Assembly (NCBI RefSeq): GCF_023100725.1
Contig: NZ_CP095501.1
Coordinates: 1,984,001 to 2,048,000 of the forward strand
Direction: 5' to 3'
Length of the DNA stretch: 64,000 nt
DNA from: Arthrobacter antioxidans
Lineage (GTDB): Bacteria; Actinomycetota; Actinomycetes; Actinomycetales; Micrococcaceae
Shown here: piece after piece, positions 1 to 64,000 of the stretch
Layout: each line of letters opens with the position of its first letter
How positions within the stretch are numbered: position 1 is the first letter of the stretch
Position numbers and translations under genes: made by a program
Notes under the pieces: generated by a model
Seen by the model: the letters and a program-made list of their open reading frames with translations, nothing else
Told to the model about the DNA's origin: nothing
The model's database searches: none

Positions 1-201
1 TGGTGGCACCGGCTCACCCTCCGCCAGATCACCGCGGTCCTGCTCGCCATCCTCGCCGTGATCTTCATCGGCCAGAACAGGCAGGAAGCGACCGTCTCCC
101 TGCTGTTCGTCACGGTGACGCTCCCCCTGTGGATCACCCTCGCGTGCGCCACCGTCGTCGGTATCGCCGTCGGGTGGCTGGCCCACCGCCGGTCGGCCTA
201 G
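1..201 (+). CDS. LapA-domain membrane protein, C-terminal part
   Basis: The reading frame is open from the first base and ends at TAG 199-201, so only the last 66 residues are present. It shows a hydrophobic segment (ITAVLLAILAVIFIGQN), a short polar stretch with the family-like NRQEATVSLLF, and a second hydrophobic segment ending in a basic tail (AHRRSA). This two-helix layout is typical of lipopolysaccharide-assembly protein A (LapA/DUF1049) domains, which in Actinobacteria are small membrane proteins of unclear role. Its stop codon shares one base with the glutaminase GTG start, so the two are probably translationally coupled. Confidence 0.7.
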   Translation, partial: WWHRLTLRQITAVLLAILAVIFIGQNRQEATVSLLFVTVTLPLWITLACATVVGIAVGWLAHRRSA

Positions 202-1277
202 TGGACCCCCGGGAGAGCGGCGCCCTCGACCTGCTCAGCCCGGTCCGCGCCACCGACCCGTCCGGCGGCAGGCGCTTCAGCTCGACGGGGCACCTCCCGC
301 CCCGCCTCACGGTGAGCGGCCTGCTGCGCGACGCCCATGCAGCCTATGCCGCGCTCGACGACGGCACGGTGGCCGACTACATCCCGTCGCTCGCAGCCGC
401 CGATCCCGGCCGTTTCGGCATCAGTGTCTGCGGGGTGGACGGTACCTCGTTCTCGATCGGCGATGCGCAGGACGCGTTCTCCATCCAGTCCATCTCGAAG
501 GCCTTCACTTTCGCCCTGGTGTGCGACGCCATCGGCCACACCGTCGTCCGGGAGGCCGTCGGGGTGAACAACTCGGGGCTGCCGTTCGATTCGGTGATGG
601 CACTCGAACTCAACGGTGGCAGCCCCAGGAATCCGATGGTCAACGCGGGGGCGCTCGTCATGATCAGCCTCGCCCCCGGTGACTCGGCCGCAGCCAAGTG
701 GCAGTTCCTCCAGGAAGGCATGTCCCGCTTCGCCGGTCGACGACTGCTGCTCGACGGCCAGGTCTACGACTCGGAGGCAGCGACCAATCACCGGAACCGT
801 GCGCTCGCGGCGCTGCTCAGGAGCTACGGGCACATGTCCTACGATCCCCTGCTCACCACCGACATCTACACCCGGCAGTGCTCGCTCCTGGTCTCGGCCA
901 GGGACCTCGCGGTGATGGGCGCCACGCTGGCCGATGGCGGGGTCAACCCCCTGACGCACGAGCGGGTCGTCGATCCGTCCGCCTGCCGGGACACCCTCGC
1001 CGTCATGGCGACCTCCGGGCTGTACCAGCGCTCGGGCGACTGGCTCTACGAGGTGGGGCTGCCGGGCAAGAGCGGCGTGTCCGGCGGCATCGTCACCGTG
1101 GCACCGGGCAAGGGCGGAATGGCCACCTACTCGCCGAGACTCGACGCAGCCGGTACGAGCGTCCGTGGGCAGCACGCCACACGGAGCCTGGCGCGGAGTC
1201 TCGGCCTCGATCTCTTCGCGTCCGCGCCGGAACCCGACGCGGCGCCCCCGGGCAGACCGGCGGAGCACACCGGTTGA
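201..1277 (+). CDS. glsA: Glutaminase A
   Basis: Glutaminase of the serine-dependent beta-lactamase fold, hydrolysing L-glutamine to glutamate and ammonia in the cytoplasm. The SxxK catalytic motif is seen as S97-I-S-K100 (FSIQSISKAF), followed by the family blocks NNSGLPFDS, NPMVNAGA and the C-terminal GKSGVSGGI, which suits a complete enzyme. I chose GTG 201 because it overlaps the TAG of the upstream LapA-like gene by one base; the open frame upstream of it is only the shadow of that gene. The 358-residue product is about 50 residues longer than the E. coli enzymes, through the N-terminus and a short proline-rich tail. It converges with the isochorismatase-family gene. Confidence 0.93.
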   Translation: MDPRESGALDLLSPVRATDPSGGRRFSSTGHLPPRLTVSGLLRDAHAAYAALDDGTVADYIPSLAAADPGRFGISVCGVDGTSFSIGDAQDAFSIQSISKAFTFALVCDAIGHTVVREAVGVNNSGLPFDSVMALELNGGSPRNPMVNAGALVMISLAPGDSAAAKWQFLQEGMSRFAGRRLLLDGQVYDSEAATNHRNRALAALLRSYGHMSYDPLLTTDIYTRQCSLLVSARDLAVMGATLADGGVNPLTHERVVDPSACRDTLAVMATSGLYQRSGDWLYEVGLPGKSGVSGGIVTVAPGKGGMATYSPRLDAAGTSVRGQHATRSLARSLGLDLFASAPEPDAAPPGRPAEHTG

Positions 1278-1326
1278 GCGTCGGGGCCCGGCGGGATCGC
1301 TTCGGCGGGTCACGGGAGCCGGCCCC

Positions 1327-1890
1327 TCAGCCGCCGCCCTCACCGAAGTGCACGTCCTCCGCCGGGGTGACGTCCGCCGTCCGGCCCGGCGCGGATTGGT
1401 GCTGCCAGTAGAGGTTGGTATGCCGGATGACCTGATCCGGAGCCGGCGCTCCGAAGGCGCTGAGATCCTCGGTGGTGTGCGCGTCGCCGACCAGCGTCAC
1501 GTCGTAGCCCCGGACGAACGCCCCGTGGATGGTCGACCGGATGCACGCGTCGGTCTGCGCACCGGTGACGACGAGGCGCCCCACTCCTGCCAGACCGAGG
1601 ACGGACTCGAGGTCGGTGGCCTCGAAGGAATCTCCGTAGGTCTTGTGGACCAGCGGATCCGAGGCGAGGCGCTCGAGCTCGGGCACGAGCTGCCACGCGT
1701 CGCTGCCCTTCTCGAGCCCGGCGTCGGAGTGCTGGACCCAGACGACGGTGACGTCGGCGTCGCGTGCCCTCGATACCAGTCCGCGGATGGACGAGAGCAC
1801 CGCGTCGCGGGCGTGCGCTTCACCGACCACTCCGTTCTGTGCGTCGATGACCATCAGTGCGGTGTTCGGACGGTTCTGCAGCGTGGTCAT
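1327..1890 (-). CDS. Isochorismatase-family cysteine hydrolase
   Basis: Single-domain cysteine hydrolase of the isochorismatase/nicotinamidase superfamily, 187 residues. The triad is visible: D16 (ALMVIDAQNG), K83 (VHKTYGDSF) and nucleophile C116 (TGAQTDACIRST), preceded by the usual cis-peptide region. Substrate cannot be told from sequence; close relatives are usually annotated only as cysteine hydrolases. Start ATG 1890 is set by an AGGAGT ribosome binding site seven bases upstream; longer in-frame starts would have an untypical basic, proline-rich N-terminus. Confidence 0.85.
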   Translation of the reverse strand: MTTLQNRPNTALMVIDAQNGVVGEAHARDAVLSSIRGLVSRARDADVTVVWVQHSDAGLEKGSDAWQLVPELERLASDPLVHKTYGDSFEATDLESVLGLAGVGRLVVTGAQTDACIRSTIHGAFVRGYDVTLVGDAHTTEDLSAFGAPAPDQVIRHTNLYWQHQSAPGRTADVTPAEDVHFGEGGG

Positions 1891-2167
1891 CGGCACTCCT
1901 GGACGCGGCGAGGAGCGGGGGCCCGCTCCGGTGGGTATCGGCTGAGGGAAGCGTAGCCGCCGGGCGGACCTGGGCCACGCGGAATGCGGACAGGACCGTT
2001 CCGCGACAGCCCGCCCTGCTGCGGGACGGTCCTGCGGGTGGACCCTGCGGTGGCCGCCGGCACCGAGGATGCCGCGCTCCACGGTCTTCGCCGCAGCGTC
2101 CGCCCGGGTGAGGGAGCCGGCCGCGACGGCGGGGTCGAGCTTCTGCTGCATGCCCGGCGACAACCAC

Positions 2168-2179
2168 TACGCTGGTGCC
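2168..2179 (+). promoter_or_regulatory. Leaderless-type -10 element of the DUF3054 gene
   Basis: TACGCT at 2168-2173 is followed by exactly six bases and then ATG 2180, with no Shine-Dalgarno sequence. This TANNNT-N6-start layout is the known signature of leaderless transcripts in Actinobacteria. Confidence 0.45.
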
Positions 2180-2608
2180 ATGCCCCGCAGCACCCCCCTT
2201 CGCCCAGCCGACCCGTCCCCGTCCCGGCCTGGACGGGCGCAGGCGGTCCCGGTCGCGTGGGGCATCGCCGACGTCGCCCTGATCCTCGTCTTCGCCGCCT
2301 CGGGCCGTCGCACGCACGAGCACGGTGTCACCGTCGCGGGCGTGCTCGAGACCGCCTGGCCGTTCCTCCTCGCCTACGCGGCTGCGACCCTGGCCGTACG
2401 GGCCTGGCGTTCGCCGGGCGCCCCCTGGCCCACCGGGGTGGTCCTCTGGGTGGCGACCGTCGCCGGCGGACTGGCGGTGCGCGCCCTGTCGGGCGGCGGG
2501 GTCGCGCTCAGCTTCCAGGTCGTCACGCTGATCGTCCTCGGTGCGTTCCTGCTGCTCCCGCGCGTCGTCCTCCGCGTGGTCCGGCGCCGCCGGCGGCCGG
2601 TAGCGTAG
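2180..2608 (+). CDS. DUF3054 membrane protein
   Basis: Small integral membrane protein of 142 residues with four predicted hydrophobic helices (around residues 24-37, 53-67, 80-97 and 105-125) and a strongly basic C-terminus (RVVRRRRRPVA), which by the positive-inside rule lies in the cytoplasm. The pattern VAWGIADVALILVFAASGRR near the N-terminus fits the actinobacterial DUF3054 family, whose function is unknown. The ATG was chosen because a -10-like hexamer sits six bases upstream; the open frame further upstream has no membrane-protein character. Confidence 0.8.
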   Translation: MPRSTPLRPADPSPSRPGRAQAVPVAWGIADVALILVFAASGRRTHEHGVTVAGVLETAWPFLLAYAAATLAVRAWRSPGAPWPTGVVLWVATVAGGLAVRALSGGGVALSFQVVTLIVLGAFLLLPRVVLRVVRRRRRPVA

Positions 2609-2642
2609 GTCCGATCCCTCTCCGTCCCCCGAAAGGCATGCC

Positions 2643-2927
2643 ATGATCACCGCATTCGTCCTCATCCAGACCGACGCCTCCCGCATCCCCGAGAGCGCGC
2701 AGGCGATCTCGGAGATCGCGGGCATCAGCGAGGTGTACTCGGTGACGGGCGAGTGGGACCTCATCGCCATCGCCCGCGTGAGCCGCCACGAGGACCTGGC
2801 CGACGTCATCGCCGACCGCCTGTCGAAGATCGAGGGCATCCGCTCGACGACGACGCAGATCGCCTTCCGGTCCTACTCCCAGCACGACCTCGACGCGGCC
2901 TTCTCCCTCGGGTTCGACAGCGAGTAG
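2643..2927 (+). CDS. Stand-alone Lrp/AsnC ligand-binding (RAM) domain protein
   Basis: A 94-residue protein made only of the effector-binding domain of Lrp/AsnC regulators: the start MITAFVLIQTD, the central VYSVTGEWDLIAI with its conserved glycine-aspartate turn, and the closing helix. There is no helix-turn-helix. Such stand-alone domains form amino-acid-binding oligomers and may modify full-length Lrp proteins. A GAAAGG ribosome binding site precedes ATG 2643. It converges with trpD; a link to amino acid sensing is plausible but is inference. Confidence 0.88.
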   Translation: MITAFVLIQTDASRIPESAQAISEIAGISEVYSVTGEWDLIAIARVSRHEDLADVIADRLSKIEGIRSTTTQIAFRSYSQHDLDAAFSLGFDSE

Positions 2928-2965
2928 GCACCGCATCGCCCCGGCCGAACGGTCGGTAGGAACGG

Positions 2966-4027
2966 TCAGTACGAGCGGCTGACCTCGACCCAGCGCTCCA
3001 GCACTGCCGCGGCGGCTCCGGAATCGATCGACGTACGCGCCCGCTGCATGGCCGCGGTGATGCGCTCCACGAGACTTCCCTCCGCGGCGGGATCCAGGGC
3101 CACGAGCCCGGCTGCGGCATTGAGGACGACGGCGTCCCGCACCGGCCCGGTCCCGCCGCCCAGTACCGACCGGACGACCGCGGCGTTCCCCGCGGCGTCG
3201 GTGCCGCGCAGCGCATCGACGGGCACGACCTCGAGCCCGAAGTCCTGGGGGTGCACCTCGTGGGCCGAGACCAGGCCGTCGCGGACCTCCCACACCGTGG
3301 AGGACCCGCTGGTGGTCAGCTTGTCCCTGCCGTCGTCGCCCCGGAAGACGAGCGCCCGGATCCCCCGCGCCGCGAGGACGCCGGCCATGAGGGGCGCCAT
3401 CCTCGCGTCCGCGCACCCGAGCGCCTGCGCGCTGACGCCTGCCGGGTTGCTCAACGGCCCCAGGAAGTTGAAGGCCGTGGGGATGCCGAGTTCACGCCGC
3501 GGCACCGCGACGTGCTTCATGGACGGGTGGAAGACCTGCGCGAAGCAGAACGTGATGCCGGCCCGTTCCGCCGTCCGGGCGACGTCGGCCGGCGGCAGGT
3601 CGAGCCGCACCCCGAGCTCCTCGATCACGTCCGCGGCGCCGGAGGCGGACGAGGCACCGCGGTTCCCGTGCTTGACGACCCTCGCCCCGGTGCCCACCGC
3701 GACCAGCGAGGACATCGTCGAGATGTTGAGCGTGCCCAGTCCGTCGCCTCCCGTCCCCACGATGTCCAGCGTGGGGCCTCCCACGCGGATCCGGTGCGCC
3801 CGGCCGAGCATCGCCTCGACCAGTCCGGTGAGCTCGTCGACGGATTCCCCCTTGGCTCGCAGCGCGACCAGGAAACCCGCGATCTGGGCGTGGCTCGCTT
3901 CGCCCGCCATGATCGTGTCCATCGCCCAGCGGCTCTGTCCCACGCTCAGGTCGGTGCCCGCGAGGAGGGACGAGAAGATCGACGGCCAGGTGGGTTGCAC
4001 CGCGGCGGGGCTTGTTGTCAGGCTCAC
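2966..4027 (-). CDS. trpD: Anthranilate phosphoribosyltransferase
   Basis: Second step of tryptophan synthesis: joins anthranilate to phosphoribosyl pyrophosphate. The 353-residue length is normal. Signature motifs are the PRPP loop GTGGDG (91-96), the NIST metal/phosphate segment and KHGNR (119-123), with an anthranilate tunnel segment around [10 protein letters not shown]. It is alone, far from other trp genes, and divergent from ctaE, an arrangement often seen in Actinobacteria. GTG 4027 has no ribosome binding site but lies six bases after a TAATCT -10 element, so the mRNA is probably leaderless. Confidence 0.95.
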
Positions 4028-4033
4028 CGTCCA

Positions 4034-4054
4034 AGATTATCTACGAATTGTAGA
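4034..4054 (-). promoter_or_regulatory. trpD promoter with TCTAC-N5-GTAGA palindrome
   Basis: On the minus strand TAATCT (4034-4039) is followed by six bases and the trpD GTG, a leaderless-type promoter. A perfect inverted repeat with arms TCTAC (4040-4044) and GTAGA (4050-4054) and a 5-base spacer lies directly upstream, between the -10 and a weak -35. The same palindrome with the same spacing occurs at the qcrC and, with one mismatch, ctaC promoters. Its protein is unknown. Confidence 0.6.
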
Positions 4055-4162
4055 AAGTCATCCCGGGGAACTTCCGCGGAATCACGGGCGTAACACGTCC
4101 CCCAGCGCGCCAGGGCCTGTGCGGCGGCCGTTTCGCGTTGGTGATCGCCCTGATCTTGGGGA

Positions 4163-4174
4163 CATAATGAGTCT
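4163..4174 (+). promoter_or_regulatory. Leaderless-type -10 element of ctaE
   Basis: CATAAT (4163-4168, five of six matches to the TATAAT consensus) is followed by six bases and then GTG 4175. No Shine-Dalgarno sequence precedes the start. A weak TTGGTG lies at 4138-4143. Confidence 0.45.
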
Positions 4175-4813
4175 GTGACATCTGCGACCCAAGCCCCCAG
4201 CGCCGCCCCGCATCCCGCCCTGAACCGCCCCAACATGGTCTCCGTCGGAACCGTGGTGTGGCTGTCCAGCGAGTTGATGTTCTTCGCCGGCCTCTTTGCC
4301 ATGTACTTCACCCTGCGCTCCACCTCCGGCGAGCTGTGGGCCATGGAGACCGAGAAGCTGAACGTCCCCTTCGCGCTCGTGAACACCGTCATCCTGGTGT
4401 CGAGTTCGTTCAGCTGCCAGTTCGGCGTGTTCGCCGCGGAGCGACTCCAGCCCCGCAGGACGGGCGGCCTCTTCCAGCTCTCACGCTGGGGCATGGTCGA
4501 GTGGTTCCTGCTGACCTTCGTCATGGGAGCGATCTTCGTCTCCGTGCAGGCCTACGAGTACGCGGAACTTGTCGCCGAAGGCGTCGCCCTGAGCTCGAAC
4601 GCCTTCGGGTCGGCCTTCTACATCACCACCGGCTTCCACGGCATCCACGTGGTCGGCGGCCTCGTGGCCTTCCTGCTCATCATCGGACGGGCGTTCATCG
4701 CCCGCCAGTTCGGGCACTTCGAAGCCACCTCGGCCATCGTCACGTCCTACTACTGGCACTTCGTCGACGTCGTGTGGATCGGCCTGTTCATCATCATCTA
4801 CTTCCTTCAGTAA
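4175..4813 (+). CDS. ctaE: Cytochrome c oxidase subunit III
   Basis: Subunit III of the aa3-type terminal oxidase, a membrane protein of 212 residues with five hydrophobic helices, as in other actinobacterial (short) forms. Characteristic segments are [20 protein letters not shown] in helix 1, the long loop leading to [18 protein letters not shown], and the end [18 protein letters not shown] / [19 protein letters not shown] with conserved His and Glu residues. It leads the ctaE-qcrCAB cluster; the qcrC gene has its own promoter-like region 18 bases downstream. GTG is the supported start because of the -10 element six bases upstream. Confidence 0.95.
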
Positions 4814-4830
4814 CTCCTCCTGTACGCTCT

Positions 4831-4847
4831 TCTACTAGAGGTAGAAT
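4831..4847 (+). promoter_or_regulatory. qcrC promoter with TCTAC-N5-GTAGA palindrome
   Basis: A perfect inverted repeat, TCTAC (4831-4835), five bases, GTAGA (4841-4845), overlaps a good -10 hexamer TAGAAT (4842-4847). Transcription would start near 4854, giving a leader of roughly 44 bases to qcrC with its own ribosome binding site. A protein on the palindrome would block the promoter. The arms match those at trpD. Confidence 0.6.
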
Positions 4848-4897
4848 TCATTGAAGAATCTCCGTAGCGCTCGCATCGACAAGGCAGGAACCACCCC

Positions 4898-5689
4898 GTG
4901 AAGGCACTCTCCCAGAGGCGGCGTCACCCACTCGCAGCGTTGGCGCTGCTCCTGATGGCGCTCCTCGTCACCGGCGGAATCTACGCCGCCGCCAGTACCG
5001 CCAACGAGGCGCAGGCACAGACCACCACTGCCAGTGCCGACGACATCGAAGAGGGCAGCAAGCTGTTCACGGCGAACTGTGCGTCCTGCCACGGCATGGG
5101 CGCCACAGGGTCGGACGCAGCGCCGTCGCTCGTCGGCGTCGGCGCCGCATCCGTCGACTTCCAGGTGGGCACGGGCCGCATGCCGATGCAGATGGACGGC
5201 CCCCAGGCGCAGGCGAAGCCGGTCCAGTTCACCGACGAGCAGATCAGCCAGATGGCCGCGTACGTCGCTTCGCTCGGCGCCGGTCCGTCGATTCCTTCCG
5301 GGGACATCATCGACTCCTCCGAAGGCGACCCCGCCCACGGTGGCGAGCTGTTCCGCGTGAACTGCGCGATGTGCCACAACGCTGCCGCTGCCGGCGGCGC
5401 CCTGACCCGCGGCAAGTACGCGCCGGGCCTCGCCGACGTGAGCGAGAAGCACATCTACGAGGCCATGGTCACCGGCCCGCAGAACATGCCGGTCTTCAGC
5501 GACGCCAACGTGAGCCCCGAGGACAAGCAGGACATCATCGCCTTCCTGAAGACGATCGAGGAGCAGGGTTCCCCCGGTGGAGCGGACCTCGGCTCGCTCG
5601 GCCCGGTGTCCGAGGGCCTGTTCATCTGGGTGGCAGGCCTCGGCGTCATCATCGCCTTCACCGTGTGGCTCACGTCGCGGTCCTCCTGA
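4898..5689 (+). CDS. qcrC: Cytochrome bc1 diheme cytochrome c subunit
   Basis: Diheme cytochrome c of the actinobacterial bc1-aa3 supercomplex, passing electrons from the Rieske protein to the CuA site of CtaC without a soluble cytochrome c. An N-terminal membrane segment (residues 11-31) is followed by two c-type heme motifs, C61-A-S-C64-H65 and C156-A-M-C159-H160, and a C-terminal anchor (LFIWVAGLGVIIAFTVWL, 241-258). The 263-residue length is normal. A GGCAGGAA ribosome binding site precedes GTG 4898. Heme attachment takes place on the outer face of the membrane. Confidence 0.96.
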   Translation: MKALSQRRRHPLAALALLLMALLVTGGIYAAASTANEAQAQTTTASADDIEEGSKLFTANCASCHGMGATGSDAAPSLVGVGAASVDFQVGTGRMPMQMDGPQAQAKPVQFTDEQISQMAAYVASLGAGPSIPSGDIIDSSEGDPAHGGELFRVNCAMCHNAAAAGGALTRGKYAPGLADVSEKHIYEAMVTGPQNMPVFSDANVSPEDKQDIIAFLKTIEEQGSPGGADLGSLGPVSEGLFIWVAGLGVIIAFTVWLTSRSS

Positions 5690-5706
5690 CCATCCAGGAG
5701 CGCCGC

Positions 5707-5772
5707 GTGAACGAATCAATCACAGACTCGCAGGACCTAATGAAAGATAAGAGGGATCATGGCCGACTCTAG
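5707..5772 (+). CDS. Possible 21-codon coupling ORF before qcrA
   Basis: GTG 5707 has a near-ideal AGGAG (5696-5700) six bases upstream and opens a 21-residue frame (VNESITDSQDLMKDKRDHGRL) that ends at 5772, 14 bases inside qcrA in a different frame. It has no recognisable domain. It could deliver ribosomes to the weaker qcrA start (GAGGGATC-ATG), or simply be chance. There is no direct evidence that it is translated. Confidence 0.3.
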   Translation: MNESITDSQDLMKDKRDHGRL

Positions 5773-6781
5773 CCACGGCGCTCCCGGAAGCTCGGTCACC
5801 GTTGCTGCGCCCGGGCGGGCGCTGGACGAGTTCGAGAACCCGGGGCTCCCGCCCCACCGCCCGCGCCTCGCTGATCGCGATCCGCGCGCGGAGAAGCGTG
5901 CCGAACGCCAGGTCGCCCTGCTGTTCTTCATCTCCGTCCTCGGGACGCTGCTGTTCTTCGCGGGATACTTCCTCGTGGAGCTCGATGAGACCATCGCGCA
6001 GTTGCGCCTCCAGAACCTGCTGCTCGGCCTCGGGACCGCCTTCGCGATGCTGGGCATCGGCGTCGGGATCGTCCACTGGGCCAAGACGCTCATGCCGGAC
6101 CACGAGGTCACGGAGGAACGCCACGAGATCCGTCCGGAGCAGGACCGCCGGGACGCCGAGAAGATCGTCAACGACATCCTCGACGAGTCCGGCATCAAGC
6201 GCCGTCCCCTCATCCGCAACACCCTCCTCGGGGCTGCCCTGCTCGCTCCGCTGCCGGCGATCGTCATCTTCCGTGACCTGGGCCCCCTGCCCGGCAACGT
6301 GCTGAAGCAGACCATGTGGGATGCCGGCGTCCGGCTGACCCGGGACCCGAGCGGTACCCCCATCCGTGCTTCGGACGTGACCATCGGTTCGGCGTTCCAC
6401 GTCATCCCCGAGGGACTCAACGAGGTCGAGAACAAGCTCGAGGAGAAGGCCAAGGCCGTCGTCCTGCTCATGCGCCTCGACCCCGAGGAGCTCAACCCCT
6501 CCCCCGAGCGTGAGGAATGGGCGTACGAGGGCATCGTCGCGTACTCCAAGATCTGCACGCACGTCGGCTGTCCGGTAGCACTGTACGAGCAGCAGACGCA
6601 CCACCTCCTGTGCCCGTGCCACCAGTCCACCTTCGACCTCGAGCAGGAGTGCAAGGTGATCTTCGGACCGGCTGCACGTCCCCTGCCGCAGCTACCCATC
6701 GGAGTCGACGACCAGGGATACCTCGTTGCGACGAGCGATTTCCAAGAACCCGTAGGACCTAGTTTCTGGGAGCGAGGCTGA
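5759..6781 (+). CDS. qcrA: Cytochrome bc1 Rieske iron-sulfur subunit
   Basis: Rieske [2Fe-2S] protein of the bc1 complex. The actinobacterial form carries three membrane helices (about residues 51-73, 86-107 and 155-172) instead of one, all visible here, followed by the periplasmic-side Rieske domain. Cluster ligands are C266-T-H268 and C285-P-C287-H288, with C271 and C287 positioned for the disulfide. The 340-residue length is usual. It is followed after one base by qcrB, so the subunits are co-translated. Confidence 0.96.
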   Translation: MADSSHGAPGSSVTVAAPGRALDEFENPGLPPHRPRLADRDPRAEKRAERQVALLFFISVLGTLLFFAGYFLVELDETIAQLRLQNLLLGLGTAFAMLGIGVGIVHWAKTLMPDHEVTEERHEIRPEQDRRDAEKIVNDILDESGIKRRPLIRNTLLGAALLAPLPAIVIFRDLGPLPGNVLKQTMWDAGVRLTRDPSGTPIRASDVTIGSAFHVIPEGLNEVENKLEEKAKAVVLLMRLDPEELNPSPEREEWAYEGIVAYSKICTHVGCPVALYEQQTHHLLCPCHQSTFDLEQECKVIFGPAARPLPQLPIGVDDQGYLVATSDFQEPVGPSFWERG

Positions 6782-6782
6782 C

Positions 6783-8468
6783 ATGAGCAGTTCAACTGTG
6801 ACGCAACCGTACGTGCCGAAGACGCGCGTGGGTAAGGTCACCGACTACGTCGACTCGCGGGTCGGCGGCTCCGGGATCGTGAAGGAGTTCGGCCGGAAGA
6901 TCTTTCCCGACCACTGGACCTTCATGTTCGGCGAGGTGGCGCTGTACACCTTCGTCATCCTGCTGATCTCCGGGACATTCCTCACCTTCTTCTACGATCC
7001 CTCGATGGCCGAGACGCACTACGAGGGCAGCTACCTGCCCCTCCGCGGTGTCGAGATGTCCGTCGCCTACGCGTCCTCCCTGGATATCTCCTTCGATATC
7101 CGCGGCGGTCTGTTCATGCGGCAGATCCACCACTGGGCCGCACTCCTGTTCGTGGCCTCCGTGGCCGTGCACATGCTCCGGGTCTTCTTCACCGGCGCCT
7201 TCCGCCGCCCCCGTGAGTTCAACTGGGTCGTGGGCTGCACCCTCCTGATCCTGAGCCTTGCCGCCGGCTTCACCGGCTACTCGCTCCCCGACGACCTGCT
7301 CTCCGGCAACGGACTGCGCATCATCGACGGCGTCATGAAGGCCATCCCGGTGGTCGGTACCTACCTGAGCTTCTTCCTCTTCGGCGGCGAGTTCCCGGGG
7401 ACCATGATCATCGGCCGCCTGTATGTCCTGCACATCCTGCTGATCCCCGCGGTGATCCTGCTCCTGATCGGTATCCACCTGTTCATGGTCGTGCTGCACA
7501 AGCACTCGCAGTTCCCCGGCCCCGGCCGGACCAACACGAATGTGGTCGGCTACCCCGTGGGCCCCGTGTACGCCGCGAAGGCCGGTGGGTTCTTCTTCAT
7601 CGTGTTCGGTGTCCTGGCAGCCATTGCGGCCGCCTTCACCATCAACCCGATCTGGAACTACGGTCCGTACGACCCGTCACCCGTATCCGCCGGAACCCAG
7701 CCCGACTGGTACATCGGTTGGGTCGACGGCGCGCTGCGGCTGATGCCGGGGACGCTCGGGGACAATTTCACCTTCGAGTTCCTGCTTCCCTTCCCCTGGG
7801 GCGTCAACACGCTCTCGCTGAACGTCCTCATTCCCGCCCTGGTCCCCGCGATCATCGTGTTCACCGCGATGTTCGCCTGGCCGTGGATCGAGTCCTGGGT
7901 GACGAAGGACAAGCGTGAGCACCACCTGCTCGACCGTCCCCGCAACGCACCGACCCGCACCGCGGTCGGCGTCGCAGGAGTCACGTTCTACTGCGTCATG
8001 TGGGCGGCTGCGAGCTCCGACCTCATCGCCACGCACTTCATGGTGTCGCTGAACGATGTCACCTACTGGCTGCGCTTCCTCGTGATCTTCGGTCCGATCC
8101 TCGCCTTCATGGCGTCGCGCCGGATCTCCCTGGCCCTGCAGCGCAAGGATCGGGAGATCGCACTCCACGGCCGCGAGACCGGACGCATCGTGCGCCTGCC
8201 GCACGGCGAGTTCATCGAGGTCCACGAGCCGGTCGACGACTACAGCCGCTACAAGCTGGTTGCGTTCGAGTCACCCGAGGTCACCGTGCCGAGGCCGGAC
8301 GAGAACGGCAAGATCTCGCTCCTGGACAAGGCCCACGGCCGAGTCTCCCGCTTCTTCTTCGAGGACCGCGTCGCGCCCGTGACGCCGAAGGAGCTCGAGG
8401 CGTCGCACGGCGATCACCATGATGAGGTCGCCGGAGCGAAGGACCGCGAGTCCATCGCCAGCCACTAG
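6783..8468 (+). CDS. qcrB: Cytochrome bc1 cytochrome b subunit
   Basis: Diheme cytochrome b of the menaquinol-oxidising bc1 complex, 561 residues. Heme-binding histidines lie in QIHHWAALLFVASVAVHMLR and in the helix around VLHILLIPAVILLLIGIHLF. The quinol-oxidation region has an actinobacterial loop, and a long soluble C-terminal tail (after about residue 450) is typical of actinobacterial QcrB. ATG 6783 starts one base after the qcrA stop. A strong terminator follows 22 bases downstream, so the cluster ends here. Confidence 0.96.
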   Translation: MSSSTVTQPYVPKTRVGKVTDYVDSRVGGSGIVKEFGRKIFPDHWTFMFGEVALYTFVILLISGTFLTFFYDPSMAETHYEGSYLPLRGVEMSVAYASSLDISFDIRGGLFMRQIHHWAALLFVASVAVHMLRVFFTGAFRRPREFNWVVGCTLLILSLAAGFTGYSLPDDLLSGNGLRIIDGVMKAIPVVGTYLSFFLFGGEFPGTMIIGRLYVLHILLIPAVILLLIGIHLFMVVLHKHSQFPGPGRTNTNVVGYPVGPVYAAKAGGFFFIVFGVLAAIAAAFTINPIWNYGPYDPSPVSAGTQPDWYIGWVDGALRLMPGTLGDNFTFEFLLPFPWGVNTLSLNVLIPALVPAIIVFTAMFAWPWIESWVTKDKREHHLLDRPRNAPTRTAVGVAGVTFYCVMWAAASSDLIATHFMVSLNDVTYWLRFLVIFGPILAFMASRRISLALQRKDREIALHGRETGRIVRLPHGEFIEVHEPVDDYSRYKLVAFESPEVTVPRPDENGKISLLDKAHGRVSRFFFEDRVAPVTPKELEASHGDHHDEVAGAKDRESIASH

Positions 8469-8490
8469 GGACCATATCCCCGCACGCTGA

Positions 8491-8533
8491 AAGGAGGGGC
8501 CCGGACGAGTAATCGTCCGGGCCCCTCCTTTTT
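8491..8533 (+). terminator. Intrinsic terminator of the qcr cluster
   Basis: A perfect 18-bp stem (8491-8508 with 8513-8530) closes a GTAA loop and ends in a run of five T residues (8529-8533). It lies just after qcrB in the transcribed direction. Confidence 0.92.
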
Positions 8534-8644
8534 GCCCTGCCCGGTCCGGGTACGCGGCCCGCTGCCGGCCGCGGTCCGGTGACGACCCTGGGGCACCTCC
8601 TGCTGCGGGGTGCTGCCCGCGCGGGCCCCGAAGGGCCCCAGGGG

Positions 8645-9436
8645 CTATCGGAGCCGATTGGCGCTGTAGGCGCGGGGCGTGCGGATGCCGGGGCGCTGCA
8701 GGGGCACCCACAGCTTGTACCGGTCGGCGCGATAGTAGGAGACGGAGTAGTCGACCATGCTGCGGGCCACGTACGCGTGCCGCTGGATCTTCAGCAGGGG
8801 CGCGCTCATCTCCACGTTGAGCAGGCGCGCGATCGACGGTGAAGCGGCAGTTGCCTCGATGGTGTCCTCCCCCCACTCCATGACCAGGCCGTACCGCTCA
8901 CTCAGCACGTTGTAGAGCGACGTCGGAGGAGGATCGTCGAGGATTCCGGGCACGCAGTGGGCGGGGATGAAATTCTCGTCGACGCTCATGGGCTCACCGT
9001 CGGCGAGGAGCTGGCGTCGGAAACGCACCACGGGTTGGCCCAGCTCTATCTGGAGTTCCCTCGCGACAAGGGGCGAGGCCCCCTGCTGTTCGAAGCTGAG
9101 GACCCGTGCGTCGGGGACCATCCCCCGGCGGATCATCTCCTCGGTGTAGGACGTCATCTTCATGTGCAGGTCCATCTTGCTGCGCGCGACGAAGGTCCCG
9201 AGCCCCACGATGCGCTCCAGCACGTCCTCCGCCACGAGGGCGTCGATCGCGTGCCGGACCGTCATCCTGGCGACGCCGTAGTAGCTGCCCAGCTGCCGCT
9301 CGGACGGTATCCCGGCTCCGGGCTCACCGAACTGACGGATGTAGCGGCGCAGGCTCTCGCGTAGCTGGACGTGCTTCGGTGTTGCCGATGCGTCGTCGAG
9401 CGGTTCGGCGTCGAAGCGTCGCGGTACCACGGCCAT
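8645..9436 (-). CDS. GntR-family regulator, HutC/UTRA type
   Basis: A 263-residue regulator. The N-terminal winged helix (about 20-87) shows the GntR pattern PSERQLGSYYGVARMTVRHAIDAL, and the C-terminal UTRA effector domain (about 100-245) has the typical FRRQLLADGEPMSVDENFIP strand pair. Effector and targets are unknown; HutC-type domains bind small sugars, amino sugars or urocanate-like ligands. The start ATG 9436 has a strong AGGAGAGG ribosome binding site. The gene stands alone between the two respiratory clusters; a role in controlling them is possible only by position. Confidence 0.88.
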   Translation of the reverse strand: MAVVPRRFDAEPLDDASATPKHVQLRESLRRYIRQFGEPGAGIPSERQLGSYYGVARMTVRHAIDALVAEDVLERIVGLGTFVARSKMDLHMKMTSYTEEMIRRGMVPDARVLSFEQQGASPLVARELQIELGQPVVRFRRQLLADGEPMSVDENFIPAHCVPGILDDPPPTSLYNVLSERYGLVMEWGEDTIEATAASPSIARLLNVEMSAPLLKIQRHAYVARSMVDYSVSYYRADRYKLWVPLQRPGIRTPRAYSANRLR

Positions 9437-9487
9437 GGATTCCCTCTCCTGTGATCGGGGCGTCGGACGACACTGCCTCTGTGTGAC

Positions 9488-9501
9488 CGTACGACTGTAC
9501 G
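9488..9501. promoter_or_regulatory. Possible GntR operator
   Basis: Inverted repeat CGTAC (9488-9492), four bases, GTACG (9497-9501), also readable as a tandem GTACGA. It lies about 50 bases upstream of the GntR start in its promoter region, so autoregulation is plausible. The arms are short. Confidence 0.35.
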
Positions 9502-9514
9502 ATGCCGGACACAC

Positions 9515-9544
9515 GAAAGGGAGCCCGCACGTGGCGGACTCCCT
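9515..9544 (-). terminator. Intrinsic terminator of the ctaCDF operon
   Basis: On the minus strand an 11-bp stem (9534-9544 with 9518-9528, one G-U pair) with a 5-base loop is followed by TTTCG. It starts 23 bases after the ctaF stop. Confidence 0.75.
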
Positions 9545-9566
9545 CTGCGTCGGATGAGCGGGTGGA

Positions 9567-9968
9567 TCAGTGGGCGTGGTACCCACGGCTGTACTCGTAG
9601 ACCCAGCCGATCAGGGCGATCGCTGCGAGCCCCATGCCGATGTAGAGGATCCAGAAGCCGACCGCCAGCCCGGCGAAGCTGGTGGCGGCGGCCAGGCCGA
9701 GCACCAGGGGCCACCAGCTCCAGGGGCTGAAGTGCCCCTGCTCGCCGGAACCCTCATGGATCTCCGCATCGAGGCGGTCCTCGGGGCGGTCACCGACGCG
9801 CTTGCCGGTGAAGCCGAGGTAGAAACCGATCATCCCGGAGAGGCCGGCCGTGAGGTAGAGGGCGAGGAACCCGACCGGTTCCATCCACTCCACCAGGAAC
9901 CCGTACACCGTGCCCACCAGCAGGAAGAACGGCGTCAGGTAGGTGAAGAGCTTCGTCTCGATCCTCAT
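9567..9968 (-). CDS. ctaF: Cytochrome c oxidase subunit IV (actinobacterial)
   Basis: Small membrane subunit specific to actinobacterial aa3 oxidases, 133 residues. Four hydrophobic helices are visible in two hairpins (about 8-25, 32-52, 86-104 and 106-124), separated by an acidic loop, and the protein ends [13 protein letters not shown] as typical for the family. ATG overlaps the ctaD TGA by four bases (ATGA), showing translational coupling within ctaC-ctaD-ctaF. Confidence 0.93.
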
Positions 9969-11692
9969 GCGTCGGCGTCCTTTCGGTCAGCGGCACCCAT
10001 GAAGCTGGCGGCGCTGTCATCGGGCGTGTGCGTCTGCTGCAGCTCGGGGTGGTGCAGGTCGAGCGCGGGGCGCTCGGACCGGATGCGCGGCAGGGAGGTG
10101 AAGTTGTGTCGCGGCGGCGGGCAGGACGTCGCCCACTCGAGGGAGGCGCCGAAGCCCCACGGGTCGTCGACCTCCACCTTCTTGCCGGTCCGCCAGGTGA
10201 TGTACACGTTCCAGAAGAACGGGATCAGCGACGCGCCGAGTACGAAGGACCCGATGGTGGAGAACTGGTTCATCGCGGTGAAGCCGTCTTCGGGCAGGTA
10301 GTCCGCGTAACGGCGGGGCATGCCCTCGACGCCGAGCCAGTGCTGGATGAGGAAGGTGGCGTGGAAGCCGAGGAACAGCATCCAGAAGTGGATCTTGCCG
10401 AGGCGCTCGTTGAGCATCTTGCCCGTGAACTTCGGCCACCAGAAGTAGAAGCCGGCGAACATCGCGAACACCACGGTCCCGAAGACCACGTAGTGGAAGT
10501 GGGCGACGACGAAGTAGGTGTCGGAGACGTGGAAGTCCAGCGGCGGCGAGGCCAGGATGATGCCGGTGAGGCCTCCGAAGAGGAACGTCACCAGGAAGCC
10601 GAGGCTCCAGAGCATCGGGGTCTCGAAGGTGATCGAGCCGCGCCACATGGTGCCGATCCAGTTGAAGAACTTCACGCCGGTGGGGACTGCGATGAGCATG
10701 GTCATGAAGGCGAAGAACGGCAGGAGCACGGCTCCGGTGACGTACATGTGGTGGGCCCAGACGGTCACGGACAGGGCTGCGATGGCGATGGTCGCGTAGA
10801 CGATGCCCTTGTAGCCGAAGATCGGCTTGCGGCTGAAGACCGGGAAGATCTCGGAGACGATGCCGAAGAACGGCAGCGCGATGATGTAGACCTCGGGGTG
10901 GCCGAAGAACCAGAAGAGGTGCTGCCAGAGGATGGCCCCACCGGCTTCCGGATCGAAGATGTGGGCGCCGAAGCGGCGGTCGGCGCCGAGCGCGAACAGT
11001 GCCGCGGCCAGCGGCGGGAAGGCCATCAGGACCAGGATCGCCGTGATCAGGGTGTTCCAGGTGAAGATGGGCATGCGCCACATCGTCATGCCCGGGGCGC
11101 GCATGCAGATGATCGTGGTGATGAAGTTGACGGCACCGAGGATGGTACCGAACCCGGAGAGCGCGAGCCCGAAGACCCACAGGTCCCCACCCACGCCCGG
11201 TGAGAACGTCGTGCTGGACAGCGGCGCATACGCGAACCAGCCGAACGACGCAGCGCCCTGCGGGGTGATGAAGCCGGAGACGGCGATGGTGCTGCCGAAG
11301 AGGAAGAACCAGAAGGCCAGGGCGTTCAGCCGCGGGAAGGCGACGTCGGGGGCGCCGATCTGCAGGGGCATGATCACGTTCGCGAAGCCCGCGAACAGCG
11401 GGGTGGCGAACATCAGGAGCATCACGGTGCCGTGCATCGTGAACAGCTGGTTGTACTGCTCCTTCGTCTGCAGGACCTGCATGCCGGGCTCGAACAGCTC
11501 CGCCCGGATGATCAGGGCCATCACGCCGGCGAAGCAGAAGAACACGAACGAGGCGATCAGGTACATGTACCCGATGGTCTTGTGGTCGGTGGAGGTGATC
11601 CAGTTGACGACGATGCGTCCCTTGGACCTCGGAACCACACGCGGAGCCGCGACGGTGCCGGCTTCCTCAAGGGTGTATTCGAAGGTGGACAT
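9965..11692 (-). CDS. ctaD: Cytochrome c oxidase subunit I
   Basis: Catalytic heme a/a3-CuB subunit of the terminal oxidase, 575 residues and twelve helices. Visible hallmarks are the CuB/Tyr motif HPEVYI, the HH pair in AHHMYVTG, the K-channel region and the heme ligands in the VVAHFHYV segment. The start is ATG 11692, whose A-T-G shares one base with the ctaC TGA (TGATG); a longer open frame upstream lies inside ctaC. It ends overlapping ctaF by four bases. Confidence 0.97.
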
Positions 11693-12564
11693 CAGCTGCT
11701 GCTCCTGGCTGGGTCGGTATCGGGATCGTCCTCGGGGTAGGAGTCGCGGTCGTAGTCGTCGCCGAGCTGACCGTCCTCCAGCTGCTCCATCTGTGCGTCG
11801 AACTCCTCCTGCGAGACGACCTCCACGTTGAAGAGCATCTCGGAGTGGTATTGGCCGCACAGCTCCGCACACTTGCCGACGAACACACCCTCCTTCGTCG
11901 GAGTGAGGTTGATGTAGTTGGTGCGGCCCGGGTACAGGTCGCGCTTCATCAGGAATCCGGGGACGAAGAACGAGTGCTGCACGTCGCGTGCATTGAGCTG
12001 GAACTCGACGCTCCGGTTCACGGGGAGGTACAGCGTCGGGAGGTTCTCCGGCACGCCCTCCTCACCGTTCAGGTTGCCCTGGACGCCCGCCGAGTACTTG
12101 TCCTGCTTGACGTAGTTGAAGTCCCACGACCACTGCTTGCCGCGGACGTCCACGATGACGTCGGGATCCTCGACGCGCGCGTCGATGGTCGCGATGTCGC
12201 GCTCCGTGAAGTAGAAGAACACGAGCACCATGAACAGCGGGATGGTCAAGTAGAAGATCTCGAGCGGCAGGTTGTAGCTGATCTGCCGGGGGTAGCCGGT
12301 GTCGTTCTTGCGGCGACGGTACGCGACCATGCACCAGATGATCAGGCCCCACGTGATGATGCCGACGACCATGGCCGCGATCCACGAGTTGACCCACAGA
12401 TCGGTGATGGCGCCGGTGTGGTTGGTGTTGTTCCGGTCTGCCGGAAGCCATCCATTTTGGGCTTCTGCTGAACAGCCGGTCAGTAGGAGGGCGCCGGCCA
12501 GCGAGATGCTGGAGATCTTCGTGATCCTGACGCGCTTGCTACCGGTTCGGTCCTGCGAACTCAC
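11692..12564 (-). CDS. ctaC: Cytochrome c oxidase subunit II
   Basis: CuA-bearing subunit II, 290 residues. A lipoprotein signal ends in the lipobox L-T-G-C31, then two membrane helices (about 62-82 and 102-120) and the cupredoxin domain follow. The CuA ligands are H197, C232, C236, H240 and M243 within [15 protein letters not shown] 12564 was chosen for its GGAAGG ribosome binding site and because it starts just before the signal peptide. The promoter upstream carries the shared TCTAC/GTAGA palindrome. First gene of ctaC-ctaD-ctaF. Confidence 0.95.
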
Positions 12565-12632
12565 AGACGGACCTTCCTTTTCTACGTGCGTTGCCACCCG
12601 CCCGTGAAGCGGCCCGGGGTGCACATCCAGTT

Positions 12633-12649
12633 TTACTACTCACTGTAGA
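12633..12649 (-). promoter_or_regulatory. ctaC promoter with TCTAC-N5-GTAGT palindrome
   Basis: Read on the minus strand, TCTAC (12645-12649), five bases, GTAGT (12635-12639) overlaps a -10-like TAGTAA(AA) at 12633-12638. Compared with qcrC and trpD it has one mismatch in the second arm but the same spacing and the same position relative to the -10. Confidence 0.5.
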
Positions 12650-12683
12650 GCTTACCCGGAAGACCCGCGATCCGGTGACACGC

Positions 12684-12723
12684 AAAAGGCCCGGAACACA
12701 CCTCGTCGGTGACGTTCCGGGCC
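12684..12723 (-). terminator. Intrinsic terminator of erpA
   Basis: On the minus strand a perfect 10-bp GC-rich stem (12714-12723 with 12688-12697) is followed by TTTT. It begins 12 bases after the erpA stop and separates it from the ctaC promoter. Confidence 0.85.
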
Positions 12724-12734
12724 CTGCCGGCGTG

Positions 12735-13115
12735 CTAGTGGAAGGAGTCCCCGCAGGCGCAGGATCCGCCCGCATTGGGGTTGTCGATGGTGAACCCCTG
12801 CTTCGAGATGGTGTCCTCGAAGTCGATCGATGCTCCCGACAGGTACGGGACGCTCATCTTGTCCACGATGACCTCGACGCCGTCGAAGTCGCGGACGGCG
12901 TCGCCGTCGAGGACCCGCTCGTCGAAGTACAACTGGTAGATCAGGCCCGAGCAGCCGCCGGGCTGGACCGCGACGCGCAACCGGAGGTCGGTCCGGCCTT
13001 CCTGCTCGAGGAGGCTGCGCACCTTTCCTGCCGCGACGTCGGACAGGTTGACCTCGTGGGCGGTGAGTTCCGCGGCATCCTGGCCGGATCCGGTCTCGGT
13101 GGTCGATGTGCTCAT
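12735..13115 (-). CDS. erpA: A-type iron-sulfur carrier (HesB/IscA family)
   Basis: Carrier that hands Fe-S clusters to apo-proteins. The 126-residue protein has the three conserved cysteines of the family, one in QPGGCSGLIYQL and the C-x-C pair near the end (GGSCACGDSF). Paralog assignment to ErpA rather than IscA is by overall similarity and the single-copy actinobacterial context, so moderate. Placement next to the respiratory genes, whose Rieske protein needs a cluster, makes sense but is not proof of a link. Confidence 0.9.
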   Translation of the reverse strand: MSTSTTETGSGQDAAELTAHEVNLSDVAAGKVRSLLEQEGRTDLRLRVAVQPGGCSGLIYQLYFDERVLDGDAVRDFDGVEVIVDKMSVPYLSGASIDFEDTISKQGFTIDNPNAGGSCACGDSFH

Positions 13116-13226
13116 GGTGTATCTCCTCGCTCGGACCTCACCGTGGTGTGTCCGCTCTCAGTGCCGTCCGCGGTATGGCGCGCACGGCTTTCCTTCATCG
13201 TACGCCGGGCCCGCACCAGTGATAAC

Positions 13227-13262
13227 GGACGGCGGGGCTGAAACATTTCCGCCCCGCCGTCC
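13227..13262 (-). terminator. Hairpin after the M20 peptidase gene
   Basis: A perfect 12-bp GC stem (13227-13238 with 13251-13262) around a 12-base loop, 11 bases after the peptidase stop. The tail (GTTATC on the minus strand) is T-poor, so termination efficiency is uncertain. Confidence 0.6.
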
Positions 13263-13272
13263 CGTTCGCACT

Positions 13273-14697
13273 TCAGCCGCGGGTGAGTCCGCCGTCGTTG
13301 ATGCGGGCGAGGAGGATCGCCTCGGCCAGGACCGCCTTCCGGAACTCGTCGAGGTGCAGTGATTCGTTCGCGCTGTGCGCGCGGGAGTCGGGGTCCTCCA
13401 CACCGGTGATGAGGATCTGGGCGGACGGGAAGAGCTCGGTGAGGTCGGCGATGAAGGGGATGGAGCCGCCCATGCCCGCCTCCACGGGCCGCACGCCCCA
13501 GGCCTCCTCGAGCGCCGACAGCGCGAGCCGGGAGGCGGGTTCCGTGGTGTCGGTCCGGAAGGGACTCCCCGTCTCCCCCGGCGTGAACGTCACCCGGGCG
13601 CCGAACGGCGCGTGGGCTGCGACGTGGGACCGGACGGCGTCCATCGCGGCCAGAGGGTCCTGTCCGGGGGCGAGGCGCAGGCTGAACTTGGCGCGGGCAC
13701 GGGGAAGGAGCGTGTTCGAGGACAGCGCGACCGACGGGATGTCCATGCCGATGATGGACAGCGCGGGCTTGTGCCACAGGCGCGAGGCGATGGACCCGGT
13801 GCCGGCGAGGCGTACGCCGTCGAGCACGGAGGCATCCGCCCGGAAGTCGTCCTCGTCGTAGTCCACGGTTGCGTGGTCCCCGCCGTGCAGTCCCGCGATG
13901 GCGACGTCGCCGGCGTCGTCGTGCAGTGTGGCGATCAGCCGGGACAGGAGCGTCGGGGCGTCCAGCACGGGGCCGCCGAACATGCCCGAGTGGACGGCGT
14001 GGTCGAGGACCTGCACCTCGATGGTGCCGTCCACGAGTCCCCGCAGGCTCGTCGTCAGGGCGGGCACGCCCACCTTCCAGTTGCTGGAGTCCGCGACCAC
14101 GATGACGTCGGCCTGGAGGTCGTCCCGATAGGTCTCGAGGAAGGACCGGAAGGTCGGCGAACCGGCTTCCTCCTCCCCCTCGATGAACAGGGTCACGCCG
14201 ACACCGAACGCGTCGCCGAGCACCTCGGTCAGGGCCCCGAAGGCGCCGATGTGCGCCATGATGCCCGCCTTGTCGTCGGCCGCGCCGCGGCCGTACAGCC
14301 GGCCGTTGCGCTCCGTCGCGACGAACGGCTCGGACTCCCAGAGCGCCGGGTCCCCGGGCGGCTGCACGTCGTGGTGGGCGTAGAGGAGGACGGTCGGCTG
14401 CCCGTCGGCCGCGGCGCGGCGGGCGACGACGGCGGGACCGCCCGGCGTGCCGTCGTTGTCGACGCGCAGGATGCGGACGTCGTCGATCCCCACGCCGCGG
14501 ATCAGGTCCGCGACCGCCTCGGCGCTGCGGTCGAGCTCGTGGGCGTCGAATGCGTCCCAGGCGATGCCCTGGATGGCGACGAGGCTCGAGAGCTGCTCGA
14601 CGATACGGGGGAAGGACGCGTCGACACTGGCGCGGAGGTCGTCGCCGACACGCGACGGATCGTACGGACGGTCGATCGAGGGGTTCACGGAAGTCAT
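13273..14697 (-). CDS. M20-family dipeptidase
   Basis: Cytoplasmic dinuclear zinc peptidase of the M20 (PepV/CNDP-like) family, 474 residues. Metal ligands are seen in LLYAHHDVQPPG (H108-D110), YGRGAADDKAG (D141/D142), catalytic EGEEE (173-177), and a late His in SRAHSANESLH. The lid/dimerisation insertion starts near residue 215. Substrate is likely dipeptides. ATG 14697 has no ribosome binding site but a TAGGGT hexamer six bases upstream, so it is probably leaderless; it is divergent from the DUF3043 gene. Confidence 0.9.
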   Translation of the reverse strand: MTSVNPSIDRPYDPSRVGDDLRASVDASFPRIVEQLSSLVAIQGIAWDAFDAHELDRSAEAVADLIRGVGIDDVRILRVDNDGTPGGPAVVARRAAADGQPTVLLYAHHDVQPPGDPALWESEPFVATERNGRLYGRGAADDKAGIMAHIGAFGALTEVLGDAFGVGVTLFIEGEEEAGSPTFRSFLETYRDDLQADVIVVADSSNWKVGVPALTTSLRGLVDGTIEVQVLDHAVHSGMFGGPVLDAPTLLSRLIATLHDDAGDVAIAGLHGGDHATVDYDEDDFRADASVLDGVRLAGTGSIASRLWHKPALSIIGMDIPSVALSSNTLLPRARAKFSLRLAPGQDPLAAMDAVRSHVAAHAPFGARVTFTPGETGSPFRTDTTEPASRLALSALEEAWGVRPVEAGMGGSIPFIADLTELFPSAQILITGVEDPDSRAHSANESLHLDEFRKAVLAEAILLARINDGGLTRG

Positions 14698-14709
14698 GCC
14701 AGAACCCTA
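14698..14709 (-). promoter_or_regulatory. Leaderless-type -10 element of the M20 gene
   Basis: On the minus strand TAGGGT (14704-14709), six bases, then ATG 14697. Confidence 0.45.
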
Positions 14710-14793
14710 CACACGCCGCACTCCGGAGGCCGGAGGCCGCGCACCGGCGCGACCCGGTGGGTGGGGTCCGGTCTCCCGGCGGCGTGGACCCGG

Positions 14794-14805
14794 TATCCTG
14801 AAGGG
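14794..14805 (+). promoter_or_regulatory. Leaderless-type -10 element of the DUF3043 gene
   Basis: TATCCT (14794-14799) followed by six bases and GTG 14806. The AAGGGG just before the start is too close to act as a normal ribosome binding site. Confidence 0.5.
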
Positions 14806-15396
14806 GTGTTCGGACGAAACAAAGAAGCCCCCTCTGCCCAGGAAGCCGTTGACAGCGCTTCACGCACCCCCGAGGCGCAGCGCGCGCAGGGCAAGGGCGC
14901 TCCCACGCCCAAGCGCAGCGTGCAGCAGGCCGCCCGCAAGCGGCCCCTCGTGCCCAACGACCGCAAGGCGGCGCGCGACCAGAGCCGCACCACGGTGAGG
15001 GACGAGCGCGCGAAGATGCGGCGGGCGCTCGACACCGACGACGAACGCTACCTCCCGCTGCGCGACAAGGGCCCGAACCGCCGGTACATCCGCCAGTTCG
15101 TCGACGCCCGCGTCAACATCGGCGAGTTCCTCATGATCGCCGCCCTCGTGTTCGTGATCCTGAGCTTCTTCCAGTCCCTCGCGGTGCAGAGCGCCGTGCT
15201 GATGGCGTTCTGGGTCCTGATCGTCGCGGTGATCCTGGACTGCGTCCTGCTGCGCCGGAAGCTGAGGAAGAAGCTGAACGAGAAGTTCGGCTCCCCCAAC
15301 CAGGGCGACCTCTGGTACGGCATCACCCGTGCCCTGCAGCTCCGGCGCCTCCGCCTGCCCAAGCCGCAGGTCCGCCGGGGCCAGTACCCCGACTGA
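14806..15396 (+). CDS. DUF3043 membrane protein
   Basis: A 196-residue actinobacterial protein of unknown function. The first 70 residues are polar and rich in Lys, Arg and Gln; then comes the conserved RALDTDDERYLPLRDKGPNR motif, a pair of membrane helices (about 104-150) and a basic tail. The start GTG 14806 gives the FGRNKE N-terminus usual for the family and matches the upstream -10 element; the long open frame further upstream is antisense to the peptidase gene. It converges with pyrD at a strong terminator. Confidence 0.85.
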   Translation: MFGRNKEAPSAQEAVDSASRTPEAQRAQGKGAPTPKRSVQQAARKRPLVPNDRKAARDQSRTTVRDERAKMRRALDTDDERYLPLRDKGPNRRYIRQFVDARVNIGEFLMIAALVFVILSFFQSLAVQSAVLMAFWVLIVAVILDCVLLRRKLRKKLNEKFGSPNQGDLWYGITRALQLRRLRLPKPQVRRGQYPD

Positions 15397-15440
15397 CCCG
15401 TCCGCTCGTTCCCGGCACCGGTCCAGGTGCTCCGAGCGTC

Positions 15441-15472
15441 GAAGGAGCCGGGCCCGAGGGCCCGGCTCCTTC
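15441..15472. terminator. Bidirectional terminator, DUF3043 / pyrD
   Basis: Perfect 15-bp inverted repeat (15441-15455 with 15458-15472) between the converging stops. Confidence 0.8.
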
Positions 15473-15487
15473 GCGTCGACCCGCCGC

Positions 15488-16570
15488 TCAGGCGGCCGGG
15501 GTACGCCGGGACCGCAGGAGCCCGCGGTTGATGCGGTACGCCCAGAACGGCCCCTCGTAGAGGAAGCCCGTGTAGCCCTGGACGAGGGTGGCGCCGGCAT
15601 CGAGCCGCTCGAGGACGTCCTCGGGCGTCTCGATGCCGCCGACGGCGATGATGGCCAGCTGATCCCCGACCGCCGACCGCAGCCGTGTGAGGACCTCCAG
15701 TGCGCGGGCCTTCAGCGGTGCTCCGCTCAGTCCGCCGACCCCCTTCGCCATGACGTCCTCGGGATCCGTGACGAGGTTCTCGCGCGTGATGGTGGTGTTG
15801 GTGGCGACGATGCCGTCCAGACCCAGGGCGAGGGCGAGGGCGCCGACGTCGTCGATGTCCTGATCGGTCAGGTCCGGCGCGATCTTGACCAGGAGCGGCA
15901 CGTGCCGGCCCGCCGCGGCGTCCGCGGTACGGCGGACGGCTTCGAGGAGCGGGCGGAGCGACTCGACGCTCTGGAGCAGCCGGAGGCCCGGGGTGTTCGG
16001 GGAGGACACGTTGACCACGAGGTAGTCCGCGACGGCCGCCAGCTGCTCGGCGCTGACGAGGTAGTCGGCGACTGCGTCGACGAGGTCCACCTTCTTGGTC
16101 TTGCCGATGTTGACGCCGACCACGGGTCGTGGTCGTGACAGGTAACGGCGTGCCAGCCTGCGGCGCGCCGACCGGAGGCGGGGAGCGACGGCGGCTGCGC
16201 CGTCGTTGTTGAAGCCCATCCGGTTGATCACGGCCCGGTCCTCGACGAGCCGGAACAGGCGCGGCGCGGGGTTGCCCGGCTGGGCCTGGCCCGTGATGGT
16301 GCCGATCTCCACGTGGCCGAACCCCAGCGCGGTGAGGGCGAGCACCCCCTTGCCGCCCTTGTCGAAGCCCGCGGCGAGCCCGAACGGTGAGGGGAACTCG
16401 ACACCGAAGGCGGTCGTGGCGAGGCTCGGGTCGGGTGCGCAGAAACGGCGCAGCGCCCAGCCGACCGGCGTGAGGTCGACCGCCCGGATCAGGCCGAAGC
16501 CGATGCGGTGGGCCCTTTCGGCGTCCATCCCGGAGAAGACGATCCGGAAGAAGGTCGGGTAGAAGCGCAT
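15488..16570 (-). CDS. pyrD: Dihydroorotate dehydrogenase (quinone), class 2
   Basis: Membrane-associated flavoenzyme that oxidises dihydroorotate to orotate in pyrimidine synthesis, passing electrons to menaquinone. The 360-residue protein has the class 2 N-terminal helix ([20 protein letters not shown]), FMN-site segments AAGFDKGG and NRMGFNNDG, the catalytic serine loop [12 protein letters not shown] and the phosphate-binding ending [10 protein letters not shown] / [14 protein letters not shown] 16570 starts the membrane helix; the open frame upstream is low in hydrophobicity and overlaps the divergent hydrolase promoter. Confidence 0.96.
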
Positions 16571-16647
16571 GCCACCAGAATTCCACGCTCCCGCGGCGGG
16601 CACCAATCGGACGGGACCGGCCATGGGCGTCGGGAGGCGTGCGCCGG

Positions 16648-16659
16648 TAGGGTCGGGGC
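16648..16659 (+). promoter_or_regulatory. Leaderless-type -10 element of the hydrolase gene
   Basis: TAGGGT (16648-16653), six bases, then ATG 16660; no ribosome binding site. Confidence 0.45.
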
Positions 16660-17718
16660 ATGGACGAGAGCTGGTCGGAGGACATCCTCGGGGATCCCTT
16701 CCGTGCCCTGACCCTCCCGCTGGAATCCGACGACGAGGGCCCACGGGTGGCGACCCTGGTGGCCTACGAGCCGGACACTCCCCCGGATGCCGGCGGTGAG
16801 GCGCCGGGACCCGCCCGGGCCGTCCTCTACGTCCACGGGTTCAGCGACTACTTCTTCCACACGGAGCTCGCCGAAGCGCTCGCCGCGAAGGGCTGGGCGT
16901 TCTTCGCGCTGGACCTCCACAAGTACGGCCGCAGCCTGCTGCCGGGCCAGACTCCCGGCTTCGCGGTGTCCCTCGAGGAGTACGACACCGACATCGAGGC
17001 GGCACTGGCCGCGCTGCGGGCGCGGCTGGCGGCGCGCAGGGGGACGGCGACCGATCCGGAGGTGGTGCTCATGGCGCACTCGACGGGCGGGCTCACGGCG
17101 ACGCTGTGGGCGGCGCGCCATCCGGGGCGGATCGCGGCCCTCGTCCTCAACAGTCCGTGGCTCGATACCCAGGGCAGTGCCCTCCTGCGCAGCGCCGCAC
17201 AGGGCATCCTCGACACCCTCTCGCGCCGTCGGCCCAAGGCGCGCCTGCGCCTTCCCGCACTGGGGTTCTACTTCAGGAGCATCAGCGACACGCTCGACGG
17301 CGAATGGCCGATCGACCCGGCGTGGCGGCCGGAGACGGGATTCCCCATCCGGGCCGGGTGGCTCGCGGCCGTCCTCGCCGGCCATGCAGCCCTGTCCCGC
17401 GGCGTGACGGTCGACGTGCCCGTCCTCGTCCTGTGTTCCGCGGCGTCCTCGATCAGCGCCACCTGGAGCGAGTCGATGCTGGAGTCCGACAGCATCCTCG
17501 ATGTGGTGCCGATGGTGCGCCGTGCGGCGGAACTCGGGCACCATGTCACCATCCGGCGCCTGCCCGGCGCCCTGCACGATGTCTTCCTGTCCCGACCAGG
17601 GGTCCGCGACGCGGCGGTCCGTGCGGCCACCGCGTGGATGGACGCGCAGGTCCCGGCGCGGTCCCGGCCGCCGGTCTCCCGGTCGGCCCCGTCCCGGCCC
17701 GGTCCGCCGCCCCGCTAG
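16660..17718 (+). CDS. Alpha/beta hydrolase (serine aminopeptidase/lipase-like)
   Basis: A 352-residue alpha/beta hydrolase. The oxyanion strand is [20 protein letters not shown], the nucleophile elbow AHSTGG (Ser), and the catalytic His [11 protein letters not shown]; the layout fits the Hydrolase_4 (monoacylglycerol-lipase-like) group. Substrate unknown. The last 20 residues are low-complexity Pro/Ser/Arg. Its stop overlaps the stop of uppS by 3 bases on the opposite strand, so there is no room for a terminator between them. Confidence 0.85.
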
Positions 17719-18515
17719 GAGGACACCCGGTCCGCCGTCTGGTCCACCGCTCCCCCGTACCGGCGGTCGCGGGAGGCGTACTCCTCGATGGCGCGCCACA
17801 GGGTGCGGCGATCGACGTCCGGCCACAGGGTGTCCATGAAGACCATCTCGGCGTAGGCGGACTGCCACAGCATGAAGTTGGACAACCGCTGCTCGCCGGA
17901 GGTGCGCAGGAACAGGTCCACGTCGGGGAGGTCCGGTTCGTCGAGGTAGCGCTGCACGGTCTTCTCGCTGACCGAGGAGGCCTTGAGGGTGCCGGCCGCG
18001 ACGTCCTCGGCGATGGCCCGCGCGGCGTCGGCGATCTCCGCGCGCCCACCGTAGTTGACGCACATCGTCAGGGTGCAGGTCGTGTTGTCGACGGTGTACC
18101 GCTCGGCGTCCTCCAGCTCCCGGATGACCGACTGCCAGAGCTTCGGCCGGCGTCCCGACCAGCGGATCCGGACCCCCCACTGGTCGAGCTGGTCGCGCTG
18201 GCGCCTCAGCACGTCCTTGTTGAACCCCATCAGGAACCGCACTTCCTCCGGGGACCGCTTCCAGTTCTCCGTGCTGAAGGCGTACACGGAGACGTGCCGG
18301 ACGCCGATCTCGATCGCCCCGGCCATGACGTCGAGCAGGGCCGCTTCACCGGCCCGGTGCCCCTCGGTGCGGGGCAGGCCGCGCTCGTTGGCCCAGCGGC
18401 CGTTGCCGTCCATCACGATCGCGACGTGCCGGGGGACGAACTGGCGCGGGATGGACGGGGCCTGCTCGCCGCTCGGGTGGGGCCAGGGCGCTGCGGGTCG
18501 GGCGGGGTTGTTCAT
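17715..18515 (-). CDS. uppS: Isoprenyl transferase (undecaprenyl/decaprenyl diphosphate synthase)
   Basis: Cis-prenyltransferase making the polyprenyl diphosphate carrier for peptidoglycan and other wall polymers. Signature MDGNGRWA (D36 binds Mg-diphosphate), then [15 protein letters not shown] and the C-terminal [13 protein letters not shown] / WPD. The 266-residue length is usual for actinobacterial Z-forms. The product chain length (C50 or C55) cannot be read from sequence. ATG 18515 overlaps the recO stop by four bases (ATGA), so the pair is translationally coupled. Confidence 0.95.
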
Positions 18516-19258
18516 ACACGCTCCACGTGTTTGAGGGAGGCGACCCCGCGTTCGAGGTGCCACTGGAGGTAAGCGGCCACCAGGCCGGCGGCCTCACGCC
18601 GCGCACCGGTCTCCGAGGCATCCGCGACCGTCCAGTCGCCCGTGAGCAGCGCCCCGAGCAGTTCCATGGTCGCGGACGACGGCGACGCCGAGCCGGGCGG
18701 CCGGCAGACCGGGCAGACCGCGCCACCGAGCGGCGCGGAGAAGGCGGAGTGGGGGCCGGGCGCACCGCAGCGGGCGCACGCCGTGAAGCTCGGGGCCCAC
18801 CCCGCCGTCGCCAGCGCGCGCAGCAGGTAGGAATCGAGGATGAGCTCCGAGGCGTGCAGGTCGCGGCTGAGGGCGGAGAACGCCCCGGCGACGAGCGCGT
18901 ACTGCGCTCCCCCGGCCTCGCCGATGTCCGTGAGGCGCTCGGCGGTCTCGGCGATGGCGGTCGCGGCGGTGTACCGGCCGTAGTCGGAGGCGATGCCGTG
19001 ACCGTAGGCACCCTTGGTCTGCGCCTGCGTGACCACGTCGAGGTTCCGCCCGTGCGCGAGCAGGAGATCCACGGCCATGAACGGCTCCAGGCGCGAACCG
19101 AACTTGCTGCTGGTCCGGCGCACACCCTTGGCGACGGCACGGACCTGCCCGTGCTCACGGGTCAGCAGGACGATGATGCGATCCGCCTCACCGAGCTTGT
19201 AGGTGCGCAGCACGACGCCCTCGGTGCGGTAGGTGCGGGATGCTGACGAGGAAGGCAC
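18512..19258 (-). CDS. recO: DNA repair protein RecO
   Basis: RecO loads RecA at gaps with RecF and RecR. The 248-residue protein has the N-terminal OB fold ([22 protein letters not shown]), a helical centre and a C4 zinc-binding segment (CARCGAP and CPVC, residues about 160-185). Start GTG 19258 has a GGGAG site at slightly long spacing. Overlaps uppS by four bases. Confidence 0.94.
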
Positions 19259-19276
19259 TGGACCATTCTCCCACCT

Positions 19277-19319
19277 GCCACCCCCGCCGGACCGCTCGGA
19301 GCGGCACGGCGGGGGTGGC
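19277..19319 (-). terminator. Hairpin terminator after leuA
   Basis: Perfect 12-bp arms (19277-19288 with 19308-19319) and an inner CCGCTC/GAGCGG stem form a long GC hairpin 21 bases after the leuA stop. No T run follows, so it may act as a partial barrier only. Confidence 0.6.
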
Positions 19320-19339
19320 GGGCCGGGGGTCGGCGGGGC

Positions 19340-21172
<1,833 letters not shown>

Positions 21173-21191
<19 letters not shown>

Positions 21192-21220
21192 CACCGAAGA
21201 AGAGTTCTCTGTGCACGCAC
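21173..21220 (-). CDS. Putative leuA leader peptide
   Basis: GTG 21220 opens a 15-codon frame (VRAQRTLLRCRGEAI) ending at TAG 21173-21175. Codons 7-8 are CTT CTT, rare leucine codons in so GC-rich a genome. A TATCGT -10 (21227-21232, with an extended TG) lies exactly six bases upstream, so the RNA would be leaderless and begin with this ORF. An alternative ATG two bases earlier opens a 40-codon frame without leucine clustering. Confidence 0.5.
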
Positions 21221-21312
21221 ATTTCCACGATAGCACGGCACATAGGATGGCTTCCGGGGGCGCTCGGACGAGTGCAGGCCCCGGAAGCACCACGAGGAAT
21301 CAGGAAGCCACC

Positions 21313-23271
21313 ATGACGATCAGCACCTTCGATCCGACCACTCTCGACACGACGATCCGGCCCCAGGACGACCTCTTCCGGCACGCGAACGGCGTGTGGC
21401 TGAGGGACACGGCCATTCCCGACGACCGAGCGCTCACGGGCTCGTTCACCGGCCTGCGCGATGCCTCCGAGCTCGCCGTGCGGACCATCATCGAGGAGGC
21501 CGCGGCGGAGGCGGCCGGCGGTTCCACCGACGGGCTCGACACGAAGATCGGCACCCTGTACGCGGACTTCATGGACACGGCACGCATCGAGGCCGCAGGG
21601 GCCGCGCCGATCAGGCCCCTGCTCGACCGCATCAGGGCGGTAACCACGGTCGAGGACCTCGTGGACCTCAGCGCCGGCCTCACCCGCTCGGGCATCCAGG
21701 GCTTCGTGGCGCCGTACGTGAGCAACGATGCCGGCAACCCCGAGCGCTACCTGCTGCACCTGTACCAGTCGGGCCTAGGCCTGCCCGACGAGTCCTACTA
21801 CCGCGAGGAGGGCTTCGCCGAGACGCGCGACAGGTACCGGGAGCTCCTCGCGCGGCTCTTCGACCTCGCCGGGACGGCCGACCCGGCCGGCGCAGCGGCC
21901 CGTGTCCTCGCACTCGAGACGCGCCTCGCGGCGTCGTCGATGGGGTCCGTGGAGCGCAGGGACCCGCAGAAGACGTACAACCTGGTGCAGCACGACGCCG
22001 TCGCCGGGCTCTCGGACCATCTCGTCCCATGGCTGCGCATCGTCACCGACACCCCGGACCAGGCCGCGGAGCTCGTGGTCAACCAGCCCGGGTTCGTGCG
22101 CGGGCTCGACGGCGCGCTGCGCTCCGAGGACCTCGGCACCTGGCGGGAGTGGCTCGAGAGCCGGGTCCTGCTGCATGCGTCCGACTACCTGGACGAGCGG
22201 TTCGTCGACGCCGCCTTCGCGTTCTACGGCACGCACCTCGCGGGCACTCCCCGCATCAAGGACCGCTGGAAGCGCGGCGTCGCCCTGGTCGAGGGTGCGG
22301 TGGGCGAGGCGATCGGGCAGCGGTACGTCGAACGGCATTTCCCGGCCACGCACAAGGCCGCCATGCTCGACCTCGTCGGCAACCTCATCGCGGCGTACGA
22401 AGCGAGCATCACGTCCCTGGCGTGGATGACGGACGAGACCCGGGAGCGCGCCCTCGAGAAGCTGTCCCAGTTCACGACGAAGATCGGCTACCCGGAGACG
22501 TGGATCGACTACGGCCCGCTCGAGGTGCAGGCGTCCGACCTCCACGGCAACGTGCTGCGCGCCGCCGAGTTCGAACACCGCCGGCAGCTCGACAGGCTGG
22601 GTGGACCGATCGACCGGGGCACCTGGCTCATGACGCCGCAGACCGTCAATGCCTATTACATGCCCACCATGAACGAGATCGTCTTCCCGGCGGCCATCCT
22701 CCAGCCGCCCTTCTTCGACATCGAGGCCGACGACGCCGTCAACTACGGCGCGATCGGCGCGGTCATCGGCCACGAGATCGGTCACGGGTTCGACGACAAG
22801 GGGTCCCAGTTCGACGGCACCGGGCGCCTGCGGAACTGGTGGAGCGAGACGGACAGGACCGCCTTCGACGCGCTGACCGGGCGCCTCGTCGCCCAGTATG
22901 CCGCGCTGGAACCGTCCGAGGTGGCCGGACAGACCGTGAACGGCGAGCTCACCCTCGGCGAGAACATCGGCGACCTCGGCGGGCTCGGCATCAGCTACCG
23001 GGCCTACCTGCTGAGCCTCGGCGGCGCGGAGGCTCCGGTGATCGACGGGCTGACAGGGACCCAGCGTTTCTTCCTCTCCTGGGCCACGTGCTGGCAGCAG
23101 AAGATCCGACCGGAGGAGGCGAAGCGGCGGCTGACCGTCGACCCGCACTCCCCCAACGAGTTCCGCTGCAATCAGGTGGTCCGCAACCTGGACGAGTTCC
23201 ATGCGGCGTTCGGCCTCGGCGCGGAGGACCGGCTGTGGCTGGAGCCCGAGGACCGCGTGCGCATCTGGTAG
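21313..23271 (+). CDS. M13-family zinc endopeptidase (neprilysin-like)
   Basis: Zinc metallopeptidase of 652 residues, similar in length to bacterial PepO-type oligoendopeptidases. The zinc site is HEIGH (in AVIGHEIGHGFDDKG) with the third ligand in ENIGDLGGL; the substrate-binding NAYYMPTMNEIVFPA and the C-terminal motif CNQVVRNLDEFHAAF are characteristic. It lacks a signal peptide or membrane anchor (N-terminus MTISTFDPTTLD), so it is probably cytoplasmic. ATG 21313 has an AGGAAG site. It is divergent from leuA; there is no functional tie. Confidence 0.93.
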   Translation: MTISTFDPTTLDTTIRPQDDLFRHANGVWLRDTAIPDDRALTGSFTGLRDASELAVRTIIEEAAAEAAGGSTDGLDTKIGTLYADFMDTARIEAAGAAPIRPLLDRIRAVTTVEDLVDLSAGLTRSGIQGFVAPYVSNDAGNPERYLLHLYQSGLGLPDESYYREEGFAETRDRYRELLARLFDLAGTADPAGAAARVLALETRLAASSMGSVERRDPQKTYNLVQHDAVAGLSDHLVPWLRIVTDTPDQAAELVVNQPGFVRGLDGALRSEDLGTWREWLESRVLLHASDYLDERFVDAAFAFYGTHLAGTPRIKDRWKRGVALVEGAVGEAIGQRYVERHFPATHKAAMLDLVGNLIAAYEASITSLAWMTDETRERALEKLSQFTTKIGYPETWIDYGPLEVQASDLHGNVLRAAEFEHRRQLDRLGGPIDRGTWLMTPQTVNAYYMPTMNEIVFPAAILQPPFFDIEADDAVNYGAIGAVIGHEIGHGFDDKGSQFDGTGRLRNWWSETDRTAFDALTGRLVAQYAALEPSEVAGQTVNGELTLGENIGDLGGLGISYRAYLLSLGGAEAPVIDGLTGTQRFFLSWATCWQQKIRPEEAKRRLTVDPHSPNEFRCNQVVRNLDEFHAAFGLGAEDRLWLEPEDRVRIW

Positions 23272-23285
23272 GCCGCGTCGCCGAC

Positions 23286-23322
23286 AGGCCGGCCCCCCGT
23301 CTCAGGACGCGGGGGCCGGCCT
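23286..23322. terminator. Bidirectional terminator, M13 peptidase / LCP gene
   Basis: Perfect 12-bp stem (23286-23297 with 23311-23322) between the converging stops. Confidence 0.75.
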
Positions 23323-23339
23323 GCGTCCCGGGACCCCTC

Positions 23340-24893
23340 CTAGAGGCCCGACGACGCCTGGCAGGTCACCTCGTCGGCCGTCTGGCCCTCCAGCGCGCTG
23401 CCGAGCGGCGGCACGACGACCCTGGAGCCGGTGGCCAGGTCCGCCCCGACGAGCAGCTGGACGCCGGCCGCCGACTCGTCGAGCGTGACCCGGCTCTGCG
23501 GCACACCGAACCGGTCGGCGACATCCGCGGCGGCCGCCTCGTACCCGGAACTGAAATAGACCTGTGACATCTCCGCCGGCACGGACGCGAAGGGCACGGC
23601 CTGCGTGTATCCGTCGGTGACGAGCAGCTCCTGCAGCTCGGCCGCCCGCTCAGGGTCCGAGGTGGCATTCACGACGAGGACGGGGACCGTCCCGGGTTCG
23701 GCCGCCGGGGCCTCGGGGGTGGCGGACGCGGCGGGCGCCTGCGTGGCGGGAGCTGCCGTCGCCGACGGTTCGGGCTCGTCCTCGGTGAGGCCGCGGTCCT
23801 CGCGCAGGGCGTCGAAGAGCGGCGCGGCCGCATCCTCGTCGAGCACCAGGCGGTTGGGATCCTCGACCCACTGCTCGGTGGGGACCGTCACGAAGGCGAT
23901 GTTGCCGAGGTCGACGTCCTTCATGCGGTCCGCGATCTTCAGCAGCTCCGTGGGTCGCGACAGGTCTTCGTCCACCGTGAGGTTGCGCGTGACCGTGTCG
24001 GCGATCGAGTAGAGCCTGGGCAGGTTGGTCAGGGTGCCTTCGGCGCGCACCTTGCGCGCCATGGACGCCAGGAACGACTGCTGCGCCGCGATGCGCCCCG
24101 TATCGCCGCCATCGCCGAAGCTGTGGCGCGTCCGCAGGAAGGCCAGCGCCTGGTCACCCTCGACCTCGCTGGTCCCCGCGGGCAGGGTCAGACCGGAATA
24201 CTCGTCGTCGACGGGTTCCTCGACGCAGACCTCGACGCCGCCGAGGGTGGAGGACAGCTCCTTGACCGCGTTGAAGTCCGCCATCATGAAGTGGTCGATC
24301 GACAGTCCGGTGAGGTTGTTGATCGCCGCGACCGTGCACCCGGGCCCTCCCTCACCGAGCGCGCCGTTCAGCTGGCCCAGGTCCATCGCCTGGGAGGCCT
24401 CGCCGGTCTCGGGGTTCACGCAGCTGGGCAGGGGAACGAGCAGGTCGCGGGGGAAGGAGACGACGGTGACGTCCTCCCGGTCGGCCGAGAGCGTCAGGAG
24501 CATCATGACGTCCGAGTTGCCGTCCCCGGCCGAATCGTCCTCGCTGCCGAAGAACTCCCCCGCGTTGCCTGTGCGCGTGTCCGTGCCGAGGACGAGGATC
24601 TGGAGCGGATCGGTGCGGGAGTCCACGGGGAGCGCCGTTTCCCCGTTCTCGCCCAGGTTCAGCGGGGAGGTCGCGACGTTCGCCTGCAGGCGGAACACCT
24701 GGACCGCGACGAACGCCACGGCGGCGACGAGGACGGTGGCCATGACCATGGCGGCGATCACGAGCCCCCGGTGCCGGCCCCCGCGGCCGAGATGCCGTCC
24801 TGCCGGGGCCGCATCGCCGTGCGCATCGGTGGTGACTGCCGCAGCGGCGTCGCCGGCGTTCTGCGCGCCATCACTGGACGGTCGGCGGGTCAT
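23340..24893 (-). CDS. LCP-family cell-wall glycopolymer ligase with LytR_C domain
   Basis: LytR-CpsA-Psr protein that transfers polyprenyl-linked polymers to peptidoglycan outside the membrane. A disordered cytoplasmic start (1-40) leads to one membrane helix (44-67), then the LCP domain with VSFPRDLLVPLP and the substrate arginines in AFLRTRHSFGDGGDTGR. A Thr/Ala/Pro linker (about 375-400) joins a LytR_C domain (about 405-500). 517 residues. ATG 24893 has an AAGGAG ribosome binding site. It lies 157 bases downstream of era on the same strand. Confidence 0.92.
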   Translation of the reverse strand: MTRRPSSDGAQNAGDAAAAVTTDAHGDAAPAGRHLGRGGRHRGLVIAAMVMATVLVAAVAFVAVQVFRLQANVATSPLNLGENGETALPVDSRTDPLQILVLGTDTRTGNAGEFFGSEDDSAGDGNSDVMMLLTLSADREDVTVVSFPRDLLVPLPSCVNPETGEASQAMDLGQLNGALGEGGPGCTVAAINNLTGLSIDHFMMADFNAVKELSSTLGGVEVCVEEPVDDEYSGLTLPAGTSEVEGDQALAFLRTRHSFGDGGDTGRIAAQQSFLASMARKVRAEGTLTNLPRLYSIADTVTRNLTVDEDLSRPTELLKIADRMKDVDLGNIAFVTVPTEQWVEDPNRLVLDEDAAAPLFDALREDRGLTEDEPEPSATAAPATQAPAASATPEAPAAEPGTVPVLVVNATSDPERAAELQELLVTDGYTQAVPFASVPAEMSQVYFSSGYEAAAADVADRFGVPQSRVTLDESAAGVQLLVGADLATGSRVVVPPLGSALEGQTADEVTCQASSGL

Positions 24894-25050
24894 GCCCGGG
24901 CTCCTTCGGGTGGTCGGACGTGGATACTGCCGGCGGCATCGGGGACGGCGCGTCGGTACCCGGTGGCGGGTGAGGACGTGGGGCGACCGGCTGGGCGGCT
25001 GGTGGGCGTGTCCCGGCGGTCCAACGAACGGTGCCGGGAAGTAGTGCCTG

Positions 25051-25980
25051 CTAGAACCCTAGCTTGACCAGCTGCTTGGGGTCGCGCTGCCAGTCCTTGG
25101 CCACCTTGACGTGGAGGTCGAGGTAGATGCGGGTGCCGAGCAGGGCCTCGATGCCCCGGCGTGCGTTCGTCCCCACGTCCCGGAGCCGCGCCCCGCCCTT
25201 GCCGATGATGATGGCCTTCTGGGAAGGACGTTCGACATACAGGTTCACATGGACGTCGAGCATCGGATTGTCCTCGCTGCGCCCCTCCCTCGGGATCATC
25301 TCCTCCACCACGACGGCGAGGGAGTGCGGGAGCTCGTCACGGACGCCCTCCAGGGCGGCTTCGCGGACCAGCTCGGCCACCATGACGGCCTCCGGTTCAT
25401 CCGTGAGCTGCCCGTCGGGGTACAGGACGGGAGATTCCGGCATGTGCCTGCTGAAGACCTCGGCGACGGTGGCCACCTGGAAACCGTCCGCGGCGGAGAC
25501 GGGCACGATGTCGGCCCACCCGTCCTCACCCGCCACCTCGGTGCCGAGCCTCGCGACGGCCAGGAGCTGCTCCGTGAGGGCCTGCCGGTCCACGAGGTCG
25601 GTCTTGGTGACCACCGCGATCAGGGGCTTGCGGTTCAGCCGGGCGAGCTGCTCGGCGATGAAGCGGTCCCCGGGGCCGATCTTCTCGTTCGCGGGCAGGC
25701 AGAACCCGACGGCGTCCACCTCGGAGAGGGTGTCGGCGACGAGGTCGTTGAGCCGCTGGCCCAGCAGGGTGCGGGGGCGGTGGAGCCCGGGGGTGTCGAC
25801 GAGGACGATCTGCGAGTCCTCGCGGTTCACGATGCCCCGGATGGTGTGGCGTGTGGTCTGCGGCTTGGCCGACGTGATGGCGACCTTCTGCCCCACGAGG
25901 GCGTTCGTCAGGGTCGACTTGCCCGCGTTCGGCCGTCCGACGAGCGAGACGAATCCTGCCCTGTGCTTAGCGTCGCTCAT
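25051..25980 (-). CDS. era: GTPase Era
   Basis: GTPase needed for 16S rRNA maturation and 30S assembly. G1 GRPNAGKST (15-23), switch region with TTRHTIRGI, G3 DTPGLHRP, G4 TKTD and the C-terminal KH domain with IIGKGGARLRDVG. 309 residues. Its start lies 14 bases inside the upstream CNNM-family gene, so expression is coupled with phoH-ybeY. Confidence 0.97.
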   Translation of the reverse strand: MSDAKHRAGFVSLVGRPNAGKSTLTNALVGQKVAITSAKPQTTRHTIRGIVNREDSQIVLVDTPGLHRPRTLLGQRLNDLVADTLSEVDAVGFCLPANEKIGPGDRFIAEQLARLNRKPLIAVVTKTDLVDRQALTEQLLAVARLGTEVAGEDGWADIVPVSAADGFQVATVAEVFSRHMPESPVLYPDGQLTDEPEAVMVAELVREAALEGVRDELPHSLAVVVEEMIPREGRSEDNPMLDVHVNLYVERPSQKAIIIGKGGARLRDVGTNARRGIEALLGTRIYLDLHVKVAKDWQRDPKQLVKLGF

Positions 25981-27277
25981 TGTCAGCCTCTATCGTCTCT
26001 CGTTCGTCGTGCGCTGCATGCCCTGTCGGCAGGCGGTAGGTGATCACGTGGGAGACCCTGTTGCGGCGGCCCTCCACGCGTTCGGCCCGCAGGCCGATAC
26101 CGTCAATTGTGACCTCTGATCCGACGATCGGCACCCTGCCCAGGGTCTTGGCCAGCAGGCCGCCGACCGTGTCCACCTCCTCGTCGTCGAGGTCGAGACC
26201 GAACAGCTCCCCGAGGTCGTCGATCCCCATGCGGGCGCTCACCCGATACTCGCCGCCGGCGAGCTGTTCCTGCTCCGGTACCTCGGAGTCGTACTCGTCC
26301 ACGATCTCGCCGACGATCTCCTCGATGAGGTCCTCGAGCGTGACGAGGCCCGCCGTGCCACCGTATTCGTCGATGACGATGGCCACATGGGTCGACTCGC
26401 GCTGGAGCTCCCGGAGCAGGTCGCCGACCGGCTTCGACTCCGGGACGTACCGTGCGGGCCGGCATTCGGCGTCGACGGGGCGGGCCAGGTTCGACGCCGG
26501 CCGGCCGTGGAGGCTCGCCACGACGTCCTTCAGGTACAGGAGCCCGCGGATGTCGTCCGAGCTCTCGCCGATGACGGGGATGCGGGAGTAGCCCGAGCGG
26601 AGGAAGAGGGACATGGCCTGGCTGAGCGTCGAGCCGGACTCGATCGTGACCATGTCGGTGCGCGGGACCATGACCGAGCGGACCTTGGTGTCGCCGAGTT
26701 CGAACACCGAGTGGATCAGCTCCGCCTCGTTGTCCTCGATCATCTCGGCGTCGGAGGCGCGGGAGAGGAGCTCACGGAACTCCTCCTGCGTGAAGAACGC
26801 TGCCTCGTCGCGCGCTGCGCCCGGCGTGATGGAGCTGCCGATGCGCACGAGCCACCGCGGAATCGGGCCGAGGACCGTGCACAGGAAGGACACGAGTCCT
26901 GCGGTCAGGCGGACCACGCCGGGAGCGTGGGTGCGCCCGAGCTGCCGGGGCGACACGCCCACGATCACGAAGCCGACGCCGGCCATCACCGCGGTGGCGA
27001 GGAGGCCGGCCAGCCAGACGCTGTCGAGGAGGTCGTGGAAGAGGATCGCGACGGCGACGGCCCCGGCCATCTCGAACCACACCCGCCAGAACCGGAGCGC
27101 GTGCATATGGGCGACGGGCGCATCGAGGATGCGCCGGATCGAGTGCGTCCGGGACTCGGCCACGAGGGCCTCGCCCTCCTGGCGCGGCAGGTAGCTGAAG
27201 GCCGCCTCGGCGGCCGTGACGAGGGCGGCCGTGAGGGCGAAGAGCAATCCCATCAGCGCGAGGAGCCAGATGGTCAA
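25967..27277 (-). CDS. CNNM/CBS-pair transporter-like membrane protein (hemolysin C family)
   Basis: 436-residue protein with an N-terminal CNNM (DUF21) membrane domain of about four helices, a CBS pair (about 205-330, with [19 protein letters not shown] and [16 protein letters not shown]) and a C-terminal CorC_HlyC domain. Relatives are linked to magnesium or cobalt efflux; the hemolysin name is historical. I chose TTG 27277 because it overlaps the ybeY TGA by four bases (TTGA) and starts the first helix; upstream codons are Arg/Pro-rich antisense-like sequence. Overlaps era by 14 bases. Confidence 0.88.
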
Positions 27278-27747
27278 GCGCGCGTCTCCTGGGGGGCGTC
27301 CCCGCCGAGGAAGTCGGAGAGGAGCTGGCGCTGCAGGCCGAACATCTCCTTCTCGTCCTCGGGCTCCGCGTGGTCGTACCCGAGGAGGTGGAGGACCCCG
27401 TGCGTGGTCAGCAGCAGCAGCTCGTCCTTCGTGCCGTGCCCTGCGGCGGCGCCCTGGGATGCCGCGACGTCCGGGCACAGGACGATGTCGCCGAGGAGAC
27501 CGGCAGGTGTCACGCGGCCGGGCGTTCCCGGCCGCAGCTCGTCCATGGGGAAGGAGAGCACGTCGGTGGGACCGGGCTCGTCCATCCACTCGATGTGCAG
27601 CCTCTCCATCGCGGCGGTGTCCACGAGGATGATCGACAGTTCGGCCTCGGGGTGGACGAAGAGCGATTCGAGCAGGAAGTTCGCCAGGCGGACGAGGGAG
27701 GCCTCATCGACGTCGTGCCCGGATTCGTTGTTGACCTCGACGCTCAT
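27274..27747 (-). CDS. ybeY: Endoribonuclease YbeY
   Basis: Zinc-dependent RNase acting in 16S rRNA 3'-end maturation and ribosome quality control. 157 residues; the metal motif H-x3-H-x5-H is seen in [21 protein letters not shown] overlaps the phoH TGA by four bases and the stop overlaps the next gene's TTG. Confidence 0.95.
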
Positions 27748-28778
27748 CGGGCGGCCGCCGGCCGACCGGTACGGGCCTGCGCGGCACGCTGGGTCTCGTC
27801 CCAGTCGCCGTAGGCGCTCACGATGTCCCCGACGAGGCGGTGCCGCACGACATCGGTGGCGTCGAGCTCGCTGAAGTACACGTCGTCGACGTCGCGGAGG
27901 ATCTCGCTGACGACGCGCAGGCCCGAGCTCGTGCCGCTGGGCAGGTCGACCTGCGTGACATCGCCCGTCACGACCATCTTCGAGCCGAAGCCGAGGCGCG
28001 TGAGGAACATCTTCATCTGCTCGGGGGTGGTGTTCTGGGCCTCGTCCAGAATGATGAACGCGTCATTGAGCGTCCGGCCGCGCATGTAGGCCAGCGGGGC
28101 CACCTCGATCGTCCCGGCCGCCATCAGGCGCGGGATGGAATCGGGATCCATCATGTCGTGCAGGGCGTCGTACAGGGGGCGCAGGTACGGGTCGATCTTG
28201 TCGTTGAGTGTGCCGGGCAGGAAGCCCAGGCGCTCCCCCGCCTCGACGGCGGGCCGGGTCAGGATGATCCGGTTGACTTCCTTGTGCTGCAGCGCCTGCA
28301 CGGCCTTGGCCATTGCGAGGTAGGTCTTGCCGGTACCCGCCGGGCCGATGCCGAACACGATGGTGTTGCGGTCGATCGCGTCGACGTACGTGCTCTGGTT
28401 GAGGGTCTTGGGGCGGATCGTCCTGCCGCGCGAGGAGAGGATGTTGACGGACAGCACCTCCGCCGGACGGGCCGCGCTCTGCGTCTTCAGCATGGTGACC
28501 AGCTGCTCCAGCACCTGGGGCGAGACGGGCGCGTTGTTGGCGGCCATGGAGCGGACCTCGGCGACGAGCCGCTCGGTCCGTAGCACGTCGGCCGAGGGGC
28601 CGGTGATGGTCAGCTCGTTGCCGCGGGCGTGGAGGCCCACGCCGGGGAAGGACTCCTCGATCAGCCGCAGCGCCTCGTCGTTGGATCCCAGCGCCTGCAC
28701 CATCTGCTCCGTCGAGTCGAAGAGGAACACCCTGGTGTCGAGTCCTGCCGCGTTGATGCCTGTTGAAGTTTCGCTCAT
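27744..28778 (-). CDS. phoH: PhoH-family ATPase
   Basis: Cytoplasmic ATPase often found with ybeY and era and linked to RNA metabolism. Walker A GPAGTGKT (145-152), Walker [11 protein letters not shown]-terminal KH-like segment. 344 residues. ATG 28778 has a GAGG site; the first gene of phoH-ybeY-CNNM-era. A TTGACA-like -35 lies at 28863-28868 on the minus strand, although its -10 is weak. Confidence 0.94.
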
Positions 28779-29231
28779 ACCTCGGCCGTCCGGCCTTCGA
28801 TCGCCCCTCATCCGAATTCTCGTACTGGTGGTGTTGTCCCGCATCCGCCCATGAGGCAGGGATGTCAATGGTACGCCATCCCGCCTGTCCCGGCCCTTTC
28901 GTCAACACGCCCAGCGGGGCCTTGATTCCCCGGAATCGGCCGGAACGCAAGCGATTTCTCGGACCCCCGTCCCCGCTCTCCGTGCGTCGCGGAATTCGTA
29001 GCGAATCGGCCACGGCTTCGTATCGATCAGGTTTCAGTCATCCCCCGCGTCGATATTCGGCCGGGCAGCGCTGCCGCATTGTGCCAAGCTGAAATACGTC
29101 CGCCCTGAGCGATCCGCCCGGCGGCCGCGCCGGGGTCGGCGCCGCCGGTGCCATGCTCCGGGGACCGGACGACACCACCCATCGCCGGGCACCACTGATC
29201 GTCCCGCGCGCACCGAGGAAAGGAGGAGAGC
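28779..29231. other. Intergenic region phoH / GerMN gene (453 bases)
   Basis: No credible gene. It holds the divergent promoters: TTGACA on the minus strand (28863-28868) for phoH and an AAAGGAGGAG ribosome binding site (29219-29228) for the GerMN gene. Two short perfect inverted repeats are seen, GATTCC-CC-GGAATC (28924-28937) and ATTCG-TAG-CGAAT (28994-29006); either could be an operator, but no regulator is adjacent. Confidence 0.5.
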
Positions 29232-30221
29232 ATGAACCACCAGGACCCGCTGAAGAAGAGCCGGCTGGGACTCGGCGGAATCCTCCTCGTCTCCGGTGGC
29301 GTGCTGGTGGGCAGCGGCGCCTTCCTCCTCCCCGATCTGGGGCGCCTGGCGGGCAGTGCGCAGATGGCCCCCCTTCCTGATCCCCGCGCCACGACGGCGA
29401 CCGACGGCGCCACCACCGATCCGGCCGATGCCGCGCTCCGGCGGGGCCCCGCCGCGGGCCCCTCGGATGCCGCCCGGCCGCTGGTGCCCGTCTACTGGCT
29501 CGGTGGCGACGACGGCGCCGAGCGGCTCTTCCGCGAGTACCTGACGACGCCGGAGGAGTCCGCGGGCGATCCGATCGCGGATGCCGTCCGGCTGATGACC
29601 TCCGGCCGCCCGCTCGATCCCGACTACCACTCGTCCTGGCGGGCGGCATCGAGCATCAGCTCGTCCGTCTCGACGAAGAACGTGATCACCCTCGACATCT
29701 CCTCCGATGCCTTCGCGCAGCGCCTCGACGAGGAGCAGGCGCGCCTCGCCCTGCAGCAACTGGTGTACACGGCCACGGCGGCGGCCTCGGATGCGGGGCT
29801 CATCGCGGGCGGTGAGGCGAGTTCCGTCGTCGTCCTGGTGGACGGCGCGGCGGACCACCGGGCCTTCGGGTCCGTGGACCTGGGCGGTGAGTGGACCCGG
29901 GATGCCGCGACCCTCGCCCCGCTGTGGATCATCGATCCGCAGGAGGGCACGCGGACCGACCCCGGGAGCCTGACCGTCCACGGGATCGGCCCGGCGTCCG
30001 AGGACGAACTGGCCTGGCGCATCGAACGCAGCATCGACGGCTCGGCGGAGGGCGGCACGGAACTCTACCGGGACGGCTCGGTGGCCATCGCACGCCAGGA
30101 CGGTGCGCCGGGGGCCTACTCGTTCCCGGTGACGCTGCCTCCGGGCCGGTACGAGATCACCGTCTCCGTCCCCTCCGATGACGGCGACTCCGTCGACTCG
30201 AAGACCGTCGTCGTCGGCTAG
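29232..30221 (+). CDS. GerMN-domain exported protein
   Basis: 329-residue protein with an N-terminal membrane/signal segment (about 13-36) and no clear cleavage site, an Ala/Thr/Pro-rich linker, then a GerMN domain (about 80-200: PVYWLGGDDGAERLFREY, RLALQQLVYTATAAA) and a C-terminal Ig-like Gmad2-type domain (about 225-320). GerMN domains occur in spore germination proteins of Bacillus and in envelope lipoproteins of non-sporulating Actinobacteria; role here unknown. It lies on the opposite strand inside the otherwise conserved hrcA-dnaJ-rsmE / phoH-ybeY-era block. Start supported by a strong AGGAGGAG site. Confidence 0.75.
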   Translation: MNHQDPLKKSRLGLGGILLVSGGVLVGSGAFLLPDLGRLAGSAQMAPLPDPRATTATDGATTDPADAALRRGPAAGPSDAARPLVPVYWLGGDDGAERLFREYLTTPEESAGDPIADAVRLMTSGRPLDPDYHSSWRAASSISSSVSTKNVITLDISSDAFAQRLDEEQARLALQQLVYTATAAASDAGLIAGGEASSVVVLVDGAADHRAFGSVDLGGEWTRDAATLAPLWIIDPQEGTRTDPGSLTVHGIGPASEDELAWRIERSIDGSAEGGTELYRDGSVAIARQDGAPGAYSFPVTLPPGRYEITVSVPSDDGDSVDSKTVVVG

Positions 30222-30276
30222 GTGTCCTGCCGGCAGAGGCGTGCGTCGGCCGGCCGTCGAACGCCCGGGAGGCGGA

Positions 30277-31041
30277 CTACCAGCGTCCGAGCAGGTGGTT
30301 CAGCAGCGCCAGGGCCGCCGGGCCGGCCGTCGAGGAGCGTAGGACATGCGGGCCCAGACGCGCGGTCCCGGCGCCCGCGGCGCTCAGCTTTCCCAGTTCC
30401 GCGTCGCTGATCCCGCCCTCCGGTCCGACGACGACGGCCGTCGACGTCGCACCCGACGGAGCGCCCGCGAGCAGCGCGGACACCTGGTCGGCGAGCGGGA
30501 GGTCGGCGTCCTCGTGCAGGACGATCATGCTCTCGACGGTCTCCGCCCACGCGGCCAGGCGGGAGGTGTCCATCACGGCGTGCACCTCCGGCACGAACGA
30601 GCGGCGCGACTGCTTCGCCGCGGCGCCGACGAGCGACACCCACTTCTGCCGGCCCTTCTCGGCCTTGTCGCCGCGCCAGCGCACGATGCTCCGCTCCGCA
30701 TGCCAGGGCACGACGGCGTCGATCCCGAGTTCGGTCGCCGCCTCCACGGCCTGCTCGTCGCGGCCGCCCTTGGCCAGGGCCTGCACGAGGATCAGCCGGT
30801 GCCGCGGTGCGGGCTCCTGGCCGGCTGTCTCCACCGTGATCTCCACGGTGCCGTTCCCGACCGCGCTGATGGTGCCGCCGATGCGGTAGCCCGCACCGTC
30901 GGAGACGTCGAGGCGCTCGCCCTCGCCGAGGCGGCGGACGGTGGCGGCATGGCGCCCCTCGTCACCGCCGAGCACGAAGACGCCGCCGGGGGTCGCCGCA
31001 CGGACCGCCTCGCCCGGCCCGAAGAACAGGGGACGCGTCAT
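30277..31041 (-). CDS. rsmE: 16S rRNA (uracil1498-N3)-methyltransferase
   Basis: SPOUT-class methyltransferase of helix 44 of 16S rRNA. 254 residues with an N-terminal PUA-like domain and the C-terminal knot: ILVQALAKGGRDEQAVEAATELG, VVVGPEGGISDAEL and LGPHVLRSSTA. Starts two bases after the dnaJ stop, so the pair is one transcript. Confidence 0.95.
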   Translation of the reverse strand: MTRPLFFGPGEAVRAATPGGVFVLGGDEGRHAATVRRLGEGERLDVSDGAGYRIGGTISAVGNGTVEITVETAGQEPAPRHRLILVQALAKGGRDEQAVEAATELGIDAVVPWHAERSIVRWRGDKAEKGRQKWVSLVGAAAKQSRRSFVPEVHAVMDTSRLAAWAETVESMIVLHEDADLPLADQVSALLAGAPSGATSTAVVVGPEGGISDAELGKLSAAGAGTARLGPHVLRSSTAGPAALALLNHLLGRW

Positions 31042-31043
31042 GG

Positions 31044-32174
31044 TCAGCGGTTTCCGAGCCGCTCCCGCAGGCGGGCGAAGACGCCGGAGCCGCTGCTGGC
31101 GAGCTGGCCGTCCGTGTACTCCTCGTTGCGCAGTTCGGCCAGCTTCCGCAGGAGCTCTTCCTGCTGAGGGTCCACGTTGCGCGGGGTCTCGACGTTGAGG
31201 TGGACCCGCAGGTCACCCCTGCCCTGGCTCCGCAGGTGCGTCACCCCGAGGCCCCGCAGGGTCAGGATCTCGCCGGGCTGCGTGCCGGGCTTGATGTCGA
31301 GCTCCTGGTCGCCGTCGTAGGTGTCCAGGTGCACCGTGGTGCCGAGCGCCGCCGCGGTCATCGGGACGCTCAGGGTCACGTGCAGGTCGTCGCCGTCCCG
31401 CAGGAAGGTGGAGTCGGTGGCCACCCGGATCTCCACGTACAGGTCGCCCTGCGGTCCGCCGGCCGTCCCGGCCTCGCCCTGGCCGGCCAGCTGGATGCGC
31501 GTGCCGGTGCTGACGCCCGCGGGGACCTTGATGGTCAGGGTGCGGCGGGCACGGACACGGCCCTCGCCGCTGCACTCGTGGCAGGGGCTGGGGATGACGG
31601 TGCCGAAGCCCTGGCAGGTGCCGCAGGGGGCGCTCGTCATGACCTGGCCGAGGATCGAGCGCACGGCCCGCTGGACCTGACCCGAGCCGCCGCAGATGTC
31701 GCAGGTGCGCGGTGACGTGCCGGGCTGGCAGCAGCTGCCGTCGCACGTGGGGCACATCTCCGCGGTGTCCACCTCGATCTTCTTGTTGGTGCCGAAGACG
31801 GCGTCCTTCAGGTCGATGCGCACGTTGATGAGCGCGTCCTGCCCGCGGCGCGTCCGCGACGGGGCACCGGCCTGCTGGCCGCCACCGCCGAAGAAGGTCT
31901 CGAAGATGTCCTGGAAGGCGAAGCCCGAGCCCGAGTACCCCGAGCCGTAGCCGCTGTCCGTCCCGTTCTCGTTGCCGGTGGTGTCGTAGACCCGCCGCTT
32001 CTGGGGATCGGAGAGCACCTCGTAGGCGTGGCTGACGGCCTTGAACTCCTCCGACGCGTCCGGTCCCGGGTTCACGTCGGGGTGGAGCTTACGGGCGAGC
32101 TTGCGGTAGGCCTTCTTGATTTCCTCCCCGGTCGCGCCCTGCGCCACACCGAGGACCTCATAGTGATTACTCAC
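31044..32174 (-). CDS. dnaJ: Chaperone protein DnaJ (second actinobacterial type)
   Basis: Co-chaperone of DnaK. J domain with HPD (31-33), Gly/Phe-rich region (about 70-95), four-repeat zinc domain ([32 protein letters not shown]) and two C-terminal substrate domains; 376 residues. The first zinc repeat lacks its last glycine (SC instead of xG), seen also in related DnaJ2 proteins. GTG 32174 has an AGGAAG site. Linked to hrcA as the DnaJ2 form in Actinobacteria. Confidence 0.94.
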
Positions 32175-32292
32175 TCGTGCACATCACTTCCTGTTGACTG
32201 TTCTGTCGTCTGCTCGCCGGCTGAACCGGCGGAAAGGCCATGGTCGGCACCGGGGTGCCGTCGACAACCCAGAACCGCTGCCCGCTCCCCCG

Positions 32293-33306
32293 TTATTCCT
32301 CGAGGATCCTCGAGAGGTAGCGGGCGACGGCGCGCACCGCCGCCATCGTGGTCGGATAGTCCATGCGGGTGGGGCCGAGGATCCCGAGCTTCGCTCCGGC
32401 GTCCGGCCCGTACCCTGTTGCCACCACGGAGGCCTCCGACAGCCCTCCGTAGGGATTCTCGCTCCCGATCCGCACCGAGATGCCGCGCGCGTCGTATTCC
32501 ATCTCCGAGAGCAGCCGCAGCATGACCACCTGCTCCTCGAGCGCCTCCAGGACGGGGCCGATGCTCAGCGGGAAGTCCCCCGTCGAGCGGGCCAGGTTGG
32601 CCGTCCCGGCAAGCAGGATGCGGTCGTCCCGCCCGAGCCCGGCAAGCTGTTCGAGCACCCTCACGATCGTACCCCCGTGGGCACGCAGCCCCGGGGGGAA
32701 CTGGGAGAGGGCGGCACCGAGCTCGCCCGGCAGCGCCGCGAGCTTCACGCCCGACACCGCTGACAGGATGCGCTGCTTGAGCTCGGCGAGCTCGGACTCC
32801 TCGATGTCCACGTGGGTCCGCACGATGCGCTGCTGCACGGCGCCGTTCGACGCGATCAGGACGACGAGGACCTGCTGCGGGGCCAGCAGCACGCATTCGA
32901 TGTGCCGCACGGACGCGCCACCGACGCGGGGGAACTGGACGACGGCCACCTGGTTGGTGATCTGCGCGAGCAGCCTCACGGTGCGGTCCATCACGTCGTC
33001 GAGGTCCTCGGCACCCTCCAGGAGGGTCTGGATGGCCTTCTTCTCCGGCGCGGACAACGGTTTCACCTCGGAGATGCGGTCCACGAACAGGCGGTAGCCC
33101 TTGTCGGTGGGGATGCGTCCGGAACTGGTGTGCGGCGCGGTGATCAGGCCCTCCTCCTCGAGGACGGCCATGTCGTTGCGGATGGTGGCCGAGGAGACGC
33201 CGAGGCGATGGCGGTCCACCAGGGCCTTGGACCCGACGGGCTCCCGGGAATGGACGTAGTCCTCGACGATGGCCCGGAGCACCTCCAGGCGTCGCGGTTC
33301 ACTCAT
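32293..33306 (-). CDS. hrcA: Heat-inducible repressor HrcA
   Basis: Repressor of class I heat-shock genes that binds CIRCE. The 337-residue protein has the N-terminal winged helix (VSSATIRNDMAVLEEEGLI), a GAF-like middle and the conserved SSGRIPTDKGYRLFVD segment. ATG 33306 has a GGAGGT site. A CIRCE element lies 61 bases upstream, so the gene represses itself. Confidence 0.96.
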   Translation of the reverse strand: MSEPRRLEVLRAIVEDYVHSREPVGSKALVDRHRLGVSSATIRNDMAVLEEEGLITAPHTSSGRIPTDKGYRLFVDRISEVKPLSAPEKKAIQTLLEGAEDLDDVMDRTVRLLAQITNQVAVVQFPRVGGASVRHIECVLLAPQQVLVVLIASNGAVQQRIVRTHVDIEESELAELKQRILSAVSGVKLAALPGELGAALSQFPPGLRAHGGTIVRVLEQLAGLGRDDRILLAGTANLARSTGDFPLSIGPVLEALEEQVVMLRLLSEMEYDARGISVRIGSENPYGGLSEASVVATGYGPDAGAKLGILGPTRMDYPTTMAAVRAVARYLSRILEE

Positions 33307-33366
33307 ACCTGTGTCACCTCCGGATCCGTTCCTCTCCCCTGGGTCCGCGCAGCGAATGGCCCGCGG

Positions 33367-33393
33367 TTAGCACTCGACACATCCAAGTGCCAA
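33367..33393 (-). promoter_or_regulatory. CIRCE operator of hrcA
   Basis: Arms TTAGCACTC (33367-33375) and AAGTGCCAA (33385-33393) around nine bases: one arm is the CIRCE consensus, the other differs at two positions. On the minus strand TTGGCA could also be the -35, so HrcA binding would cover the promoter. Confidence 0.88.
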
Positions 33394-33478
33394 GTCTAGT
33401 ACGTCCTCTTCGATTGTTAGCATTGGGATCCCGGGCTGCGGCAGACCGCCGGAGCCCCCGTGGGAAGGACGGACCCGG

Positions 33479-34342
33479 ATGGACTACGGCTGGGGAGCCC
33501 ACGACATATCGGCTCCGAAGCGGGTGGAACTCGCCGATGTCCCCGTGGAGAAGGACATGGTGCTCGAGGACGTGCAGAGCGGGTTCGTCGGCGCGGTGGT
33601 CCGCGTGGAGAAGTCCGGCGGCCTCCACGTGATGGTGCTCGAGGACCGGCGCGGCAAGACGCGGACGTTCCGCCTCGGCCACGGCTTCCTCCTCGACGGC
33701 AGCCCTGTCCACGTCGTCGCGCCCGTCCGGGGCGCAGCCCGTACCGCCGACCCTGCCGCCACCCGCACCGCCTCCGGTTCCGTGCGGGTGCAGAACGCGC
33801 GGGCGAGGACGGCCCGCGCGAGCAGGATCTGGGTGGAGGGCCAGCACGACGCCGAACTCGTCGAGAAGGTGTGGGGCGACGACCTGCGCCTGGAGGGGAT
33901 CGTCGTGGAACCGCTGCACGGCGTGGACGACCTCGAAGGCGCGATCCGGGACTTCGGTCCCGGTCCGCAGCGCAGGCTCGGCATCCTCGTGGACCACCTG
34001 CTCCCGGGCACGAAGGAGTTCCGGATCGCACAGCAGGCGATGACCGCTCCCGGGGCCCGCGGCAACGTGCTGATCGTCGGCCACCCGTACGTGGACGTCT
34101 GGCAGGCCGTGAAGCCGGCGGCGATGGGCCTGTCGGCCTGGCCGGTGGTCCCCCGCGGCCAGGACTGGAAGACGGGCATCCTGGCCGGCCTCGGCTGGCC
34201 CCACCATGACCAGGCCGCCGTGGCCAACGGATGGAAGCGCATCCTGGGCCGGGTCGGCACCTACGCGGATCTGGAGCCGTCGCTGCTCGGCCGGGTCGAG
34301 GAAGTGATCGATTTCCTCACCGCCACCCCGGGCACTCACTGA
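33479..34342 (+). CDS. DUF3097 protein
   Basis: 287-residue protein of unknown function, conserved next to hrcA in Actinobacteria. An N-terminal basic beta-rich part (about 35-80) with FVGAVVRVEKSGG and a central part beginning IWVEGQHDAELVEKVWG, followed by GILVDHLLPGTKE. The last two segments resemble the first and third motifs of TOPRIM folds (Glu in the first strand, Asp-rich third strand), which would imply nucleic-acid processing; this is inference. ATG 33479 has a GGAAGGA site. Confidence 0.8.
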   Translation: MDYGWGAHDISAPKRVELADVPVEKDMVLEDVQSGFVGAVVRVEKSGGLHVMVLEDRRGKTRTFRLGHGFLLDGSPVHVVAPVRGAARTADPAATRTASGSVRVQNARARTARASRIWVEGQHDAELVEKVWGDDLRLEGIVVEPLHGVDDLEGAIRDFGPGPQRRLGILVDHLLPGTKEFRIAQQAMTAPGARGNVLIVGHPYVDVWQAVKPAAMGLSAWPVVPRGQDWKTGILAGLGWPHHDQAAVANGWKRILGRVGTYADLEPSLLGRVEEVIDFLTATPGTH

Positions 34343-34421
34343 GCCCCGCGGTGCCGGTCACCACGTATCCTTGGAGCACACTCCGGGGGAAGATTCCCGA
34401 CAGCCAGCAAAGGAATTGACG

Positions 34422-34838
34422 TTGTCCAACACCGCCGACCGACAGCAGCACGGACGGGGCGAGTCGCAGCCCCCGTTCGAAGGCACTCCGGCCAACGCCC
34501 TTCCCCTGACGGCGTCCGAGGACCGCCAGTACGCCACCCTGGCCCACTTCGGGGGGATCCTCGGTTTCATCCCGTCCCTGCTGATCTTCCTGATCTTCAA
34601 GGACCGCGGTCCCTTCACGGCCCAGGAGTCCAAGGAGGCGCTGAACTTCACGCTGCCTCCCACGATCCTCGCGCTGGTCGCCTGGCTGCTCTCGCTGATG
34701 CCCGTCATCGGCGGGGTGTTCGCGGTCGTGAACGCCCTCATCTGGCTGACGATCACCGTCTTCTCGGTGAACGCGGGCATCCAGGTGAACCGCGGACGCC
34801 CGTACCGTTACCCCGTGAATCTCCGCCTCATCCGCTGA
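34422..34838 (+). CDS. DUF4870 membrane protein
   Basis: 138-residue membrane protein. After a polar start, the family motif DRQYATLAHFGGILGFIPSL leads into helix 1; FTAQESKEALNF and a second hairpin of helices follow. Function unknown; relatives are small Tic20-like or uncharacterised membrane proteins. TTG 34422 is chosen for its AGGAA site; an upstream in-frame TTG (34371) lies on the TATCCT -10-like element at 34366-34371. Confidence 0.75.
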   Translation: MSNTADRQQHGRGESQPPFEGTPANALPLTASEDRQYATLAHFGGILGFIPSLLIFLIFKDRGPFTAQESKEALNFTLPPTILALVAWLLSLMPVIGGVFAVVNALIWLTITVFSVNAGIQVNRGRPYRYPVNLRLIR

Positions 34839-34881
34839 ACCACCCGCCGCGCCCCTGATGGGCCGGTCCGCGGCCGCGGGG

Positions 34882-36111
34882 TCAGTCGGGCAGCAGCCGG
34901 CGCACCACGGCGTCCGCGAGCAGCCGACCCTTGAAGGTCAGGATCACGCGGCCCGCGAAGGCCGCGGCGGGCTCGACGAGTCCGTCCGCGATCAGGCCTG
35001 CAACGGCCTGACGGCCCGACGAGGTCAGGGTGTCCGTCGCGAGACCCTCCCGCAGGCGCACCCGCAGCATCACGTCCTCGACGTAGCGGTCCCCGTCCGG
35101 CAGGACCTCGCGTCCGGCCGCCGGGGAACGGCCCGCCGCCAGGGCATCCGCATAGGGGCGCGGGTGCTTCACGTTCCACCAGCGTGTCCCGCCGACATGG
35201 GAGTGGGCTCCCGGGCCCGCTCCCCACCAGTCGCTGCCCCGCCAGTAGGCCAGGTTGTGCCGGCAGGCATCGGCCGGGGTCCGCGCCCAGTTGCTCACCT
35301 CGTACCAGTGCAGGCCGCCCGCGGTGAGCATCTCGTCCGCGAGGGCGTACTTGTCGGCGTGGTCGTCGTCGTCGATCGGCGGCACCTGCCCGCGGCGGAT
35401 GCGCGACGCGAGCTTCGTCCCGTCCTCGATGATGAGGGCGTAGGCGGAGATGTGGTCGGGTCCGTAGGACAGCGCGGTGGCGAGTGATGTCCGCCAGTCC
35501 TCCAGTGACTCCCCCGGGGTGCCGTAGATCAGGTCGAGGCTGACCTTCAGCCCGGCCTCCCGGGCCCACTGCACGGCCTGCGGGACGCGCTCCGGGGAGT
35601 GGGTGCGGTCGAGGACCGCCAGGACGTGGGGCACCGCGGACTGCATGCCGAAGGAGATCCGGGTGAAGCCGGCGTCCCGGAGGACGCGCAGCGATGCGGG
35701 GGTGACCGAGTCCGGGTTCGCCTCGGTGGTCACCTCGGCGTCCGGCGCCAGGCCCCAGTGGTCGCGGGCGGCCCGCAGGATCGCCGCGAGGTCCTCGGCG
35801 GGGAGCAGCGTGGGCGTGCCGCCGCCGAAGAAGACCGTCGAGAGCCGGCGGGGCGGCACCCCGGAGGCTTCCAGCGCCTGTACCCCGAGGGCGAGCTCGG
35901 CGAGGACCGAACCGGCGTAGGCGTCCTGCGACGCGCCGCCGCCGAGCTCGGTGGCCGTGTACGTGTTGAAGTCGCAGTAGCCGCACCGGACGGCGCAGAA
36001 CGGGATGTGGACGTAGAGGCAGAAGTCACGGTCGAGGGCTCCCTCGGCCGCGGAGGACGGCAGGACGCCGTCCTCCGGCGCCGGCAGGCCGAGCGGCAGC
36101 GCGCTAGGCAT
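34882..36111 (-). CDS. hemW: Radical SAM heme chaperone HemW
   Basis: Heme chaperone formerly taken for coproporphyrinogen III oxidase. The Fe-S motif is C39-x3-C43-x2-C46 (CAVRCGYCDF) rather than the HemN type; GGGTPTLLP and the HNLAYW heme motif of HemW are present. 409 residues with a C-terminal HemN_C domain. A short 30-base gap separates it from lepA upstream, with which it is probably cotranscribed. Confidence 0.93.
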   Translation of the reverse strand: MPSALPLGLPAPEDGVLPSSAAEGALDRDFCLYVHIPFCAVRCGYCDFNTYTATELGGGASQDAYAGSVLAELALGVQALEASGVPPRRLSTVFFGGGTPTLLPAEDLAAILRAARDHWGLAPDAEVTTEANPDSVTPASLRVLRDAGFTRISFGMQSAVPHVLAVLDRTHSPERVPQAVQWAREAGLKVSLDLIYGTPGESLEDWRTSLATALSYGPDHISAYALIIEDGTKLASRIRRGQVPPIDDDDHADKYALADEMLTAGGLHWYEVSNWARTPADACRHNLAYWRGSDWWGAGPGAHSHVGGTRWWNVKHPRPYADALAAGRSPAAGREVLPDGDRYVEDVMLRVRLREGLATDTLTSSGRQAVAGLIADGLVEPAAAFAGRVILTFKGRLLADAVVRRLLPD

Positions 36112-36141
36112 GGTGCGTCGTCCGCCCGGAACCGTGGCGCG

Positions 36142-37995
36142 TCACTTCTTGGCTTTGTCCTTCGACTCGTCGGAGGACAGGGCGGCGATGAAGGCTTCCT
36201 GGGGTACTTCCACGCGCCCCACCATCTTCATGCGCTTCTTGCCTTCCTTCTGCTTCTCGAGCAGTTTGCGCTTCCGTGTGATGTCACCGCCGTAGCACTT
36301 GGCGAGGACGTCCTTGCGGATCGCGCGGATGCTCTCCCGTGCGATGATGCGCGCGCCGATCGCGGCCTGGATGGGCACCTCGAACTGCTGGCGCGGGATC
36401 AGCTCGCGGAGCTTGCCCGTCATCATCACGCCGTAGGCGTAGGCCTTGTCGCGGTGGGTGATGGCGCTGAAGGCGTCCACCTGCTCGCCCTGCAGGAGGA
36501 TGTCGACCTTCACGAGGTCGGACACCTGGTCGCCGTCGGCCTTCCAGTCCAGGGACCCGTACCCGCGGGTCTTCGACTTCAGCAGGTCGAAGAAGTCGAA
36601 GACGATCTCCGCGAGGGGCAGCCGGTACCGGATCTCCACGCGCTCCTCGGACAGGTAGTCCATGCCGCCGAGGACGCCGCGGCGCTGCTGGCAGAGCTCC
36701 ATGATGGCGCCCACGAATTCCGACGGCGCGAGGATGGTCGCGGACACCATGGGTTCGCGCACCTCGGAGATCTTGCCCACGGGGTATTCGCTGGGGTTGG
36801 TCACCTTCAGCACCTGCTTGTCCTCGAGGGTCACCTCGTACTCGACGTTCGGCGCGGTGGAGATGAGGTCGAGGTTGTACTCGCGCTCGAGGCGCTCGCG
36901 GGTGATCTCGAGGTGCAGGAGACCGAGGAAGCCGACGCGGAAGCCGAAGCCCAGCGCGGCCGACGTCTCGGGCTCGTAGACCAGGGCGGCGTCGTTCAGG
37001 GTGAACTTCGCGAGGGCGTCGCGCAGCACGGGGTAGTCGGTGCCGTCCAGCGGGTAGAGGCCGGAGAAGACCATGGGCTTCGGGTCCTGGTACCCGCCCA
37101 GCGACTCCGCTGCCGGCTTGGCCAGGTTGGTGACGGTGTCGCCGACCTTGGACTGGCGGACGTCCTTCACGCCGGTGATGAGGTAGCCCACCTCGCCCAC
37201 GCCGAGGCCCTTCGACGGCTTGGGCTCCGGCGAGCTGACGCCGATCTCGAGCAGCTCGTGGCTGGCCCGCGTGGACATCATCTGGATGCGCTCGCGAGGG
37301 CTCAGCTTGCCGTCGACGACCCGGACGTAGGTCACGACGCCGCGGTAGGTGTCGTAGACCGAGTCGAAGATCATGGCGCGGGCTGGTGCATCCGGGTTCC
37401 CGGTGGGCGCGGGCAGGTCGCGGACGATCTTGTCCATGAGCACCTCGACGCCCATGCCGGTCTTCCCGGACACCCTCAGCACGTCCTCCGGTTCGCCGCC
37501 GATCAGGCTCGCCAGTTCCGCCGCGTACTTCTCGGGCTGGGCCGCGGGCAGGTCGATCTTGTTCAGCACCGGGATGATCGTGAGGTTGTTCTCCATCGCG
37601 AGATAGAGGTTCGCGAGGGTCTGGGCCTCGATGCCCTGCGCCGCGTCGACGAGGAGGACCGCGCCCTCGCAGGCGGCGAGGGACCGCGACACCTCATAGG
37701 TGAAGTCCACGTGGCCGGGAGTGTCGATCATGTTGAGCGCGTAGGCGGTGCCGTCGACCTCCCAGGGCAGGCGGACCGCCTGGGACTTGATGGTGATGCC
37801 TCGCTCGCGCTCGATATCCATCCGGTCGAGGTACTGCGCCTTCATGTCCCGCTGCTCGACGGCTCCCGTGAGCTGCAGCATGCGGTCGGCCAGCGTGGAC
37901 TTCCCGTGATCGATGTGGGCGATGATGCAGAAATTCCTGATGATCGCCGGATCGGTGGCGGCAGGCACCGGAGCGGTGCGGGCCATGGGTGACAC
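36142..37995 (-). CDS. lepA: Elongation factor 4 (LepA)
   Basis: Ribosomal GTPase related to EF-G. G1 AHIDHGKST (26-34), G3 DTPGHVDF, G4 NKID, plus the LepA-specific C-terminal domain ending in the conserved [20 protein letters not shown]. 617 residues. GTG 37995 has an AGGAAG site at good spacing, whereas the ATG nine bases downstream is too far. Confidence 0.97.
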
Positions 37996-38218
37996 GTAGC
38001 TTCCTCACTCTTGCGGAACAGGGTCTCTGGACGGAACGGGGTCGTGCATGGAACGGGTCCGGCGTGCGGTGGCCGGGCGGGCGGGCCCGGGTCCGGTGGC
38101 ACCGGTCCGCGGCGGCCTCCCCTAGTGTCCCATGACGCCGCGTGGCTACGGCAATCGCCCGCATCGGCGGCCGCCGCCCGCGGGGCCGCCCGCTCGCCGG
38201 CACGGCGGGTCTGCTCGC

Positions 38219-38230
38219 TAGGATTCGATC
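38219..38230 (+). promoter_or_regulatory. Leaderless-type -10 element of the PemK-like gene
   Basis: TAGGAT (38219-38224), six bases, then ATG 38231; no ribosome binding site. Confidence 0.45.
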
Positions 38231-38761
38231 ATGGCGATCACCCTGCGTTCCTTCCTGTCCCTCGCGAACCGCGTCGTCCGCGCCGTCAGCAGCACCGCGC
38301 CCGCCGAACGGACGGGCGCCCCCGCCCGACGTCGGCCGGCCGGACGCTCGGGGACCTCCCCGTCCCCGTCCGCCCGGGGCGGTCGCCGGACGGCCCTGCT
38401 CGCGTACTCCCCCACCGCGGACGGCAAGCCCGATCCCGGGGAGATCGTGTGGACCTGGGTGCCGTACGAGGACGACCCGTCGCAGGGGAAGGACCGACCC
38501 GTGCTGCTGGTGGGCCGGGAGGGCGGCACCCTGCTCGGCCTGATGCTGACGAGCCGGGACCGCAACAACGCCGGCGACCATGACGACCGTTACGTCGACA
38601 TCGGGACGGGGGCGTGGGACCGGCAGGGGCGCCCGAGCGAGGTGAGGGTCGACCGCCTGCTCCGCATCCTGCCGGACGACATCAGGAGGGAGGGCGCCGT
38701 CCTTCCGCGTCCGCGCTACGAACGGGTTGTCGCGGAGGTCCCCGCGCACCTGCTCGGCTGA
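38231..38761 (+). CDS. PemK/MazF-like protein without adjacent antitoxin
   Basis: 176 residues. Residues about 70-170 form a PemK/MazF-like beta-barrel: GEIVWTWVPYEDDPSQGKDR then PVLLVGREGGTLLGLMLTSRD, the canonical G-x-I-W-x3-P and R-P-V-L-V strands. An N-terminal 60-residue Arg/Ser/Pro-rich extension is unusual for the family. MazF toxins cut mRNA, but no antitoxin-sized gene is next to it, so it may be a domesticated member. It lies between lepA and rpsT. Confidence 0.75.
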   Translation: MAITLRSFLSLANRVVRAVSSTAPAERTGAPARRRPAGRSGTSPSPSARGGRRTALLAYSPTADGKPDPGEIVWTWVPYEDDPSQGKDRPVLLVGREGGTLLGLMLTSRDRNNAGDHDDRYVDIGTGAWDRQGRPSEVRVDRLLRILPDDIRREGAVLPRPRYERVVAEVPAHLLG

Positions 38762-38983
38762 CGGACGCGTCGCCGGGCAGCTGCCCCTGCCGCGGCCGGA
38801 ACCGGGGTCAGACGCCGGGTCGCTCGGGTTGCGGGCAGGTTTCTGCTAATCTGTATAGCTGTGTGTCCGCGCAGGTCTTCGGGCACTTTGGCCGATCGCC
38901 ACACGGTATCCCCACGCCGCTCAGTCTTCGGTTGGCCGAACTACCCTCACGACCAGTCCGCAATACAAAGAAAGTTCTCATAC

Positions 38984-39244
38984 GTGGCAAATATCAAGTC
39001 CCAGAAGAAGCGCATCCTCACCAACGAAAAGGCGAGGCAGCGTAACAACTCGGTCAAATCCGAGCTCAAGACCGCCATCCGCGCCGTGAACACGGCCGTC
39101 GATGGCGCGGACAAGGATGCTGCCGCTACGGCGCTGCAGGCGGCCAGCCGCAAGCTCGATAAGGCTGTCACCAAGGGTGTGCTGCACAAGAACAACGCAG
39201 CGAACCACAAGTCCGCGATCTCCAAGAAGGTCAACGCGCTCTAA
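38984..39244 (+). CDS. rpsT: 30S ribosomal protein S20
   Basis: 86-residue basic helical protein of the small subunit: [20 protein letters not shown] at the start and [19 protein letters not shown] at the end are characteristic. GTG 38984 gives the conserved N-terminus; the ribosome binding site is weak (AAAG). The 222 bases upstream hold TATAGC/TAATCT-like -10 boxes near 38847-38860 and no gene. A strong terminator follows. Confidence 0.97.
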
Positions 39245-39257
39245 GCTGCGGAACCTT

Positions 39258-39297
39258 CGACGAAGGGCCGGCTCCTCACGGGGCCGGCCCTTCGTCG
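39258..39297. terminator. Bidirectional terminator, rpsT / holA
   Basis: 15-bp perfect stem (39258-39272 with 39283-39297), 13 bases after the rpsT stop, between converging genes. Confidence 0.85.
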
Positions 39298-39336
39298 TTC
39301 CTCGGGCGTCGTCGTTCCGGGACCGCGGGTGCCCGG

Positions 39337-40350
39337 TCAGCCGTCTCCGAGCGCGATGACGGTGACCGCACGCTCGACCGCGTAGACGGGGTCCCGGGAC
39401 TCGCCCTTCACCTGGGCATCGGCCTCAGCGAGGGCCCGCACGCAGCGGGCGAGGGCGTCGGGGCTGAAGCGCTGCGCTTCCTTCCGCGCCTGGTCCACCT
39501 GCCAGGGGGCCATGCCCAGGTCCTTGGCCAGCTGCATGGAGGAGCCCCGAACACCGTGGACCTTCGCCACGGCCCGGACCTTCATCGCGAGGGCGGCGAC
39601 GATGGGGACGGGGTCGGCGCCCGTGGCCAGGGCGTGGCGCAGCATGGACAGCGCCTGGGCCGTGCGTCCCGCCAGCGCCGCATCGGCGACCTTGAAGCCC
39701 GTCGCCTCGACGCGTCCTCCGTAGTACTTCTCCACCGTTTCGACGGTGACGTCACCGGTCATGTCGGCCATGAGCTGCTGGCAGGCGGCCGCGAGCTCCG
39801 GTAGCTGCGATCCGACGGCGGCGACGAGGGCCCGGACGGCATCCGGGTCGATGCGCCGGCGCGCGAGGCGGAACTCGGTCGTGACGAATTCGGCCTTCTC
39901 GCCGTCCTTCTTCAGCGGCTGGCAGTCGACCACGGTGGCCCGGGCGGCCTTGATCGCGTCCAGCAGCTTCTTCCCGCGGTTGCCGCCCGAGTGGCGCAGC
40001 ACCAGCACGACGTCGGGTGCCGGGTCGGCGAGGTAGGACAGCGCGTCGACCAGGAAGGCGTCGCTCATCTGCGCCAGCCCGGCCACCTCGATGATCTTCC
40101 AGTCCCCGAACAGTGACGGGCTCGCCTGCATCGTCAGATGGCCCGCTTCGTAGGATCCGGCGTCGAAACGGACCAGCTCGGCTTCGGGCTGCGCCGTCCG
40201 GACCTGCTGCCGGATGGACTCTGCCGCCTTCGATGCGAGATAGTCCTCCGGGCCGGCGAGCAGGACGACTCCCGCCGGTTGCACCTCGCGCCAGGAGGAT
40301 GTCTGCTGATGGGCGGCGCCGGTCCGGCCGGCCGGTGATCTGGTTGCCAC
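39337..40350 (-). CDS. holA: DNA polymerase III subunit delta
   Basis: Clamp-loader delta subunit. 337 residues with the N-terminal AAA-like domain (VVLLAGPEDYLASKAAE), the beta-clamp-binding region and C-terminal collar domain ending RDPVYAVERAVTVIALG. No Walker A, as normal for delta. GTG 40350 has a GGAAGG site 11 bases upstream; an earlier GTG (40377) overlaps this site. Confidence 0.93.
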   Translation of the reverse strand: MATRSPAGRTGAAHQQTSSWREVQPAGVVLLAGPEDYLASKAAESIRQQVRTAQPEAELVRFDAGSYEAGHLTMQASPSLFGDWKIIEVAGLAQMSDAFLVDALSYLADPAPDVVLVLRHSGGNRGKKLLDAIKAARATVVDCQPLKKDGEKAEFVTTEFRLARRRIDPDAVRALVAAVGSQLPELAAACQQLMADMTGDVTVETVEKYYGGRVEATGFKVADAALAGRTAQALSMLRHALATGADPVPIVAALAMKVRAVAKVHGVRGSSMQLAKDLGMAPWQVDQARKEAQRFSPDALARCVRALAEADAQVKGESRDPVYAVERAVTVIALGDG

Positions 40351-40438
40351 GTGGCGGGGTTCCTTCCTTCGAAACACCTCCTACTGTTGCACGGCGCCGA
40401 CGCGCCTCAAAGTCGCCGTCCTCCCGGTCCGGGAAGCG

Positions 40439-43072
40439 TCATCGGAGCGGGCGGACTTCGACGGTCGCGCCGACGACGTCCACCGTGAAGGACCCCAGTT
40501 CGTCCGTTCGGGCCGCCACGATCCCTGCCCGGCGGAGCGCGTCGAGGATGCCCGGATGCGGGTGGCCGTACTCGTTGTCCTGACCCGCCGAGATGAGCGC
40601 CAGTCGCGGGCCGAGTGCGTCGATCAGCGTCGTGCCCCCGTTCCTCGCCCCATGGTGGGCGATCTTGAGGATGTCGACCCCCCTGTCCGCGAGGCCGGCA
40701 TCGACGCCGAGCAGCGCCGCGGCGGCGTCCTCCTCGAGGTCGCCGGTCAGCAGGATCCTGATCGGACGGTCGGGGGCCGGGACCTCCACCTCCAGCACGG
40801 CGCTCGCGTTGTTCTCCTCCGTCAGATCCGCCGTCGTCGTGGGCCAGAGGACGTCGACCCGGAGCGGGGCGAGGTCGAGGGTCGTCGTGGCGTCCAGCCG
40901 CTCCGGGGCGACGCCGCTCGCGGCCGCCGCCCGGGTCACCGCCGGCGGAAGGCCGTCCTCGCCGCTGGAGTAGTAGAGGGCGGCGAGGGTCCGTCCGCGG
41001 ACGACGCCCTCGACGCCGCCGTAGTGGTCGTCGTGCAGGTGGGTGATGACGAGGGCATCGATCACCTCCACGTGCAGGGCGTCCAGGCAGCGGTCCATGG
41101 CATCCGGGTCGGGTCCGGCATCGACGACCAGTGCGTGGCCCGGCGTCGTCTCCAGCACCATGCCGTCCCCCTGGCCGACGTCGCACATCGCCAGGTCCCA
41201 CTCCTCTGCCGCGGGTCCCGCCCTCACCCGGACGACGGCTGCGGCGACCAGGCACAGGACCAGGACCGCGAGGACGACCGCCGTCGTCCGGCTGCGGCGG
41301 GCCCGCGCGGGAGCCATGGGCCGCTGTCCCGGAGAGCCGGCCGCCAGGGACGAACGTCGCCGGCGGCCGACGGTGCGTCCCCGGGCGGCAACGGCCGGTC
41401 CCCGGGCTGCCAGGATCAGCAGGACCGCCAGCGACACCACCGCCGCGGCGGCTGCTCCGGGTACTCCGGGGAGCCACGGCACGGCCGCGCCCGGGCCGGT
41501 GGACAGCACCTCCGCCACGCGGGCCACCCACCGCGTACCCCACTGGGCGGAGCCGATCAGCGGCGGCGCCAGGGCCGGTGCACCGACGAGCGCCAGGACG
41601 GCGAGCATGCCCAGCAGCGTGATCGCGGGGACCACGGGCGATGCGAGGACGTTCGCGGGCAGTGAGTACAGCGGGAGCGTGGGCTGGATCAGCACGAGGA
41701 CGGGCGTGCAGAACAGCTGCGCCGTCAGCGGGATCGCCAGCAGCTGGGCGGCGGGTCGCGGCATCACCCGCTGGAGGGTCTCCGACACCCGGGGTCCGGC
41801 GGTGACGAGGCCCAGGGTCGCGGCGACCGACAGCACGAAGGCGTAGGACACGGACAGCCAGGGATCCGCTGCGAGCAGGACGATGACGGACAGCATCAGG
41901 AGGGTCAGCGACACCCTGCCGCGCCCGGACAGGACGGCCGCGACACCGATGGCGCCCATCACCGCTGCGCGGAGGACACTCGGTTCGGGCCGCACCAGCA
42001 GCACGAAGCCCACGAGGGCGATCACGGCGCCCAGGGCCGCCGGCAGCCGCGGGGCGCGCACGAGACGCAGGGCCAGGAAGGCGAAGGCCACGACGTAGGA
42101 GCAGTTCGCCCCGCTCACGGCCGTCAGGTGCGTCAGGCCGGTCGTCCTCATGGCATCCCCCAGGCCCGGGTCCAGGCCCGTCCTGTCACCGAGTGCCATC
42201 CCCGGGAGCAGTCCTCCGTCGCGGCCGTCGCGCAGCGAGAGCTCCCGGAACCGGGTCCTCAGTCGATCGGTGTAGCCCAGCCACCCGCCCGCCTCGTCGA
42301 CACTCGGTGCACTGGCGGGCAGGAAGACGGCCCTCGCCCTGCCGGGACGGTCGGACGGCTTCGCGGTCCCCAGCACGCGCACCGTGTCTCCGGTCCCCAT
42401 GCCGCCCCACCGCTCCGAAGCAAGGACCACGACCGGCGTCGTGGCGGCGAAGCGTCGTCCCTGAAGGACGCCCCCGATCACGTCGGCGTCCACCAGATAG
42501 CGGTCGCCGCCACCGGAGGCACCGGCCGGCAGGAGCGTCGGCTCGCCCGAGATCCGCAGGATCGCGGTGAACGGTATCCCGGCCCGCACCGCGCGGTCGA
42601 CCGGTCCGGATTCGGCCCGGGCGAGGCTGCCGCCCGCGGCCAGCAGGACGAGCGCCAGCGCGGCGGCCGGGGCGAGGGCCTGTACCGATACCACCACCGC
42701 CGTGGGCGCCCGCCCGCGAGGCGCCAGGAGGAGCACGCACCCGATGACGAGGCCGGCCGCGGCGGCGAGGAGACCGGCCGCCGTCGCGCCGGTCGCTCCG
42801 CCGTGGACGGCGGCCGCGGCGGCGATCCACGCGGCCGCCGCGGAGGGCACGAGCCTGAGATCGCCTCTCCAGCGCGGGGGGCGCCGCCGCTCCGACACGG
42901 CGCGGTCCGACGCCGTGCCGTCCGGCAGGGCGTGGTCCGGCAGGGCGTGGTCCGGCACGGCGTGGTCCGGCACGGCGTAGTTCGGCACGGCGTGGTCCGG
43001 CACGGCGCCGGGAGGCCGGTCCCGCCCCGATCCGCCGCCGGAGGTCGTGGCGGGCAGGGTCGCCCCGCTCAC
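40439..43072 (-). CDS. comEC: ComEC/Rec2 DNA-uptake channel
   Basis: Membrane channel for single-stranded DNA uptake in natural competence. 877 residues: a repeat-rich cytoplasmic start, helices, DUF4131/Competence domain (with TAVSGANCSYVVAF), and a C-terminal metallo-beta-lactamase domain with HLHDDH, TGD and AHHG motifs. The start GTG overlaps the comEA stop by four bases. Residues about 20-50 are a tandem pentapeptide repeat. Whether the bacterium is competent cannot be told. Confidence 0.92.
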   Translation of the reverse strand: MSGATLPATTSGGGSGRDRPPGAVPDHAVPNYAVPDHAVPDHALPDHALPDGTASDRAVSERRRPPRWRGDLRLVPSAAAAWIAAAAAVHGGATGATAAGLLAAAAGLVIGCVLLLAPRGRAPTAVVVSVQALAPAAALALVLLAAGGSLARAESGPVDRAVRAGIPFTAILRISGEPTLLPAGASGGGDRYLVDADVIGGVLQGRRFAATTPVVVLASERWGGMGTGDTVRVLGTAKPSDRPGRARAVFLPASAPSVDEAGGWLGYTDRLRTRFRELSLRDGRDGGLLPGMALGDRTGLDPGLGDAMRTTGLTHLTAVSGANCSYVVAFAFLALRLVRAPRLPAALGAVIALVGFVLLVRPEPSVLRAAVMGAIGVAAVLSGRGRVSLTLLMLSVIVLLAADPWLSVSYAFVLSVAATLGLVTAGPRVSETLQRVMPRPAAQLLAIPLTAQLFCTPVLVLIQPTLPLYSLPANVLASPVVPAITLLGMLAVLALVGAPALAPPLIGSAQWGTRWVARVAEVLSTGPGAAVPWLPGVPGAAAAAVVSLAVLLILAARGPAVAARGRTVGRRRRSSLAAGSPGQRPMAPARARRSRTTAVVLAVLVLCLVAAAVVRVRAGPAAEEWDLAMCDVGQGDGMVLETTPGHALVVDAGPDPDAMDRCLDALHVEVIDALVITHLHDDHYGGVEGVVRGRTLAALYYSSGEDGLPPAVTRAAAASGVAPERLDATTTLDLAPLRVDVLWPTTTADLTEENNASAVLEVEVPAPDRPIRILLTGDLEEDAAAALLGVDAGLADRGVDILKIAHHGARNGGTTLIDALGPRLALISAGQDNEYGHPHPGILDALRRAGIVAARTDELGSFTVDVVGATVEVRPLR
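42921..43010. repeat. 15-bp tandem repeat, six copies, inside comEC
   Basis: Six contiguous 15-base units (42921-42935 and so on to 43010), nearly identical, encoding a repeat of five residues (A/L-V/L-P-D/N-H/Y, mainly AVPDH) in ComEC near its N-terminus. Period divisible by three keeps the frame. Confidence 0.9.
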
Positions 43073-44019
43073 CGGACCGTGACGAGGGGCAGCATCCCCT
43101 CGAGCAGCGCGGGACCGATGCCGGGCACGGCGTCGACGTCGGCGGCCTGGGCGAAGGGGCCGTGCTCGTCCCGCCAGTCGATGATCCGCTGCCCGAGGAC
43201 GGGCCCCACCCCTGGGAGCGTCTCGATCTGCGCCAGCGTGGCGGTGTTGATGTCGATGATCCCCGGCGACGCACCGTCGGCACCGCTGGCGTCCGGACCG
43301 GTCCGGGGTCCCGGTCCACCGGCAGGGGCGGGCACGGGCGGCTCCCCGACGCCGGGGCGCGGCTCCTCGCCCACCGCCAGGAGATGGATGTGCTGACCGT
43401 CGGTCGGGATGCCGGCGAGATTGATCCCTTCGAGGTCGGCCTCCGGGAGGGCGCCGCCCGCGCGCTCGATGACCTCGACGAGGCGGGTGCCGGCAGGAAC
43501 CGTGATGACGCAGGGCGTCGCCACCGCCCCGGTGACGTACACGATCACCGGGGCCTCCCCTGCGCCCGTCCCGGCCGCCGCAGCCGGCCCGCCCCGGCCG
43601 CCCTGGAGCGAGCTTCCGTCGGGCGAAGAGCCCTCAGCCTGGCTTGGATCCTCCTCCACAGCGTTTCGATCAGCGCCACCCGTACCCCGTGCGGCCGAAC
43701 GGGAGCCGGTATCCGACGCACCGTCACCGTCTGGACCCGTGGGACGGGCGTCGAGCTGCACCGATACCGCGGCGGCCGACGGCTCCGAGCTCCGGACGAG
43801 GAACAGCGCCGCTCCGACCGCCAGCGCGACGCCGAGGAACACGAGCGCGGCGGAGCGCGCGACGCGCCACCGGACACCCCCGGGCCGGGGAGGTTCGCCG
43901 TCGTCCCCGCAGGCGGGGCGATGACCATCCACGGCATCGCCGTCGGGCTCGTCGGGTGGGAGGGTGCGGCGCGGCGGCGCCCCGGCGTCCCCGGCTGTCG
44001 GCCATCGGTGCTTTCCCAT
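43069..44019 (-). CDS. comEA: ComEA-like helix-hairpin-helix protein
   Basis: DNA receptor feeding ComEC. 316 residues with one membrane helix (about 53-74), a long low-complexity linker, an SLBB domain (VIVYVTGAVATPCVITVPAG) and a C-terminal HhH pair (IDINTATLAQIETLPGVG). ATG 44019 has a -10 element six bases upstream. The polar cytoplasmic N-terminus (about 50 residues) is long for ComEA. Confidence 0.9.
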   Translation of the reverse strand: MGKHRWPTAGDAGAPPRRTLPPDEPDGDAVDGHRPACGDDGEPPRPGGVRWRVARSAALVFLGVALAVGAALFLVRSSEPSAAAVSVQLDARPTGPDGDGASDTGSRSAARGTGGADRNAVEEDPSQAEGSSPDGSSLQGGRGGPAAAAGTGAGEAPVIVYVTGAVATPCVITVPAGTRLVEVIERAGGALPEADLEGINLAGIPTDGQHIHLLAVGEEPRPGVGEPPVPAPAGGPGPRTGPDASGADGASPGIIDINTATLAQIETLPGVGPVLGQRIIDWRDEHGPFAQAADVDAVPGIGPALLEGMLPLVTVR

Positions 44020-44031
44020 GCAGCCACCCTA
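44020..44031 (-). promoter_or_regulatory. Leaderless-type -10 element of comEA
   Basis: On the minus strand TAGGGT (44026-44031), six bases, then ATG 44019. Confidence 0.45.
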
Positions 44032-44099
44032 GGAAGGGGGCGGTCGGCGCCCGGGGGCCGATGCGGCTATGTGGACATCTCCGGCAGGTCCCGCCGCCC

Positions 44100-44969
44100 T
44101 CAGGCGGGGCCGGTCTGCTCCCCACTGACCGTGACGGCCACGACGCCGAGACCGGCATGGGCGGCGAGCACAGCGGGGCAGGGTGCCAGGGAGACCTGCC
44201 CCGCCCCGACGGAGAGCTCGAGCCGCTGGACGAGGGATGCGGCCTCCTCCTCGTTGCCGAAGTGGTGCACGGTCAGCAGGACTCCCCCGCCCCGGCGCGC
44301 GACGTCCGCCTCGGCCAGTTCCTGCAGCCGCTGGATCCCCCGGGCGGCCGAGCGCATCCGTTCCAGCGGCACCAGGCGCCCGCCCACTACATGGAGGATC
44401 ACCCGGACGGAGAGCAGCGTCCCGAGCCAGCCGGCGGCGCCGGAGATCCGCCCCCCGCGCCGCAGCTGCTCGAGGTTCGGGACGTAGAAGTAGAGCGCCG
44501 ACCCGCGCGCCGCGATGGCGGCGGCGGCGGCCGAGGCCTGCAGGTCCCCGCCGCGGCGGGCGGCCGCGAGGGCGGCGAGGGCGGCCCGGCCCTGCGCCAT
44601 GGCGGCCGTCCGCGTGTCGATGACCTCGACGGGCAGCGCCGCCCGGGAGGCCGCGAGCCGCGCCGCGTCCACCGTCCCGGACAGCAGCCCCGAGAGGTGC
44701 ACGGAGACGATGCCGTCGTAGCCGTCGTCCTCGAGCCGCCCGTACAGCCTGTCGAACTGACCGGGCGACGGCCGCGAGGTGCGCACGTCCGCCCCGGCGG
44801 CGAGGGCCATCATCAGCGGCGCGGTGACGTCGTCGTACTCGCCGGTGAGGATCTCGTCGCCCACGAGCACCGGCATCGGGACCACCTCGATCCCCTCGGC
44901 GGGCGCCCCGGGCAGGCGCCAGTCGGGCGGGAAGCCCGCGGCGGAATCGGTGACGACGGCTATGCGCAC
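44100..44969 (-). CDS. DegV-family lipid-binding protein
   Basis: 289 residues; relatives bind fatty acids and, in FakAB systems, present them for phosphorylation. N-terminal VRIAVVTDSAAGFP with the usual TDS motif, TSRPSPGQF (the TS loop), a central SGLLSGTVDAARLA and C-terminal domain around YVPNLEQLRRGGRIS. GTG 44969 gives the conserved start. No fakA kinase gene is adjacent. Confidence 0.9.
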   Translation of the reverse strand: MRIAVVTDSAAGFPPDWRLPGAPAEGIEVVPMPVLVGDEILTGEYDDVTAPLMMALAAGADVRTSRPSPGQFDRLYGRLEDDGYDGIVSVHLSGLLSGTVDAARLAASRAALPVEVIDTRTAAMAQGRAALAALAAARRGGDLQASAAAAAIAARGSALYFYVPNLEQLRRGGRISGAAGWLGTLLSVRVILHVVGGRLVPLERMRSAARGIQRLQELAEADVARRGGGVLLTVHHFGNEEEAASLVQRLELSVGAGQVSLAPCPAVLAAHAGLGVVAVTVSGEQTGPA

Positions 44970-45023
44970 GGCACGCCGCCGTCCGATCCGCCGTCCGTCG
45001 ATGCCCGGCTCATCGGGACCCCA

Positions 45024-47522
45024 TCAGGCGGGGACGATGTTGACCAGCTTGGGCGCGCGCACGATGACCGTCCGAACGCCGCGGCCGTCCAGGACACGCT
45101 GCACCTGCTCGCTGGCCAGCGCCAGCTCGCGGAGGGCGTCCTCGTCGATGTCCGGCGAGACCGTGAGGCGGTCGCGCACCTTGCCCTGCACCTGCACGAC
45201 GGCGACGACGGAGTCCTGCGTCAGCAGGCCCGGGTCGACGACGGGCCAGCCCGCCGTGGCCACGGTCGCCTCGTGCCCGAGCCGCTCCCACAGGTCCTCG
45301 GCCGTGTAGGGCGCGAAGAGCCCGAGGATGACGGCGACGGCCTCCGCCGCCTCGCGGACGGCCGGATCCCCGCCGCCCACCCCGGAGTCGATCGCCTTCC
45401 TCGTCGCGTTGACGAGTTCCATCAGCTTGGCGATGACGACGTTGAACTTGTTGGCCTCCATCAGCTCGGAGGCGTCGGCGACCGTCCGGTGGGTCACGGA
45501 GCGCAGCGCCCGGTCACCCGCCGACGGGTCCGCGCCGACGGCGCTCGTCACGTCGCCGCCGAGCCGCCACGCGCGGGCCAGGAACTTCGCGGAGCCCGAC
45601 GGCGAGACGTCCGCCCAGTCGACGTCGTCCTCCGGCGGCGAGGCGAACACCATGGTGAGCCGGACGGCGTCGACACCGAAGCGGTCGAGCTGCTCGCCGA
45701 GATCCACGCCGTTGCCGAGGGACTTGCTCATCGCCTTGCCACCGTTGAGCACCTGGCCCTGGTTGAGCAGCGCGCTGAAGGGTTCCGTGAAGGAGACCAT
45801 GCCCAGGTCGAACAGGACCTTCGTGAAGAACCGGCTGTAGAGCAGGTGGAGGATGGCGTGCTCGACGCCGCCCACGTACTGTCCCACCGGCAGCCAGCGG
45901 TTGACGGCCTCGGTGTCGAACGGTGCGGTGTCCAGGTGGGGGTCGATGAAGCGCAGGTAGTACCAGGAGGAGTCCACGAAGGTGTCCATGGTGTCGGTGT
46001 CCCGCCTCGCGGCGCCTCCGCAGGACGGGCATGCCACGTTGACCCATTCCTCGACGGCGGCCAGCGGCGAGGTGCCCTTCGGGGCCAGGGACTCCCCCCG
46101 GAGTCCCTCGGGCAGCGTGACCGGCAGCTGCTCGTCGGGGACGGGGACCTCTCCGCAGGTGGGGCAGTGGATGATCGGGATGGGCGTGCCCCAGAAGCGC
46201 TGCCGCGACAGCAGCCAGTCGCGCAGCCGGTAGTTGATGGTGTGCTCGCCGGTGCCCTGCGCCTCGATCAGGTCGACGGCGCGGCGGATGGCGGTCGCCT
46301 TGTCCAGGCCGGTCAGTTCCCCCGAGTTGACGAGGGTGCCCTCGCCCGTCGTCGCGATCCCGGTGGCGGCGGCGTCCTCGGCGCCGGTGTCGACGACGGT
46401 GCGGACGGGCAGGTCGAAGGTCCGTGCGAAGTCGAGGTCGCGCTGGTCGTGCGCGGGGACGGCCATGATCGCGCCGGTGCCGTAGTCGGCCAGCACGTAG
46501 TCCGCCGCCCACACGGGCAGCTTCTCGCCGTTGAGGGGGTTGACGGCGTACCGTCCGGTGAAGACGCCCGTCTTCTCCCGCTCGGTGGCCTGCCGCTCGA
46601 TCTCCGAGAGCCCCTTGACCTGCTCGCGGTACGCGTCGAGGGCGGCGCGGTGCTCCGGGGTGACCAGCTCGAGCGCCAGGTCGGCGTCCGCCGCGACGAC
46701 GAAGAAGGTGGCCCCGTACAGGGTGTCGGGTCGCGTCGTGAAGACGGCGACGTCGGTGTCCGGAAGATCGCCGTCGGCCCCGATCCGGAAGCGGACGTGG
46801 GCCCCCTCGGACCGGCCGATCCAGTTGCGCTGCATGGCGAGCACGCGCTCCGGCCAATGGCCCTTGAGCTGGTCCATGTCGTCGAGCAGGCGGTCCGCGT
46901 AGTCCGTGATCTTGAAGTACCACTGGTTCAGGCTCTTCTTGGTGACCAGGGTCCCGCAGCGGTCGCAGGCGCCGTTGATGACCTGCTCGTTCGCCAGCAC
47001 CGTCTGGTCCTTCGGGCACCAGTTCACCGGCGAGTCCCTGCGGTACGCCAGGCCCTTCTGGAAGAACCGCACGAACAGCCACTGCGTCCAGCGGTAGTAC
47101 TCCGGGTCCGAGGTGTGCAGCCGGCGGTCCCAGTCCGCGCTGATCGCGTAGCGACGGAAGGAGTTCGCCTGGGTCTCGATGTTCGCGTACGTCCACTCGG
47201 CGGGGTGCGCGTTGCGCTTGATCGCCGCGTTCTCGGCCGGGAGACCGAACGAGTCCCAGCCGATCGGGTGCAGGACGTCGAAGCCCTTCTGCCGGTAGAA
47301 GCGCGCCGCGACGTCGCCCATGGCGAACGCCTCGGCGTGGCCCATGTGCAGGTCGCCCGACGGGTAGGGGAACATGTCCAGCACGTAGCGCCGCTCGCGC
47401 GACCCGTCGTCGGCCGGGGCGAACGCCTGGAGCCTGTCCCAGACCGCCGGCCACTTCGCCTCGATGGCCGTGAAATCGTAGGTGTTGTCGTCCGGCTGAG
47501 CGACCTCGGGGTTGCTGCTCAC
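45024..47522 (-). CDS. leuS: Leucyl-tRNA synthetase
   Basis: Class I synthetase attaching leucine to tRNA-Leu, 832 residues. HIGH-type motif in [17 protein letters not shown]-type motif in [10 protein letters not shown], a CP1 editing domain (about 220-410, with [12 protein letters not shown]) and zinc-type cysteines in CPTCGEVP / [11 protein letters not shown] 47522 matches the conserved N-terminus; the open frame upstream is leader. The 197-base leader before it carries a leucine-rich leader peptide and terminator. Confidence 0.96.
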
Positions 47523-47640
47523 TGTATCTTGGCCTGTCCTGTCGGTGGAACGTGGTTCTGCGGTGATGCGTCGCCGTCCGGCTCGTGCTGCGCCCCGGCG
47601 GCCGCTGGCGGCGACGGGGACGGTCCCTGCGCCGGACACA

Positions 47641-47668
47641 CAAAAGCCCCTCGCAGACGGGAGGGGCT
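47641..47668 (-). terminator. Intrinsic terminator in the leuS leader (putative attenuator)
   Basis: On the minus strand AGCCCCTC (47661-47668), an 8-base loop, GAGGGGCT (47645-47652), then TTTT overlapping the stem end. It lies 118 bases before leuS and 24 bases after the leader-peptide stop: a terminator inside the leuS transcript. Confidence 0.7.
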
Positions 47669-47669
47669 G

Positions 47670-47693
47670 GCCGCACGGCGGAAACCGTGCGGC
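47670..47693 (-). ncRNA. Pause/attenuator hairpin of the leuS leader
   Basis: Perfect 8-bp arms (47685-47692 with 47671-47678), extendable to nine bp with the last base of the leader-peptide stop codon (47693), and a 6-base loop. It ends two bases before the terminator stem. A ribosome at the stop codon would cover the first arm. Confidence 0.55.
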
Positions 47694-47719
47694 TACGTAA
47701 GGAGCATGGCGCGCAGCAT
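47693..47719 (-). CDS. leuS leader peptide MLRAMLLT
   Basis: ATG 47719 opens an 8-codon ORF ([11 protein letters not shown] at 47693-47695) with three leucine codons, CTG, CTC and CTT, the last rare at this GC content. The -10 TAAAGT lies exactly six bases upstream, so the transcript likely begins with this codon. Confidence 0.6.
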
Positions 47720-47725
47720 GCCTTC

Positions 47726-47731
47726 ACTTTA
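47726..47731 (-). promoter_or_regulatory. -10 element of the leuS leader promoter
   Basis: TAAAGT, with an extended TG one base earlier, on the minus strand. A weak CGGACA -35 at 47750-47755. Confidence 0.55.
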
Positions 47732-47773
47732 GCAGTGCGGGCGGGACGGTGTCCGGCCGCGGTACCGCATGGA

Positions 47774-47817
47774 GAGGGGATCCCCGGTCCGTCGGACGAC
47801 GGACCGGGGATCCCCTC
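47774..47817 (-). terminator. Hairpin terminator of glpK
   Basis: Perfect 20-bp stem (47774-47793 with 47798-47817) around a 4-base loop, 12 bases after the glpK stop. Very stable, though no T run follows. Confidence 0.75.
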
Positions 47818-47829
47818 GATCCACCCGTG

Positions 47830-49347
47830 CTAGCGCACGTCCTCGTCGACCCAGTCGAAGGTCTTCGTGACGGCCTTCTTCCACATGCGGAGCTGACGGT
47901 CGCGCTCGGCGTCGTCCATCGCCGGATTCCAGCGCTTGTCCTCGGCCCAGTTGGTCGCGAGCTCGTCGGTGTCCTTCCAGAAGCCGACGGCGAGGCCCGC
48001 GGCGTAGGCGGCGCCGAGGGCCGTGGTCTCCGTGACCTTCGGACGGATGACCGGGATGCCGAGGATGTCCGCCTGGAACTGCATCAGGGCGTCATTGGCG
48101 ACCATGCCGCCGTCGACCCTGAGGTCCTCCATGTTCACCCCGGAGTCGGCGTTGGCCGCGTCCAGCACCTCGCGGGTCTGGAAAGCCGTCGCCTCCAGTG
48201 CGGCACGGGCGATGTGACCCTTGTTCACGAAGCGGGTCAGGCCGACGATCGCGCCGCGGGCATCGGAACGCCAGTACGGTGCGAAGAGGCCGGAGAACGC
48301 GGGGACGATGTAGACGCCGCCGTTGTCCTCGACCGTCGTCGCGAGCTGCTCCACCTCGGGCGCGCTCTTGATGATGCCCAGGTTGTCCCGGAGCCACTGG
48401 ATCAGCGAACCGGTGACGGCGATCGACCCTTCGAGCGCGTAGACCGGCTTCGCGTCCCCGAGCTTGTAGCAGACGGTCGTCAGCAGGCCGTTCTTCGAGT
48501 GGACGATCTCCTCGCCGGTGTTGACGATCATGAAGTTGCCGGTGCCGTAGGTGTTCTTCGCACCGCCCTTCTCGAAGGCGGCCTGGCCGAACGTCGCGGC
48601 CTGCTGGTCGCCGAGGATGCCGGCGACCGGCACCTCGCGGAGGAGCTGCGAGGTGTGGACGGTGCCGTAGACCTCCGAGGAGGACTTGATCTCGGGCATC
48701 ATCGAGCGCGGGACCCCGAAGTCGGCGAGGATCGACTCGTCCCAGGACAGCGTCTCGAGGTCCATGAACAGCGTGCGGGAGGCGTTGGTGACGTCGGTGA
48801 TGTGCACGCCGCCGTCGGTGCCGCCCGTCAGGTTCCAGGTGACCCACGAGTCGGTGTTGCCGAACAGGAGGTCGCCCGCCTCGGCCTTCGCACGCGCACC
48901 CTCGACGTTGTCGAGGATCCACTTGATCTTGGTGCCGGAGAAGTAGGTGGCCAGCGGGAGGCCGACCTTGGCCTTGTAGCGCTCGACGCCGCCGTCCTGG
49001 GCGAGCTCGTCGACGATGTTCTGGGTCCGTGTGTCCTGCCAGACGATGGCGTTGTACACGGCCTGGCCGGTGGTCCTGTCCCAGACGACGGCGGTCTCAC
49101 GCTGGTTGGTGATGCCGACGGCGGCGATGTCGTGCCGGGTGAGGTTGGCCTTCGCCAACGCGTTGCCGATGACCTCGCGGGTGTTGTTCCAGATCTCGGC
49201 GGGGTCGTGCTCCACCCAGCCGGCCTTCGGGAAGATCTGCTCGTGCTCCTTCTGCCCGGAGGACACGATATCGCCCTTGTGGTCGAACACGATGGCCCTG
49301 CTGGAAGTGGTGCCCTGGTCGATGGCGATGACGTACTGCTGCGACAT
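47830..49347 (-). CDS. glpK: Glycerol kinase
   Basis: Phosphorylates glycerol to sn-glycerol 3-phosphate. 505 residues; the FGGY-family ATP motif [14 protein letters not shown] (9-22), the glycerol-site segments and the C-terminal [13 protein letters not shown] are typical. ATG 49347 with AAGGAG site. Last of the glpD-glpF-glpK series. Confidence 0.96.
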
Positions 49348-49416
49348 GTCTTACTCCTTCATTGGATGACGACGTGGAGAAGCGGGCGGCCCTGGGGCCG
49401 CCCGAGGCGATGCTCC

Positions 49417-50160
49417 CTAGGCTGCGGGCGGGAAAGAGACGTACTGGATGACGATGCCTGCGAGGACGCCGCCGATGATCGGCCCGACGACCGGGACCCA
49501 CGCGTAGCCCCAGTCGCTGCCGCCCTTGCCCTTGATGGGCAGCAGGGCGTGGGCGATACGGGGGCCGAGGTCGCGGTTCGGGTTGATGGCGTAGCCCGTG
49601 GGACCACCGAGCGAGGCGCCGATGCCGACGACGAGGAGTGCGACGGCGAGCGGGCCGAGACCGGACGGGGTACTGCCGAAGGACAGGATCACGAACACGA
49701 GGACGAAGGTGCCGATGATCTCGGTGACGAGGTTCCAGCCGTAGTTCCGGATGGCGGGACCGGTCGAGAAGACGCCGAGCTTGTTGGCGGGCTCGGGCTC
49801 CTCGTCGAAGTGCTGCTTGTAGGCGAGCCAGCAGAAGACGGCGCCGAGGATGGAGCCGAGCATCTGTGCGGCGAGGTAGCCCATGGCGTTGACGAAGTCC
49901 TTGTCGACGCCGGGGGCGAACTCGGCGACGTCGGAGTTGACCCAGAGGCCCATTGTGACGGCGAAGTTCAGGTGGGCGCCGGACAGCGCGGCGACGTAGA
50001 CACCGGCGAAGACGGCGAGCCCCCACCCGAAGTTGACCATGAGAAAACCGCCGTTGTTGCCCTTGGTCCGGGCGAGCGCGACGTTCGCGACCACCCCGGT
50101 ACCGAGCAACAGCAGCATGAATGTGCCGAATGTTTCGGCTACGAATACGTCCAGAGACAT
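49417..50160 (-). CDS. glpF: Glycerol uptake facilitator (MIP family)
   Basis: Six-helix aquaglyceroporin of 247 residues. The two pore half-helices deviate from the usual NPA: the first reads N-F-A (GAHLNFAVTMG), the second N-P-N (AINPNRDLGPR). The selectivity-filter arginine in NRDLGPR is intact. It sits between glpD and glpK, so glycerol facilitation remains the best call. ATG 50160 with an AGGAGT site. Confidence 0.9.
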   Translation of the reverse strand: MSLDVFVAETFGTFMLLLLGTGVVANVALARTKGNNGGFLMVNFGWGLAVFAGVYVAALSGAHLNFAVTMGLWVNSDVAEFAPGVDKDFVNAMGYLAAQMLGSILGAVFCWLAYKQHFDEEPEPANKLGVFSTGPAIRNYGWNLVTEIIGTFVLVFVILSFGSTPSGLGPLAVALLVVGIGASLGGPTGYAINPNRDLGPRIAHALLPIKGKGGSDWGYAWVPVVGPIIGGVLAGIVIQYVSFPPAA

Positions 50161-50191
50161 CTTTGACTCCTTTGTCTATTCACTTGTCGAA

Positions 50192-50216
50192 GGGTGCCGC
50201 CGCCTCGACGGCACCC
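50192..50216. repeat. Hairpin between glpD and glpF
   Basis: GGGTGCCG (50192-50199) pairs with CGGCACCC (50209-50216) in the 139-base gap. It could be a processing or partial termination site that adjusts glpD against glpFK. Confidence 0.4.
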
Positions 50217-50299
50217 GTTCGCTTCCCCCCGGCAACCACTGCCGTTGGCACTGCACCGCTGCTGGAAGCTGCGGTTCGACCCCGATGCGGCGGGTGCCG

Positions 50300-52009
50300 C
50301 TACGGCGTCAAGTTCTTGACGTGCACCCGGTGCGCGTCCGCGAGGACCTTCTCGGCGAGCTTGACCTCGGATGCGGATCGCGCTGCATCCCATCCGAGCA
50401 GGGGCGCCAGGGTGTCGGCGAGTTCCGCGAGCAGCTCGCCGGTGACGAGTCCCCGGAAGGCGAGCGATGTACGGCGGATCAGGACGTCGATCAGGTGGCC
50501 GATCTGCTCGTTCTCCACCATGTAGGCGAGTTCGCGCGTGCTCAGCTCCTTCGTGGAATTGAACACCCTGTCGGGGCCCGCAGTCACGTATTCGATGACG
50601 TCCGTGGCGCGTGTCCCGTAGCGGGTCAGCAGCACCTCGACGCGGGCCTCGTCGACTCCGGGGCGCACGGCCTTCCTGACCCAGGCACGCTCGGCGGCCT
50701 CGTCGGTCGGGAAGTCCAGGCCCCCGCCGATCGCCACACCCGCCGTCGAGGTCCTGCGCGTGGCGCCGAGGGCGGCCAGGGTCTCGTCGGTGAGGTGCTC
50801 CGACAGTGCGCGGAACGTGGTCCACTTGCCGCCGACGAGGCTCAGCGTCGTGACCTTCCGGTCGCCGAGCTTCTCCTCGCGCTTCTCGATGCGGTAGTCC
50901 CGCGAGACGAAACCGGGCTGCGTCTCGTCATGCCGCGGCAGGGGGCGCACACCCGAGAAGCTGTAGACGATGTCCTCGTTGGAGACCTTGATGTCCGGGA
51001 AGACGTGCCCGATCAGCTCGAAGAAGTAGTCGATCTCCTCGTCGGTGCACACGGCCTGCTCGTTGACGTCCACGTCGATGTCCGTGGTACCGACCAGGAC
51101 GCGATCGCCCATGGGGTAGATCAGGACGATCCGCCCGTCGACGTGTTCGAAGAAGATCTCGGTGCCGTTGCAGGCCTTGAGCAGCTCAGGGTGGTCCAGC
51201 ACGATGTGCGAGCCCTTGGTGCCGCCCATGAAGCGGGTCTCCGTGCCGAGGGTGGCGTTGGTTCCGTCGGTCCACGCGCCGGTGGCGTTGACGACGACGT
51301 CGGCCTGGAAGGAGAAGGTCTCGCCGGTGAGCTCGTCGCGCAGCAGCACGCCGTCCTCGCCCGTGCCGATGGCGCTGACGTAGTTCGCGGCGCGGGCGGC
51401 CGGGTTGGCGACCTTCCCGTCGCGCAGGACGTCGAGGGTCAGGCGCTCGGGGTTGTGCACCGAGGCGTCGAAGTAGGTCGCCGCGTACTTGATGTCCTTG
51501 CGGACGTCGGGCATCGCGGCGAGGGCCTTCTTGCGGCCGACGAACGAGTGGCGGGGGACGTTGCCGCCGTCGCGCGAGAAGAAGTCGTACATGGTGAGAC
51601 CGGCCTTGATGAGCACGGCGCCGCGCTCGACCTGCTTGCCCTGGCGGTGCGTCAGGAAGCGCATGGGAGCGGAGAGGATGCCCGAGAACGTCGTGTAGAT
51701 CGGGATGGTGGTCTGCAGGGGCTTCACGTAGTGGGGGGCGATGCGCATGAGTGCGTTGCGCTCGACGACGGACTCCTGGACCAGGCGGAACTCGCCGTTC
51801 TCGAGATACCGGATGCCTCCGTGGATCATGTGCGAGGACGCGCCAGATGCGCCCTGGCAGTAGTCGCCGCGCTCGACGAGCGCGACATCGATCCCCTGGA
51901 GTGCGAGGTCGCGGAACGTACCGACCCCGTTGATGCCGCCACCGATGATCAGGACCGTTGCCCGGGGGGTGTCCCGGAGCTCCTGCACCACCTTGCGGGT
52001 CGATGTCAT
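50300..52009 (-). CDS. glpD: Glycerol-3-phosphate dehydrogenase (aerobic, FAD)
   Basis: Membrane-associated flavoenzyme oxidising glycerol 3-phosphate to dihydroxyacetone phosphate with menaquinone. FAD motif VLIIGGGINGVGTFRDLAL, HMIHGGIRYLENGEF, and C-terminal DAO_C domain; 569 residues. Two starts fit: ATG 52009 (GAAGG site at 5 bases), used here, or TTG 52048 (GGAG site), which would add 13 residues. It is the first gene in the direction of glpF and glpK and divergent from the SorC-type regulator. Confidence 0.94.
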   Translation of the reverse strand: MTSTRKVVQELRDTPRATVLIIGGGINGVGTFRDLALQGIDVALVERGDYCQGASGASSHMIHGGIRYLENGEFRLVQESVVERNALMRIAPHYVKPLQTTIPIYTTFSGILSAPMRFLTHRQGKQVERGAVLIKAGLTMYDFFSRDGGNVPRHSFVGRKKALAAMPDVRKDIKYAATYFDASVHNPERLTLDVLRDGKVANPAARAANYVSAIGTGEDGVLLRDELTGETFSFQADVVVNATGAWTDGTNATLGTETRFMGGTKGSHIVLDHPELLKACNGTEIFFEHVDGRIVLIYPMGDRVLVGTTDIDVDVNEQAVCTDEEIDYFFELIGHVFPDIKVSNEDIVYSFSGVRPLPRHDETQPGFVSRDYRIEKREEKLGDRKVTTLSLVGGKWTTFRALSEHLTDETLAALGATRRTSTAGVAIGGGLDFPTDEAAERAWVRKAVRPGVDEARVEVLLTRYGTRATDVIEYVTAGPDRVFNSTKELSTRELAYMVENEQIGHLIDVLIRRTSLAFRGLVTGELLAELADTLAPLLGWDAARSASEVKLAEKVLADAHRVHVKNLTP

Positions 52010-52130
52010 CGTGCCTTCACCGTTGATCCGGTCGGCTGGAATGCTCAAGGTACTACTCCGTAACGTCAATGTCGGGATTGGTTACTGCACTCCTCATTCT
52101 TCGAGCACTGGGAATAGCAGTCAACCGCAT

Positions 52131-52144
52131 TGCACAAACGTGCA
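52131..52144. promoter_or_regulatory. Possible operator between glpD and the regulator
   Basis: Inverted repeat TGCAC (52131-52135), four bases, GTGCA (52140-52144), in the shared promoter region of the divergent genes, 21 bases before the regulator start. Confidence 0.35.
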
Positions 52145-52164
52145 GCCGGGGTCACACTGACGGA

Positions 52165-53166
52165 ATGACGACGACGAGGGGCAGTATCGAGGCGGACGAG
52201 CCGGCACGGGAGCGCTCGCCGGGGTCCCGGTCCCGGGACGCCCTGAGGGCCGCCCAGATGTACTACCTGCAGGACCTGACCATGAACGCCATCGCCCGGG
52301 AACTGCGCACGTCGCGGTCCACCGTGTCACGGCTCCTCTCGATGGCCCGGGAGACCGGGCTGGTGCAGATCCAGGTCAACAATCCGTCCGAGCGGGCGCC
52401 CGCACTGGAGCAGCAGATCCGGCGCCGCTTCGCCGTGGAGGCGCATGTGGTGCCGGTGGCGGATTCCGTGAACGACTCCGAGGTGCTCGACCGCGTGGCG
52501 ATCCAGGCGGCCAGGACCATCGGGCCGCTCGTCGACTCCAACGCGATCATCGGCGTCGCCTGGGGCTCGACGCTCAGCGCGGTCAGCCACCATCTCACGC
52601 GCAAGCAGACCCATGACAGCACGATCGTCCAGCTCAACGGGGCAGGCAACACCCAGACCACCGGCATCACGTATGCGAGCGAGATCCTGCGCCGCTTCGG
52701 GCAGGCCTACGGGGCCCGCGTGGAGCAGTTCCCCGTGCCCGCGTTCTTCGACCACGCGGAGACGAAGACGGCGATGTGGGACGAGCGCAGTGTCCGGCGC
52801 ATCCTCGATCTGCAGCGCCGGATGACCATGGCGATCTTCGGTGTCGGTTCCATCGGTGCGGGGGTCCCCAGCCACGTGTACAGCGGCGGGTACCTCGACC
52901 GCGAGGACCTCGACACCCTGGAGAGGGACGAAGTGGTCGGGGACGTGGCCACCATGTTCTTCAGGGCCGATGGCAGCCACCGCGACATCCTCCTGAACGG
53001 GCGCAGCACGGGACCGGACCTCGACGCCCTGAGCCGGGTCCGGCGGCGCATCTGCGTGGTGTCCGGCGAGTCGAAGATCGACGGCCTGCGCGGCGCCCTT
53101 GCCGCGGGCCTCGCGACGGACCTCATCCTCGACGAGGGATCGGCCCGCCGCCTCCTGCACGCCTGA
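52165..53166 (+). CDS. SorC-family sugar-sensing transcriptional regulator
   Basis: 333 residues: an N-terminal HTH (MYYLQDLTMNAIARELRTSR then STVSRLL) and the SorC/DeoR-like sugar-phosphate-binding domain with AWGSTLSAVSHHL and GVGSIGAGVPSH. Its position divergent from glpD suggests it controls glycerol genes, probably sensing glycerol 3-phosphate or a triose phosphate; this is inference. ATG 52165 preceded only by a weak GACGGA. Confidence 0.88.
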   Translation: MTTTRGSIEADEPARERSPGSRSRDALRAAQMYYLQDLTMNAIARELRTSRSTVSRLLSMARETGLVQIQVNNPSERAPALEQQIRRRFAVEAHVVPVADSVNDSEVLDRVAIQAARTIGPLVDSNAIIGVAWGSTLSAVSHHLTRKQTHDSTIVQLNGAGNTQTTGITYASEILRRFGQAYGARVEQFPVPAFFDHAETKTAMWDERSVRRILDLQRRMTMAIFGVGSIGAGVPSHVYSGGYLDREDLDTLERDEVVGDVATMFFRADGSHRDILLNGRSTGPDLDALSRVRRRICVVSGESKIDGLRGALAAGLATDLILDEGSARRLLHA

Positions 53167-53230
53167 CCGGCTGCACGCCCGGACCGCGCACCGATCGCCC
53201 GTGCAGCAGGCGGCCCCCGGGCCGGTCCGG

Positions 53231-54241
53231 CTAGAGCGTGAGGACGATCTTCCCGCGGACCTTTCCCGACGCGAGATGGTCCAGGGCCTGGGCGGCCTCG
53301 CCGAGCGCGAACGTCCGGTCGATGCTGGGCACGATCGCGCCGGCGTCGATCAGGGGCAGGAGCCGCTCGAGGCCGTCCGCCCGGACGAGGGCCAGCAGCG
53401 TCGTCAGCCTCTGCGGAACGAACGGGGACAGCGCGAGCGCGGCGAACTGCCGGTGCAGGCCGCCCGTGAACCGGCCGCCCCCTTCCCCTCCGACGATGAC
53501 CGCGGTGCCCCTGCGGGTGAGGGATCGGCGGAGGCGCGCCACCGAGGGGTTCCCGCCGATGTCGAGGACCACGTCGTAGGCCTCCCGCCCGTCCGCGAAG
53601 TCCCCGGACTCGTAGTCGACGGCGCGGTCCGCACCCAGGGCGAGCACGTAGTCGCGCTTCGCGCCGCTGCAGACCGCTGTGACGTGCGCTCCCGCCGCCT
53701 TCGCGAGCTGGACGGCGTAGCTGCCGACACCGCCGGAGGCGCCGAGGATCAGCACCTGCTGGCCCTCGACGACGCGTCCGACGTCCTGCACCGCCTTCAG
53801 GGCGGTGACCGCCGACACCGGGACGGCCGCCGCCTGGGTGAAGGACAGGCCCGCCGGCTTGTGCGCGAGGGACTGCTCCGAGGCGGCGGCGTAGTCGGCG
53901 AAGGTGCTCCGCCCGCCGCCGAAGACGTCGTCGCCGACGGCGAAGCGCGTGACCTGTGCGCCGACCGCGACCACGACGCCCGCGAGATCCGTGCCGGGGA
54001 CGGGATGTTTGGGGCGACGCAGACCGAAGGCGAGCCGTCCCAGGTAGGGCAGGCCGGTCATGGTGTGCCAGACCCCCCTGTCGACACCCGCCGCCCGCAC
54101 CTGCACCAGCACCTCGTCCTCGGCGATGTCCGGCACCGGGACCTCGCCGAGGTGCAGCACGTCCGGTCCACCGAAGACGTCCTGCAGGACGGCCCGCATG
54201 GTCCCCGTCGTCGTCGCGCGCCTGCCAGGGAATCGCCGCAT
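53231..54241 (-). CDS. Zinc-free quinone oxidoreductase (MDR superfamily)
   Basis: 336-residue NAD(P)H-dependent oxidoreductase. GroES-like N-terminal domain (VPVPDIAEDEVLVQVRAAGV), Rossmann motif LILGASGGVGSYAVQLAKAAG and C-terminal ALDHLASGKVRGKIVLTL. The zinc-ligand cysteines of alcohol dehydrogenases are absent, so quinone reductase or enone reductase activity is likelier. ATG 54241 has a GGAGGAGG site. A perfect palindrome covers the promoter region. Confidence 0.88.
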   Translation of the reverse strand: MRRFPGRRATTTGTMRAVLQDVFGGPDVLHLGEVPVPDIAEDEVLVQVRAAGVDRGVWHTMTGLPYLGRLAFGLRRPKHPVPGTDLAGVVVAVGAQVTRFAVGDDVFGGGRSTFADYAAASEQSLAHKPAGLSFTQAAAVPVSAVTALKAVQDVGRVVEGQQVLILGASGGVGSYAVQLAKAAGAHVTAVCSGAKRDYVLALGADRAVDYESGDFADGREAYDVVLDIGGNPSVARLRRSLTRRGTAVIVGGEGGGRFTGGLHRQFAALALSPFVPQRLTTLLALVRADGLERLLPLIDAGAIVPSIDRTFALGEAAQALDHLASGKVRGKIVLTL

Positions 54242-54269
54242 GACCGCCTCCTCCGGGCCGCGCACGGTG

Positions 54270-54293
54270 CGCTGTCCCGATTGCGGGACAGCG
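54270..54293. promoter_or_regulatory. Perfect palindromic operator of the oxidoreductase gene
   Basis: Arms CGCTGTCCCG (54270-54279) and CGGGACAGCG (54284-54293) around ATTG: 24 bases, no mismatch. It lies 29-52 bases upstream of the oxidoreductase start and just downstream of a possible TACGCT -10 on the minus strand, the classic repressor position. No regulator gene adjoins it. Confidence 0.6.
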
Positions 54294-54364
54294 TATCCCC
54301 GGCCGCAGGACACAGGGCGCCCCGCGCGGAGGCGTCCGCGGCGCCACGGGCCCCGCAGCCTCGG

Positions 54365-54376
54365 TAGAGTTCCCCC
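54365..54376 (+). promoter_or_regulatory. Leaderless-type -10 element of the aldo/keto reductase gene
   Basis: TAGAGT (54365-54370), six bases, ATG 54377. No ribosome binding site. It would start a four-gene operon. Confidence 0.5.
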
Positions 54377-55204
54377 ATGATCTCCTCCGTCCCCCGCGCG
54401 CCGCTCGCCGATGGCCGTTCGATCGACGTCATCGGGTACGGCGTCTACAAGGTGCCGCCCGCGGACACCGCGGCACTGTGCTCGACGGCGCTCGACACGG
54501 GGTACCGGCTCCTCGACACGGCGGCCCTGTACGGCAACGAGGACGGCGTCGGCGCCGCCGCACGGGCCTACCCCGGCGAGCGCGAGGACCTCTTCATCAC
54601 CTCCAAGGTGTGGAACGACGACCACGGGTACGACGCCACCCTCCGGGCCTTCGACGCCAGCCTGCGGCTGCTGGGCCTCGAGTACCTCGACCTGTACCTC
54701 ATCCACTGGCCCTGCCCGTCCAGGGACCTGTACGTCGATTCCTGGCGGGCCCTCGAACGGCTCCGGGCCGACGGGCGCGTCCGGTCCATCGGCGTCTCCA
54801 ACTTCCAGCAGGCCCACCTCGAGCGCCTGCTCGCCGAGACCGGGGTGGTCCCGGTCCTCAACCAGATCGAACTGCACCCCTACCTGCAGCAGCGCGCGCT
54901 CCGCTCCTTCCACGAGCAGCACGGCATCGCGACGCAGGCCTGGAGCCCGCTCGGGCGCGGCAACGTCCTCACCGATCCGGTCATCGCCCGGATCGCGGAC
55001 GAGCTGGGACGCACGCCCGCGCAGGTGATCCTGCGGTGGCACCTGCAGCACGGCATCCTGACCATCCCGAAGGCCAGCTCGCGCGAGCGGATCAGCTCCA
55101 ACCTGGACATCTTCGGGTTCCGGCTCGACGACGGCCGGGTCGCGGCACTCGACGCGCTGGAGCGCGACCAGCGCTTCGGCTCGCACCCTGACAGGGTGGG
55201 CTGA
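54377..55204 (+). CDS. Aldo/keto reductase
   Basis: NADPH-dependent carbonyl reductase, 275 residues, of the 2,5-diketo-gluconate reductase-like group. The catalytic tetrad is visible: D in LLDTAALYGNE, Y in the same motif, K in ITSKVW and H in LIHWP; the NADPH-binding C-terminus IPKASSRERISSNLDIFGF is present. The stop overlaps the next ATG by one base (TGATG). Confidence 0.92.
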   Translation: MISSVPRAPLADGRSIDVIGYGVYKVPPADTAALCSTALDTGYRLLDTAALYGNEDGVGAAARAYPGEREDLFITSKVWNDDHGYDATLRAFDASLRLLGLEYLDLYLIHWPCPSRDLYVDSWRALERLRADGRVRSIGVSNFQQAHLERLLAETGVVPVLNQIELHPYLQQRALRSFHEQHGIATQAWSPLGRGNVLTDPVIARIADELGRTPAQVILRWHLQHGILTIPKASSRERISSNLDIFGFRLDDGRVAALDALERDQRFGSHPDRVG

Positions 55205-56076
55205 TGCGGCAGGCCGTCGTGCACACCCTGGCATGGGAGGGCACCCTCCAGCGCGTCTGGGACTTCCCGGCGATCGAGGCGCCCGGCGCCCCGCAGGGCC
55301 CGCCGATCGTCATGGTGCACGGGTTCCGCGGCGACCACCACGGGCTGCTGCGCCTCGTGGAGGAACTGCCCCGCCACCGCGTCCTCCTGCCGGACCTGCC
55401 CGGCTTCGGCCAGGGCGAGGAACTGCCCGGTACGCACGACGTCGGCGCCTACGCGCGCTTCATCACCGACTGCTCGCGGCGCCTCGCCCCGGAGCCCCGT
55501 GTGCTGCTCGGGCATTCGTTCGGCTCGATCGTCGCGGCGGAGGCCGTGGCGCTCGCTCCGGACCTCGCGGCCGCCCTGATCCTGGTCAACCCCATCAGCG
55601 CCCCCGCCCTCGAAGGACCGAGCCGCACCGCGTCCCGTGTCGCGGAGGCCTACTACGTGGCAGCGGACCGCCTGCCCGAGGCCGCGGGCCGGGCCCTGCT
55701 CTCCCACCCCGCGATCGTCCGCGGCATGAGCGCCTTCATGGCCAAGACGACGGACCGGGCGCTCCGCCGCTGGATCCACGACCAGCACCGCGCCTACTTC
55801 AGCTCCTTCGCCAGCCGCCGGGTGGTCCTCGAGGCCTTCCGCGCCTCCATCTCCGGGACCGTCCGCGATCGCGCCCGCGCACTGGAGCCGCCCGTCCTGC
55901 TCGTCGCCGCGGCGGAGGACGACATCGGGTCGGTGGAGAGCCAGCGGGAGCTCGCCGCGCTCATCCCTACGGCGACCCTCGAGATCCTCCCCGCCGTCGG
56001 CCACCTCGTCCACTACGAGAAGCCGCGCGAGGCGGCACTCCTGATCGGGAAATTCCTGGAGGCCGTCCCCGCATGA
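55204..56076 (+). CDS. Alpha/beta hydrolase
   Basis: 290-residue hydrolase with oxyanion VMVHGFRGDHHG, nucleophile S105 in GHSFGS and His in VGHLVHYEKP; the acid lies in VAAAEDDIGS. Substrate unknown. Overlaps the reductase by one base and the glycosyltransferase by four (ATGA), so the four genes are strongly coupled. Confidence 0.88.
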   Translation: MRQAVVHTLAWEGTLQRVWDFPAIEAPGAPQGPPIVMVHGFRGDHHGLLRLVEELPRHRVLLPDLPGFGQGEELPGTHDVGAYARFITDCSRRLAPEPRVLLGHSFGSIVAAEAVALAPDLAAALILVNPISAPALEGPSRTASRVAEAYYVAADRLPEAAGRALLSHPAIVRGMSAFMAKTTDRALRRWIHDQHRAYFSSFASRRVVLEAFRASISGTVRDRARALEPPVLLVAAAEDDIGSVESQRELAALIPTATLEILPAVGHLVHYEKPREAALLIGKFLEAVPA

Positions 56077-57233
56077 GGATCCTCTTCGACGCCCGCTTCA
56101 CCCGTACCGACCACCACGACGGCATCAGCCGGTACGGGGCGAGCCTGATCGCCGCGCTCGCCGCGACCGACGACGTCGTGATGCTCATCAGCGACCGCCG
56201 CCAGCTCGCCCTCTTGCCGGAGGTCCCGCACGTGCTGATCAACAGCCCGCTCTCCCCCGCGGAGCTGTTCGTCGCGGCACGCATCAACCGGCTGGAGCCC
56301 GACGTCGTCGTCTGCCCGATGCAGACCATGGGCTCCTGGGGCCGCCGGTACCCCCTGGTGCTCACGCTGCACGACCTGATCTACTACCAGAATCCGGCGC
56401 CCCCGTCCTTCCTGCCGCTGCCGGTGCGCGCGCTCTGGCGGCTCTACCACCTCGCCTACTGGCCCCAGCGGCTGCTGCTGGACCGGGCGGACGTCGTCGC
56501 CACGATCTCCGCGACGACGGCGGAGCTGATGCGCCGCCACCGGCTGACCCGGCGGCCCGTCCTGCTCGTGGGCAACGCACCCCAGCCGACGCGGCGGCGC
56601 CGCGACCCCGCCGCGCCGCGGTCCGCGTCGCTGCTCTACATGGGTTCCTTCATGCCGTACAAGAACGTCGAGACGATCGTCCGCGCCATGGAGGCCCTCC
56701 CCGGGCACACACTGCACCTGCTGAGCAGGATCTCGCCCGCACGCCGGTCGGAGCTCGAGGCGCTCGTCCCCGCGGCGGGGCGCGTGGTCTTCCACGACGG
56801 CGTCACCGACGCCGAGTACGAGGATCTCCTCGGTGGGTCGACCGCGCTCGTGACCCTCTCCCGGGCCGAGGGCTACGGCCTCCCGCTCATCGAGGCGATG
56901 GCGGCCGGCACTCCCGTGATCGCCAGCGACATCCCGATCTTCCGCGAGGTCGGCGGGACAGCGGCCCTGTTCGTGGACCCCGACGATCCCGGTGCGCTCG
57001 CGGACGCCGTCCGGTCCCTCGACGATCCCGGCCGCTGGGCCGAGGCCTCCCGCGCGGGGCTGGAGCAGGCGGCGACGTACTCGTGGGCGGAATCCGCCGA
57101 CCAGCTCCGGGACGCCTGCCGCCGCGCCGTCGGGGAGTTCACGCGCCGCCGGACCCCGCGCCCCTTCCGCGCGTCGTCCCGTGCGTCGTCCCGTGCGTCG
57201 TTCCGTGCGTCGTCCGGACGAAGCGGCCCATGA
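56073..57233 (+). CDS. Family-4-type glycosyltransferase (GT-B)
   Basis: 386-residue retaining glycosyltransferase of the GT-B fold. Donor-site segment EGYGLPLIEAMAAGTPVIAS with E in the EX7E motif, and VGGTAALFVDP nearby. The N-terminus RILFDARFTRTDHHDGISRY suits mannosyl or glucosyl transferases acting on cell-surface polymers. The last about 20 residues are a Ser/Arg repeat coded by a 12-base tandem repeat. Overlaps both neighbours by four bases. Confidence 0.88.
   Translation: MRILFDARFTRTDHHDGISRYGASLIAALAATDDVVMLISDRRQLALLPEVPHVLINSPLSPAELFVAARINRLEPDVVVCPMQTMGSWGRRYPLVLTLHDLIYYQNPAPPSFLPLPVRALWRLYHLAYWPQRLLLDRADVVATISATTAELMRRHRLTRRPVLLVGNAPQPTRRRRDPAAPRSASLLYMGSFMPYKNVETIVRAMEALPGHTLHLLSRISPARRSELEALVPAAGRVVFHDGVTDAEYEDLLGGSTALVTLSRAEGYGLPLIEAMAAGTPVIASDIPIFREVGGTAALFVDPDDPGALADAVRSLDDPGRWAEASRAGLEQAATYSWAESADQLRDACRRAVGEFTRRRTPRPFRASSRASSRASFRASSGRSGP
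57171..57218. repeat. 12-bp tandem repeat, four copies, end of the glycosyltransferase gene
   Basis: Units of 12 bases (57171-57182, 57183-57194, 57195-57206 and a degenerate fourth) encode (R/S)-A-S-S type tetrapeptides at the C-terminus. The period keeps the frame. Confidence 0.8.
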
Positions 57234-57511
57234 CGGACCTGCAGTGCCCGGCCACGGCGATCCTCCTCGACGCAGGCGCCGAGCCGCCGCCCTGGCTGGG
57301 CCGCCACAGGCTCGCCGCCCGTTTCGATCTGGCGGATCCCTGCGACGTGGCGGCCGTCGTCGAGGAGACGGCGGACCGCTTCCGGGGCGAGACGTTCGCC
57401 ATCGCCGCGCCGGCCGACGCCATCGCGCTCGCCCTCCGCCGCCGGGGGCTGCCGGGCGGGCCGCCACTCCTGGTGGACGTCGACTCGGACGGCTGGCGCC
57501 TCGCGCCCTGA
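57230..57511 (+). CDS. Unknown small protein in the glycosyltransferase operon
   Basis: 93 residues, starting four bases inside the glycosyltransferase stop (ATGA). I do not recognise a domain. It is Ala- and Leu-rich without membrane helices; there is a repeating Leu/Ala pattern in the middle (CDVAAVVEETADRF, ADAIALALRR). GC use and tight coupling argue that it is a real gene rather than a shadow. Function unknown. Confidence 0.55.
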   Translation: MTDLQCPATAILLDAGAEPPPWLGRHRLAARFDLADPCDVAAVVEETADRFRGETFAIAAPADAIALALRRRGLPGGPPLLVDVDSDGWRLAP

Positions 57512-57528
57512 CCGGCGGAGACGGCGCG

Positions 57529-58254
57529 CTACGTCCGCGCCGACGTCCAGCCGCGGGCGTGGAGGCCCTCGATGCCGTCCAGCAGCAGGTCGAGGGCGAA
57601 TTCGAACTCGTACTGGTCATCGCACCCGCGCCCGACCACGCCGTCGTCGTGCGCCGCTGCCATCGCGATCCGGAGGACGTTCGGGAACCGCCGGGCCATC
57701 GCCTCGAGCCGCGCGGCGTCGGGGGGAGCCGAGCCTGCTGACGCGCTGTCGGCAGCAGCATCCCCTGCCGGGGTCTCCGGAGCGTCGAAGAGTTCCTGGG
57801 TGAAGCCCCACATCCGGCTGCCCAGCGCATGCATGACGTGGTGCGTCAGGTCGACCGAGAACCCCCGGTCGAGGAACATGCCGATGAACGAGTCCGTATA
57901 GGCGAGCACGGCCGGGGTCCTGGTGGTCCGGGTCTCGAGGACCTGGCGCGCCCAGCGGTGCCGCTGGAGGACGGTGCGGGCCGAGAGGACCCGGCTCCGG
58001 ACGGTGGCCCTCCACTCCTGCCCCTCGAGCGGCGGATCGATCTCGGCCACGACCACGTCCACCATGCCGTCGAGCAGGTCCTCCTTGCTGGAGACATGCT
58101 TGTAGAGCGCCATCGGCACCACCCCCAGGTCCTCGGCGAGTGTGCGCATGTTCAGGCCACCCACGCCCTGCTCGTCGGCCAGGGCGACAGCGGCGGTGAG
58201 TACCGCGGTCCTGCTCAACCGCATCCGCGGCGACGTCCTGTGTCCTGCCATCAT
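57529..58254 (-). CDS. TetR/AcrR-family regulator
   Basis: 241 residues. N-terminal HTH (LTAAVALADEQGVGGLNMRT, then LAEDLGVVPMALYKHVSSKE) and a TetR_C-like C-terminal domain. It is divergent from the DUF2306 gene; two identical-arm palindromes lie between them. Start is ATG 58254 or the ATG three bases later: GGGGAG ends immediately before the first, so the second has better spacing. Confidence 0.9.
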   Translation of the reverse strand: MMAGHRTSPRMRLSRTAVLTAAVALADEQGVGGLNMRTLAEDLGVVPMALYKHVSSKEDLLDGMVDVVVAEIDPPLEGQEWRATVRSRVLSARTVLQRHRWARQVLETRTTRTPAVLAYTDSFIGMFLDRGFSVDLTHHVMHALGSRMWGFTQELFDAPETPAGDAAADSASAGSAPPDAARLEAMARRFPNVLRIAMAAAHDDGVVGRGCDDQYEFEFALDLLLDGIEGLHARGWTSART

Positions 58255-58275
58255 CTCCCCGTTCCCGGCCGGCCC

Positions 58276-58331
58276 TTGACGGGTGTACAGCGTACACCTA
58301 CGCTGATGTCCACGAAGTGTACGCCGTACAC
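58276..58331. promoter_or_regulatory. Twin TetR operators and DUF2306 promoter
   Basis: Two 15-base perfect palindromes, GTGTAC-N3-GTACAC, at 58283-58297 and 58317-58331, 34 bases centre to centre (about three helical turns). For the + strand, TTGACG (58276-58281) and TACGCT (58299-58304) are separated by exactly 17 bases, so the first operator fills the spacer. The second covers the probable regulator promoter. Confidence 0.8.
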
Positions 58332-58416
58332 TCTACCCCGGGCCGACGGCCCTCCGACATCGGACCGGGACCACCGGCGCACGGCGGGGCGGACAGCGCA
58401 GAAGGGCAGGACGGCC

Positions 58417-59121
58417 GTGACGAGCACCCGACGAGCCGCGGAAGCCGCACCCGGGCCGCAGGGCACCACCCCGCATCGGCCGGCGTGGCTGGTCCCCGCG
58501 GGACTGATCCTGCTGGGACTCATCCCCGTCCTGGCCGGCGCCGCCCGCCTCTCGGAACTGGCCGGCGGGGCCGAGGTCACCGAGCGGAACGCGCGCTTCG
58601 TCGAGTCCCCCGTCCCCGTCGTCCTGCACATCCTCGGCGCCACCCTGTACACCGTGCTCGGAGCCTTCCAGTTCCTCCCCTCCCTGCGGCGGGGCGGGCG
58701 GAGCTGGCACAGGGTCTCCGGCCGGATCCTCTTCCCTGCCGGGCTGGTGGCGGCGCTCACCGGCCTGTGGATGGCCTGCTTCTCCGCGCTCCCGCCCGGT
58801 GACGGCCGGCTCCTCCTCGCCTTCAGGCTCCTCTTCGGGACCGCGATGGTCCTCGGCCTCGTGCTCGGCGTCCGCGCCGTGGTCCGCGGGGACACCAGGA
58901 CCCACGGCGCGTGGATGACCCGCGCCTACGCGATCGGACTCGGCGCGGGCACCCAGGCCCTGATCCTGATCGTCCCGGAGCTCCTCGGCAGTCCGCCCGG
59001 AGTGACGCTGCGGGCACTGCTCATGGGTGCGGGGTGGATGATCAACCTGGGCGTGGCGGAGGTCGTCATCCGCCGGCGGGACGGTCAGTCTTCCCGGCGG
59101 GCATCGGAGGCCGGACGCTGA
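58417..59121 (+). CDS. DUF2306-type membrane protein
   Basis: 234 residues and about six helices. RPAWLVPAGLILLGLIPVLA, FVESPVPVVLHILGA and the conserved HRVSGRILFPAGLVAA fit DUF2306, a family with conserved His residues of unknown function. GTG 58417 has a GGGCAGG site; an upstream in-frame ATG (58309) would lie before the predicted transcription start, so it is rejected. Likely repressed by the divergent TetR protein and induced by an unknown ligand. Confidence 0.8.
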   Translation: MTSTRRAAEAAPGPQGTTPHRPAWLVPAGLILLGLIPVLAGAARLSELAGGAEVTERNARFVESPVPVVLHILGATLYTVLGAFQFLPSLRRGGRSWHRVSGRILFPAGLVAALTGLWMACFSALPPGDGRLLLAFRLLFGTAMVLGLVLGVRAVVRGDTRTHGAWMTRAYAIGLGAGTQALILIVPELLGSPPGVTLRALLMGAGWMINLGVAEVVIRRRDGQSSRRASEAGR

Positions 59122-59168
59122 CCTTCCCGTCGGACAGCGGCGGAGCTACCGTTGATGCGGAGGTCGCC

Positions 59169-60788
59169 ATGGAGGAATTCGACCAGCTGGTTGCCGATGG
59201 ACGCGCGGCATACGAGCGCGGGGAGTGGCAGACCGCATACCAGCAGCTGGAGCAGGCACGGCTACAGGCGGGGCTTCCCTCCGAGGACCTCGGCCTGCTC
59301 GGCGGAGCGGCGTGGTGGACCGGGCGGGTCAAGCAGTCGCTGGAGATCGTCGAGCACGTCTACCACCGGCTGTACGACGCCGGTGATGCGCTCGGCGCCG
59401 CCCGGAAGGCCCTGGACGTCGGACTGGTCTGGTTCATCCGCGGCGACCTGGTGATCGCCTCCGGCTGGGCCAACCGTGCCCGCCGGATCCTGCAGGACCT
59501 GCCCGAGGGCGTGGAACACGGCTATCTGCTCTACCTCGACGCCGCCCTCACGCTCGATGTCCGCGACCTCGGTCCGGCCAGGGAGGCCGCCGCGCGACTG
59601 GACGAACTGGGACGGCGTCTACGCGCTCCGGCGCTCACGTCGTTCTCCCTCGTGCTCGCCGGCCTGGCGGACCTGCGCAGCGGCAGGACCGCCGCCGGGT
59701 TCTCCCAGCTGGATGAGGCGATGCTGCCGGTCCTCGCCGGCGGGCTGCCGCCTGAGTGGGCCGGAGAGATCTACTGCATCGTCATCCACGCCTGCTACGA
59801 CGTCAACGACCTGCACCGGATGCGGGCGTGGACGCGCGCCACCGAACAGTGGTGCGAGCAGTTCTCCGGTGACGTGGTCTACTCGGGCATCTGTCGTATC
59901 CACCGCCTGCAACTCTCCAGCATCGAAGGGGACTGGGCCGCCGCGGAGGACGCGATCGAGAGAAGCGGGGCCGAGCTCGTGGACCGCAACAACTGGGTGG
60001 CGGGCGAGGCGTTCTACCAACTCGGCGAACTCCGCCGGTTGCGAGGGGACACCGCCGGCGCCCGGGCCGCCTACGGGCGGGCGCGACGACTGGGAGCCGA
60101 TCCCCAGCCCGGTGAGTCCCTGCTGCAGCACGCAGCGGGAGACAAGGACGCCGCGTGGTCCGGCGTGAGCGCGGCCCTGGCCGGGCGCGACCCGCTCGCA
60201 TGCGCACGACTGCTGCAGGCCGCCGTCGACATCGCCCTGGCGATGAGGCTCGAGGACGAGGCGGATCGGCTCTGCAGCCAGCTGGAGGAGACCGCCGCGG
60301 TCTTCGACACCCCCGGGCTCCGCGCCTGGGCCGGGCACGCACGGGCCACGGTCCTCATCGCCCGGTCGCGATATGCGGAGGCCATGCCCGTCCTGCAGGC
60401 CGCAGCTCGCGAGTACCGCGGGATGCAGGCCCGTTACGAGATCGCCAGGGTCCACGAGCTTCTCGCCCGGGCCCACCGCGGGGCGGGTCAGGCCGCGGCC
60501 GCGGCCGCGGACTCCGCGACAGCACTGGCGATCTACCGCCAACTCGGCGCGCTGCCGGACATCCTCCGGCTCGACGGCGGACGGCTGCCCGGCGGGTTGA
60601 CGCAGCGCGAGGCGGAAGTACTCGCGCTGGTCGCCGCCGGCGCCAGCAACAAGTCGGCGGCCGAAGCCCTTTTCATCAGCCAGAAGACGGTCGGCAGGCA
60701 CCTCGCCAACATCTTCGCCAAGATCGGCACGTCCTCGCGGACGGCGGCCGCGGCGTGGGCCCGTGACCACGGGGTCCTCCCCCGCTGA
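59169..60788 (+). CDS. LuxR-type regulator with TPR-like domain
   Basis: 539 residues. Residues about 1-460 form helical TPR-like repeats (several A-rich helix pairs such as GEWQTAYQQLEQARLQAG); no Walker A is seen, so this is not a full MalT/LAL protein. The C-terminal LuxR HTH is GLTQREAEVLALVAAGASNK, then SAAEALFISQKTVGRHLANIFAKIG. ATG 59169 has a GGAGG site. The adjacent downstream methyltransferase gene is a probable target. Confidence 0.85.
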   Translation: MEEFDQLVADGRAAYERGEWQTAYQQLEQARLQAGLPSEDLGLLGGAAWWTGRVKQSLEIVEHVYHRLYDAGDALGAARKALDVGLVWFIRGDLVIASGWANRARRILQDLPEGVEHGYLLYLDAALTLDVRDLGPAREAAARLDELGRRLRAPALTSFSLVLAGLADLRSGRTAAGFSQLDEAMLPVLAGGLPPEWAGEIYCIVIHACYDVNDLHRMRAWTRATEQWCEQFSGDVVYSGICRIHRLQLSSIEGDWAAAEDAIERSGAELVDRNNWVAGEAFYQLGELRRLRGDTAGARAAYGRARRLGADPQPGESLLQHAAGDKDAAWSGVSAALAGRDPLACARLLQAAVDIALAMRLEDEADRLCSQLEETAAVFDTPGLRAWAGHARATVLIARSRYAEAMPVLQAAAREYRGMQARYEIARVHELLARAHRGAGQAAAAAADSATALAIYRQLGALPDILRLDGGRLPGGLTQREAEVLALVAAGASNKSAAEALFISQKTVGRHLANIFAKIGTSSRTAAAAWARDHGVLPR

Positions 60789-60820
60789 CGACGGCCGACG
60801 CGGCGCCCCGGTGGGCGCCT

Positions 60821-60870
60821 GCATCATTCGCCCCATCGGAGCGCCGCGCAGGACGCATCGTTCGCCCGAT
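60821..60870. promoter_or_regulatory. Paired direct repeats before the methyltransferase gene
   Basis: Two 16-base copies, at 60821-60836 and 60855-60870, agree at 14 positions and are 34 bases apart. The second is itself an inverted repeat, CATCG-N6-CGATG. They end about 20 bases before a TAGAGT -10 (60892-60897). Probable binding sites of the LuxR-type regulator upstream. Confidence 0.5.
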
Positions 60871-60945
60871 GTCCGGCAGGGCCCGGATTCCTAGAGTCGT
60901 ATGAACCGGACAGACAGACGCCGGTAACCGACAAGGGAGAAAATC

Positions 60946-62049
60946 ATGACCAGCAACCAGGGCACAACGCTCGAGGACCTGACCGTCGAGGAGTTCGATA
61001 CCGAGGCTTCAGCCGCCCTTGCAGCGCGCTTCGTGGGCATCCTCAATGACGCAGCGATCGCCGTGCTGACGAGCATCGGACACCAGACCGGGCTCTTCGA
61101 GACACTGGCGGCCCTGCCGTCGGCCACGAGCGAGCAGATCGCCGACGCCGGGAACCTCGATGAACGCTACGTCCGCGAATGGCTCGGCGGCATGACCGCA
61201 GCGCGCGTGGTCCACTATGACCCGAAGACCGGGACCTACCGGCTCCCCCGCGAGCACGCGGCAGTGCTCACGAGCGCTGCGGGTCCCAACAACCTGGCCA
61301 TCCTCATGCAGCACACGTCGATGATGGGCGAGATGGAGCAGAAGGTGATCGAGCGTTTCCGGCGTGGCGGTGGACTCTCCTACGAGGACTACCCCCACTT
61401 CCACCGGAACATGGCGGAGACCAGCGCTGCGGTGCACGACATCGCCCTGGTGGACGGCATCCTCCCGCTGGTGCCGGAACTGCCGGCACGGCTCGGGGAC
61501 GGCATCGACGTCGCCGATATCGGCTGCGGAAGAGGGCATGCGGTCAATCTGATGGCGCAGGCCTACCCGTCCAGCCGGTTCACCGGCTACGACTTCTCCG
61601 ACGCGGCCATCCGAGCCGCCCGGGCAGAGGCCGACCGGATGGGCGTGGCGAACGCGACGTTCGAGCTGCTCGACGTCGCTCGGCTGGACATCGTGGACGG
61701 CTTCGACGCCATCACCGCTTTCGACGCCATCCACGACCAGGCGCACCCGGCAACCGTGCTCCGGAACATCCAGCGGGCCCTGCGGCCCGGCGGGACGTTC
61801 CTGATGGTGGACATCAAGGCGTCCAGCCAGGTCGAGGACAACGTCGACCTGCCCTGGGGCAGCTATCTCTACGCGATCTCCACGGTCCACTGCATGAGCG
61901 TCTCGCTCGGACTCGGAGGCGACGGGCTCGGAACCGTGTGGGGCGAGCAGCGCGCTCTGTCGATGCTGGCCGACGCCGGCTTCCGGGACATCGAGTCGAA
62001 GGGCGTCGACTCCGATCCGTTCAACGCCTACTTCATCGCCCGGACGTAG
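60946..62049 (+). CDS. Winged-helix class I SAM-dependent methyltransferase
   Basis: 367 residues. Residues about 20-105 form a winged-helix dimerisation-type domain ([19 protein letters not shown]), the rest a Rossmann methyltransferase: motif [15 protein letters not shown], motif II acid in GYDFSDA, and post-motif [14 protein letters not shown]. It resembles M. tuberculosis Rv2258c-type proteins; substrate unknown. AAGGGAG site before ATG 60946. It has its own promoter with paired repeats upstream. Confidence 0.88.
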
Positions 62050-62066
62050 CTCATGGCCGAACGACA

Positions 62067-62096
62067 CCGGTGGTCCGGGATCTCCCGGACCACCGG
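62067..62096. terminator. Bidirectional terminator, methyltransferase / priA
   Basis: Perfect 14-bp arms (62067-62080 with 62083-62096) with a two-base loop, between the converging stops. Confidence 0.75.
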
Positions 62097-62152
62097 GATC
62101 CTTCGACAGCGCCATCTGCGATCCGGTTCGTGCTGCACGGCCCACGCGGGGG

Positions 62153-64000
62153 TCAGAGCACGTCGAGTGCGTCGAGCCTGATGTGGACCGGCTCGCCCGT
62201 CCGCCGGGCCGAGAGGGCCGCCCGGCGGGCCCGGAGCACCTTCGTGACGCCGGCGGCCGCCCGGTAGGAGAAGAAGAGCAGCACGCGATGGCTCCCCTGC
62301 CCCGCCAGTGCGTCCGCGGGGGCCGGGGCGCCGCGGTCGGTACCGCGCTTCGGGCCGGCGAGGGCCCGCGCGGCCAGCACGGCCTCCCGGCGGACATCCG
62401 GCGGGACCGGCGCGGGGCCGACGACGCGCACGGCGCCCTCGGTCTCCAGCCCGTCGAGGAAGTGGGTGAGGGCCTCCCGGGTGCCCGTGAGCACCGCGTA
62501 CCGGACGGCCGGCGGAAGTCCGAGCTCGTGCCGCTCGGCCAGTTCACGCGAGGCGGCCCCCGCGGGATCCCAGCGGACGAGGTGGCCGACGGCGACGTCG
62601 TCGTCCCCCGTGATCACCACGGTCCCACCGGCGGTGGCGGGACGCGCGAGGATCGCCGCGGAGAACCAGCGGCGCAGCGCGTCCTCCCCGGCCCGCATCG
62701 ATTCGCGGTTGAGCAGGGCGTTGCCGTCGAGGAGGATGACAGCCGCGTACCCTCCCGCGGCCACGGGTTCGGCCCCCGGGGTGGCGACGACGACTGCGGG
62801 TACGTCCCGGACGTCGTCGACGATGTGCTCGCCGGCGGAGGAGATGACCGGGACGCCGGGGAACGCACGTCCCAGTTCCTCGGCAGTCCGGGTGGCGCCC
62901 GTGACGGTGGCCCGCATCCGGGTGCCACCGCATTCCGGGCAGGCCCAGTGGTTGTCCGGGCGCCCGCACCATCGGCACGCCGGCGGTGCGTGGTGCCCGG
63001 GTTGGGCCAGCGGCCCCGCGCAGGCCGTGCAGCGTGCGGCGTGGCGGCACCGGTCGCAGGCCAGGGCCGGGGAGAAGCCCGTGCGCGCGACCTGCAGGAG
63101 GACGGGCCCGGTCTTCAGCCCCGCCTGCGCCGCGGCCCAGGCGGCATGGGGGATGCGGGCCTGCGCGGCCAGCGGGTCCCGCTCCATCTGGTAGGCGTCG
63201 GCGGCGTGGATGACGCGGGGCGCCGACCGACGGACCTCGTTGCGGTCGGCCTGGATGGCGTGCGCCCAGCCGGTGTCCACGAGGCGCTGCGCCTCGGTGG
63301 TGCGCCCGAAGGAGGAGAGCAGCATCGCGGCTCCCTCCTGCTCCGCACGCAGCAGCAGGACGTCGCGGACGTGCTGGTACGGTGCACGCTGTTCGACGTG
63401 CTGGTCGTCGCCGTCGTCCCACAGGCAGACGAGCCCGAGGTCCCGCACGGGCGCGTACGCGGCGGACCGCGTGCCGACGGCGACGGTCGCCGACCCGTGG
63501 AGGATGCGCATGAAGTTGCGGTACCTCGGTGTCGCGCCGTCCTCGCCCGTCAGCCGGGCCACCGCCGCCGCCCCGAGGCGGGCCACGAGGGCGGCCTCCA
63601 TGCGCGCGAGATCCCGCTGGTCGGGGACGACGACCACCGCCCCCCGGCCCGCGGACGCGGCAGCCGCGACGGCATCGGCGATCTCCTCGTGCCAGCCCGT
63701 GGGACCGTACCCGCCGAGGCTCGTCAGGACGGCGCGGGGCGACTCGCCGGAGCGGAGGTGCTGCAGGTAGGAGAGGCCGTTCGGGTAGCGCCGGAAGCTG
63801 CCGGAGGAAGGCCGTCCCACGGCGACCGGCAGCATGCCCGCGGCAGCCTCGGCAGCCTCGGGGTCGACGGGGTCGACGGGGTCGACGGGATCGATGCGGG
63901 CGTCCGGGGGCTCCGGCGCGCCCTCCCCCGCAGCGGCCGGGTCGTCGAACTCCGCCTCGACCCGCGCCATGCGCGGAGGGACGGCCGACCGCAGGACATC
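62153..64000 (-). CDS. priA: Primosomal protein N' (PriA), N-terminus outside the window
   Basis: Replication-restart protein; 615 residues visible and the frame is still open at the edge, so the first part (the 3'-DNA-binding domain) is missing. The Walker A of E. coli PriA is absent: the matching region reads SLGGYGPTGWHEE, and the DExH box reads CLWDDGDDQHVEQ, as known for actinobacterial PriA proteins, which probably lack helicase activity. The eight-cysteine zinc module (CDRCRHAARCTACAG, CRWCG, CPECGG) is present. A short VDP-type repeat lies near the visible N-terminus (63861-63887). Confidence 0.88.
   Translation of the reverse strand, partial: DVLRSAVPPRMARVEAEFDDPAAAGEGAPEPPDARIDPVDPVDPVDPEAAEAAAGMLPVAVGRPSSGSFRRYPNGLSYLQHLRSGESPRAVLTSLGGYGPTGWHEEIADAVAAAASAGRGAVVVVPDQRDLARMEAALVARLGAAAVARLTGEDGATPRYRNFMRILHGSATVAVGTRSAAYAPVRDLGLVCLWDDGDDQHVEQRAPYQHVRDVLLLRAEQEGAAMLLSSFGRTTEAQRLVDTGWAHAIQADRNEVRRSAPRVIHAADAYQMERDPLAAQARIPHAAWAAAQAGLKTGPVLLQVARTGFSPALACDRCRHAARCTACAGPLAQPGHHAPPACRWCGRPDNHWACPECGGTRMRATVTGATRTAEELGRAFPGVPVISSAGEHIVDDVRDVPAVVVATPGAEPVAAGGYAAVILLDGNALLNRESMRAGEDALRRWFSAAILARPATAGGTVVITGDDDVAVGHLVRWDPAGAASRELAERHELGLPPAVRYAVLTGTREALTHFLDGLETEGAVRVVGPAPVPPDVRREAVLAARALAGPKRGTDRGAPAPADALAGQGSHRVLLFFSYRAAAGVTKVLRARRAALSARRTGEPVHIRLDALDVL

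Follow-up and report, generated by a model that had tools for sequence, protein, structure and literature searches.

A probable leucine attenuator in front of leuS in Arthrobacter antioxidans and its relatives, with conserved codons and stems and no antiterminator signal

The window analyzed here, a stretch of 64,000 nucleotides of the Arthrobacter antioxidans genome, contains the gene for leucine--tRNA ligase, leuS, and on the same strand upstream of it glpK, which ends about 110 bases before a short leader element that lies in front of leuS. The element and the gene consist of the following parts:

45024..47519, minus strand: leuS, leucine--tRNA ligase, the presumed regulated gene (TIGR00396, 964 bits against a cutoff of 548)
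47731-47726, minus strand: -10 element TAAAGT, six bases ahead of the ATG
47719-47693, minus strand: putatively leaderless leader ORF, ATG CTG CGC GCC ATG CTC CTT ACG TAG
47699..47704, minus strand: candidate control codons CTC CTT
47701-47699, minus strand: CTT, the candidate gate codon at a fixed distance from the stem
47693-47670, minus strand: hairpin 1, 9 bp, GCCGCACGG/CCGTGCGGC, which includes the G of TAG
47693-47685, minus strand: strand 1 of hairpin 1, GCCGCACGG
47678-47670, minus strand: strand 2 of hairpin 1, CCGTGCGGC
47668-47645, minus strand: intrinsic terminator stem-loop, 8 bp, AGCCCCTC/GAGGGGCT
47645-47636, minus strand: interrupted U-tract, TTTTGTGTGT

A preliminary description of this DNA had placed the -10 element six bases before the leader ORF and a hairpin in contact with its stop codon, and both readings are borne out on the minus strand, with a 9 bp hairpin that shares the G of TAG. 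The terminator that it reported is also there, but the distance to leuS, given as 118 bases, was measured as 117 bases when counted from where the U-tract ends, and 126 from the end of the stem, to the GTG at 47519 with which leuS starts. Hairpin 1 and the terminator are separated by 1 nt in the window, and the unmasked fold of the RNA from 47620-47719 consists of just these two hairpins, with a stability relative to shuffles of z -2.66. The U-tract is retained among Arthrobacter relatives. The leader ORF is probably leaderless, with its ATG as the presumed 5' end of the transcript.

A long inverted repeat lies 3' of glpK at about 47775-47816 and is probably the glpK terminator. Among 28 relatives with the leader, for which about 1.1-1.4 kb of upstream DNA was examined, glpK is upstream in only seven, which indicates that the element travels with leuS. 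An Rfam scan of the 64 kb returned no family at gathering score, and T-box is absent among the 19 Rfam matches at E<=10 around the leader; 16 of these weak matches fall on the glpK repeat, one falls within leuS, and the other two, M23 and L31-Coriobacteria, lie over hairpin 1 on the plus strand.

To assess the distribution of the element, we scanned 80 named leuS loci with a pattern that demanded a -10 and two Leu codons, and 30 of the 80 show the same arrangement. The remaining 50 have no such leader by the pattern, although at least four of them are short of upstream DNA, and the short ORFs at four of the 80 loci were dropped by eye as lacking hairpins. A covariance model, R1, was built from 26 of these leaders, excluding the window and containing no Streptomyces rows. 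With this model the window scores 68.4 bits (E 6.4e-14 for a search of its own genome), and there are matches in 182 of 296 genomes of the class and 84 of 115 genera at E<=0.01, a total that does not consist of leuS leaders alone, since some of the weak matches lie before cimA or ilvB; at E<=1e-8, as counted from the table, 106 of the 296 genomes have matches. Within the family R1 matches 63 of 120 genomes and 18 of 32 genera, and among the genomes listed it matches all six of the window's genus.

The preliminary description had linked a leucine leader to leuS, and the relatives uphold this link: leuS is the next gene in 95 of the 96 relatives' leaders opened, and the remaining one is at a contig end. 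By sample, leuS follows at 29 of 29 best class loci, at 27 of 27 family loci, at 20 of 20 weaker family matches and at 19 of 20 further class matches (E 4.5e-13 to 9e-9), the twentieth being the one at the contig end. A -10 of the form TAnnnT, ending 6-8 nt before the start codon, is present in all 87 leaders compared, of which 30 had been chosen with the -10 pattern, the window by the preliminary description and 56 via the RNA model; a control window 20 nt further up contains it in one of 87. The same -10 is present in 38 of 40 additional model matches. The peptide MRAVRLLLSEPR is encoded without any change by five of the 29 class leaders, which presumably belong to Streptomyces. One genome has a pair of leuS-like genes, both of them preceded by a separate leader of the leuS type. 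A Glutamicibacter leuS leader that the patterns missed, MNSQHNLA, has one rare CTA Leu codon followed by a hairpin and a terminator.

Within the leader peptide, codons 2-4 drift, but the Leu codons that adjoin the stem are retained in relatives, whose peptides read, for example, MRAILLLS*, MRRALLLT* and MLRALLLT*. Most close relatives have Leu at codons 5, 6 and 7; in the window, codon 5 encodes Met and codons 6 and 7 remain CTC CTT. Of the three Leu codons (CTG, CTC and CTT) to which the preliminary description drew attention, CTC and CTT stand, but the CTG at codon 2 lies outside the conserved run and is not conserved as Leu. The codon located 8 nt before the stem, here called the gate codon, is CTT in 81, CTA in five and CTG in one of the 87 leaders. 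In 12 genes, namely leuS of ten relatives together with leuS and glpK of the window, CTT accounts for 14 and CTA for none of 754 Leu codons. One of the leader lists had required CTT, but a pattern without this demand returned the same 30 leaders, and thus the CTT count is not an artefact of the filter. CTT is the gate codon in 19 of the 20 further class matches as well. In the 20 weaker family matches the gate codon is CTT in eight, CTA in five and CTG in two, and by our rule there is no Leu at that place in five, three of which have a CTT nearby. Some members of the family use CTA rather than CTT as gate codon. A need for the bases UU in the gate codon was considered and rejected, because one genus has CTA, and the choice therefore looks like one of a rare codon rather than of the bases UU. 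Judging from these comparisons, the codon that matters is probably the rare Leu codon whose position is fixed.

The stems are conserved as RNA structure. In the 26 aligned leaders 93.4% of 438 cells are paired, and double changes occur in 10 of 17 pairs; the covariation score, 0.291, exceeds the 0.128 of shuffles and was reached by 0 of 500 of them, a comparison in which related sequences may also exceed shuffles. Hairpin 1 contributes 89.5% of its cells paired and double changes in six of 10 pairs, and the terminator 98.9% and four of seven; when the 3' partners are shifted by 1-3 columns, pairing falls to 40-52%. Two Actinomadura leaders, for instance, have ACCAC/GTGGT in place of GCCGC/GCGGC. 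The position of the stop codon varies, with TAG before the stem in 51 of the 87 leaders and TGA three codons later, in the 5' arm of the stem, in 32. Since the stop codon is free to change and the pairing is kept, the stem is maintained as RNA whatever its coding. The comparison with relatives that the preliminary description proposed thus came out in its favour, the Leu codons being kept and the stems preserved through compensatory changes, and from the aligned sequences we conclude that the leader is under selection in its codons, its hairpin and its terminator.

A related scaffold precedes other genes. Among 20 lower-ranked R1 matches that were opened, 18 from the class search and two from the window's own genome, 12 lie before a citramalate synthase gene (cimA; the assignment comes from TIGR00977 for the one cimA scanned), three before ilvB, one of these in the window's own genome, and four before leuS. 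The one remaining match, near glnA by eye, is probably a mere terminator. Two second R1 matches in the family also precede ilvB. The window's own genome has a related ilvB leader at 2321227-2321351 (minus strand) with Val, Ile and Leu codons, the last of which, CTT, is spaced from the hairpin as in the leuS leader. A second model, R2, built from 12 cimA leaders, matches 146 of 197 genomes at E<=0.001, a count in which leuS leaders are included, and finds the window's own leader at 41 bits (E 4.8e-9). We opened the 30 top R2 matches and 18 selected from lower ranks; of these 48, 44 are before cimA, two before ilvB and two before another gene, which in one case scores as threonine ammonia-lyase, below the curated cut-offs, and in the second looks alike by eye. 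The leaders of these ilvA-like genes share the scaffold and contain one Ile codon only, ATT. The fold test was given 42 of the 44 cimA loci and yielded 40 results, as two folded as one domain. Measured without regard to reading frame, the closest Ile codon to the stem in these 40 leaders lies 7-11 nt before it and is ATT 25 times and ATC 15 times, and the hairpin is 0-1 nt from the terminator.

We then compared the leuS leaders with three E. coli attenuators, thrL, leuL and trpL, as controls for an antiterminator. Of 60 leuS leaders, 57 entered the fold tests, the other three being left out because they have no terminator by our rule or have diverged; the distance from hairpin 1 to the terminator is at most 2 nt. 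When strand 1 was masked and the RNA cut before the 3' arm, upstream pairing of the terminator 5' arm rose to 0.60 (from 0.03) in leuL and to 0.71 (from 0.29) in trpL, and did not change in thrL (0.53 vs 0.56), a control that gives a clear signal in the duplex-energy test only. The median in the 57 leuS leaders was 0.14 masked and 0.19 unmasked, or 0.32 with five more bases masked, and pairing above 0.4 was found in eight leaders masked and nine unmasked. Folds of partial transcripts compared with shuffled arms gave z -1.28, -2.77 and -3.14 for thrL, leuL and trpL, and a mean of z +1.15 for the leuS leaders, with 0 of 57 below -1. Duplexes between the upstream RNA and the 5' arm gave z -2.1 to -2.4 for the three E. 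coli leaders and a mean of z +0.24 for the leuS leaders (four of 57 below -1); with the 3' arm the leuS mean was z +0.54 (three of 57 below -1), and z -0.04 over the whole unmasked leader (seven of 57 below -1). Strand 2 pairs with the terminator loop with a median probability of 0.39 over the 57 leaders, and with up to 0.97 in single leaders; neither with that loop nor with the 5' arm of the terminator does its pairing exceed that of shuffles in the leuS leaders. The equilibrium fold with strand 1 masked does not discriminate, because the terminator persists in the leuS leaders and likewise in the E. coli controls.

No signal of an antiterminator exclusive with the terminator was therefore obtained in the 57 leuS leaders, some of which may have a weak pairing between strand 2 and the loop, and as far as these folds can tell a textbook antiterminator leaves no trace in them. 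Nor was an antiterminator signal found in the 40 cimA leaders (mean z +0.17, two of 40 below -1). The preliminary description had held that the element possesses just the parts that ribosome-mediated attenuation needs, which the lack of an antiterminator signal in 57 leuS leaders, with E. coli trpL and leuL positive, does not sustain; its doubt as to the mutual exclusion of two adjacent hairpins was well placed. Codons, hairpin and terminator are selected, but the classical link between them was not found.

The same description considered the coupling of a leucine leader to synthetase expression as not commonly described, which is only partly right: attenuators of leuS, with antiterminators, were predicted in S. 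avermitilis and S. coelicolor (Seliverstov 2005, PMC1262725), and a leuS leader, LeuL2 (SLIV_24828), was mapped in S. lividans TK24 in 2021 as leaderless from RNA-seq, with the peptide MRAVRLLLSEPR (PMC8079986). LeuL2 shares with the window's element the gene, a leaderless short ORF, three Leu codons, a hairpin and a terminator. R1, which has no Streptomyces rows, recovers leaders encoding a peptide identical to that of LeuL2, the match being via these leaders and not the S. lividans record itself; the element in the window shares this model, lies directly upstream of leuS and has a short Leu ORF with a -10 six bases off. The two differ in that the ORF of the window stops at TAG after LLT, whereas the Streptomyces ORF continues with SEPR into the hairpin. 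With regard to cimA, whose Ile leaders occur in many genomes of the class, we found no description of an attenuator in one open literature library, and none appears in Table 4 of the S. lividans paper (PMC8079986). For the antiterminator that was claimed in 2005, the present tests detect no signal. According to the 2005 text, mutation of the control codons in the ilvB leader of S. coelicolor was without effect and leuA departed from classical behaviour (PMC1262725), results which speak against simple attenuation in this group and fit the missing antiterminator. Thus, attenuators of leuS had already been proposed in Streptomyces, and their mechanism is less settled than the name suggests.

Other known systems resemble the leader in part. 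With the classical attenuators it has in common a leader ORF with Leu codons and an intrinsic terminator before the gene. E. coli leuL is likewise a leucine leader with rare Leu codons (CTA four times), but it shows an antiterminator signal and precedes biosynthesis genes, whereas the element in the window is probably leaderless, precedes a synthetase gene and shows no such signal. That rare Leu codons make a leu attenuator more sensitive is reported for Salmonella, where a change of CUA to CUG in the leu leader reduced sensitivity (Carter 1986, as cited in PMC1183508). For Corynebacterium ilvB-II an attenuator with a uORF and an antiterminator was proposed, and a reporter was higher in minimal than in rich medium (PMC10272879). 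This motif also has a uORF with branched-chain codons, a P1 hairpin and a terminator, P2, before a branched-chain gene, but its uORF spans most of P1 and its proposed antiterminator pairs the P1 loop with the terminator 3' arm (PMC10272879); in the leuS leaders neither arm of the terminator shows excess upstream pairing. T-box leaders sense tRNA charging before synthetase genes. The leuS leader differs from them, as there is no Rfam match at gathering score and sensing would use a translated ORF.

Taken together, we regard the element as, in all probability, a cis-acting leucine attenuator of leuS. Transcription would begin at or beside the ATG, and a ribosome would translate the leaderless ORF at once. 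With ample Leu-tRNA the ribosome would reach the stop codon and depart, hairpin 1 would form and the adjoining terminator would stop most transcripts. When Leu-tRNA is scarce, the ribosome would wait with the rare CTT in its A site. A ribosome with a codon in the A site covers about 13 nt onward from there, and given the spacing of CTT this footprint would end on the CCGC of strand 1. The leading edge of the stalled ribosome, to about 47689, would therefore cover the CCGC of hairpin 1, as the fixed spacing suggests; hairpin 1 would be blocked, and RNA polymerase would read into leuS more often. Most likely termination is aided by hairpin 1 itself, which lies no more than 2 nt away from the terminator, and we would guess that this occurs by stacking or otherwise.

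A classical attenuator whose antiterminator was missed, because it competes kinetically with the terminator, for example through strand 2 and the loop (GCGCGG with CUGUGC), is a less likely though possible alternative. In its favour, antiterminator hairpins are asserted for two Streptomyces by the 2005 paper (PMC1262725). With masking of strand 1, the five MRAVRLLLSEPR leaders show a mean upstream pairing of the loop of 0.41-0.80 and other leaders values of up to 0.97, and eight of 57 leaders have a 5' arm paired above 0.4. As equilibrium folds retain the terminator even in the E. coli controls, the energy comparison is no argument against this alternative. What does oppose it are the shuffle tests, where the mean z values of the leuS leaders are +0.78 and +0.37, +1.15 and +0.76, and, masked, +0.24, +0.54 and +0.83, and the E. 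coli controls do show an excess, as well as the spacing, because 2 nt or less between hairpin and terminator leave almost no loop.

That the leader and its terminator act as a constitutive brake or as a small RNA, with Leu codons that do not act as leucine sensors, seems improbable to us. It would agree with the predicted persistence of the terminator with the ribosome placed at or near CTT (57 of 57 leaders with the ribosome at CTT and likewise one or two codons earlier, 56 of 57 one codon past it) and with the mutated ilvB leader codons without effect in S. coelicolor (PMC1262725). However, a Leu codon stands beside the stem in 87 of 87 leaders despite drift at codons 2-4, this retained codon is usually rare, and the cimA version of the scaffold has Ile codons instead; the weaker family matches, less strict on the gate codon, soften this case. 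We give very little credence to the idea that the hairpins merely insulate leuS from glpK read-through, for which one can cite the end of glpK about 110 bases upstream on the same strand: glpK has its own inverted repeat at about 47775-47816, it is upstream in only seven of 28 relatives with the leader, and neither a promoter nor an ORF is needed for such a role.

Probable leucine attenuators of leuS, earlier predicted for a few Streptomyces, thus extend to strong matches in about a third, and some matches in over half, of 296 genomes of the class. More tentatively, Actinomycetes may possess one attenuator scaffold with exchangeable codons (Leu before leuS, Ile before cimA and the ilvA-like genes, mixed branched-chain codons before ilvB) and no antiterminator, in which a stalled ribosome would stop the abutting hairpin from forming and from stacking on the terminator. 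Read in this manner, the scaffold would consist of a leaderless ORF, a control codon, often rare, about 7-11 nt before a GC hairpin, and a terminator no more than 2 nt from that hairpin. If it is true that the abutment of the hairpin alone gates termination, this would be a simpler design than the trp paradigm, and one that could be re-targeted through its codons.
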